Assembly (NCBI RefSeq): GCF_036711975.1
Contig: NC_091972.1
Span: 5,709,001 to 5,773,000 of the forward strand
Length of the DNA stretch: 64,000 nucleotides
Source of the DNA: Onthophagus taurus
Lineage: Eukaryota > Arthropoda > Insecta > Coleoptera > Scarabaeidae
Reading direction: 5' to 3'
Program-made: the position numbers and the translations under genes
Shown: positions 1-64,000 of the stretch, piece after piece
How positions within the stretch are numbered: the first letter of the stretch is position 1
Layout: each line of letters begins with the position of its first letter
Notes under the pieces: generated by a model
Seen by the model: only the letters and a program-made list of their open reading frames with translations
Told to the model about the DNA's origin: nothing
Databases searched by the model: none

Positions 1-317
1 TCGTAACAAATAAAACGATAATCGGCTCACATTTAATTAATAAATAACAATTATCAAAATTGAATTAAGTTGAATTATTAAATTAACTGACATGACATTT
101 AAACTCTCCTTCCGTAACTAAATTCCGACCAGTTCAAAAAACGCTCCATCTCCCAAACGTCAACCGAATATGTTTTCCACTTTTTAAGAAGATAGGATAC
201 AATCAAAACCGTTGATGTCGCGTGGAAAACATAACGGAAGGCCCCCGGCGAATTAAACCGAAGTAAGCAACCTTTTTATACATCTTAAATTGTTTTTTAC
301 GCCGCCGTCGTTTTTAG
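1..317. other. Sequence upstream of BTBD9
   Basis: No gene is visible in this stretch. The last bases before the BTBD9 start codon are pyrimidine-rich and end in AG, so the ATG at 318 could follow a splice acceptor and a 5' non-coding exon could lie further upstream. I cannot place a promoter. Confidence 0.4.
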
Positions 318-3300
318 ATGAGTAGCAATAGCAGCAACCACCAGTTCTTGCAGCAAACATCAACGCAGGAGACCCGGCGTTTTGGGGACATAAAACACTG
401 TACGCAATTATCGGAACATTTTGGGACATTATGCACCAGTCAAGAGTATTCCGATATTGTTTTAGTAGTCGAGGGACAAAAACTATATGCCCACAAGGTA
501 TGAAATAAACCAAAAATTAATTTTTAATCCAACTATTTATTCTTACAGATGATTTTAGCTGCGCGAAGTGAATATTTTCGTGCATTATTATATGGTGGCA
601 TGAAAGAGTCCTCACAATCTGTAATAACATTAGCAGATGCCCCATTGAAAGCGTTTAAAATTTTATTAAAATATATATATTCTGGTAATTAAAAAAAATA
701 TATAAAAAAATTGAATTAATTGTTAATTTCTAGGTCAAATGTTTGTGATGGCTTTAAAAGAGGATGTAATATTAGATATATTAGGTTTAGCTCATCTCTA
801 CGGATTCCAAGATTTAGAAACATCCATTTCAGACATTCTAAGACAATTGTTGGTGTTAAAAAATGTTTGCGCAATTTTGGATGCGGCCCGATTATACGGC
901 TTGGAGCAATTAGTGAAAGTATGTCATAATTTTATGGACGAATTCGCTTCCGATTTGTTACAACACGATACGTTCTTGCAATTATCGCAGGTAATAAATT
1001 AAAAATGTAGGGAGAAAAAGAAGTACTTTATCAAAATGATGAAAAAAATTCTTTTCGTAGGGTTCTTTGGTTGAATTGTTAAAACGTAACTCGTATTTTG
1101 CACCGGAAGTGGAAATTTTTAAAGGCGTCGCCCAGTGGTGTAAAGTTAATGAAGACGTTGACAATTTAGTAATAAATTGCATCAGATTGCCGTTAATTAC
1201 AGTCACCGATTTGTTGTCGGTCGTTCGTCCCACTGGGTTGGTTCCATCTGATACAATTTTAGATGCTATTGCTGAAAGAAACAATTCAAGACTTTGCAAC
1301 TTACCACATCGCGGTCGAATGGGTTAGCAATATTTCATTTTATTTTAAATGTAATGTAGAGACTCTTCCTTTTTTAATATTCTTAATTTTTTAACTTTAA
1401 ATTTTTTTGTACTAAAAAATACTTAATATTTGTAATTGTGTGTTTAGTTGTTGATGAAAATGTGGCTAGCGCAAAATACGGCGCTAAAGTGGTTACTGGA
1501 GAGCAATTGGAGTACCTTTTGGATGGCAACACTAGTAAGTACGATATGGAACAAGGATACACAAGACATGCAATTAATGGAGCAAGAGATGAAGGAATTA
1601 TTGTCAAGCTTGGTATTCCTTATATTATTAATCATATACGCGTTTTGCTTTGGGATAAAGATTTGAGGTAATTATAATCAGTTAATTTTACCAATTGATT
1701 GACCAACTTTAAATGTAAATGTCTTAAAAATATACAGACTGTTTAAAAATTGGCGGATAATGTACAGGCTGGTTCAAAAAGAGATTTTGGCCTTAGAGGC
1801 CAAAATTGAAGATATCATGAAACCAACAAGTGCAATTATCTTGGTTATTATTATAGGTGGAGTATTATAACTACAACATTATATGAACACTTTCTAACAG
1901 AGAATTTGATGACGTAGTCGAAAAAAAATTTTCGGTTTTAGATTTTGAGATATCATGAGAATTTTGGTTTTTTTAAATGGAAACAATCACTGATTATTTG
2001 CTTATTAAATTCGCTATTTTTTTCTGATTACAAAAATATAGTGTTCGACAGGACGGTTTCTTATTGTTTTAGAATAAAGGTAAAAATAAACTTTTTTTTT
2101 GTGTCGTCAAAGAAATTAAATTTACAGTTTCCTGTAAATTATAACTAAAAATTAAAAAAACATATTTCTGATATTTGAAACAAATACATCTGTTGAACTA
2201 TTTAATTTATATTTTTTTTTATACACAAAAGTTGGAATAGATTGTATTATTTCACATTTTTTATTAATATTTAATCTTGTTATTAAATGACGTAATAAAT
2301 TATTGATAGATGGCGCTCATATATATATTTTTTCCGCGGTTCATGAAGCCTGTTTTCAAGCCAAAATGGCGGTTTGACAGCTTGTCACTGCATCACACCA
2401 CTTATTTACAAAAATATTGCCGTCTTGTTGCCTTTGGAGTTGCAAAAATGCCAGTAAGAAGGACTTTCGCCTGTTCAGAGTAGCACGAGAAAAAAAGAAA
2501 GGAAATTTGGCGTAATGTTATCAACAGAACCATATAGTTTTAAATTTCCCGCTTGACTGTCGAGCCAAAATGGCGTCAAACCGCGGTACTTTGTAAATCT
2601 AGGGACTTTATTTTTTTTAAATTTAAATAAACAGCAACTTTTGTTTGTATTCAAAAATTTTCTGAAGTGTCAAATTAAAAATCCTGTTTTTTAAGCTGGA
2701 TTACGAACATTACGAAAAGTTTAACTTAGCCTCTCATCTCTTTGTCTTTAAAGTAGTAAATTTTCCATTTCGCAAATCTAATCTCTACCTTTTACGATAA
2801 TTACAGAGTTTTCCGCTGTTGTTTTCATAATTATCTCTATATGTTTTATAATAGTTGAAATAGTAGACGAAGAATGCCCATATTTATTTACTAAGTCCAT
2901 ATCTTTAACTCCACACAAACTATTATTTTTAAACTACACAATACTAATTTGAAAAACACAATAGTTGAAAACTTATGAACGTAAAAAGCAGCTATACTGT
3001 ATAGAAAACCATAAGTAGGTTAATCCAGCTTAAGACACAAGTATTAATACTTGTCACTCAAATTCTTATAGATTTCCTTTCGTTCTAATCTTTTCCAAAC
3101 ATTTTTCAGATCATATTCATATTACATTGAAGTATCGCTCGAACAAAAAGACTGGGTAAGAGTCGTCGATTACAGCAACTATTTGTGCCGTTCTTGGCAA
3201 GACCTTTACTTTGATAGCAGAGTGGTTCAGTTCATCAAAATCGTTGGCACCAATAACACAGTCAACAGGGTACTTGTAACAAATTTTAATTATTAAATCT

Positions 3301-4052
3301 TTTTTTATGAAATCCACAATTACAGGTGTTTCATCTTGTCGCCCTTGAAGCAATGTACAAGTTGAAAATTCCTAAAATGCAAAAAGACATCATCATTCCT
3401 ACTTATAATATAGCCACAGTTCAAAAGGGAGCCGTTGTTATTGAAGGTGTTAGGTAATTTTGTTACTTTTAATTATTCATTTGTGTAATGTAATTTTGAT
3501 TTCAGTCGTTCGAGACATACCTTATTAGATGGTGATACGAAACATTACGATTGGGACCGCGGTTATACATGCCACCAGCTGGGTTCCGGAGCAATTTTAA
3601 TTCAATTAGCACAACCATATATTTTGTCCAGTTTAAGATTGTTGCTTTGGGATTTAGACGATCGTAGTTATAGTTATTACATTGAATCGTCTGTGAATAT
3701 TTGGGATTGGGAAGTTATGATTGACAAAACTAGGGAAAATTGCCAATCTTGGCAAGTTGTTAAATTTCCTCCAAGACCAGTCGTTTATATTCGAATCGTT
3801 GGAACTAGAAACTCGGAAAATGAGGTTATTAAAAATATTTATTTCAATTACATTTTTAATCGATTTTCTTTTTTTAATTAGGTATTTCATTGTGTGCACT
3901 TTGAATGTCCATCTTGTGACAAAGAAGATACAACGGTCCAAAGAACAAAAGGGGTTTGTAATTTTTGGGAAGATGAAAATCGCGTTGATCGTGAACCGAC
4001 TGAAACGGCAACGGAAGCTGAGGAAGAAGTTCCGGCGGAATTTCCGAATTAA
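318..4052 (+). CDS. BTBD9: BTB/POZ domain-containing protein 9
   Basis: Nine exons: 318-497, 549-684, 734-990, 1061-1322, 1448-1667, 3110-3269, 3326-3453, 3506-3824 and 3882-4052. They join in phase to 610 residues, close to the 612 of the human protein. An N-terminal BTB domain (about residues 35-135, with EYSDIVLVVEG) is followed by a BACK domain (about 140-250) and two discoidin-like domains. Each discoidin-like domain holds the family's LLDG...YD and SYSYYIE motifs, near residues 290-405 and 445-570. BTB-BACK proteins are usually Cul3 ubiquitin-ligase adaptors. BTBD9 is known from sleep, dopamine and iron phenotypes in flies and mammals, so a cytoplasmic adaptor role is inferred from the family. 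Intron 5 is 1.4 kb and carries a transposon fragment, while the other introns are 50-130 bases. Identity is near certain; the precise first exon is less so. Confidence 0.95.
1668..3109. other. Large intron 5 of BTBD9
   Basis: This 1.4-kb intron separates two exons of the first discoidin-like domain. Apart from the transposon fragment at 2334-2610 it is AT-rich sequence with no coding signal that I recognise. Confidence 0.7.
2334..2610 (-). mobile_element. Truncated copy of an 8-bp-TSD MITE
   Basis: This stretch is the reverse complement of the complete element at 15523-15821. It shares the terminal block CCGCGGTACTTTGTAAATCT, the inner CCAAAATGGCG blocks and the middle section. The right end is complete to AGGGACTTTA. 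The left side begins only at CCGCGG, so the outer 24 bases of that inverted repeat are missing and no target duplication can be read. It sits in an intron of BTBD9. Confidence 0.8.
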
Positions 4053-5223
4053 AAGCAAAAATCGAAATATTTGTTGAATATTTTAAATTTGTTTATTTCT
4101 TTTTTTTTGTTGACTATTTCTAGCTTATTTGTAATATTTTCTTTAGACGGTATGACTTTTTAAAAATTTCTGTATGACAATTTTTAAGTAATTCACGCAA
4201 ACACTATTTCGAAAATCAATTTTCAGTGGTCACGTCAACTCTCCAAATAACTCAAAAATTATTCTCTTCCAATGACCTAACTTTTGGGAATTTCGAAGTT
4301 ACAGGGCCGCGATTTTCGAAATATGTGATAGAGCATCGTTTTTGTACAGTTCTTGTGATTAGGTGTATGTAGTTAAAAAAGAAAGAAATCTTTGAAGTAG
4401 ATTATGAACATGTATACGTATCAATAAGTTATCTTTTTTTTGTAGGTATGTATTAGATTGCAGTATTTTTATATTATGTATATCAACACTTTGTAGCAAT
4501 AAACTGGTATAAATAATGATAGTGAAAATTTAAAAGGTAATACCTAAATGGTGTGCTTTACGCATAGAGGTAGTATAAATATTATTTAATTATTATATCC
4601 TAGTGTATAAATAGACTGGTTGTGATTTCTCTACATTTCAAAATAAAACACCAAACATTAATTTTAACTCATTTGATGAACCTTTTACCTCAAAAATATT
4701 TTATTCAAAATTTCTAATTTTTTGACATAAAAAAACATTTTTAGGTTATGTCATAATATAACCTAAAAAGTTTTCTTGTGATTCTAACCTAAAAATTTAA
4801 TTTTTAAGGCAAATTACATCGAATTTTTCCCAACTTTTTTAACTAGAAGAATCGTAATTGTTGTCTTTCATTGAAAATCGATGCAAAAATGTTACTTTAG
4901 TATCAATTTGACGTTTATAAATTTTTGACATTTACTGTATGCAAAATCCCTATTCAAAAAATTAGAAAATCAGGAATTACTCAAGAATGGTACAAATTTC
5001 AAACATTTTAGATGATTTATTTAATTTAAACAACAACTTAGTTTGGAGAAGGTTTAATTAAGAATTTTTCAAATTGTTTTTAAGAATCATTAATTTATTA
5101 TAGTTATTAATATAGTTATTACATATGCGAATCTAAAAAGCTAAATCAAAACAAAAATAAATACACGTTTAAGTTCAATGATTTTAAATGATTAAAAGAA
5201 TTTATCGTTTTTAAAAAACATTT
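4053..5223. other. Intergenic region and 3' ends of BTBD9 and TMEM50
   Basis: The two genes converge here. Possible poly(A) signals for BTBD9 are AATAAA at 4498-4503 and 4642-4647. The rest is AT-rich with no recognisable gene. Confidence 0.5.
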
Positions 5224-5855
5224 TTAGCCCCATTGATCATCAGATCGTCCAAACTTGTAAATTAAAGATGCTATAAAAATGAGAGCATTTTGAAGAAATA
5301 ATCCAACTCCAGGCCATTGTTTAACTAAAAACAATAAATAATTAATATTAAATAAATTAATTTAATCTTAATTTACCTTCTTTATTGACAAAATTAGCAA
5401 ACAAAATTAAACAAGCTGCAATTACTGAACCAAATCCCATAACAAAACCAATAAAAAGAACTATCTTTGCTCCCCTTGAGCCCATACATCCTCCTTCATA
5501 AGCATCTCCTCGAATCTAAAATAAAAACGATCGTTTAATAACAATTATTAAAAAATATTTTTATCTTACTTGTGAATTGGAAATTGAATTAACAATAATT
5601 AAAGATAATGTACCGAAAATACCACAAATGTGGTAACCAACTGTAATTCCTCCATCGACGGAGGCAGCATCAATTATAAGCCACCATCCTAAGAAAAACT
5701 GAAACCAATTTATTTCGGTTAATAATAAATAGATAAAAACAAAGATATTGTTTTACCAAAAAACCGGCTAATATCGATGCTACAGCGTTTCTTTTTTCTC
5801 CACCCTCAAACCAAACGCACGTCGGTATGTTTAAGTTTTCGAAACAATTTGCCAT
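5224..5855 (-). CDS. TMEM50: Transmembrane protein 50 (TMEM50A/B family)
   Basis: Four exons in transcription order: 5757-5855, 5570-5698, 5377-5515 and 5224-5324, encoding 155 residues. Family landmarks are GEKRNAVASILAGFL near the N-terminus, FFLGWWLIIDAA at the start of the second exon, a GGCMGSRGAKIVLFIGF segment, and a C-terminal FGRSDDQWG close to the human FGRTEDLWQ. Four hydrophobic segments are expected to span the membrane. TMEM50 proteins are small ER/Golgi membrane proteins of unclear biochemical role. The gene is divergent from Sec13, with 349 bases between the start codons. All splice phases close exactly. Confidence 0.93.
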
Positions 5856-6204
5856 AGTTTATTGTTAGTTTACCGACTTAATTGTTGTTGTGTGAATCAT
5901 TAACCAAAAAACTTTTTATGTCACTTATGACAGCTAATCACACCAACACAAAAACAACACAAATAATTTTCAAATACGTATTTATTAATCACTTTTATAC
6001 AAATTATTTACTTCAACATAATTATTTAAATTCTACTTTAATTTATATTTATAAACAAAATTAATTCATATAAAAATTTTTTTATTTTTTATAATTTTTA
6101 TGTTGGTATTAAAAATTTTAGTGACACTCTCAAATGACACCTTCCACGTAGTTTTTGGTTATTGGGGTTATTTCTGATTCGAATTTTTATTTTAAAAGAG
6201 AAAA
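5856..6204. promoter_or_regulatory. Shared upstream region of TMEM50 and Sec13
   Basis: These 349 bases separate the start codons of two divergent housekeeping genes and must hold both 5' UTRs and both promoters. No TATA box stands out in the AT-rich background. A bidirectional promoter is inferred from the layout only. Confidence 0.5.
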
Positions 6205-7191
6205 ATGGTAACTGTATTAAATACAATCGATACGGGACATGAAGATATGGTCCACGATGCCGAAATTGATTACTACGGTTTACGCCTAGCGACGTGTTCA
6301 TCGGATAACTCTGTTAAAGTGTACGATATAAAAAATGGGGCTCACACGTTACTTGAGGAACTTAAAGGCCACTTTGGTCCTGTTTGGCAAGTAGCTTGGA
6401 GCCATCCCAAGTATGGAAATTTATTAGCATCTTGTTCATATGACAGAAAGGTAAATGCAAACACAACATAAAAAATAAGCTTATACATTTTATTTTAGGT
6501 AATTATTTGGAAAGAAATCCAAGGGAAATGGACCAAATATCATGAATATTCCGGTCATGATTCTAGTGTAAATTCTGTACAATTTGCTCCATCTGAACAT
6601 GGTTTAATTTTGGCCACTGGAAGTAGTGATGGTTCAATTTCAATTTTAACTTATCAAAATGATAGCGGTTGGGATGCAAAGAAAATACAAAATGCCCATG
6701 CTATTGGATGCAATGCTGTTAGCTGGTGTCCTGCCATAACTCCAGAATCAGCATTTCATAGCAACCAACCTCAAACTCTTGTAAAACGAATTGTTTCAGG
6801 TGGTTGTGATAATTTAGTTAAAATCTGGCGCGAAGATGGAGATAGATGGGTAGAGGAAAATAAACTAGAAGTCCATTCCGATTGGGTTAGGGACGTTGCA
6901 TGGGCCCCTTCAGTAGCAATGAACCGTCATATTATTGCTAGCTGTTCCCAAGATAGAAGAGTAGTCATTTGGAGTAGCGAAGATTGCCAGAGTTGGACAC
7001 CAACAATTTTACATACATTTGATGATGTTGTTTGGAATGTTAGCTGGTCTTTAAATGGTAATATTCTAGCTATTTCCGGTGGAGATAATAAAATTCATTT
7101 ATGGAAGCAGAATATTGAAGGAGTTTGGCAATGTATTAGTGATGTTATTAAAGGACAAGGACAAACACCTGTAGAACAAAGAGCTTTGTAA
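6205..7191 (+). CDS. Sec13: Sec13, COPII coat and nuclear pore WD-repeat protein
   Basis: Two exons, 6205-6450 and 6499-7191, encode 312 residues (human 322). The protein starts with [20 protein letters not shown], matching the conserved Sec13 N-terminus, and shows six WD-type blades with characteristic stretches such as [20 protein letters not shown] and [12 protein letters not shown]. Sec13 pairs with Sec31 in the outer cage of COPII vesicles and with Nup84/107-complex partners in the nuclear pore. It also sits in the GATOR2 (SEA) complex. The single 48-base intron follows the second blade. A poly(A) signal AATAAA lies at 7305-7310. Nothing is odd about the gene. Confidence 0.97.
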
Positions 7192-7644
7192 CATTTATAA
7201 TTTCTATGTTTTAAGTATGATGTTTAAATGTTCAGGTTTCTATTTTGTAACTAAACACCATGTCACAAAAAAAAACAGAAAATGTTGAAAGATAGTGATC
7301 TGGTAATAAAAAATTGTATTACTGATAATGTTATGGCATTTAAATGTAATTTTTTGTTTGTTTCTTTTAAACATTAATGAAGTTGTATAAGTAATGATTT
7401 TGATGATTAAATGATCAGGTGATTTTGTCATTTTTTGAAATAAAATCGTTTCATTCATTCTCAATTTCATGAAATATCCATTCCAAAACATTTTCATTAT
7501 TTAATTTACTAATACTAAGGTCCGTTGAGTATTGGTTATAAGGTTATCCAACTCGAACAATTTGACGTTGACGAGGTGAGGTAGGAAACGTGACGTCATT
7601 GGAAAAGTATAATATACAGGTGCCCACTTTGTATGGAATATAGT

Positions 7645-8180
7645 ATACAGTGTCCGCCAAAAAGTCAGCAACACCCGTTTCATTTCTGTTCCATTGTATC
7701 TACGTTTCTGAAATTTAGTTTATATAGGAGGTTCATACCGATCTTTCGATCTAAAGTATTTTTAAAATGGTGGCCACTTCCGGTCCCCCGGAAGTAGATC
7801 ACAACTTCGTTATTTTAAATGGAATGCTATAGTTTTTATTGCTTTTTTTAATTATATGCGAAAAAATAAGTTGACTTTGATAAAGGTTATTGGTACCTAG
7901 CGTTTTTCGTTTTCGAGTTATTTTGATTTTAAGTTTTTCTTGACAGTTTTCACCATGCCCTTTAAAACTCCATCCAAACGTTCATTCTAAAAGCTCTAAA
8001 TTGGCACGATTATTCTTTAAATGCTGTCAAATAGATTGTCATTTGCTGTATCACAGTATCTTATACAGATGGTCAAAAAGTGAATTACTTTTTTTCCGCA
8101 TTCAATGGTAAGAAAGTCGAAAATTTTAAATGGTACGCTCCATATTTTTTTTAGCTCACCAGAAAGGGAGTTTGCCATGG
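7645..8180. mobile_element. Decayed arm of a mariner-like long-TIR element
   Basis: This aligns by eye with the left arm of the element at 37731-38977. Shared stretches are the TATACAG-GTGTC start, CCGGAAGTAGA, TTAAATGGAATGCTATAG, GGTACCTAGCG and CAAATAGATTGTCATTTG. The right arm and the transposase remnant are missing, and the similarity fades near 8180, where a hairpin repeat follows. Confidence 0.7.
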
Positions 8181-8199
8181 AAAAAGGGAGCTCTACATA

Positions 8200-8290
8200 A
8201 CAATTCAAACTAGAACTAACGTCTGAAGACGCACGGCTAAACCCGAATTTTTCTAGTTCTAGTCTAGTGTTAGTTCTAGTTTTAGTGCAA
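8200..8290. repeat. Hairpin-family repeat, one copy
   Basis: A CTAGAACTAAC arm, a GTCTGAAGAC loop, then GGCTAAACCCGAA and a TCTAGTTCTAGT...GTTAGTTCTAGTTTTA arm. It is the same family as the copies near 18.6, 25.6, 28.5, 33.5 and 55.2 kb, with the left arm shortened. Confidence 0.8.
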
Positions 8291-8299
8291 TAAAAATAT

Positions 8300-9060
8300 A
8301 CAACTTTGGACTCATTTTAATGTTTTTTTAAATAAAGAATACATCATAAAAGATTACCATGAAGTTGTCCATTTATCTATTATATGATAACTTCAGATTT
8401 AAAATGTCAACCGCAATTTTGACATATTTGTAATCTTCATTAAAAATCCTTTAAAATGAGTACAAACACGACATATTTATCTTGAATATTAATGAAGTTA
8501 TGCTCAACTTGCGGTTACAAATGTCAACGTCAATTTTGACATATTTATAATCGTCGTGAAAAATCCTTTAAAATGAGCCCAAACATGATACGTTTAATTC
8601 CAATATTACTCGAGATATAAGCAAATTCCGACTTGAAATGTCAATGTCATTTTGACATATTCTTAATTTTTATAAAATGTCTTAATATTTGTCACAGAAA
8701 CAAAAATATAATAAAGAAAACTTAAAAATTAAGGTTGGTATTAATATTTAATAGTTAAATTGCTATCTTCATTGTTGCTAACTTCGGATTTAACGTTTGT
8801 TTATTCAAACTTTTTTGTTTTTTGAGATAAGTGCGTCATGTTTGGACTCATTTTAAAGGGTTTTTAATGAAGATGACAAATGTGTCAAAATTGACGTTGA
8901 CGTTTCAAACCGGAAGTGATTGTATTTCCATTAATATTAAAGTTAAATATGTCGAGTTTGGACTCATTTTAAAGGATTTTTTATGAAGTTGATAAATATG
9001 TCAAAATTAAAAGTTCGAACTTTTTGGTTTTTTGAGATAAATGCGTCAAGTTTGGACTCA
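8300..9060. repeat. Head-to-head array of a ~118-bp repeat
   Basis: Units containing GTCAATTTTGACATATTTATAA and CCTTTAAAATGAG(T/C)CCAAAC recur at about 8402, 8520 and 8637 in one orientation. They recur inverted at about 8840-9060 (TTTGGACTCATTTTAAAGG, TGTCAAAATTGACG). The two halves could fold on each other around 8700-8800. The array is flanked on both sides by pieces of the hairpin family. Confidence 0.75.
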
Positions 9061-9478
9061 CGTTTGGTTTAGTGTTAGTTCTAGTTTTAATTGTTATTTA
9101 ACCCTAAATTCTTGTACATTTTAATTGATCCAAAAATTTTTTTTTTGATTTGATCCACTTACCTTGCTTATAATTTCATCCATTTACCTATTTTGAATTA
9201 AATACAACCTTTAAATCCAATTAATTATGTGTTTTTCATTCAAAAAAACTTAAATTGAACGTCAATTTTGACAAGCAAATGTAATATTTGGATCTTAATC
9301 ACCATGGTAATCGAGTCAAGTTGGATAACCTAACAATAATAAAATTATAACCGTTAATATTTCGCTTTATATTTTAATATTTTTTCAATTTTATATTTTT
9401 GTATGTTGCTTCTTAACGTCACAGCAAGGCTTTTGCGGGGGATACGTTCATAACAACAGTGTTCATATGGAGTTGGAT

Positions 9479-9758
9479 CAAGGTCTATAGAACATAAGGT
9501 TACCCAATACCGATTCTCCTCCTCTGAGAGGCAAGGTGGGTCAGTGACGTAGCTGGTTCTATGAACAACACAACACCACCTATACTGTGGTACAGTCTAT
9601 ATAAAATATTTAAACCTCGCATCGTGTTGTCACGTATAGGCACATGTATAGGCTATCTTTTATTCTGACTGTATCGAACCAGTGACGTCAATTTGCGGGG
9701 TAATAATCGATACTACAGAGGCATAGGGAATGAGGTAACCTTATGTTCTATAAACCTT
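9479..9758. mobile_element. 280-bp MITE inserted into an older repeat
   Basis: The inverted ends are AAGGT(C/T)TATAGAACATAAGG followed by TTACC. The 10 bases GGAGTTGGAT stand on both sides (9469-9478 and 9759-9768). A related sequence without the insert lies at 10098-10143 and reads through from GTTCATAACAACAG to GACAACCTTATAC, so it serves as a pre-insertion reference. The direct repeat looks like a target duplication; its length is uncertain because the element's first base is ambiguous. Confidence 0.7.
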
Positions 9759-10299
9759 GGAGTTGGATAACCTTATACAGGTGCTTATTCAACGGACCTT
9801 GAATATAATATAGTGTAATATGATAGGTCGTTTTTTAAATTTTACTTAATATTCAACGAAGGCGTTTTAACTCTCTCAACTGCCTTAAAGTAATTACTTA
9901 AAGAAAATTCGATAAAAATAATGTATCGTGCCGCCATCTATTTTCTAAACAAACAATTATTATTAGAATTATAACATTTTTATCGCAACTTTAGATATAA
10001 ATATAATAATGTCTATAAATTTAAACACCAAACAAGTGTTATTAAACTCAAGAAATAGAGAGTTTATGTATATAAATAAAAATATAGAAATGTCAGAAAC
10101 GTTCATAACAACAGCGTTCATAGGGAATTGGACAACCTTATACAACAACAAAACTAGTATTCAAATACATTTTATTAGCAAAACACAATATTTAGAAGAA
10201 CAGAACTGAATTATAACTTAGTAAAGCAAACGATTAATTTTAAATGCGGTGAATTGATTTCAAAATTAATGATAAGTGATTTTTTAAAGTGTTCTAATT

Positions 10300-12326
10300 T
10301 TATTCTTGTTGTTGGACTTCGGATGGTTTAGGGGGCTCCTTCCCATCCTTCTTCTTTGATCCAGATACAATATCATCGATACGCAACAATAAAATAGCCG
10401 TTTCAACAGCAGTTTTATAAATTTGCAACTTTACAGATAATGGCTCCCAAATTCCCTTTTCCTTAATCTGCTCAACTAATTCTCCAGTTTCACCATCAAT
10501 ACCCCAAGTACATGGTGAGGTTTGATCGGTATGAGCGGCATGTTTTGCTCTCAATGCGGTTAAAGTACGAATGGTGTTTGCACCGCAATTTTGAGCCAAA
10601 GTTCTGGGAATAATTTCCAAAGCATGCGCTAAAGCTCGGTATGGACCATGAGTCGCCTTCTGAATTAAATGCTGAGCTATTGCCATTTCAATAGCTCCAC
10701 CACCAGGAACTAAACGTGGTGTGACCATAATGTTTCTAGCTACTTGAAGAGCATCTTGTAAATTTCGTTCAGTTTCATTTAACACATCTTTACTTGCACC
10801 GCGAAGTAGGATTGTACACGCTTTTGGATCATGGCATTTTACTAAGAAAGTGAAGTATTCATCACCTATTTTTTTAACCTCAAAAAGACCACATCTTGTG
10901 CCTACATCAGATTCTTGAAGTTCTTCTGTACGATTAACTATTGTAGCGCCACAAGCTCTTGCGATACGATTATTATCAGATTTTCTTACACGTCTGATAG
11001 CCGTTATTCCAGCTTTAACAAGGAAATGTTGTGCTAAATCAGACACGCCTTTTTCAGTGAAGATTAGGTCGGGTTTAAGAGCGATTATGTCGTCACATTG
11101 TCTACGTACGTGTTCTTCTTCAAGTTCTAACAATCTAGTGAATTCCTGTAGAGAATTAAAAAATTAATTTGATTAATTTTAAGTTTTAAATGACTTTATA
11201 CCGTATCTCCTTTAATTTCTATGTTTGTTTGAGATTCGCCTTTTTTATATTCAAGGTTACAATCAAGCAAGATTATTCGTGGGTTCTAAAAAAAAAAAGG
11301 TTTAGATAATAATTCTTTATAACATCTTTTATACCTCAATATATCGCTTCATTTTTGGGTGAGTGACATCCTTATTGACCATAATTCCATCAAGAATCTT
11401 AGAATCTTCAATAGTACCCCCTGGAATTTTCTCCACCTTGACATACCGCTTAATATCAACTTCTGTTCGACCATTTTCTGTCAATGTTACAGTATTAACC
11501 GCATCCAAAGCAATATTTACTGCTAAATCGGACCAACGGCTTATGAATTTGGTACCAATACACCCTTTAATCTAATAATTTTCTTATAAAAATTGTATTT
11601 TATCAACCTAAATACTTACCACATTAGCTAAAGCTGCTTTATTATTTTTATCAACAGGAATGCTATATGGTCCCTCTAAAAGCTTTATCATATCCTCTAA
11701 AGCTTGCCTATACTGTCTAATAATAATGGTGGGATGCATTTGTTGCTCTAAAAATTGTTCGGCGGCCACCAACATTTCCCCGGCAAGTACAGTAACGGAT
11801 GTGGTACCATCACCAACTTCCTCATCTTGAGTACGAGCGATTTCAATCATGCTTTTTGCAGCTGGGTGTTGTACGATAATTTCACGCAAGATCGCATTAC
11901 CGTCATTTGTCATTACAATCCCACCCATGGGATCCATCAACATTTTTAACATCGCCTGTGGCCCCAGACATGTTCGAATAACGTCCGCAATTTGCTTTAT
12001 TTGAAAATTAATAAAAAATGGGTGTGTTAAAAATCGACATAACCTCAAATTTTTTAAAATAGTTTTTGGGGCTTATAAGTGATTGACGTGATTGTGGGGG
12101 TGAATGGAAACATGAAAATTTGATGAAAATTGCGATTCTTATCGTATAATCAGCAATAAAAGCACGTGCTTACCTTTCCGGCATTGATGTTCTCCAACTG
12201 CACCTTTTTGCCGCTATCACGTTTTGTGTTTTGGCCTGTAAGAAAAAAGCTGGTTGGTAAAGGGTTAATCACGAGATAAATAACAAGTATACTTAGGACT
12301 AAAATAGGTGCACGTCCAGGATACAT
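10300..12326 (-). CDS. CCT3: T-complex protein 1 subunit gamma (chaperonin CCT3)
   Basis: Six exons in transcription order: 12293-12326, 12174-12235, 11620-11994, 11335-11571, 11202-11285 and 10300-11145, encoding 545 residues, the full length of this subunit. The protein begins MYPGRAPILVLSQNTKR and carries the nucleotide-binding motifs MDPMGGIVMTNDGNAI (near residue 50) and DEEVGDGTTSV (near 90). Gamma-specific stretches include VRKSDNNRIARACGA, KKIGDEYFTFLVKC and ETAILLLRIDDIVSG. CCT3 is one of eight paralogous subunits of the cytosolic TRiC/CCT ring that folds actin, tubulin and WD proteins using ATP. The 34-base first exon is confirmed by phase and by similarity. The gene is divergent from SKI2. 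Confidence 0.97.
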
Positions 12327-12675
12327 CTTTCTTCGTAGATTTTTATATAAGGCGACAAATTATAACCGCAAATTGACACACGCGTGAACGAAACGTTCTC
12401 GAATAATACAGGCTACGTTCAGTAAATAATTTGACAGGAAAATAATTTTTAATCAAATTTTTACTTTATTTACTTATGGCAATTTATAAAATTGTAATTA
12501 AATAATTGTTTATAATCATAAAAATACATTTGTGTTAATATAATTATAAAAATTTTAAATCTATTCTATAATAAACATAACCTTTAAATCATTTATGTCA
12601 AATACAAAACATAACCTCAATATTACTTATTAATTAAAAATTTTAAAATAGCTCAAAAAGAAAATCTCAATAAGA
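12327..12675. promoter_or_regulatory. Shared upstream region of CCT3 and SKI2
   Basis: 349 bases lie between the start codons of two divergent housekeeping genes, the same distance as between TMEM50 and Sec13. No core promoter element can be assigned by eye. Confidence 0.5.
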
Positions 12676-15600
12676 ATGGAAAATTTAATTCCTCCGATTC
12701 TTCCCGATATCAATCAAGACTTGTATAATTATATAGTTTGTATTGACAAACTTCCCATTCATCAGTATGAAGAAAATCAGGAATTGTGGCCTAGAAAACC
12801 GAATGTACCCGCTTTATTTCATTGTGATGGATCACCTTTAGCTTCTACTTTAAAGGTAGAGTTTATTTGAGTCAATTTTATTTATTAATTTCATATAAAG
12901 TGAGATACTTATTTAGTTTTTTTTAAATGAAACAATTTAGGTTGTAAGAAATTTAGAAACGGGGGCAATAGAAGATTTTATTGAAGTTCCTATCGAGGGT
13001 GTAGGTGAAACTGCAAGAAACTCAACTTCATTAACAAGAGCCCCTGCACCAGCTTCAGAATCAATTCGGGGAAACGCCATGAATTTTCCATTTTGGCCAG
13101 CTGGTTATCCTAATCCATTTGAAGATTTAGAGGCGAAAGAAGAAAATATTTTATCTGGTAATTTTCAATTCAATAACATTTCTAAGATAAATAAAAATTA
13201 ATTAATTTTAGGAGAGATTTTAACAGTTCCTCCAGGATTTAAAAGAGGATTAGTTTTTGAACCTGATGGTGTAACAATTTGTAAAAACCCAATTGCTTAT
13301 GATAAATGTTTTGATATAAGACAAACAAATAATGTAATTGATATAGTGGACATTGTAAATAAAGAAAAAGACTTTATGGGGATTTGGAATAATAATAAAA
13401 AAGAAGAGGAAAAAATACCTAAACAAAATGAAGATCTTCCTGAAGAAGAAGAAGTTTTACCAAAAGAACCACCATTATTAAAAATTTCCGAACTGACTTC
13501 AACCGTCTCTTCAAAGGCGACAAAAACAGAATGGGCTGTTTTATTAGATTGCACCAAACCGATCGATGATTTTGAAGAACGTATACCTGAAATGGCTCAT
13601 AAATACAAATTCGATCTTGATATTTTTCAAAAACAAGCTATATTACAATTAGAACAGCATAACCACGTTTTCGTCGCTGCTCATACTTCCGCCGGAAAAA
13701 CCGTTGTAGCAGAATACGCCATTGCTTTAAGTCAAAAACACATGACAAGAACTATTTATACATCCCCAATTAAAGCGCTATCAAACCAGAAATATCGCGA
13801 TTTTAAAATGATTTTTAAAGACGTCGGTTTAATAACAGGAGATTTTCAAATTAATCAGAAAGCTGCTTGTTTAATTATGACTACAGAGATCTTAAGATCA
13901 ATGTTATATTGTGGTAGTGATGTAACTAGAGATTTAGAGTTTGTAATTTTTGATGAAGTTCATTATATTAACGATAAAGAACGCGGTCACGTTTGGGAAC
14001 AAGTCTTAATTTTACTCCCTGCTCATGTTTGTGTCGTACTTTTAAGTGCCACAGTACCAAATACCATGGAATTTGCCGACTGGTTAGGAAGAACGCATCA
14101 AAAAAAAGTTTACGTTGTAAGTACAGCAAAGAGACCTGTTCCATTACAACATTATTTATACACTGGAACCGGCGGGAGTACTAAAGATAATCGATTTTTG
14201 CTTTTAAATAGTTCAAATACTTGGGTTCAAGCTGGGTAATTAAATCGCATAATCAAATAAATGAGTTATTAACTTTTATTATTATTTTAGTTATACAAAA
14301 GCGAAAGATACACTTCCACCTCCAAGCGCTGTTATAAAAAAGTTTGCACCTCCTCAAGAAAAAACTTTATGGAACGCCCTAATTGGGCATCTTCAAAAAC
14401 ATGATTTACTCCCAGTCGTCGCTTTTACATTTTCACGAGCAAAATGCGATCAAAATGCGGATAATTTAAGAAGTTTAGATTTAACTACAGCGCGGGATAA
14501 ATCGAATATTCATCGCTTTTTCGAGGAATGCATAAAAAGCCTTAAAGAACCTGACCGACAAATTCCGCAAATCGTTAGAATGAGGGATATTTTGCAAAGA
14601 GGAATTGGCGTTCATCACAGCGGGGTTTTACCGATTATAAAAGAAATGGTTGAGATGTTATTTCAAAACGGTTTGGTTAAGTTACTCTTTGCCACAGAAA
14701 CTTTTGCTATGGGTGTAAATATGCCAGCTAGGACGGTCATTTTTGATTCAATCCAAAAACACGACGGAGTTGAATTAAGAACTTTAGCTCCTGCTGAGTA
14801 TATTCAAATGGCTGGAAGAGCTGGGAGAAGAGGATGTGATGATCAGGGTACTGTTATAATTTTGTGCAAACAAAAAATACCTGGGGAACAAATTCTAAAA
14901 GGAATGATGTTGGGAAGACCTAATCAACTAACTAGTCAGTTTAGGCTAACTTATGGAATGGTAATTTTATCAATAAAATATTTTTTTTTGTAATTCGCGT
15001 TGGTAATGAAAGCAAACGGGTGCTGTAATGACACTCCTTACAGCATCCGATGCTATAATGCGATTTTAGTAACATTTTATGGAACCAGTTCAAGTTGGTG
15101 ACATTGGGTCATTTATTTTTCTAATTGTCAATGTGACAATTTGAACTACATCTGTTGTTCGAACCTTCCGTGGGGCTTCTCTGCAAGTAGTGCATAGAAA
15201 ACAGCTTTGTAGAAATGCAATTCTCTAAAAAAGAAATCTCGTACTAAAAATTGAACGCATGTAGCGCCATCTCTTGGGGATTTTTTGAAATTATTCAGCT
15301 AAGAACCGAACCACTAGAATACATATTGGATTGGGTTTATGTATAAAAGCTCCAACCACAGAATAACTGTTTGTACACACTATGTGGCTCCAATTAACAT
15401 TCCGACTGGTTGGGAATTCCTCAGATGCAATTACACCTGTCAAATAATACCGCCACATTTGAATTTCACTGCATCATATGACATGTGAGATTGCATCTGA
15501 CGAGCTTTCAACCAGTTATAACTAAACTCCCTAGATTTACAAAGTACCGCGGTTTGTCGCCATTTTTGCTCGAAAGTCAAACGGGAAATGAAAACTATGT

Positions 15601-18222
15601 CGTTCTATTGATAACATTACGTCAAAACTCCTTTCTTTTTTCTCGTGGTACTCTTAAGAGTCGTAAGCCCTTCTTACTGCTATTTTTGCAACTCCAAAGG
15701 CAACAAGACGGCAATATTTTTGTAAATAAGTGGTGAGAAGCAGTGACAAGTTGTCAAACCGCCATTTTGGCTCGAAAACAGGCGTCATGAACCGCGGTAC
15801 TTTGTAAATCTAGGGACTTTAGTTATAACATTAGCTGAAACAAAGCTATAATGTCAATTATAATCTAATTAATTAATCATACCATTATTACTTTATTATA
15901 CTCTTACCGAAAAATCACTTTATTGACAACTTAGTGTCGTTTTCATTAGTCAATTCTGAACAAACTTCAACTTTTAAAATTCTTAGCGGCAAATTTAAAA
16001 AATATAACTCGAATTGGAATTTATACTTTGTAAATCAAAAAAATAATACTGGTAATAATTATTATTGCTGTCTCTTATCATTCCCACTATTAACAACAAA
16101 ATTGTTAGTTTAATTAAATTATTTCAGTATAGACGCTAATGCCCTCTTACGGGGAGATTTCGACATACAATCAGTCCCAAGGTCTCCTATCAAAAATACC
16201 TGGGGCTGAAGTAGTATTTTAATAGAACTCTGAACAATTTCTTTTTATTTCGGGAGGTGTCACGAAACATTTTCTACAGGTGAATACATTTTGTGTTTTG
16301 ACAATCTCTAATTGTCAAATCAAATTTCTATTTTCAAGTGTTACGGTGTCACCAACTGCTACATACCTATTTCTCTACATTGTCAAAATTTATTTTATTT
16401 TTGTTAAAAACAAGGATAAAAACGCGAATTACAAAAAATAGCATAAAAAACACGTTTCATAAGACTTAAAGCACTCATTCATTAAAAAACCACTCGTTTT
16501 TAAACTTGAATTCGTGCATTTCAAGCGTGTCTTACGAAACTAGTTTTTTAATATACTATTAAGTGTATTTAATTAAATTATTAATTAAAGGTGCTTAGTT
16601 TATTGAGAGGTGAGAGTTTAAGCGTTGAAGGGATGATGTCGAGGAGTTTTCGAGAAGCTGATCATCAAAGAAAAATGTTCGACGTCCATAGAAAATTAGA
16701 AAAAGTTGAGGAAACCCTTAAAGTTGAAACTAATCAAGAATTCAGCGAATATTTACAACCATTAGTTAAATTTTTTGATAGAGCTAATGATTACTTGAAA
16801 GTTCGCGAAGAAATTTTACCCGATATAATACAATTTCACCGCGTTTCTAAAGAATTAACCCCAGGAAAACTTCTATTAATAACCCACTCAAAGCATATAA
16901 ACAAATTAGCAATCCTTCTTTCCTCGAATTTAAAGGCATCCAAACCAATATTAAAAGTTTTAGTTTTATCTGATAATCATCAAAAAGAGGAGGAGGCGGT
17001 TCAAAAAGACTCTTGGTATAAGATGTTAGCCTTGGCGAAAAATGATATCTATCAACCAATCGGAACGGCTACCCATCAAGTTTTAACCATATCCTTATTA
17101 GATATCTTTGAAATTTGCTCGAAATCGATTAAAACCGATTGCGATTTAATCTTAAAAGACTGGGATAAAAGACAAATGCCCCGATTCAAAGACGACCCTC
17201 CAGGTCAAACGTGCCAACACGCAGTTCAAGATTTATTTGAAATTACAATCGCTATGTTTAATAAAAACGTAGCGAATTTACCGTTGAGATATTTAGATTT
17301 TTTGAATGATCTAAAAGTTGATGATGCTATTTTATATGATCATGTAAGAGAATTGGTTGAGTTAAAAGAAAAATTGTTGGATCATGTTGGGTGTGTACAA
17401 ATTCCGAATTTTGAGGAACAATTTTTGGGGGTTTTTAAACGAAAATCGCTTGAAGATGAAAAGAGGCATTTGAAATTTTTGGTTTCTCATGCGAGCATGT
17501 CGCTTTATCCGGATTACGAAAGCCGATTAGCTTTATTAAGAGACTTAGATTATGTTGATTCTAATAATCAAGGTGATTAATTTAATTTTTTTAATTAATT
17601 TTGTTTAAACTTAATTTTTTTTTAGTTCAATTAAAAGGAAGAGTTGCTTGTGAAATGGGAATGAACGAATTAGTTATAACTGAATTAGTTTTAAGAAACA
17701 TTTTAACAAGACTACAACCGGCGGAAGTAGCCGCTTTATTATCAAGCTTAGTTTTCCAAGCGAAAACTAAAAAAAATTTAGCCGATTTTACATTAACGGA
17801 AGAACTTAAAAACGTAAATCAATTTAACTTTAAAAAAATGAAATAATTATAAAATATATTTTTAGGGAATTGAATTTTTAAAAGACATGCATTCGGAAAT
17901 TACCGATTTAGAATTAAAACATCGAATAAGTAACGATTTGGGACGCGATGAAGAATTACATTTTGGGTTGGTGGAGGTTGTGTATAATTGGGCTTCTGAT
18001 AAACCGTTTGCTGAAATTATGGAGTTAACTGATGTCCAAGAGGGAATAATTGTTAGGTGTATTCAGCAATTGAATGAAACTATTTGCGATGTTAGAAACG
18101 CTGCAAGACTTATTGGTGATCCAACGCTTCAAAATAAAATGGAAGAAGCCAGCACAGCTATTAAAAGAGATATTGTTTTTGCTGCTAGTTTGTATACTCA
18201 GCGTGAAGGAGAACTTATATAA
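12676..18222 (+). CDS. SKIV2L: Superkiller complex RNA helicase SKI2 (SKIV2L, twister)
   Basis: Seven exons: 12676-12855, 12941-13157, 13212-14235, 14291-14960, 16591-17572, 17626-17813 and 17866-18222, encoding 1205 residues (human 1246). The helicase core shows the Walker A motif AHTSAGKT (about residue 288), the DEVH box (about 378), the SAT motif LLSATVPN (about 410) and motif [12 protein letters not shown] (about 646). The Ski2-type arch/insertion region and the C-terminal helical DSHCT domain follow. SKI2 unwinds RNA and, with SKI3 and SKI8, feeds it to the cytoplasmic exosome for 3'-to-5' decay. Intron 4 is 1.6 kb and full of transposon sequence; the other introns are 50-85 bases. All phases close. 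Confidence 0.96.
14984..16436. mobile_element. Possible 1.45-kb element with short inverted ends
   Basis: TTTTTGTAATTCGCG at the left is matched by CGCGAATTACAAAAA at the right, and the pair bounds almost the whole extra length of the intron. No transposase is visible and the target duplication cannot be read in the A/T runs. It may be a non-autonomous DNA transposon into which the 15.5-kb MITE later inserted. Confidence 0.4.
15523..15821. mobile_element. Complete 299-bp MITE with 8-bp target duplication
   Basis: Inverted repeats of 30 bases with one mismatch (15523-15552 and 15792-15821, containing CCTAGATTTACAAAGTACCG) enclose a short non-coding core. The 8 bases GTTATAAC occur directly outside both ends (15515-15522 and 15822-15829). 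An 8-bp duplication fits hAT or P-type transposases. Long perfect ends plus 8 bp resemble P-type ends more than short hAT ends, but the superfamily is not proven. A second, truncated copy is in BTBD9 intron 5. Confidence 0.88.
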
Positions 18223-19456
18223 TTGTAATAATAAAAGAAACGAAGAGATCTTGCTAATAATTTTTATTTATTTCCCATATTTAGGAATATTTCTCTGTTA
18301 GCTGTATCTGGCTTATTGATGAAAGACTATTCCATTAGCAATAATTACTCTTCTAAGTCCAACTTTTACCACATTTTGATGAATTTATCAATTAATCCCT
18401 ATTAATTTTGCTGATCACTTCGATAATTTCTTGTTAGATAACTTTACGCTAAAACGCTCGAGTTTAATTCGCGGCCAAGTCAAGCAACCCGGGGAGTAAA
18501 CCGAATCTATGTGGTATATATAGGTTTCTGCTTTACCTACAATACAACAATCTAGCGCTGATAACATATAAAACTACACTAACACTAGAACTAGAAACAT
18601 TCCGCTTAGCCGTACTTCTCTTAAGACGGCTGGTAGATGATAGGTAGTGCTAGTACGCATAAAATATCACTATGTTACACATTTTTATTGAACTAACACT
18701 GGACCCAGAACTAGAAAGTTTCGGGTTTAGCCGTTCGTCTTCAGACGTTAGTTCTAGTTTTAATTGTTATGCAGCGCTAGACCAAGAACTAGAATCATTC
18801 GTGTTTAGCCCTCTTAAGAGACGTGCAGCTAAACTCAAATCATTCTAGTTCTAGTTTTACTTACAATTAGATTGAGTGATTTACAATCGGATTAATTTCG
18901 GTTCCTAAGCCATGAAAATGCTTGTTCAACTCATCAAGCGAAAAACCTAGGTGAGGTTAAGTTGAGTACATGAGAGTGGAATAAAGAACACATTCAAATT
19001 TAAATACAAGAAAATTGTAGTAAGAATATCTTCAAGAACATTCTCGTCACACTGTGGCGCTGTAATCTTCCAATTACGAATTAGAATTCTTTATTTAAAG
19101 CCTTTAAATCAATGCGTTAGGTTGCTTCTACTAATTAATTGTTATATAACATTAATTATTAACTAATATTGTAAATTCCATCAAAATTCTTAATACGGTT
19201 TGCTTTACAAAATTTCCTTAACGTTTTTTCACTTTAGCGATATTATTTAAAGTGTTTAACGTAGCGTTACTGAAATAACCAAGCGATTTTTAGCTTTCAC
19301 CCATTGTTTACCTGTAAATCCTCTAGTATTTAACTAAATCTTCACCTTCTATTGACGTAATGGACAAATTATAGCACTTCAAAAAAGAAAAGTTTGTTTC
19401 AAATACGTTCATTGTACTTGAAGACTTAAGTGTCGTAACAACTTCTTTTCATTACC
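18223..19456. other. Intergenic region with hairpin repeats
   Basis: Between SKI2 and the next gene. A poly(A)-like AATAAA follows the SKI2 stop at 18230. The hairpin family occupies about 18568-18870, and the remainder is AT-rich with nothing recognisable. Confidence 0.6.
18568..18870. repeat. Hairpin-family cluster, three degenerate copies
   Basis: Three copies contain CTAACACTAG(A/G)ACC-AGAACTAGAA arms and GTTTAGCC-loop-GGCTAAA stems. The loops vary (TCTTAAGACGG, CGTCTTCAGACG, CTCTTAAGAGACGTG). The unit edges here continue into GCAGCGCTAGA, a sequence also seen around the 28.8-kb cluster. Confidence 0.8.
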
Positions 19457-22400
19457 ATGTATTTGAAGTTAATAATTACCGTTGTATTAATATTAGTGAA
19501 TTTCCAGTATTGTTCTTGTTCCCTTAATAAAAGTGGAAGTTATCTTGAAATGGAAAAGATCGATTTTAAAGATAGAAATCAAAGGTTTATCCATTTTAAT
19601 ACAGATGACAGCGGCGTTATACAAGTAAGAATTTTTTAAAGCTTTATTTTATTATTTTTAATTATTTTTTTTGTGAAATAGTGTAATCTTAAATTTCTTT
19701 TAGGTGGAATTGGCTTTTAATGTTCCTTTTATAAACATACCAACAAAACAAGCATTTAATATGACCAAAGGTGCAATGGCAAGTGTGAATGTAGGAAGTA
19801 TTGTGTTGGCAGGAGTTGTTGTTGCGGGAGCGGGCTTTGTATTACCTGCTTTATATCATTTTATATCAGCAAAAGGATCTTTATCATCAAAAGCAGATCG
19901 GAGTATGTTTTTTTAACTTTTTCAAAGCTCATAAATAGACTCATAACAGATAGATATTTTAATCCCGATAAGAAATAAAAAATAAAAACGATCACAAACA
20001 TACACAAAGACAAAACTACAAAACAACAAAACTACAAAAAGGTTACAAATCGATTGATATTTAATCGTGTGATATTCTACTCGAATAGAAAATCTACTTC
20101 TTGCCTTTCTTTCCTTTTTTGCCGCCTTTACCGCCCTTTCCTTTACCTTTACCCTTTCCTCCACCACCTTCAGGCTTATCCGATGGAATGTCTTTAGGAT
20201 CATATTGCGTATCTTGATGAACCACATTTTTCTTTTTCCTAAACCTTTCTGGATGGATAAGTCCAGCGGGAGGAGTAAATTCAATATCCAATTCGCTATC
20301 TGAGGAACTCTTTTCATCCTCACTACAGTAACAGAATTCATCTTCCATGCCCGGTTCAATCTGTATGGGCGGTTTATTTTTGGTTATTTTAAATTGCATC
20401 GGTGTACAATCCATGTATGGACTTTCATTTTCTTCCAGTTTGTATGGATCTTTCAAAGGATTCATTGTTATGAAGTAACAACCATCTTTTTTCTTTATTT
20501 GAAGCGTAGGTTTAGGAGGAACTGAGACGTCCGAGTCAGATTCATAAACTCCAAAAGCGTTCTTACGCTTTTTCTTTGGTTTGCTCGGAGTTGCTTGAAC
20601 TAAAGCTTTAAGTCCTAACGCGGCTCGATGCCGTTCTATCAATTCAAGCATAGTATGTGTCAATGCTCCGGGTTTCCACCCTCTTCTAGGCTAAAAATAA
20701 AATTGTTGTTCAAAATTAAAATTATTGTTACATTTTGTTACTACCTTTAACCTTCCAGGTTCTCTTATATTCCATAACCATCCCATGTTGTGTGGAACGT
20801 TTAATGTTGGTGTGACGCAATATCGATGACCAATTTTTACGCCAGGATAATTATCCCCACTATCTAAAGCAAATTTGTTTTTCCTCTTGCCTTGTTTTTT
20901 TGGTTTTGGTCTGTCGGCATCACCTCCTGGTCTTTTATCCGGTTTGTCTTTTGATTTTGCTTTAGCTTTTGTTGATGGACCGTTACCGCCACCGGCGCCT
21001 CCACCGGCGCCACCACCGGTGCCTCCACCGGTGCCACCACCGGTGCCACCACCTGCTTTACTAGGAGTATCCTTTTTTCCACTTACAGCATCCTTTTTAT
21101 TAGGATTGCATGTGTTACATTCGAGATTTCCACTCTTAGCCAAACACGTAGTAGGGACGCACGGTTCGACTTTATCGAGTTTGACTTCTTCAGGAGGTTT
21201 ATTGTCAACTGGAGCATCTTGTCCTCCTGAGCACTCCATGCACTCCAAACTTCCACCTGTCTTCATACACGAAAATGGCGTGCACGGTTCAATTTTATCT
21301 AATTTTCCAGTTACTAATTCTCTGGGTATATAACAAAAATGAAGTGTAGTTCTTGAAAAATATGAAAAGAACCTATGATTTACCCTTCTCCTATTATATT
21401 TCCTGAATTTGGTGATTTTCCACCAGCACACGGACATGGTTCTGGTTGAGTTGGTTTCCTATAAAAATTATTACATTTCTCAGATCTCGTTTCATAAAAC
21501 CTCTTTAACATCTTAACAATTCATAAAATCCCCATTACAAAATCTTCCTTGGTAGGATTTGAGAATTGAAAGAAGTCAATGATGAACGTGCAAAACAAAA
21601 AGATTTAAAGTAGTTTTATGAGACTGGGTCATAATAGAATTATTTACGTTTCTGGTGGTGTTTTTACTCCTGAACCGTTTGCACAAGGACAACTTTCCAC
21701 TTCTTTAAATTGAGGACTTGGTGGTTTTACACTAAACGGACACGAGGGATCATCGCAAGGACCAGATTCTTTCGAACCTCCTGATGGTGATTTAAATAAT
21801 GGACATCTTGGATCGTTACAAACTTCTTTATCTTGTTGTAGTATTTTTTCGTTAATTGGACAATTAGGATCGGTACACGGAGGAATTGCGTTAAATGGAC
21901 AATCAGGTATTTGACAAGGTATTGGCGGGCCAAAAGGACACCCTGGTACATCGCAAGGAGGTGGCATCGCATAGGGACACATGGGAGCTTTGCACGGAGC
22001 TGATACAGGTTTAAACATTTTATCGGCAAAATCTTGACCTTGTTTAATGGGACAATTCGGATTTTTACAACGATCTTTAGGTAATGGGTCGGGACAATCC
22101 CAATGAATTGGAGGGAGAGGATCCTCTACTTTATAGGGACAAGTTGGGGCACCACAATTTGGAGGCAATTTACTCATTTGAATTAGCGCTTCGTCTACGT
22201 CTTCATCACTAATTCCTAATCTTCTTTTTGTGTAAGGACATGTCGGTTCCCCACAAGCGGGGGCAACTTGTTTTCGTTTTACCTCTGGTTCGACAGGTTG
22301 TTGCATAAGTCTGGAATACGGACATGTGTTGGTACCACACGAAGAGATACTTAGGGCGTCTTTAGCTTTTTTGGCAGCTAGAATTTCCGCTGGGATTTGG

Positions 22401-24816
22401 GGGCAATTATCTGGGTCGTTGGGACAAAATCCTTTGCATGATTCATCGATGACGTTCTGGGCGAATGGACATGTTGCTTGACCGCATGGACCTAACGCTT
22501 TTTTGTATGAATCCACTAATTTATCGAAATTATCCATCAGGCTTTTGCATGCTTGTAGCGGTGATGATTGTTTATCATCCATTGGAGCACCCCCTTTTAG
22601 ACGTAATATATTTTTAGTTATACTTTCACTTGACAAATCTTGTACGCTTTTTTTAAATTTTTTAATCTTTTTCTTCAAGTTTTTCATTATTTTTGGTTCC
22701 TTTACGTTATAAATTCTCATTAATTCCTTTTCTTTTTCATCGGTTAATCCTCCTCCTCTTAATCTATTTTGGTTTAGCTTTTTGAGACATACATTTTCAT
22801 TATTGACATTTTTAGCTTCCTTAGAGAATCCACCACCTCTTAAACGTAACACATCTTTATTTACAGTATCACTGGATGAACTAACACTTTTCTTCGGGTG
22901 TTTTGATTCCTTTTTGCTTTTCTTTGTACCATCACCTTTCTTGCCGACGTTAACGTTTGATAATTCGTTTTCTTTATTACCTTCTGGTATTGCACCGCCT
23001 CTTAACCTAATTACTTTTTTCTGACACGAACAATAAGATCCCCCAGAGTCAACACTGCTAGTTTTACTTTTCGATTTTTTCGTTTTCCTTGGTTCGTAAT
23101 CTTGATCCGGCTGTTTAGGTTTTCGATACAAACCAAACGGGCCGTAATTCTCCATGGTTCCATTAGCGTGACTTAATCCGTAAGTTGTTGGAGGAACTAC
23201 ATGGCCGTACACAGTTCCTAAGCCTTGACCTGTGGCTAAAGGGCCAATTCCGTATTCTTTGAAGAGTTTCGCAGCAGGACAGTCTTTGTCGTTGCAAAGC
23301 ATGTTGTTGATGTTCTCGATAGTCAAATCTTCATCTGGAATTGGTTCTAGCCCGTTTAGTCCCGATGTGCTTGATCCTAAAATATCCGCTAACGTAATAA
23401 ATTTGTTATTATCCATGCGGAACATTAAAGACATCTGGTCGTCAGCAACAGTTTTATTGAAACGTTGAGTAATGATTTGTTCTAGATTGAAAGCTGATGG
23501 CATTACGGAACCGGGTACTTGTCTCCCTTGTTCCGCGAAGAATGTTTTGAAAAGTTTATCATCTAATTCGGTCGGATTTAAAGTAGGTCCTATTGGTATG
23601 TTGTCCATTGAGGTTCCCATTCCATATCTTTGACATTGAAATGTTGTAGCTGCATTAGGGCTTTTGTACAAATACACAGATTTCATTTGGCCGTCTTTTG
23701 GATCTTTTTGTTTTACGATTTGATACTGCGTTGTGATACTGTTTCCAAAACATGATAATCTAATAAAAACATCAATTGTGCCTGCATCGGCATCGGCTGG
23801 ATCTTTCATTACATAAGTGTCTCTTGAACTAACTGGAGTTATATAACCAGTATTATCATTGCAACTATCTACCATTTGAACGAAATCGGATTGCCAATTT
23901 ACTAAAGCAGTTCCAATAGGTGAAGGAGTATCTTTTTTGAATAGTGTTAATTCTAAAGGATATGCCGCAAATGATTTTAAGATCTTATCAACGGTACATG
24001 AAAACAAATACGATTTTCCTGATGCAAATTCCATTTCTAACGACTTGGAACCTTAAAAAATAAATTTAAAAGAGTTTCAAAAAAAATAAATTTGTTTTAC
24101 TTTCATCTGATCCTCCCAAACCATCGTTACGTATTTCTAAGCTGGTAATGTTACTCCACGCAGCAACGATATTAATCTGTTTCTTTTGAGGAAGATTGTC
24201 GGCATTGGCGAAGTAGATCGAGTCTACGAAAATTTCGACGAGAAACAACTGTTCCATATTCTTACCCACTTTTACTTACAAAAAAAAACATGCCCAGATT
24301 GGTGCTGTAATTTAGATATATTAGGGCCGACCCCGTTTTTCACAGACGAAATTTTGCGCAACCTCGACGTTGCATGTTTTTTATTTTGACAGTAGTGAAA
24401 TAAATATTTATTAATAATCTTTTGATTTGTTTCGTTGACATGGCTGCCCTTTATTATTAACATAATTTTTTTTAGGTGGTGATTTTGGAAATGCGATTTG
24501 GAATCGATTGAATTCAAGGATGCAAGATGTTTTAGAAGAAAACGATTTCGATAAATCGGCTTGTATTCAAAGAGTCGCTTGTTGGATTGTGAAAAATTCT
24601 TCGACAAAAGTTTCTAAGGGAATCGGGAACAGTGGCGATAAAATTATCGATGGTATATCATCAAGTGGATTTTTTAAAGATATGATACAAGATACTTTTT
24701 TGCATCATCCCGTTAAATTGGGATTAAAACGGGGGAGTTGTGCGAAAGAATACGGAAGATGTAAATTTAATCAAGAATATTTACAAGAAATTTTTATGAA
24801 GGTTGTACATATTTAG
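19457..24816 (+). CDS. Secreted/membrane orphan protein, DM4/DM12-like
   Basis: Three exons, 19457-19624, 19704-19902 and 24476-24816, encode 235 residues. A signal peptide (about residues 1-22, hydrophobic up to YCSCS) is followed by an acidic spacer. Next comes a Gly/Val-rich hydrophobic segment ending GAGFVLPALYHF, probably membrane-spanning. The C-terminal part has the cysteine layout C-x3-R-x2-C ... GSC-x4-YGRC, which resembles the insect DM4/DM12 family of unknown function. The similarity is by pattern only. Intron 2 is 4.6 kb and encloses a complete gene on the opposite strand. Phases close at both junctions, and exon 3 has no plausible alternative upstream partner. Confidence 0.75.
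20094..24257 (-). CDS. Large cysteine-rich orphan protein nested in an intron
   Basis: Five exons in transcription order: 24101-24257, 21648-24051, 21384-21458, 20745-21321 and 20094-20690, encoding 1269 residues. Residues 1 to about 200 look like a C2-type beta sandwich followed by a globular region. Four LRLRGG-like motifs occur near residues 398, 452, 479 and 534 in a lysine/serine-rich linker. Roughly twelve C-x4-CP(Y/F) repeats follow (about residues 550-830). Then come two EPC...C...LEC..C repeats, a Gly-rich tract, a segment with GHRYCVTP and MGWLWN, an RRGWKPGAL motif, and a Lys/Gly tail. It resembles insect-specific proteins annotated only as domains of unknown function, often testis-expressed; that is inference. 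The start is the first ATG in a short exon; an upstream GTG in frame is not used. The whole gene lies in intron 2 of the opposite-strand gene. Confidence 0.85.
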
Positions 24817-25539
24817 GTATTATTTTGTTATAACCGAAATTGTTTCCTTTTTAAATAAAATTGTTATTAGCCCATAAAAATCTTCATTCACGATTTTATT
24901 GCAAATGGCAATTTACCTTGGAATTTATATGAACACAGATGGAAAATCAATTCCGATTTACAATTCGTCCCGTTTTCGATTTGGCACACTGCAGCAACAG
25001 ATTCCACGAATGCGTTGCGCCGTTTTGCTTGAGCTTAATTAGAGAGTTTATTAACATCGAACGGATCTACGGCTATTAACCATTAATCTTCGTAGTAGAT
25101 GAACCGCGCTCGAGGATGAATTCGTATGGCATCCAGAAGTAGGAGCGGTTCTGGCATTTGAAATCGGATTTACTCTACGATAAATGACGTAGATTTACAT
25201 TACGACCACAATCCTAAGGCTTGACTAAATGCAAATGTCTCACCGTTGTTATTATTTATCTCTTTCATTCTTTGCTATTTGATATTTACGGGAAATGCCT
25301 CTTAGTTATTTGACTTCCTAGCTATTTTAATTGCAAATTACTATATTTAGATTTTATTAGTTTTCATTTTAATGAAATTCCATTTATAATTTATTTCATT
25401 TATAATTTCAGGTACCTATTACTATTAAATATCTTATTTCTTAATGTCTTGCTCGATGAAAAGTCATTCAGAAACTTTGGGGAGATGAATTGCGACCCAA
25501 AAATCGAGAATCTGATACGATTAGCAGCAGGGCAGTGGC
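24817..25539. other. Intergenic region
   Basis: I see no gene, RNA or clear repeat in this stretch. Confidence 0.4.
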
Positions 25540-25775
25540 ATAAAACTAGAACTAACACTATACCTAGAACTAGAATCATTCGGGTTCAGCCTCACGTCTC
25601 TCAAGACGGCTAAACCCGAATGATTCTAGTTCTAGGTATAGTGTTAGTTCTAGTAACAGTGTTAGTGTAGAACTAGAATTAACACGACACCTGGAACTAG
25701 AAACATTCAGGTTTAGCCGTCTTGAGAAACATGCAGCTATACCCAAATGTTTCTAATTCTATTATTTGAGGATTG
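25540..25775. repeat. Hairpin-family cluster, two copies
   Basis: Two adjacent copies: one nearly perfect inverted repeat around the loop CGTCTCTCAAGACGG, and a second more decayed copy ending in TTTCTAATTCTATT. They abut the left border of the Ty3/gypsy relic. Confidence 0.85.
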
Positions 25776-25779
25776 TTTG

Positions 25780-28390
25780 TTGAAATGTCGCACCAAAGCT
25801 TTACATCTGAATGTGATGTTGTTTGTTGCGATAGGTTATATTTAGTAGTTTGTGTCTTTGAGTATTGTTTGTTTAGTAAATGTGTTAATTCTGTATCGTT
25901 AAATTGCGCGTTTTTTAAGGTTTGTGTGTCAGGGTAAATTGATGTCCATGTAAAAAATGTTTAAAGAATTTGATACTAGTGTAAATTGCTAACAATTCTC
26001 TATCAAAAGTTGAATAATTTATTTGGCTTGAAGATAATTTTTGAGAAAAAAATGCTAAAGGTTGTGTTTTATTGTTTATAGTCTGTGATAAAACTGCTCC
26101 TATACCTATACTTGAGGCGTCAGTCGTCAGTGAAAGAGTTGCTCGTGGTGATGGGTGTGCAAGAGTGACGGATTTTGAAAAAAGTTCTTTGGCTGTAGTG
26201 AAAGAAATGTCGTGATGGTGTGTCCAAGAAGTGATTGATTTAAGTTTTTGTGAATAAAGTGTTTTTGATAAATGATGTAAAGGAGCTAAAATGTTTGAGA
26301 TGTTTGGTAAAAATCTGTGATAAAAATTTATCATTCCTAAGAATCGCTGTAATTGTTTTAGTGTGGTTGGTTTTGGAAATTCAGTTATGGCATTAACCTT
26401 AGATTGCGAAGGGCGAACGCCTTCAGCAGAAATTTGATGACTTAGGAAATTTAAATCTGTAACTCCAAAAACACATTTTGTTGGTTGTATATTAATATTA
26501 CAAGAGGTTAACCTCTGAAACAATTGTTGTAAATGAAGATAATGTTCTTCTTCATTGCGACTGGCTACTAGAATATCATCTAGATATACGAATAGGAAAT
26601 CTAAGCCATATAGAACTTCGTTTATGAACCTTTGAAAGGTTTGTGCCGCATTACGTAAACCGAAAGGCATTCTCGTGAATTCGAACAGACCAAACGGTGT
26701 AGTGATAGCCGTTTTAGGAATATCGTCTTCTTCTACAGGAATTTGGTGATAAGCTCGTACCAGATCTAATTTTGAAAAAAATTTGCAATTGTGTAAATGT
26801 AAGTTAAAATCTTTAATGTGCGGAAGAGGATAACGATCTGGAACTGTGATGTTGTTGAGTTGTCGGTAGTCTCCACATGGTCTCCAATCGTTGGAATCTT
26901 TCTTAGGAACCATATGAAGAGGCGACGCTGTAGAAGAAGAAGACAGATTCCTAATGCCACCATTTGTTCGAATTCTTTCTTTGCGATGTTGTGTTTGTGC
27001 ACGTCTAAACGTCGGGGACGACAAAACGGTAGGTGTGAGTTGGTAACAATTCTGTGTCGAGTGTTATGTCCAACTGGTTTTGTAAAGTCCGGTGTAGACG
27101 TTAATTTTGGAAATTTTTTTAAGAGTGTTGTATATTTGGTTTCAAAAGAAAAAATTTTGGGAGTTGGAATAGTATTTTTGACAATGGAACCAATTGAAAA
27201 CAAATTGGTTTTCGAATCTACCAATCGCTTCTTTTTTATATCCACCAAGATACCAAATGCATGAAGGAAATCCGCACCAATGATTGGTTTACTAACATTA
27301 GCTATAGTAAATACGAATGGGAAATTCCTTCTTAGATTTAATGAAATTGTAAGCATTTTTTTACCGTATGTAGTAATTGTAGTACCATTAGCGGCCGAAA
27401 GGTTTGAGTTGGTATCTTGGTTACGTTTCGGATATAATTTGTGAGGTAGAACCGAAATGTCAGCTCCAGTGTCAATTAAAAAATTTAGGTTATTTTGATT
27501 GTCAAAAATGAAAAGTCGCGAACTGACAGAATTTACCGTAAATTGAGGTTGACTTTTTGTCAAAATTTTGAATTTGGAAAAATTTTGTTTTTCTTTTGAA
27601 ACCTTTATTAGTTTTTTGATGTCGATGGAAAATTTTTGTTTTTGTCGGTGAAGGAATTATAAAATTTGCAATATGTTCCTCCACATTTAACCGCGTTGTC
27701 TCCAAATTTACGGTGATACCAACAAATAGTCGAATAACTCGTTGAATTAGATCTATTCCGCGAGTGACGTGACGAAGAACGATGTCTATCTCGAGAATTG
27801 TGAAAACAATTACAATTACAATTCTTCAACGTATTTGTTGGTATGTTTTGAAATTGTGTAGTCAAAGAATTTATTTGATTTTCCAAATTTTTTGTCCTGT
27901 TGTCCTGTTGTTGTTGTTGTTGTGTAATGGTAGTCACTAGTGCTTGACACGTTAACGTCAGATTTTGGATTGTTGTTAGTAATTCGTCGTGTGGTGGTGT
28001 TTTTGTGGTGCGATGTTTTTGAACTTCCGAGAGGTGTGTTGAGGTCGACGTCAAATTCATTGATTTCCACACCTTGTCGGCAATGGAAAGAATGTCCACA
28101 ACGTCCTCTTTGCCAGAAGCGAGGAGTGCAACCGAAACAACACGAGGTAGTCTCCTTTGCCACAATTTTAATAGTAAATTTGGACTAACCACCTGAGAAC
28201 CACCAACTGTGGTCAACATCGCTCGATAAAAATCTGACGGTTTTTGATCTCCCATTTGCGAACCTAACAGAACATCGTCCAGCCGTTTTTCTTCACTCAA
28301 TGATAACCTGTCGATTAACAATTTTTTGAGTGAAGAATATGGATTTATGTCTGGAGGGTTCTGTATGAGATCTACCACGGTAGAGATGAT
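25780..28390 (-). mobile_element. Ty3/gypsy LTR-retrotransposon relic
   Basis: On the minus strand, in order: a gag-like region (about 27608-28378), a retropepsin region with the active-site motif DTGADISVLP (about 27100-27560), and reverse transcriptase plus the start of RNase H (about 25915-27024) with [11 protein letters not shown] and the RNase H motif LTTDASSIG. Integrase and both long terminal repeats are absent, so the element is a fragment. The reading frames are long with only about one or two breaks, which suggests a fairly young insertion. Each border meets a hairpin-family cluster. Confidence 0.9.
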
Positions 28391-28394
28391 CTCA

Positions 28395-28795
28395 TCGTCT
28401 AGTGTTAGTTCTAATTTTACACTAGCACTGTTACTAGAACTAACACTATACCTAGAACTAGAATCATTCAGGTTTAGCTGTCTTGAGAGACGTGCGGCTA
28501 AACCCGAATGTTTCTAGTCCTAGGTGTGGTGTTAATTCTAATTTTACACTAACATTGTTATTAGAACTAACACTATACCTTGGACTAGAATCATTTTGGT
28601 GTAGCCGTCCTGAGAGACGTGCGGCTAAAATCAAATGTTTCTAGTTCTAGGTGTAGTGTTAGTTCTAGTTTTATACTAACACTATATCTAGAACTAGAAT
28701 CATTCGGGTTTAGCCGTCTTAAGAGACTTGCGGCTAAACCCGAATGTTTCTAGTTCTAGGTGTAGTGTTAGTTCTAGTTTTAATTGTGATACGGT
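28395..28795. repeat. Hairpin-family cluster, three tandem copies
   Basis: Three copies in tandem, each about 115-120 bp. Each has arms CTAGAACTAGAAT...GGGTTTAGCCG and CGGCTAAACCCGAATGTTTC around loops such as TCTTGAGAGACGTG. The cluster runs into the right border of the gypsy relic. Confidence 0.88.
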
Positions 28796-36929
<8,134 letters not shown>

Positions 36930-37730
36930 CAAAAATTGTCATTTTTTACAAAATAAATGCGAGGAAAAATCTATTAAATTATTAAAATGTTGTGGAATTG
37001 GGGTGTTGGGAAATCGCACTTATAATTATAATTAAAATCAAAAAAAGAAACATGTTGTTTTACGCACTAATATAGTTATCAAGTTATTTTCGAAACTCTA
37101 TCTGTTAAAAGAAAAGAAAAAAATAAATATTTTCTTTAAAAACAATTTTATTAAAAAAAAACCCAACCCATTCATTTATATCCCCAAAAAAACCTCCTTA
37201 TTCATTCTATTTAATGAATATGATATTTCAAAATGAAACGTCCTCGTTCAAATTACTTTTGGGTTTTCCACTTTACGTTCGAACGTATCGGACGTTTCAT
37301 AACGAAATACATTGTGAACGGTGGTGAACGTTACGAAATGATTACTTAAAAATTCATATCCTGTTATGATCTGGAATGATGTCAAATGCGATCTAAAATT
37401 AGCTTCTATTGTGGTGTTGCTTAATAACAATACGTCTGGATTTGGTACGATGTTGTTAGTATGCATGAGATTTTCTCCAGGTGCAAACCATGAGGTCATA
37501 ACGAATTCAATAACAAATTCAAAAATAGAATAAAGTGTATATTAGTTTTCTAATTATACCATCATTCAAAAAGTAATTTTATTTTCAATGAATTGTTAAT
37601 ATGAGTATGTTTTGAAGTTACAGTGTGAAGTTAGACAACAAAATTATAATAAAAACCAATTAATGTATAAAAAAGGCTATAATAAGTGTTTTATTGTAAT
37701 TTTGTTTACAATACTTTCTCCAGTACAATA
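36930..37730. other. Intergenic region downstream of CDKL
   Basis: AT-rich. A short open frame at 37248-37499 is listed separately. No other structure was seen before the mariner-like element. Confidence 0.4.
37248..37499 (-). CDS. Short hypothetical open frame, 83 residues
   Basis: It starts MTSWFAPGENLMHTNN and ends ERKVENPKVI. I recognise no family, and it has no clear signal peptide or membrane segment. Its base composition is a little richer in G+C than the surroundings, which is the main reason to list it. It may be one exon of a larger gene, a decayed gene, or chance. Confidence 0.2.
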   Translation of the reverse strand: MTSWFAPGENLMHTNNIVPNPDVLLLSNTTIEANFRSHLTSFQIITGYEFLSNHFVTFTTVHNVFRYETSDTFERKVENPKVI

Positions 37731-38977
37731 TACAGGGTGTCTCACGTAACTGGTTCGTTAGAACTTTTTAAGGTTCCACTATTCGTAGTGGTTTGAAATT
37801 TTGGTAGCATGGGTTGTTCATTCTAAACTTTCGATCTAAAATATTTTCAAGATGGCCACCCTTTCCGGTCTACCGGAAGTAGACCACAACTTCCTTATTT
37901 TAAATGGAATGCTATAGTTTTTATTACACCTTTCAATTATACGTAAAAAAATATGTTGACTTTGATAAAAGTTGTTGGTACCTAGCGTTTTTTGTTTTCG
38001 AGTTATATAGATTTTAAGTGTTTTTTGACAAATTTCACCATGGTCTTTAAAAGCCAATATCTCAGCTAACGATCATTCAAAAAAGCTCTGCATTGGCACG
38101 ACTACTCTACAGATGCTGCCAAATAGATTATCATTTGTTGTATCAGAGAATCTTATACAGGGTGGTCAAAAATTGAATTATCGTTTCTCAATATTCAATT
38201 GCGAGAAAGTTGAAAATTTTAAATGGAACACCCCATATTTCTTTACCCTATCAAAAAGGGAATTTAATTTTCTACAAATTATCTATAAACATTCCTATAC
38301 CTATTTATTGTAGTTTCCCTGATATTGAGACATTAACCAAAGCATGCACGGAATGCGGGAAAAAGTTTGATTTTTTTATTAGAAGGAATGGAATTTTGAC
38401 AGTTTTTGGTCCATATTTGTGTTATTGTTGTTGTTACTTACTTTTGATCACGAGTGAAAGTCATTGTATATCATGGCAAATTATTCCAACGCCGATATTT
38501 TAAATTTGTTTTATATTCATGGCAATGGCCTTCACGATCTCCAGATTTAACACCATTGGATTTTTATTTGCGGGGTCACTTAAAAAATCAAGTGTACAAT
38601 TCACCGATCAACACCCGACAAAGGCTTTTTAATGAACGTTAACTGAGATATAGACTTTTAAAAAGCATGGTGAAATTTGCCAAAAAAAGCTTAAAATCAA
38701 AATAACTCGAAAACAAAAAATGGTAGGTACCAACAATTTTTATCAAAGTCAACATATTTTTTTATGTATAATTGAAAGGTGTAATAAAAACTATAGCATT
38801 CCATTTAAAATAACGAAGTTGTGGTCTACTTCCGGTAGACCGGAAGTGGTGGCCATCTTGAAAATATTTTAGATTGAAAGTTTAGAATGAACAACCTATG
38901 CTACCAAAATTTCAAACCTCTATGAATAGTGGAACCTAAAAAAGTGCTAACGAACCAGTTACGTGAGACACCCTGTA
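37731..38977 (+). mobile_element. Mariner-like DNA transposon with about 345-bp inverted ends
   Basis: The ends TACAGGGTGTCTCACGTAAC and their complement are flanked by TA dinucleotides (37729-37730 and 38978-38979), the target duplication of Tc1/mariner elements. The inverted arms run about 37731-38072 and 38637-38977. The centre keeps only the C-terminal part of a transposase, with WPSRSPDLTPLDFYLRG (about 38520-38580), a motif containing the last catalytic Asp region of mariner-type enzymes. Most of the transposase is gone, so the copy is non-autonomous. Confidence 0.9.
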
Positions 38978-38984
38978 TATAATG

Positions 38985-39530
38985 CAATATATGTAATGCA
39001 TATGCTCAAACCCTCTATCCCTTCTCCCTCATCTCTACACCATTGGTTCCTCGGCTCCCGTCTCCTAAAATCTGCTTCCTGTCCATCGCCTCCTCCCTCA
39101 GCTTCACATCGTCCGCCCAGTATCTGTTCCCTCGTTCCTCATTGCCACAGCAGAATCTGGCCACCAATCTCTTCTCTTCCATCAACAGATACTTTGGCAC
39201 TTTCTCTGTCACTATTTTCCAATACCTTTATATCTCCCATCTCGTATCTGGGACCTTCTCTCCTACCTCTGTATGTCCCTAACCCTCTCTTCCTGCCCAT
39301 ATATTAACTCCTTGATTTCATTCCAGAACTCTCCCAGGATCTTGCAATGCGGTCTTCCTTCCATCCTTTCCTTGTACTTCACTGCTCTTCCCCCAGCTTC
39401 TACCCTTACTGAATCCACTTTAACCTTTTTCCTCACTATATACCCTGGAAAATATCTCTCCAGCGACCTTTTCATCTCTTTCATCTCCACCGCCTCTCTT
39501 ATCAAGACCATTGTTCCTCCTATCACTGTA
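38985..39530 (-). mobile_element. LINE fragment, 3' part of the second reading frame
   Basis: On the minus strand the sequence reads as broken pieces with the motif PGYIVRKKVKVDSVRVEAGG, then YKERMEGRPHCKILGEFWNE, and further on YLLMEEKRLVARFCCGNEER. This is the region after the reverse transcriptase in an insect non-LTR retrotransposon. Several frame changes separate the pieces. The same family recurs on the plus strand at about 49235-50030. Confidence 0.75.
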
Positions 39531-39737
39531 AAAAAGACTATAAATTTGACTTTAATTGATAAAATAGGTAGTAACTTACAAAAACAATTCGTCTTTTGTG
39601 TTTAAGTAAATTTTTTTATTGAAATCGAGATGATAGAGTGTATATCTTATTGTTTATTATACAATAATCACGTTTACAAAAGTAAATAAAATTTCAAAAA
39701 GTACAATACATTTTAATAATAATAATAACTGAAAAAC

Positions 39738-42266
39738 TTAACTTTTTTTCCCAAAAAAATTAAAATCTTGTCCTTTTCCTCGTCGAACTTCTTCAAATTT
39801 ATTCATTATTTCATCAATATTCTTTGGGCAATATTTTTGATCCATTGTGAAAAATTTATCATCACCTTTTACATCAACTTTTGAATGAGTGTTTGGGTAT
39901 AAAACGGTTGTTGACACAGGAGGTGTTTGTCGAAGAGTTGGAGAACTAGTATTCTCTAATAACTGACATGAAGGTGTTAAATTTTCTTCGGATAGTAAAG
40001 ATTTGATTTGATATTCGTTGGATATGGTGGAGCTGTAAGCTGGTAAGTTATTTAAAATAAAATTTTTCTGACTAATATATTTCTGTCGGAAATATTCGCT
40101 GGCATTCATATCAAAATCGGGTTCTTTAAATTTAATGCTGGAAAAATCTAAGTCTTTGATTTTGTTATAATCAATAGGGGGGGAATAACCTATTTGATTT
40201 TCACACTTTTCCGTTTTAGTTCGTTCACTGAAATGTTTGTATTCAGGATTTTGATATAAATCGTGAGATTTTGACGAGTTATTTTTGAACGTATCACAAT
40301 TTGTCATTTTTTTCAAAGGTGTCTTTCCACTAAAACTATTTTCGTTCTTTTCAGCTTTCTTATTAACAATTTTTTTCCCAAACGATTTTTTATTAGTACT
40401 AATTGGAATTGAACCAATTTTTGTTGTATTCGTTGAATTTTCTACAGACGAGGACTGTTTTGAAGGTTTTTTTGTTTTCGACACAATCGATTTTGTAATT
40501 GCTTTCCGATTCATTTGACATTTTTTAGTATCTTCTTGAGTGGGAAGATTTAAATCTTGTTTTGAAGACAAATCATCTTTACATACAAATTGACTATTTC
40601 CTATGCACATATCGTCATCGTGTTTCTTTAAAATTGCGTCACAAATTGCCGAAATAAGCGTGTTATGTTCACCGTACGAATGATATAATTTCTTGGATAT
40701 GTTCGTCTTGAAAATGTCATCATTTAGATTTAACGGTTTAGGAAGGTTCTTTTTTGGTAATCTTGGAGATAAATTAACTTGAGTTGTACTCAAATTGTAT
40801 TGTTTTCCGCTTAAAGGACTTGAAAATAATCCATCGTCGATAAAGAAATTTTTTGGTTTTCTTCTTGGGGTCATACTTTGTAAGAAATCATTTGTCCAAT
40901 CGATCGTTGTTTTGTAAATCGGAACATCTCCGATATTTTTCTTGTTTTTATCACAAGTTAAATCGTATTTACCATCCCATAAGTCTCGCATTACTTCGGG
41001 CATTTTCCTCGATAAATTTGGATCATCATAACTCGTTGCTTTATTTTCTACTATTGGTATGCACTGTATTGAATTAGTTTTTACCATTTGAGTTTTTGTC
41101 GATTTTTCTTGTTCAGCTTCTTTAAATTCTTTTTTGGGACTTTTTTCGTCGAAATATTCAGCTCGAGGACAAGGTCCTTTTACATTTACGCATTTATCAC
41201 ATATTGTACATTTTCCCGCATAAGACCCACGATTTGCTGGAATCGACTCAGTCGTGTAGCGTTTCGATTTAATTGCGCAGCATTTACAACATTTACAACA
41301 TCTTTTTGGAAAATCTGTTTGTGTGAACCTTTCTTTTATGTTTTGAATTGAAGTTTGCGTGTTTCTATGAACATCGATGACTTCATGTTGTTCAGTACAA
41401 CATTTACATTCGCAATAATCAACATCACACACGCAACAACAGTCTTTTTCTGGACTACATTCTGCGTAATGACAAGGTGAGTATCCGCGGAATGCCGTTT
41501 CTTTATAATTTTCTGGAGTTTGAGTTTCCTTAAATCGCGAATACACTTTTGGGTCATCAGAAATTGTATCTTTCGTCGAATAGATATCTTCGGAAATACT
41601 GGAATTTAATGATGGTCTATTACATTTGTTATGAGTTCTATTGCAATGATTTTTTGTGTGGTGATGTTTCTTCTTGGGAACATATCGTGCAAATGGGACT
41701 GGGTATGGATAAACAAATTGATTTGCACAGCTTTGAATGTATTCATTATATGTTGGTCTTTTTTGTTTAAATCCGAATATATTTTTTGTTGTTGATTTCA
41801 CCGCATTCCATGCACGCTTTGTGTAAGAACCTTTTGAATCCTCGCATTTCTTGTAAATCCGTCCGCACTCGCACGGTTCATAATACTCCGGTTGAATACA
41901 AACATGAGGATGTTGCCCGTTTAAAGTTCTTTTTTGTGGATAAGGATGTTGATAAGATTGGTTATCGGTGGTTTCGGAAGAAACCGCTTTTTGATTTTTA
42001 ACATGATCGATGTTAACCATCAATTTCGGTTTGCAATCCACTTCGCCACAAGGAACATATTTGTACGAACAAGTAATCGGTCGATAATCAAAATTATCCT
42101 CTCTTTTGTGCTGAGTGCTTTTAGCATGATACTTTTTATCTTTATTCTTTTTGATTTTTGTGAAGACTTCAAATGGTTTTTCAGCTGGAATTCGACGACA
42201 ATCTCTCGGTTCAAAGCACACACAAGTATTGTACTCGTTATCGTAATACAACTTTCTTTTAATCAT
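39738..42266 (-). CDS. Single-exon cysteine-rich orphan protein, 842 residues
   Basis: One uninterrupted frame from MIKRKLYYDNEYN to NFFGKKS. The N-terminal half is rich in Cys and aromatic residues, with CVCFEPRDCRR, a dense cluster ECSPEKDCCCVCDVDYC and EC-K-CC around residues 270-290, and a CCKCCKCC run near residue 325 followed by a C-x2-C-x2-C pattern. The second half is Lys/Ser/Asn-rich and probably disordered, ending in a short helix with NIDEIMNKFEEVRRG. There is no signal peptide or membrane segment. I recognise no named family; such lineage-specific Cys-rich proteins in insects are often sperm-tail or testis proteins, which is inference. The length and intact frame make it a real gene. 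The start is the first ATG after an in-frame stop. Confidence 0.85.
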   Translation of the reverse strand: MIKRKLYYDNEYNTCVCFEPRDCRRIPAEKPFEVFTKIKKNKDKKYHAKSTQHKREDNFDYRPITCSYKYVPCGEVDCKPKLMVNIDHVKNQKAVSSETTDNQSYQHPYPQKRTLNGQHPHVCIQPEYYEPCECGRIYKKCEDSKGSYTKRAWNAVKSTTKNIFGFKQKRPTYNEYIQSCANQFVYPYPVPFARYVPKKKHHHTKNHCNRTHNKCNRPSLNSSISEDIYSTKDTISDDPKVYSRFKETQTPENYKETAFRGYSPCHYAECSPEKDCCCVCDVDYCECKCCTEQHEVIDVHRNTQTSIQNIKERFTQTDFPKRCCKCCKCCAIKSKRYTTESIPANRGSYAGKCTICDKCVNVKGPCPRAEYFDEKSPKKEFKEAEQEKSTKTQMVKTNSIQCIPIVENKATSYDDPNLSRKMPEVMRDLWDGKYDLTCDKNKKNIGDVPIYKTTIDWTNDFLQSMTPRRKPKNFFIDDGLFSSPLSGKQYNLSTTQVNLSPRLPKKNLPKPLNLNDDIFKTNISKKLYHSYGEHNTLISAICDAILKKHDDDMCIGNSQFVCKDDLSSKQDLNLPTQEDTKKCQMNRKAITKSIVSKTKKPSKQSSSVENSTNTTKIGSIPISTNKKSFGKKIVNKKAEKNENSFSGKTPLKKMTNCDTFKNNSSKSHDLYQNPEYKHFSERTKTEKCENQIGYSPPIDYNKIKDLDFSSIKFKEPDFDMNASEYFRQKYISQKNFILNNLPAYSSTISNEYQIKSLLSEENLTPSCQLLENTSSPTLRQTPPVSTTVLYPNTHSKVDVKGDDKFFTMDQKYCPKNIDEIMNKFEEVRRGKGQDFNFFGKKS

Positions 42267-42574
42267 ACTTTAATTTTAATATATTCATCCCAAGATTTAA
42301 CTTTATTTCACCTTCGAAACGTGTCCAACGTCAAATCAACGTGGTTATTGACATTTCAGGTTTGACGACCTTTCGTTTCACCTTTATTTCCGTTTAATTT
42401 ACTTTGAAATATAAAAAAAAAGTAGAAATATCACCGTGCGTTGAGCAATCGCGCTAATGCGGTTCTATTTATAATATAGAAAGAGTGCGTTTCAACGTTG
42501 TTAGTTAATCTTGGAAAAATCCTCAATATGCAGGCGGAACCGGGATACATTTATTAGGAAATTAAAAAGGCAGG
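42267..42574. other. Upstream region of the 842-residue gene
   Basis: About 300 bases that must include the promoter of the minus-strand gene. I cannot identify a specific element. Confidence 0.35.
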
Positions 42575-43639
42575 TTGTACAATGTTATGATAAATCTATC
42601 TGATAACTATCTATATATTTTTCCATATCTAGTAATTTGTGACGGTAAAGAAGAATCGAAAAATCAGTCTAACTACTGTGCAACTGATGCAACGAAGAAG
42701 AATCTTCGTCTTTTATCTAGAAATAAAAGAGATAAGAAGATTAATAAGCAGGTGTTGAGGGCCATAAGGAAAGATATTAGAATTTATAATAAAGAGAAGA
42801 TCAAACAAACTATACGGGGAAATAAAAGCTTAATGGTCTTACGCAGAAGACTGGGTATTGGGAGAAGAGAGATAAGCAAAATTAGAAACAAACAAGGAAG
42901 AATAATAGCGAATAGGGAAGAAATATTGTGGGCTGTGGTGGATTTTTACCAGCTGCTATACAAAAGTCAGTGGGGTAAGAATATGAAGTTAGATCTGGAA
43001 CCAGACATACTATCAGAGGAAATAGGCATTAGAAACCAAAAATCGGAAGAAATGCCAGATATTTTGCTGGAGGAGATTGCATTTGCTTTAAGAAAGCCCA
43101 GAAATAATAGAGCACCGGGAGAAGTTTCTGTGGCTACAGACAGAATAAAGATGGGTGGTCTCCGCTAGCTCCTCTGTCTGTTTAACAGCACAATACGCCT
43201 TCTGAATCACCTCTACAAACTATTCTTGAGAACACTGATCACCAGACATGAAAATAAACTAGAACACTACCAGCCGCTGGAACAGGCGGCCTTTCGTACC
43301 GGATTTGGAACCAACGAAGAAATCGACTACAACAGGCCCTTGGTGCTAGCTTTTGTTGATTTCCAGAAGGCCCTTGATTCCGTTGGATGGGGGCGGTTTT
43401 GAAAATGTCGCGTCGATAATCGATACTCAAAACCAGTGTTGTTAAATACCCGGGTATTTATTTTCAAGGGAAAATTCCCTGGATATATACCCGGAGGTAT
43501 TTACCCAAGATGGGTATTTAGAGGTATTTATAAAATTTGATTTAAATTGAGTTGATGGCAGTTTTGCAAGTAGTTCAAGAATGCAGAGTCCATTATCGAC
43601 TCTGCATTCTTGCACCAAACTTATTTATTACATTTAAAG

Positions 43640-45294
43640 GATTCCTACAATGACGGTAAAATTGCATGAAAGTACTGACCGAATACTCATTGGGCGTGGG
43701 GTAAGACAAGGCAATATTATGTTGAACCCAAATTGTTCATCACAGTCCTGGAGAGTGTATTTAAACAACTGGATTGGACCCAAAAAGGTATAAACATTGA
43801 TGGCAATACCTAAGTAATTTGCGCTACGCGGACGATATAGTCCTTATTTCGGATAGTCTTGGAGAGATGAAACTGATGCTGAACGTATACAGGAGGCGTG
43901 TGCAAGAGTCGGGCTAAATATCAACAAAATTTAGGACAAATCTTGTTCCAAGCTCTAACATCAATATTGGTGATAATGAATACTTCTATCTTGAATACTT
44001 TCGATGGTATGTCATTAATCCCTGATGCCTTTCCATGTTTTGACGCAGTGATTGCGTTTTGAACCTCACTAATTGATATAGGTTCCATGACACTATCCTT
44101 TCTTTGGCGTGACGGACTGCTGTCTATTTCAAAATCAGTTTCTATGCTTAACAGGTTTTGGAAATACTTTTTCTAAATGTCATTCATTTCACTATCACAT
44201 ATTATTTTTCCTGTTCCATCTCAGCATAGAGCTACGTGCGATTTGTGCCTTTGTCTTAACTGTCTAACAAATTTATACACATTCCTGGTGTTATTAGCTT
44301 TAAGTGTACATATATTTCGGAAAAGTTTATATTTCACTACCGACCATTCTCCTTTACGTAATACTCTTCGAAAATATTTAACGATTTCTTTAATGCTTGA
44401 AAAACAACTTTGAATGTCCTAAATTGAGTATCAGTCTAATATTAATGACTAAATTCAGTTTTTGTGCTTCATTAATTCTTGTTGTTTGATTCTTTTCTAA
44501 TCATATTGCACTTGCATCAAATCCAAGATTCCAAGATCCATGAGATTGTTGATTTCCAATTGAAAATTAAGTAGTTCGTTTAAGATCTTATTATTCTTCT
44601 TCTTTTATTCAGGTTGTAACCTGTTTTTTACGCATCATTCATGGTGTTTCATTAGAGCTGGAAATCCAACTTCCTGGTCTCCCGGGATCTCTTAGCTAAT
44701 CTTTGGTCTCTTGCTGTCTTAATCAGCCAGGTTTCTTCCATTCTTTGGAAGTATTCATTAATTTTTTTTATTTTTCCCCTAGCAAATCTCATGAGATCTC
44801 CGAGTCCACAAAATTCTTTTACAATTTTGTTCCTTACTCTATCTCTTCTTGTCTTTTCCACTATTGTTCTTAAAGTACTCATCTCTGTTGGTTCGCATCG
44901 CAGCCATATATCTTGGCCATGAGGTTCATGTATCGAGAGATAATAATCAAACAAGCGAACTAAACAGAAGGATGATACTCGCATGGGCTGCCTACAGGAA
45001 ACTTAGAGACATCTTCATGAGCGATATTCCTGTATATTTGAAAAGAAAGGTTTTCAATCAATGCGTGCTTCCTTTGGTTATGACATACGGTTTCGCAACT
45101 TTAACATTAACGGTGGCCATTACCAGGAGGCTCAAAGTAACGCAGAGAAAGATGGAGAGGTCGATGCTGGGTGTAACCCTAAGGGACCACATACGAAATG
45201 AAGACCTACGAAGAACTGGCGTAAATGATGCGGTCAACATTGTGGCAAAGCTCAAGTGGAACTGGGCGTATCATCGTCGCAAGAATGTAGAATG
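43640..45294 (+). mobile_element. Second RTE LINE fragment inside the hAT-like element
   Basis: Two separated parts. About 43640-43950 has IGRGVRQG and a decayed FADD-box region; 44900-45294 has IYLGHEVHVSRDN, ILAWAAYRKLRDIF, VFNQCVLPLVMTYG and RKMERSMLGVTLRDHIRNED. They belong to the same clade as the host LINE but are a different copy, and the right part is closer to the consensus. The middle is replaced by minus-strand LINE sequence at about 43980-44900. Confidence 0.75.
43980..44900 (-). mobile_element. Minus-strand LINE fragments inside the hAT-like element
   Basis: Read on the minus strand, 43980-44420 gives decayed pieces such as LKKYFRRVLRKGEWSVVKYK and a KHGKASGINDIPSKVFK block like the region before a reverse transcriptase. 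About 44652-44900 gives EKTRRDRVRNK and FQRMEETWLIK, like the C-terminal end of another LINE. They are short and broken; the clade is not assigned. Confidence 0.55.
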
Positions 45295-46390
45295 AGCAGT
45301 GGTTACCTACCTGATAATAATACGTCTTCGATCGTTGACAATTCCTCGTCTTCAACGCTCATTTCATCATGTTCCTCTACATTTTTGTCCGAATCTGTTA
45401 TATTTTTACTTGTATCACTTTTATATGTACTGTTTGGGTATTTACCCTGAGCCGGGGTAAGTATCCAGATAAATACCCATTTTATAAATACCTACCCGCC
45501 GGGTATTTACCCAGCGCCTATCACTGCTCAAAACTAATTTACAACATCTACAGAAAAGCGACTATGGTGGTTCATCTACATGATTGGAGTGAACATATCC
45601 CAATTGGTAAAGAGGTAAGGCAAGGTGACACGATGTCTCCTAAGTCATTTATTACAGTCCTGGAATATGCATTCATAAAGCTGGACTGAGAGAATCAAGA
45701 TATAAACATGGACGGTCGAAAACTGACGGGAAAAATTGTGTTGAGCGTTGATGATGCTGCGTGAGCTGAAGGAAGTATGTGCATGGGTTGGTCTGGAAAT
45801 CAATATCTCTAAAATAAAATTTATGACCAATCTTGTTCCCAGTTCGTACACCTATCTTGGCGATAAATTAAAATTACACGAGACAAGCAGACCTGCGAAC
45901 TAAGGAGGAAAATAATCCTCTCATGGGCAGCATATGATAAACTCAGATATGTGTTTAAGAGCAACCTACCAATGTCTAAAAAGAAAAATGTTCGATCATT
46001 ACATGACCCATGGGGCAGAAACACTGACTTTAACCATAACATCTGCCGACAGGCTTTGAATAACACAGCGTATAATGGGAAGCTCACTAAGAAATCACGT
46101 TACAAATGAGGATTTGCGCCGAAGAACTCACGTTACAGTCGTCATTTTTCGCATTGTCAGACTCAAAAGGAACTGGGCTGGACATGTAGCCCGAAGGAGA
46201 GATGGAAGGTGGACGAAAAGGATGTTGGAATGGAGACCTCGAGCTGCCAAACGGAGTAGAGTCCACCAACTCGATAGACATCAAGAGATTGCTAATAACT
46301 GGTTCCAGGCAGCACAGGACATAAGGAAATGGGTGGAAATAGGGGAAGTCTATGTCCAGCAGTGGACGCAGAGAGCTGAGTGATGACGAT

Positions 46391-49234
46391 AATGATATTG
46401 CCGACCATATAGCTATCGTACAACCGGCTCTAAATAATGAAAAGCTTATTGTTGGAATTTTATGTTTACTAGAGAAATCTGTCTTGGTTAATGTGTTATT
46501 ATAAGATGTTCTAGTTTAGATATAAAAAGGATACAAGAGATAGTTAAAGCAAAATTAGTTTTACTCAGGTGATTCTACAGTTTCATTTACCGTTACACTA
46601 AATGTGTAATGAAATCAACAAAATGTATAATAATAATAAATTGTAGGCGTAAACAAGATACATTTATTATAAACAAGATACATTTTATTTTCCCGGAAGA
46701 ACTAATAATGCGACAACAAAACTAAAAAGCACCACTCAATGATTCTAAGAAGATGAGAACCCCAACGAAGAGAGATATTAAAAACTAAAATGATACGAAA
46801 TTATTTGAAATTTCAATTTCCATTCATATTGATTTCAATTCAGGAAGCGAACCGTGGCTACAAAAGAATTGTAAAATGACATAACATCCGAAGTAATGAT
46901 TCCCTCGGCAGCTTCTCTCGTCTGTATATCTACAAATTTATCTCGATCAAACGTCCCTCCTTTACTTCCGCCTTCGAAGCGTCCCGGATGCGCTGGGTCT
47001 TCTCACCTGGTTGAAACGACATGACGTCGAGGCTCTCACCGATCCTCGTTCGTCGAGTTGGGAATGCCGTGGAAGAAGAAAGTGTGTCAGTATGTTGGTG
47101 TGTTCGGCGTGTATCTTCGACGACGCCGCTTCGAATAGAGGCAGTTTGCGTCCGCGAGCTGATCGAAACTGATCGTGGTTACACCGAGTACAGAATTGTA
47201 ATAAAAAGAACGTTTCAGTGAATATAATCAAGTATCGATAAACTTTCATGAAGTAGTTTTATTTTTGTTTCATCAACATCGCCAATCTTTTCACAATTTT
47301 GGATGTTTTTATAGAAATTTGGACACCCATTGAGGTAAGAAATTAATTTTGGGAAAAACTTTCTTTCATGACTAATATATGAGGTTGCGTTATGTCTATT
47401 TTAAAATATTTAGGTATCATAGTATCATTTTAGATGTGTTGTGAATTAAAGAACTTTCTATTGACAAATTTATTGATAAATACATTTAGGTAATATAAAG
47501 TAGTCTCAATAAATTAAAACTTTCACAGTTGTTTTCTTTTCCGTAACAATGGAAGCTCAGAAATATAAAGCTTGAATCATTAAAAAGTTGCTGACTCTTT
47601 CTCGACTTTCCCAGTTAGATGTCATCGAAAACTTTCATCGAGAAATTGAGAAAATCCACCGGTTTAATGTTTGATGGAGGCCGAAATCGACACGTACACA
47701 GTTACATTGCAGTTCAATTGCGAGTTTCCGTGTAGTTTAGTTTCTAGAATTGAAACAACCGTAGACGATTGAAAATTTATCCTTCTAACATAAGAACACC
47801 GTTCGTTTGGATTAAACGAAGAGTCTCGAGTAGTCGAGGGGAGCTTTTGTTAATTGGTTTGTCGGTGCTCGTCGGCCCATAACCGTTCCGATTTTTCGTA
47901 CCCAACTCGGTAAACGTAGCGGTTCCTTCTTTGTCGTCGTCTACCGTAGAACGCCTAACTAACATTTAGGTCATCGCAATGAGAGGAGCCATCGCTCGAA
48001 GATTTGTGGTTATACTGTTTTTGCGTGCTGCGTGCAGATAAATAACAATTACTGCTAGGTACTACGATTGTGGCAAGATGTACAAGGTTGAAAATATAAT
48101 GATGACAAAGACGTAATATTTGAACGCAATTTTTATGCAATTATTCTTAAACCCACTTTACTCAAATATTCACGCAACAAAAACATTTTCTTTGTGCGTT
48201 AAAACATGGAATATATTAGCTTCATAAAACGTTATGTAAAAAATGTATGATGATTCATTTTTAAATTAGTTGCAATAAAACAGAGATTTTTTGTTGAAAA
48301 GTATGTTCTTAAGAATCATTGTATAGGTGGTACTTAGAACGTATTTTCTAGTTAATTTGCATAAAATATAGCACGATGCCAAAATAAAGTGAGACGAGAA
48401 AGTTGATGTAACACTTTTAATGTGCAAAGTGTGCCAAGAATTATCTAACGAAAAGAGTAGGCGATCAAGCGTAACGTGATAAAAAGGATACCTGCGACGA
48501 ATTCTTCAACAAGACAACGATGTCATCCGTTAATAATACCATACAATTAATCGAGGTTTGTTGTCGCAACAATGTCTATATAAAGAACTAAAAGAGAGGA
48601 TAGAAATATGGTATAGTAGAAGAATATGTGAAACGTTGAGTTCTTAAACTTAAATAAGTTGCGCTAACAATCGCTTCATTTCCATCTTTTCTCGGTTCCG
48701 ATATGTTCTATAGAGATATTATGGTATAAAACTCTTTGTTGAGATCTATTAAAGTCTATTAACCCGTCATTGCTCGCTAGGTCAAGCATAACATACGAAA
48801 ACAAGTATAGTTTATTTTTTTTCTATAATACCTGTCAAATTGTTGTAAAGTTGGTAAAATTAACAGGGGGTTTTGTTTTATCATGTTTTGAAATAGATAT
48901 GTCACACTGACGTTTGAGCTTTCGTTATTCAAAAAGAAAAGGTGCATAAAAAGTGTTGTGGGGTGTTTATTTGTCATTTATTTACCTAGAAAAGGTATTT
49001 TGTTCTATTTAATTACTTTGTAGCACGTTTTTACAATAAATATGTACTTCGTTAAAATCGTATTTATCTAAAAATGTATTAGTATTTTAACCTCAACTAT
49101 TTAGTTACTGATAATTTTAATAAAAATCAGGAAAACAACATAAATTTTATAAGGGTTCTAGATAATACCAACAGAAACCCTAAACAATTTACATTGACAA
49201 GTATTATAGAAAAAAAACGAACTATAGCTTTGAC
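46391..49234. other. Long stretch without a recognised gene
   Basis: Apart from a possible non-coding first exon near 47.1-47.3 kb I see no coding sequence. A short motif around 48710-48765 (GAGATATTATGGTATAAA...GTTGAGATCTATTAAAG) recurs in decayed form at 50070-50115, flanking a LINE fragment. Confidence 0.5.
47087..47334 (+). promoter_or_regulatory. Possible 5' non-coding exon of the thyroglobulin-repeat gene
   Basis: Coding exon 1 of the downstream gene begins 10 bases after a good acceptor at 50829-50830, so an upstream non-coding exon must exist. A locally G+C-rich stretch at 46970-47170 with an arthropod-type initiator TCAGT near 47087, and a strong donor GAG|GTAAGA at 47335, is the best candidate I can see. 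This is an inference; other donors exist. Confidence 0.25.
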
Positions 49235-50030
49235 CAATGACGGGTTAAAGGGGCTGGAGGGAAACGTCGAGGGGACAAACATAATGAAGTTCTGCAAAGG
49301 GGGGAGAAAATATTCCCTCTATCTTCTCGAATGGATGTGGCAGGGAAGAGAGATAGAGGAGGTGAAAGAGTACTTGTATTTGGGATAGGTTCTCGGAGGG
49401 TAATAAAATAAGGTTGGGTCGCACATGAGAGTGATGGCAAAAAGAGCGAGCAGGGTAATGGGCCAGGTTTAGGGATGGGGGAAAGCTTTTGGGAGAGATG
49501 TGGGAGAAAGAAAGGTTATGTTTGAGGGCTTGGTGAGGAGAGCAATGATGTGCGGTGCGAAGATGTGGGGATGGAAAGGAAAAGAATTGTTGGAGGATGT
49601 ACAAACAAGGTATTGGGGATGGGTACTAGGGTTGACGAGGGAGATTCCAGGGTATATAGTGAAGGAAGAGGTTAAGGTGGATGGAATAAGGGTAGAAGCT
49701 GGGGAAGAGGAGTGAAGTACAAAGAAAGGATCGAAAGAAGAACGCATTGCAGGATATTGAGGGAGTGCTGGAGGGAAATTAAGGAGATAGGGAAGGATAT
49801 TACAGGAGAGAGGTGAAATGTGAAGAGAACTAAGAGATAGGGACAGAGACATATAGAAGCAGGAGAGGACACAGATACGTGAAGGAAGATACAATGAAAA
49901 GAATCGGAAGATAATGACAGAAGAACTGCCAAAGTATCTATTGATGGAAGAGGACGAGGAAGGAAAAAGATTGGTGGCCAGATTCCGCTGTGGAAACGAG
50001 GAAATAAGTGTTGGTCGCGAGGGATGCAGC
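49235..50030 (+). mobile_element. LINE fragment related to the one at 39 kb
   Basis: Broken plus-strand pieces read EVKEYLYLG, MVRRAMMCGAKMWGWKGKE-like, YWGWVLGLTREIPGYIVKEE and VDGIRVEAGEE, then a KYKERIERRTHCRILRECW piece. This is the same post-RT region as the minus-strand fragment at 38985-39530. It has several stops and frame changes. Confidence 0.78.
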
Positions 50031-50229
50031 GAGTTAAAGAAGGAGGCGATAGATTATAAGCACAGATGTCGAGATATTATGATATAAATCTCTTAGTTGA
50101 GATCCATTAAAGCCAAAAGAACCTATTAGTTGAGGTAGGTAAGTTGTAAAGGTGTCATACAGCGAAATGTTGCATAGTTGTGTATCAAAACATGAACAAA
50201 GATATACAATGAGCCTCCCTATTTGTCGA

Positions 50230-50500
50230 TTTTTCGTCGTTTTGGACGGGAAGCGTAACATGTTCAACCTTTGCAGCTTGCAGAATTCTGTCAGTGGGAG
50301 TTCTTTGTATATTTAGTAAATTTCGTGTTGTACTTTACAAGTATTTAGTTCTCTTTTGTTGTGCCTAGAATTCTTTTCAATATCTTTCTCTCAAAGATGA
50401 TCAACTTATTTTTGAGTGTTTCGTTAAAAATCCATGATCCATTGTCGCATGTCAATATTGGCATTGATATTGGAATTACATTTTAAAAATCTGTTGGTAG
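50230..50500 (-). mobile_element. Short LINE C-terminal remnant
   Basis: The minus strand reads ILTCDNGSWIFNETLKNKL and FERKILKRILGTTKEN, matching the conserved stretch after the reverse transcriptase of several LINE clades (usually ...YGCESWTL...ERKILRKI.G). Downstream it decays quickly. The clade is not assigned. Confidence 0.6.
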
Positions 50501-50840
50501 GATATGCTCCGAAATCTTTCTAAATATTATTTCCAATGATAGCAGCGTTATCAATACACAAGATATAATTAACGATTCGTTGGTTTGTAAATTATGACAC
50601 TTTGGCTTTTTTTTTCTAAAACCTTCGATTGTATATGAATTATTTTGCATAGTTAAAATTTGAATTGTAAATTCAATGAGCATTTGAAAATGATAAAAGT
50701 TGATAAACACCAAACGAATATTTTGCAAGTCTAAATTAAAACTAACATACATACATAACCAAAATTGAATAACATATTACGATCCTCTTTTATGACAAAT
50801 TTTTTTTAACTGTGTGCTTATTTAATGCAGGTACAAGAAA

Positions 50841-53800
50841 ATGCTTCTACGGTTGACATTTCTTGGATTGTTGGTAATTACATCAATTACAACAGAAAAA
50901 GGTAAGTTCCCCGCAACCAAATCGAATTACCATTTATTGCAATGATTTTCTCATGCATTTACTAAGAAAAGATGTATAATCGTTTTTCACAAAAGGTAAT
51001 CATTAAATTGTAAGACCAGTTAAGTAATTGCATACTCAACAAGTGTACTTAGAAAGTGTAACAAACTGCACGTGATTTCAAAATACCTAACGCCAATTAA
51101 GTGAAGCACCCGGCGTGAAAAAAAAAATTTGGTCAACGTCCTCTTTATTAAAATTTCATAACAACTTTTTTTTTATTAATAGTTCTAGACGATTTGGAAA
51201 ATCAATGTCCTGAGATAAAAGAATGCCCGTTTAATGCGGATCCGTGCATTGATGATCACGATTGCAACCCAACAAGTTCTTGTTGCGATAGTCCTTGTGG
51301 AAAAATTTGCACCAAACAGCTTTATACAGGTTGGTAATTCAAAATTTATGTATCGAAACGTATCAATTATGAGTCACGTCCTATATAGATTAGAACCGTA
51401 AAAAAATATATTCAACGACCTTCAATGCGAATTCCTAACGTGTTACGGTCGTATAACAAAAAAACAAAACATTTTACGCTTGAACAGAATTCAAGGCTGT
51501 TTTTTAAACAAATTTCTTTAATCAGGATGTCAAACATTGAGACGAGCGGAAGCGAGACGAGCGAAAGCTTTAGGCGTCGACGAAAAGAAGGTCAGAATGC
51601 CTAAATGCGCTAAAGATGGTGCTTTTGAACCGGTTCAATGCAATAACGAAATCGTTAGTTCTTGTTGGTGTGTTGATGAAGCCGGATTTGAACTACCAGG
51701 AACTAGAGCTCCCGCTGCGGCTTTAGTTAATTGCACTGGTAATAAAACAAATTTGTTTTAAAATGTATCTTAAATTATTTTTTTAGCACCTAAATTATGT
51801 GCGGCTCATACGTGCAGAATGTTTTGTCCACACGGTTTTGCTTTAACAGATGAAGGTTGTCCGTTATGTAGATGTCGAGATCCTTGTGAAGATATAAAAT
51901 GTCCGGATTCGTTGGCTTGTCATTTAGAAGATTTAACATGTGCGGATCCACCATGTCCACCGATACCGACGTGTAAGTGATTTTCTTTCCAAGAATCGAA
52001 AGCCAGCGAAACTTTGTATTGAAGTGGCCACTTTCACTTTGAGTCGTTAGATTCCAAATAATTCACGCGATTCTCCGTCAAATACCACGGGAGTAGCCGT
52101 TCCCACGCAAAGGTCACGGCTTCGGGAGATGTTCTTCTCTTTGCGATTCATCTTGTGCAATCGGAATCTCCCTCGTTTCGGTGTTGCAATAGGTTAAGAA
52201 CGTGAAACGCCTATAATATCAACAATAGAGCTGTTGCAATCACGTATTTTCTAATTGATTCTTTCGCATTGGCATTCGATCTATGTACAAAAAAAAATGT
52301 GTCACGTCCCAAGGACATGAATTTTTTTGTCTTTGACGGTGCGTTTTTAATTTCTTTGCAGGTAAAAGAGGTCGTAGTTTAGAAAATATATGTCCCGTGG
52401 GCGATCCGTTAAGAATAAGCGAAACAGTTCGTCCATTTTTATGTGGAAATGATGCTAGTAAACCGAGTTGTCCTCCATTGTACCAATGTTTGGTTCAACC
52501 AGGTAAAGTGCACTTTCTAAATTCACTCTTTAAATGCTAATTTGTCACCACGCCTCTACCTTTTCGTACCTAATCAATAAATCAGCTTTGTCATGAATTT
52601 GCATCACAGATGCACCTTCTATAGTTGAATTCTTCAGCTAACTCACGAGTCACTCAAACGTGACAATCATTTCTACTTGACCTTTCAGGAAATGAATACG
52701 GCGTGTGCTGCCCGGCTTCTTTACAAATAAGAAAGACGGGCACGTGTCCGCTGAAGAACGAAGAAAGTTTAGATTGCGGTACGATGTGTACCCACGATTT
52801 AGAATGTCCTTCCATCCAGAAATGTTGCGATTCCGAACAATGCGGAACATCTTGCGTACATCCCAAAAACGCTACAGAATGTTTTCATCAAAAATCTGTA
52901 TCGGAATTATTAACGATTAATGAAAATTCTAAAGGATACGTTCCACAATGCACCGTTGATGGACAATTCGAACCAAAACAGTGTAGTAGAAATGGATTAG
53001 TTTGTTGGTGTGTTGATAGAATGGGACGAAAATTACGAGGATCAATGGGTCCAGCTGATATGGCTAATTGTTCTTTAACGGATGGTAAAAACTAATAATA
53101 GAATTCAGTTTTTTTAATTAATTATTGTTTTCAAAATACAGCTAGGAGTCAATCTTTAGGAAGAAGCATCAATAATAATGGTGTTCAATGTGAACGACAT
53201 GAATGTGCAGCAATTTGCGAATACGGTTTCAAATTAGATGAAGATGGTTGCCCAACTTGTAAATGTGACGATCCTTGTGATGGGTACACATGTCCTGAAG
53301 ATGAAGAATGCGTAACTGTTAAAGACTCAACTTGCGCCGATATATTTTGCCCTACTCTACCATTCTGTCGACCCAAAGCCATTTATACAAATCCATGTTT
53401 AGATGGAACACCATTAACTGACGAATCTAGCGGCGCACCAATCGCTTGTGCATTCGAAGAAGGTGATGGAACTCTTTGTCCTGGTACACATAATTGTACC
53501 GCGGTACCAGGATCAACCCAAGCAGTTTGTTGCCCGATTGTATCCCATGAAAATATTCAAGAAGATGTAGAAAGAGTCCAAACCAGTATGACTATCAAAT
53601 CACAACAATTTAATTAAAATTAATTAATTTTTATTTTAGTGTGTTATTATTTACATAGTTTTTCTGAAAGCATGGAAGGAACGAGGGATGGTATGACCAT
53701 TGCGATTCCTCCACCATCTTGTGACAAAAACGGCAATTTCTTGATGACTCAATGCCACGATGGGTACTGCTGGTGCGTTGATCAATTTGGTACCGAAATT

Positions 53801-56800
53801 CCTCGTACGAAAGGATTTGGAAACGCAACAAGGAATTGTGAAGAATTAAGACGAACTTCCGAATGCTTAGATTTAACTTGTCGAATGGGATGCGACTATG
53901 GGTTCATTTTAGAAGAAGACACAGGATGTCCTAGTTGCCAATGTCGAGATCCTTGCTCCAGCGTGAATTGCGGCGAAAACGAACAATGTCAATTAGTCGA
54001 AGTTAGCTGCAAAGACCATTATTGCGCACCAGTTCCAGCTTGTAACTAATAAATATCTTTTTTCTTTTTAAATTCAATTAATAAATTTTCCATCTTTCTA
54101 GGTCTCCCAAAAAAAGTGGGGCAATGCCCGTATATAGTTCCCGCGACGTCTTCTTCTTGCGAATTTGAGTGCAGTTCGGATTTAGCTTGCAACGGAACTA
54201 TGAGATGTTGTTCTAATGGTTGTGGCACTCAATGTACCGAACCGCTATTATTAACAGCTTGCCAACACGAAAAATTATTAGCCACACATCACGCGCACGA
54301 AGCTGCATTACCAGGAAACATGTTCTACATCCCAAGATGTAAAGAAGATGGAAGTTTCGAATCAAAACAATGTCACCCTCTAAAAAGACAATGTTGGTGC
54401 GTCGATTCACGAGGATTCGAAATCTCCCAAACACGAACAGACATGAAACAACCACTAAATTGCAACAAAACCGAAAATTCCCGGTGTCCGTTATACAAAT
54501 GCGCCGAAGATTGTAAACACGGTTTCGAAATTGATCAAAAAGGATGTCGTACTTGTAAATGTTCAGATCCTTGCACTAAAATTTCATGTAGAGAAGACGG
54601 GGAAATTTGTAGATTAGTTGACGTTGAATGTGTTGATGGACCATGTCCTCCAATAGCTATGTGTCTTCCGAAAAAAGAAAATCCATGTCAATATGGAGAA
54701 CCTTTAAAATTAGGAAGTAGCGATGAAACTATATCATGCGGACCTGATTTCGAAAGTTGCCCATCTTCACATAAATGTCAATTAAGTCCTTTTGGTGAAT
54801 ATGCAGTTTGTTGTCCAAAACCAAGTAAGTCAAATTAAGAATTATTATTTAATCTATTTGAATAAACTTAGATATGTGAGGATTTTTTTGTGGTCATTAT
54901 CATCGAAAGCAACGAAGCACTCGCTTTTAATAGGGAGCTAACACTAGTACTGCCACAAGAATTAACACTAGAATTACAACTAATTACAACATTCGGGTTT
55001 AGCTGTACGTCTTCTAGTATTAGTTCTGGTGACAGTGTTAGCGTTAGTTCAAGGGATAGTGCTAGTGTTAGTTTTAGCTTTACTTGTATTCAACAAAAGG
55101 TTGTTGCATACTTTTATTGAAATAAAACGAACTAACACTAGACCTAAAACTAGAAAGTGTCGGGTTTAGCCGTGCGTCTTCAGTTCTAGTATTACATTAG
55201 CACTGTTACTAGAACTAACACTACACCTAGACCTAGAATCATTCAGGTTTAGCCGTCTTGAGAGACGTGCGGCTAAACCCGAATGATTCCAGTTCTAGGT
55301 GTAGTATTAGTTCTACTTTTACACTAACACTGTTACTAGAACTAACACTATACCTAGAACTGGAATCATTCGGGCTTAGCCGTCTTGAGAGACGTGCGGC
55401 TAAACCCCACACTTTCTAGTTCAAGTGTTAGTTCTAAAGATAATGCAAGTATTAATTCTAGTATTAGTTCAATAACAGTTATAAAGATTAATGAAAATTG
55501 CTGAACTAAACTACAACTGAAAGCATGCAAACGTTAGTTAATCAAATTAATCAATTTTAACTTATTTTCTTCTAATTTCGTAGGAGAAGTTTGTTTTGAA
55601 CCAATGGATATGGGCCAATGCGACAACGAAGAACAAATTGAGAACATCACCAGATACTTTTTCAATCGAAAATCAAATAAATGCGACTCATTCTTATACA
55701 GTGGCTGTCAAGGAAATCAAAACAATTTTGAATCTTTAAAACTGTGTAACATAGTTTGTCCCATTCTTAGTCAATGCGAGCGATTACGTGAAAAAAATCA
55801 ACGTCAATCTGAACGATACAATAAACCAACTTTCACACCTCGATGTGAAAAATCAACTGGAAGATGGGAACCGGTTCAATGTTTAGATCATGTTGGTGTA
55901 TGCTGGTGTGTTAATCCTCAAGGTGAAGCACTAAAAGGGACCGTTACACGAGGTGGTCAACCCGAATGTAACTTTAGACAAGCTCGAAACAGGATGAGAG
56001 ATCGATCTGATGTTAGTCACGAAGCTGATATTGCTTTGGAAGAAATTATGATGCAATTGAATGAATTCGAAGATGATTTTGAAGAGGAAGATCAAACTGA
56101 AGATGATACTTTAGCATGGGAGTTACCTTTAAGATCAAGATGTGAAGCTTTGGGGGCGTCTTGCGATAGCAACGGACAATTTTTGTCTAATCAATGCGAT
56201 GGGGATATGTGTTGGTGTGTAGATGAAGCTGGAAATCAATTGCCAAATACTGTTGCGTTCAAAAAAGGAGACCAACTTTGTTGTAAGTTAAATTATTTAT
56301 AAGTAAATTAAATTCTATGTTTTAAATTTTTTAGTACCAACACCAATTGAAAGTGTCGATATTATTCTTGGATTTAGAGGTGAATTCGATGATATTACAG
56401 CCATACCTGTAATAAATCAAATAACAAAAATCGTTAAAAACTTAAGAGGAGCTCCAAGCGATGATGGATTTCTTACCGATATAAACAATGATGGATTGTA
56501 TATTAAATTTTCTTTGATAGGAACTAACAAAGTCGACGTAGCTTATCGATTAGAACAAATGGTTACTCAACAAAGATTACCAGGAGTTTCTGCAGATATA
56601 ACAAGATCAAGATTCGTACATAAACTTGGAAACATTGAACCTCTAATGGCAGAAAGAATTATTTCGTTAGAACATCGCGAAATCGTATCGCAATCACCAG
56701 TTTCCTTGATTGCTCATTACCACACTGCGTTGATTGTTATAGCAGCTGGATCTGCTTTTATAATATCCGTTCTAATCTTATTGGTTATTCTTTATAGAAA

Positions 56801-56945
56801 AAAAGTGGCAAATTTAAATACCGCCAATTCAAAAATTGTCGAAGACAATCAAAGGTTTTTATCACTTAATCGACCAATTTATATCGAGCTACCAAATGAA
56901 AAGCAAGGTCAAGAACAAAATGTTTTAGAAAATTCCCCTTCTTGA
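50841..56945 (+). CDS. Multidomain membrane protein: WAP, thyroglobulin-1, antistasin-like and Kunitz modules
   Basis: Eleven coding exons: 50841-50901, 51183-51329, 51526-51738, 51787-51972, 52362-52502, 52689-53084, 53142-53585, 53640-54041, 54102-54824, 55584-56282 and 56335-56945, encoding 1340 residues. After a signal peptide come WAP-like and thyroglobulin type-1 modules (each with a CWCVD-type core: SCWCVDEAG, VCWCVDRMG, YCWCVDQFG, QCWCVDSRG, VCWCVNPQG, MCWCVDEAG). Antistasin-like Cys modules (GC..C.C.DPC) and lustrin-like Cys segments ending in VCCP follow, then one Kunitz domain in exon 10, a juxtamembrane domain, a transmembrane helix (ALIVIAAGSAFIISVLILLV) and a tail of about 50 residues. 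All ten introns are phase 1, as expected of shuffled extracellular modules. The modules are protease-inhibitor types, so a cell-surface inhibitor or matrix role is inferred. Intron 9 holds hairpin repeats. Confidence 0.92.
54905..55480. repeat. Hairpin-family cluster in intron 9
   Basis: Two well-kept copies (loops TCTTGAGAGACGTG, arms GAATCATTC(A/G)GG and CCGAATGATTCC), plus decayed copies on both sides, lie in the 759-base intron between the exons encoding the last WAP/antistasin block and the Kunitz domain. They account for most of the length of this intron. Confidence 0.85.
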
Positions 56946-57291
56946 CTGAACTAAGCCAAAAACTTTTCGGTGTTAATCTGTAGTATTTGTGATTGTATTG
57001 TGTTATTTTGTATATGAAATGCCTTATCTTGTACAGAAAACCATTGGAACGCGAACGCATCACCAATTTAGTATTTAAGTTTAATTTATATCTTATTATA
57101 AAGTATATTATTGTTAGCTTTTATGATAAATTAATAAAATAAAACAATCAAGTATTATAAGTAGTTTCATATAATTCCAGATAAAGCTCTACTTCCCCCA
57201 ACAAATGCTCAAATTACTACGGGTGTAAATGTCTAATTTGGACAACATATCACCTAGTATCTAAAATCAGCTGAGTTTTGAAAAACAAATT
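56946..57291. other. 3' regions of two converging genes
   Basis: Contains the 3' UTR of the thyroglobulin-repeat gene, with AATAAA-like signals near 57130-57145, and that of the small minus-strand gene. Nothing else was seen. Confidence 0.5.
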
Positions 57292-58164
57292 CTATTGATA
57301 TTTAAATTCATTTATATGCCTTAAAATACGAATTTCTTCTTCGTATGCAACATCTCGTTTCTTTTTTCCAAATAGGACTGTACCCGGAGCGGCCGTTGTT
57401 GTCATAACATTATTCTTATCTCTAAGCGTTGTGATTAATTTCTAAATACAAAAAAAGTTTAATTATTTTGTAAGTTCATTCGTATTTTTGAAATTTTTAC
57501 CAATACTAGTTTTATTAGAAAAACGGCAAATGTTAAAAACCCAATCGTCATTAATGCACCCTCGTTTGATGGGAAATCCATGTGATAATCATCTTCTTTT
57601 TCGAGGTGTTTAGCTTGTCTTCCTTCTGGTTTAATCGGCCATAACCTATTTATCTTATTTTCTAGATTGGTTTTATTTAAGAATATATATTGATTAATTA
57701 AAATGAAATAAGTAATAAAATTAGTAACATACTTATGTTGTAAAGAAGGTTATTCTTTAAATCCAATAAAATATTAAGTTTACTTTTGAAAGAGCCATGA
57801 TTATGCTTTAATAAATTATCTTGGACATCCTCAATATAATTTGGAAATTGAAATCTTTCTTCTTTAATATCATCATATAAAAATTCTGAATCTATTCGTT
57901 TGCTAAACATGGAGGTTTCCGTTTGATTCAGAAAATAATCTGAGTCTGTGGTGTAATGTTGAGTTGTAGCAAAAGTAGTGTATTTATTGCTTTCAGTTGT
58001 ATCAAATACTTCCGATACTAAAATGAATACTATTGTTATAAGATGCTTCGAATTGAAACTAAAATTATAAAATAACCTGCGTCTCCTTTTGGTTGTGGAA
58101 TTTGAATCCATTCGGAATTAGCATTATTTAATATACTAAGACAACCTAACACTATCAGAATCAT
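57292..58164 (-). CDS. Small membrane protein of unknown family, 227 residues
   Basis: Four exons in transcription order: 58077-58164, 57733-58017, 57501-57661 and 57292-57441. All phases close. It begins MILIVLGCLSILNNANSEW, a likely signal peptide, followed by a Thr/Ser/Tyr-rich extracellular stretch with potential N-glycosylation sites. A conserved-looking block NRLWPIKPEGRQAKHLEKED comes next, then a transmembrane helix (ALMTIGFLTFAVFLIKLVL), and a short basic tail with GKKKRDVAYEEEIRILRHIN. I do not recognise the family; it has the layout of small insect single-pass membrane proteins. The exon chain rests on splice signals and frame continuity, not on a known homologue. Confidence 0.7.
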
Positions 58165-58589
58165 TTTGTCAACTGAGAGAATCCTCTACAACGGGGAAGC
58201 ATATAGCAGAAAATTGTTGCAGATCTAACTGAACTTTTTTCCGCTTGTTGCATCTTTTGTTCTGAATGTATTTATAATAACGGAAAAGTGACAATGAACG
58301 GATACTAAAAAAAAATGTGTATATAAAAGTCAGTTTTCAAAAACAATATATTTAAAACAGTATAAATTTACAATAAACTTGTATTATGTAATGATACACA
58401 AAAAGTTAAAAAATTTACAATTTGATTTTTGATGAAGCAGCATCTCTGAAATAAAAAATATATATTAGATTTCTTTGTTGTTAATAAATTAGAAAATGAA
58501 ACTTACAATAAATATAAGTTTCAAAAAAAAGATTCCTTTTTAAAGAATAGTTGACCGAATCTGCTCCTCCATTTGGATTTCTTCCATCA
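58165..58589. other. Gap before the 20-bp array
   Basis: AT-rich. On the minus strand a pyrimidine-rich acceptor at about 58446-58447 is followed by a short frame and AATAAA-like signals, which could be the last exon of a transcript from the array. The evidence is weak. Confidence 0.3.
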
Positions 58590-60900
58590 AACTAAACTCC
58601 ACCTTCATATCCTACATTTGATGTGGTGGTCCTTGAATCCAAGCGGAGATCATCCTCTTCTTCCGGTTCGCATCGTCTTCTTCCATATACTGGAGGTCCT
58701 CTTGATCCAGCCCGCATCCTCTTCATCCATGTGGTGTATCCATCCTCTTCTACCGTCCAGGTTGATCCTCCTTTCATTTCCGGTCCATCCTCTTCCTGTG
58801 TACGGGGTCCACACTTCCATTTGACAATTTCCTCGTCTATCATAAATTTTATAAATTATCAGCAATCACGTTTACCTGAGATACTTCTTTGAGGAGTTTC
58901 TTCTGTTATTTAAAATAATATATCTCAGTTTAAAATGTATATGTTTGTTTTTCATTGTTTACAATCTCTTCTGCAAAAGGTGCTCCTTTCTTCTATGGTG
59001 GGATCTTCTTTCCAGTCGAATTCCTCTTCATCTGCCACAAGTTCTTTCTTCATCCAACTGCAATCCTCTTCGTCCGACCGAAATCCTCTTCGCTCTACTG
59101 AAATCCTCATCCACCCAATCGAAACATCCCATTAAAAGATAGCATGATGAGAAGTGTCCAAAATTTAAGTCCTCTTCGTTCGTGATGTTAGATCCTGTTC
59201 CTCCATCGGGGCTCCAAGTTTCCTTTTGGCATTCTCCTCCTCCATCACAGATATATACTATAACTTATCAGGACTCATCATGTTACCTGAGATCCTTTTT
59301 TGGGTTTGCTTCTCACATTTGAAGTTATATTTCTGAGTTCAAAGTATATATCCATTTTTCTTGTTCCCAAGCCAAATCCTCTTCATCCACCAAGAATCCT
59401 CTTCATCCAATCGGAATCCTCTTCATCCAATCGGAATCCTCTTCACCCAATCGGAATCCTCTTCATCCAACCGGAATCCTCTTCATCCAAGCGGAATCCT
59501 CTTCATCCAATCGAAATCCTCTTCATCCAATCGGAATCCTCTTCGTCCAAATGAAATCGTCTTCATCCAATAAGTATCCTCTTCGCCCAGCTGATCCTTC
59601 TTCGTCGGACACTGTACTCCTCCTCTTCGGCCATCCGCAATCCTCTTCTTCCGTCGTTGATAAACATACTGCAACTGGAAGCAGTTCTCCAAACAGAATC
59701 CTCTTCAAATGCCAACATTTATCATCCGTCGAAAAAAATGACCAATCGTGTCCAAAACGCCTCTTCCTCCGTGAAATGATGTCTTCAACCCTCGATCATC
59801 AGACGTCCTCTTCAACTCCAAAGAATCCTCTTCGCAAGATGAATATGTATTTCTAATTGGAATCAGGTTCTTTGATTGCAGATCTTCTTCTATAGTTTTT
59901 TATTTCTGGGAACCTTCCAGATCCAATAATAATTGTCCCTTATTTTAGTTACGAATATGTACCGTGAATAAATGGCATTAAAATTTTTGTTGTCTTGTAC
60001 AGCATCCATGAAAAATCTTCAGAGATCCCTTGACGTCCTGGAATCTTCTTTGACGATTACGAAGCCTCTTCGGGAACTGGAGATCGTCTTCATCCATTAG
60101 AAAATCCATCCTCTTCAACAGCCACGACTCCTCTTCGACCCTCCGGAATTCCAAGTACATTTGGATTGGAACGACTGGAAATTTGTTTCAATCTGGTTGG
60201 AAGAAACCTTGATGGAAGTTTGAACAGGAACCTTTCCCAGCGATGATTCTTCTTCGATGACCAGGAACCGATGATCAGAATACTTCTTCAATAACCAGGA
60301 ACCTTCGCCGACGACCAAGAACCTGCTTTCATGACCAGGATTTTTCTCTGAAGACCAGAGCGCTTCTTCCATGACCAAGAATCTTCTCTGAAGACTAGGA
60401 AGCTTCTTCCATGACCAGGAGAATCTTCTCTGAAGACCAGGGAGCTTCTTCCATGTCCAGGAATCTTCTTCGATGATCGGGAATCTTCTGCGCTGATCGG
60501 GAATCTTCTGCGCTGATCGGGAATCTTCTGCGCTGATCGGGAATCTTCTGCGCTGATCGGGAATCTTCTGCGCTGATCGGGAATCTTCTGCAGCGGCCAA
60601 GAATTTCCTTGATGATCCTTTGAATCCTATCCGATGATTTTTTGTGAAGCCAGGAATCTTCTTGGAAAAGCAGGAATTTTCTTTGTTGTCCAAAGTGATG
60701 TAGTTGACGACCATGTTTGCCACAATAGAAAATCTTTGAAGACCAGGTTTCTGCTGCCACCAAGATGTCCTCCTCCACGGTCAGAAATCCTCTTGAATTG
60801 CAAGGAATCCTATCGAACGAATCCTTTTCACACGACCAGATGAGTTCTGTTGTCGGGAAATCTATATCATCACCAGGAGTCTTTTTCGGCGGCAGAAAAT
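58590..60900. repeat. Degenerate 20-bp minisatellite, about 2.3 kb, with spacers
   Basis: Two well-kept blocks lie at about 59375-59600 (unit AATCCTCTTCATCCAATCGG, about 10 copies) and 60470-60600 (unit GAATCTTCTGCGCTGATCGG, about 6 copies). The sequence between and around them is decayed versions of the same 20-base theme (…TCTTC…CCAnnnGG…). Two AT-rich spacers, about 58830-58975 and 59230-59370, resemble each other, so the block also has a higher-order duplication. Because 20 is not a multiple of 3, all frames are visited and long open frames appear on both strands by chance. Confidence 0.85.
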
Positions 60901-62080
60901 CTTTTTGATCAATGAATTCTGTATCTCTTAATGCCTAAAAAATGGTGGAACGATCCGATTGATCTATTTTATCTCCATAACATGCCCCAATCGGATGTTG
61001 TCGAATATTGTGTTTATTCACTATCAACCAGTATTAGCCAAACGAATTCTTTTGAATCTAAGATTTCTGATAATCCATATTTTCAAATTTGTGTTTCAAT
61101 TTGCTGCGATAAAAAAATAATACTTAATAACCACAATAATTATGAACACAAATTAGAATACCTGTTCTGTCCTCTTGATCTACTTTATATCCAAAATTTC
61201 GAAACATATCTCTACAATTCGTGCATATTTTTTTTGTGCTGATAGTGTTCAAACCAATTTTATTCAATCATATTTCTGAAAATGCGCAATTTTAAATGTT
61301 TTGAATCGAGTCGTTTTATTGTTTTTTACCTTCACTTCCTGGCATGATGCTTTTTATTCCATTTATATCTAAATATTAAATGCGGCTGCTAAATAATAAA
61401 ACCTATCCATTACAACAAATTCAGAAATCCAGTATAAATTTAAGCTGTAAAGAAATTTTATTAACCAACTGTAGCTCTTGCTTACCCATTTAAGAACCTA
61501 TAAAAGTTTTATTAATTATCGCTACAGCTGGAATTTGCTTCTTAATTATATAAATTTTTCTAAATAAATCGTTAATGCATATTTTAGAATGTCGATTCTT
61601 CATCAATAAAAAATAAAATAATTTTGAAACCAATTCTGGAAAATACAATTAGTTGCCATGCCACATAGTGGCTACCATAGCATAATACATGCAATAAATA
61701 CATTAATAATACTTGCAGTCACTAAGACCGTCTCCATTCTAGATATAAGCACACGTTATATTTGCTAACGCATGCTCAATCGGTACAAAATTTAAAAATA
61801 TTCATTTTGAGACACATTTCAAGCGTGGATGATCAAACTTCTTTAATATACTCGACGGCCATTTGGTTAAAATAATCTATAACAGTTAAATAGTTTCGTT
61901 TGGCTCACAAATGTGGCGAAAACAGAAGGAAAATTGTGCATTAAATGAAGAGGTACATACGAACAAATTGAGATAATTGGGAAAACTTAGACCTCGCAGA
62001 GGGTAAATTTTCGCAAAAATCCTAAAATTTGTAAAAAGATTATGCTGCTTAAAGGGCTCACTAACGTTATAGAAACATTT
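60901..62080. other. AT-rich stretch without a recognised gene
   Basis: It begins with the decayed edge of the 20-bp array; the block GATCTATTTTATCTCCATAA near 60960 recurs loosely at 61175. No gene or RNA was recognised. Confidence 0.45.
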
Positions 62081-64000
62081 ATTTGAAAGGTAATAAAAGT
62101 TGCGTTACGTATTAAGTGATCACTATCAAGCTGGATGCATCATTTAAGTATTACTTGCAAAATACACATCAAAATTGTTGGATAAGCCTTCTAATTGCGT
62201 GGTAGTTTTATAGAAATGGTGACACATGGTTTTTGGCTTCCAAACTACAAAAAAACGAATCGATTTTCGATGTACATTACATACCAGGTTAAAATTTCAA
62301 AAATTGGACAACACTTCAAAAAAAAGTCGCTAGACATTGGTATTAAAGTACAAATTCTTAGGCGAATTAATACGATGGTTATAAAGCATATAAATAGTGT
62401 TTTAAGCATTTTCTGGAAATCGTTGAAAACTTATCCCAGAAATGGAGATAAACCGTCAAAAAGTTCTGAAAATTAAACAAAGCAGACAAAATTAAGCCAC
62501 CTATTGTGGCTACTTAAAAATGTACTCATGAAATACTTAATTTAAATGGATTAATTAATAAGTAAATCATTTCCTAGATTATGAGGAATTCTAAAACAGA
62601 GTAACTTTCGAATTGTTTCAAATGTTACGTTACCATAATGCTGATATATTTTCGATACATTCCTATGGAGAATTTGTTTGAAACATTTTATTGAAACCGG
62701 ATTATCTTCTAAAATAAAATCGTTATACTTTTTACGTTACCACAAAGCGAATTGGTTTTTTTGTTGCAACTCCCAACGAATCACGAATTTTTTCGCCTCG
62801 ATGCCGATTTAGAAATTTTATAGAAAATAAGTCTGAAAAATAGCGTTGGTTTGTAACTTGAAGTACATACGATTTGTTCAGGAACGAAGGTATGCTTCAA
62901 ACATCTTGATCAACAACGAAATTGGATTTGTAGCTCGATTTATCAAAAACATCTAAAATGTAATTATATTGTTGGTATTTTCCGGGTACCATTAATCTGA
63001 TAAATTTCTTGAATCTTCTTAAGATGTTAGTTTTTTTCTTATTTTGATGATTTTTCAAAGTTTTTGCGAAACAAATATCCGACTGAAAAAGTAGTATTTG
63101 GATTGCAACATAATGCGAAATACATACGATTTAATAAGAATCAAATTTAACTTATTACAAAGTGAAGATGAATTTGAGTCCGACTGAAAAAAATAAAGTT
63201 GGGTTTGCAACTAATGCAAAATATAAACGATGTATTTGTAAAAAGAAGAATGTTGAAGAAGGAAAATTTGTTCTAAATAAATTAATTCAATTTAATTGAA
63301 GCCAACATTTCTTGTTTTCAGGAAAATTAAGTTTCTTTCTTCTAAAACGAAATTAATTTGTCGTTAACATTCTACATTACCATAATCAATTTAATTATTT
63401 AAGTATCTTGTTTGGACTCCCATCAAAGTTAATTTTCTTGTGTTCACGCAGTAATTAATGAAATGAAGACAAAGATGTGCACCATATTTAACGAAATGTA
63501 TCTTCTAAAATAAAATTAATTTGTTGTTACGCATTCTACATTACCGCAAAGGGCGTAAGATGAATTTTGATTTTCATTTTCTTGATGATTTCGAAATTTA
63601 TATGAAACGAAATTCGACCACAAAGATAGAATTATTCAGGAACAAAGAAAAGTCTGAAGTAAATCTTGGAGGATCAAAAATTATTAATTTGTGTTAATCC
63701 TTATTTGCTTTTATGGAAAATAGCTATTTTCTCTGCAATGTAATTAATTTGTATTCTACATTACCGCAAAACAAACATATATTTAAAAGGTAATAAAATT
63801 TGCGTTACGTATTAAGTAATCACTATCAAAAGCTGGATGCATCATTTAAGTATTACTTGCAAAATACACATCAAAATTGTTGGATAAGCCTTCTAATTGC
63901 GTGGTAGTTTTATATAAATGGTGAAACATCTTTTTTGGCTTCCAAACTACAAAAAAAACGAATCGATTTTCGATGTATGTTACATACCAGGTTAAAATTT
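62080..64000. repeat. Satellite-like region with a 1.7-kb direct repeat
   Basis: About 220 bases at 62083-62300 recur almost unchanged at 63780-64000 and run off the window end (GGTAATAAAAGTTGCGTTAC, CTGGATGCATCATTTAAG, CTTCTAATTGCGTGGTAG). Between them a shorter motif (TCTAAAATAAAATTAATTTG ... TTCTACATTACC) repeats loosely near 62709, 63339, 63510 and 63730. This suggests a degenerate tandem array with a higher-order period of about 1.7 kb. Confidence 0.8.

Follow-up and report, generated by a model that had tools for sequence, protein, structure and literature searches.

Four RL[RK]GG motifs at exact 54/27/54-residue spacing in the basic linker of a beetle MAP10-family protein

Why should a protein in which no ubiquitin fold is detected carry the end of the ubiquitin tail several times over in its interior? 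The question is raised by a minus-strand gene in the window, by which we mean the whole 64 kb stretch of beetle DNA that was analysed. A preliminary description of this DNA had reported four ubiquitin-tail-like motifs in one protein, and this was borne out. Three exact copies of RLRGG, the pentapeptide shared with the C-terminal tail of ubiquitin, and one RLKGG lie inside 22585-23014 in a single frame, with the motif arginines at residues 401, 455, 482, and 536 of the spliced model:

22994..23008, minus strand: motif 1, RLRGG (VI-RLRGG-A)
22832..22846, minus strand: motif 2, RLRGG (VL-RLRGG-G)
22751..22765, minus strand: motif 3, RLRGG (QN-RLRGG-G)
22589..22603, minus strand: motif 4, RLKGG (IL-RLKGG-A)

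The same description had put the motifs 54, 27, and 55 residues apart; the first two steps stand and the last is really 54, giving an exact 54/27/54 arrangement (162, 81, and 162 bases). The DNA pattern MGNYTNMRNGGNGG has four matches in the window, which are the four motifs, while shuffled windows contained on average 0.39 matches to the same pattern with a maximum of 2, none of 100 reaching four. Two or more RL[RK]GG occurred in a single one of 20,000 shuffles of the 1269-residue spliced protein and in none of 20,000 shuffles of the 245-residue linker, compared with four observed in each case. These window and protein shuffles ruled out a chance origin of the cluster. The linker is rich in lysine (43 of its 245 residues). 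Literature searches, including those for LRLRGG together with MAP10 and for internal RLRGG outside ubiquitin, found no earlier report of such an array.

All four motifs are contained in a minus-strand open frame of 802 codons (window 21644-24052), around which a five-exon model encoding 1269 residues was built. Its exon joins rest on splice sites inferred from sequence alone and on an unbroken reading frame, not on transcripts:

24101..24257, minus strand: exon 1, start of MAP10_N (the match begins at spliced residue 37); splice sites read from sequence
21648..24051, minus strand: exon 2, rest of MAP10_N, the motif linker and the twelve Cx4CP repeats; 802-codon frame; PF14924 E=6e-21
21384..21458, minus strand: exon 3, inferred splice sites, frame kept
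20745..21321, minus strand: exon 4, Cys-rich and Gly-rich stretch, start of DUF4776; inferred splice sites
20094..20690, minus strand: exon 5, DUF4776 and a Lys/Gly C-terminus; PF16003 E=1.6e-28, 100.4 bits

The protein had initially been described as an orphan, a view refuted by two domains that both score above their Pfam cut-offs. MAP10_N (PF14924) occupies spliced residues 37-155 with E=6.5e-22 and 78.5 bits against a gathering cut-off of 21.5, and DUF4776 (PF16003) matches the spliced protein in two stretches with E=2.4e-34 and 119.7 bits against a cut-off of 27, the best stretch covering spliced residues 1002-1177 and starting at profile position 206. Splicing raised both scores, from 75.3 bits for MAP10_N and from the 100.4 bits of the last exon alone for DUF4776. 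DUF4776 is an insect family, and in a genome profile search both of its matches (2/2) belonged to the motif gene, with none elsewhere. The two 59-aa pieces that carry motifs 1-3 did not match this family. A genome search for DUF4788 (PF16032) gave 0 matches, its controls being equally silent; exon 2 had no match by sequence in the PDB at E up to 1 and no homologues in collections of viral and prokaryote sequence.

Twelve Cx4CP repeats, eleven of them of the form CP[YFIL], are found on the minus strand at 21719-22486 and 23273-23296 (spliced residues 575-830 and 305-312). Such repeats are reminiscent of the Cys-rich proteins found in fly sperm tails, and from family membership together with the Cys-Pro repeats we infer a role of the motif protein in sperm or cilia. 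A six-frame search of the genome detected one further MAP10_N match, at C1:34642548-34642955 within a 637-aa frame, which brings the genome total to at least two. Aligned in pieces, this paralogue and the motif-gene protein are 32% identical. No RL[RK]GG occurs in the stretch fetched around the paralogue match; the paralogue is by eye likewise Cys-Pro-rich. PMC11765705, together with the title of a 2013 paper that it cites, connects human MAP10 (MTR120/KIAA1383) with microtubule stability. The beetle protein resembles this family in its N-terminal domain, with PF14924 above the curated cut-off, and departs from it by a DUF4776 C-terminus, the Cx4CP repeats, and the RLRGG array. Literature searches returned almost nothing on this insect branch of the MAP10 family.

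How far does the likeness to ubiquitin extend beyond the pentapeptide? As first proposed, no ubiquitin fold is found ahead of the motifs: up to an E of 10, neither the protein nor the linker matched any ubiquitin family, and no beta-grasp was seen in the linker model. This AlphaFold model, built from a single sequence and of low confidence (pLDDT 53.6), contains helices and no strands. A helical stretch leads up to motif 3 and enters it, others lie in the interval to motif 4 and beyond motif 4, and the glycines fall at the breaks. A model of the N-terminal 360 residues, made from two sequences, was too poor to use (pLDDT 35.9), and a Foldseek search with it returned 148 matches, none of them at E 0.001 or better; neither model lends support to a particular fold. 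Unlike the tail of ubiquitin, the motifs are internal, and RLRGG is absent from the Lys/Gly-rich C-terminus that the gene encodes. The capture of ubiquitin DNA was rejected on two grounds: no ubiquitin-family match precedes the motifs, and their codons differ from those of the putative polyubiquitin at C7:7018906-7019605, so identified because its four matches follow one another at regular intervals of 228 bases.

Across the genome, the pattern xRL[RK]GG[AG] was not enriched, with 59 matches compared with 84 for the reversed control; by design it cannot match motif 3, with Asn before RLRGG, or polyubiquitin, with Met after it. Only nine of the 59 truly code for RL[RK]GG (6 of the 30 loci fetched and 3 of the 29 others). 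These are motifs 1, 2, and 4 of the motif gene, a ubiquitin-ribosomal protein fusion (L022) whose recovery served as a positive control, a 325-aa frame, and four frames of 11-56 aa; no gene other than the motif gene contributes more than one of these nine. The 325-aa frame (L031, G000:C5:4204090) bears a single LRLRGGG and resembles gawky/GW182. At another locus (L015), which is outside the count of nine, an RLKGG was noticed in a 21-aa frame away from the pattern match. A wider pattern gave 190 genome matches, about 100 of them among the matches listed.

The spacing of the motifs divides the linker into seven slots of 27 residues:

22523..23089, minus strand: seven 27-residue slots, A-B-A-B-B-A-B, in which the motif opens each B and A denotes the preceding Lys/Ser-rich stretch

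The A-slots are alike in register, their sum-of-pairs score being matched by 2 of 20,000 shuffles, or by 254 of 20,000 once the two motif-proximal columns are left out. Slots 2 and 5 align (equalled by 6 of 2,000 shuffles), and the other two A-slot pairs align no more closely than shuffled ones (626 and 393 of 2,000). The B-slot columns downstream of the motif scored weakly (758/20,000), and lag scores with the motifs masked were highest at lags 80 and 83; lag 54 ranked third, and the score at lag 27 was below zero. Flank scores for motif pairs 1-2, 2-3, and 3-4, inflated by overlap of the windows compared, were excluded. Taken at the level of the residues, these comparisons give moderate support for homology of the A-slots and weak support for a repeat that would extend beyond the motif.

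The copies, if copies they are, appear to be old. Among the four motifs pS is 0.67, and in the flanks 0.67 and 0.69; the first motif Gly codon differs in every copy (GGC, GGT, GGA, and GGG). Saturation of synonymous sites within the motifs thus indicates that they are not recent DNA copies, and a recent tandem duplication was rejected, as the DNA has no period of 81 or 162. The contrast in pN, 0.11 in the motifs and 0.63-0.65 in the flanks, agrees with this but is biased, the selection of motifs by their amino acids being itself in part the cause of the low value. That an exact spacing was kept through such divergence suggests a constraint on length. Origin by duplication followed by conservation through selection seems a plausible course.

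Based on these features, the reading that we favour, although tentatively and with somewhat less than even confidence, is that of a docking motif repeated on a 27-residue ruler for a repetitive cytoskeletal partner. The motif would be roughly [VI][LI]RL[RK]GG[GA], with copies spread through the basic linker of this MAP10-family member. The ruler would have been left by old internal duplications of 27 or 54 residues and kept afterwards. The partner would itself be repetitive, the first candidate being the microtubule or another axonemal lattice, and binding would be multivalent as in the repeats of tau or MAP2; the resemblance to the ubiquitin tail would be convergent. This docking interpretation is drawn from the MAP10_N and DUF4776 context, the exact 54/27/54 spacing in spite of diverged flanks, the saturated synonymous sites, and the basic linker. 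What counts against it is the motif-free MAP10_N paralogue, the weakness of the repeat beyond the motif, the lack of an 81 or 162 period in the DNA, and the lack of any match to a tubulin-binding repeat family in the linker.

For the motif linker, a microtubule is the partner that we infer. Tau and MAP2 likewise combine a basic linker with spaced repeats containing glycine runs, with a period of 31-32 residues there versus 27/54 in the beetle linker. As a matter of arithmetic and not of evidence, a length of about 8 nm, close to the repeat of the tubulin dimer, would be covered by 27 residues in extended form or by 54 in a helix. The beetle linker differs from tau and MAP2 in having no tubulin-binding Pfam match: no such repeat family was among the Pfam matches of the protein or the linker at E up to 10, a search in which the HMMER filters drop most weak matches, nor was one found with the pieces carrying motifs 1-3. 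Tau is the nearest analogue: PMC13224075 describes its repeat 1 as stretched out along protofilaments and its repeat 2 as bound at one copy for each tubulin heterodimer.

A second explanation, which we regard as rather unlikely, is that the array is the leftover of an old internal duplication without any binding role, the motif having been copied with a 54-residue unit and persisting by inertia in a low-complexity linker. The A-B layout of the slots, with the similarity of A-slots 2 and 5, is what such a history would leave, and the MAP10_N paralogue does without the motif. Inertia accounts poorly, however, for the persistence of four pentapeptides and of their exact spacing in the face of saturated synonymous sites and diverged flanks.

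The other explanations take the likeness to ubiquitin at face value, and the presence of candidate ZUFSP and VTD-like frames in the same genome makes such a tail-mimic reading testable. That the array is a ubiquitin-tail mimic cut by ZUFSP we consider a decidedly long shot. Four PF07910 matches were found in the genome, three of which are pieces of a ZUFSP gene at C5:4668474-4670694, while the fourth, on C11, resembles UFSP2. When joined, the ZUFSP core is identical to Tribolium TcZUP (PDB 7oje) at 199 of 244 residues (82%), and it keeps the GWGC stretch as well as the residues matched by offset to W443, E448, D426, and Q503. The sections of PMC8776766 available to us report that Tribolium ZUFSP cleaves RLRGG-AMC, that is, the RLRGG peptide without ubiquitin, and that most deubiquitinases require a folded modifier, for which reason most of them would ignore bare motifs. 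The same sections call the basis of the ZUFSP preference for the bare peptide not entirely clear, and the substrates they name are the AMC peptide, ubiquitin-AMC, ubiquitin chains, and probes, none with the Gly or Ala that follows GG in the beetle protein. Fruit flies are given in PMC8776766 as insects that lack ZUFSP. Cleavage by ZUFSP would also leave the exact spacing unexplained; motif 4 has a Lys at the position of ubiquitin Arg-74, and the claim of a tail mimic is further weakened by the MAP10_N paralogue without the motif.

In a broader version, a non-ubiquitin cytoskeletal protein of sperm or cilia would display a ubiquitin-tail array to tail readers, either ZUFSP or the repeated VTD-like domains, and cutting or docking at GG would control a microtubule-associated protein, the RLRGG code thus being used without ubiquitin; we hold this to be improbable. 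Least probable of all is a docking site for multi-copy, inactive tegument-type deubiquitinase (iVTD) proteins that would have shifted from ubiquitin to RLRGG peptides on a sperm protein: two frames of 915 and 790 aa, about 12 kb apart at G000:C16:1350000-1369800 (L042-L045), match Herpes_teg_N and carry repeated FDP-type strings, and the parts of PMC9741609 available to us describe probably inactive VTDs in insects, many of them multi-copy, with five Drosophila proteins being testis-specific, as well as an active VTD from a transposon, for which cleavage of RLRGG-AMC is reported, but one of the C16 copies keeps an FDPH string, and the link between these frames and the motif array is co-occurrence in one genome only. 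In the genome search the two Herpes_teg_N matches were weak, each with an E of about 0.06, and one of them passed the cut-off together with its neighbours; in the scanned C16 frames the domain reached 26.9 and 40.4 bits, against a cut-off of 25.

If ubiquitin enzymes do read the motifs, the beetle protein would supply ZUFSP with a naturally occurring peptide substrate or anchor. If the motifs are unrelated to ubiquitin, as the docking reading has it, the protein still offers an array of motifs at fixed spacing in the insect branch of the MAP10 family, together with the caution that not every RLRGG string is ubiquitin.

Several other elements were observed in the window. Directly upstream of the motif gene is a minus-strand retroelement (25915-28513), with reverse transcriptase and RNase H at 25915-27063 (PF00078, PF17919), flanked by frames that by eye are protease-like and gag-like. 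A Cys-rich open frame of 843 aa lies on the minus strand at 39738-42269 and has no Pfam match at E 0.001. On the plus strand, one frame (53102-53617) encodes antistasin and lustrin domains and another (55538-56302) a Kunitz domain with two thyroglobulin type-1 stretches; the two (53102-56302) are perhaps parts of one secreted or membrane protein.
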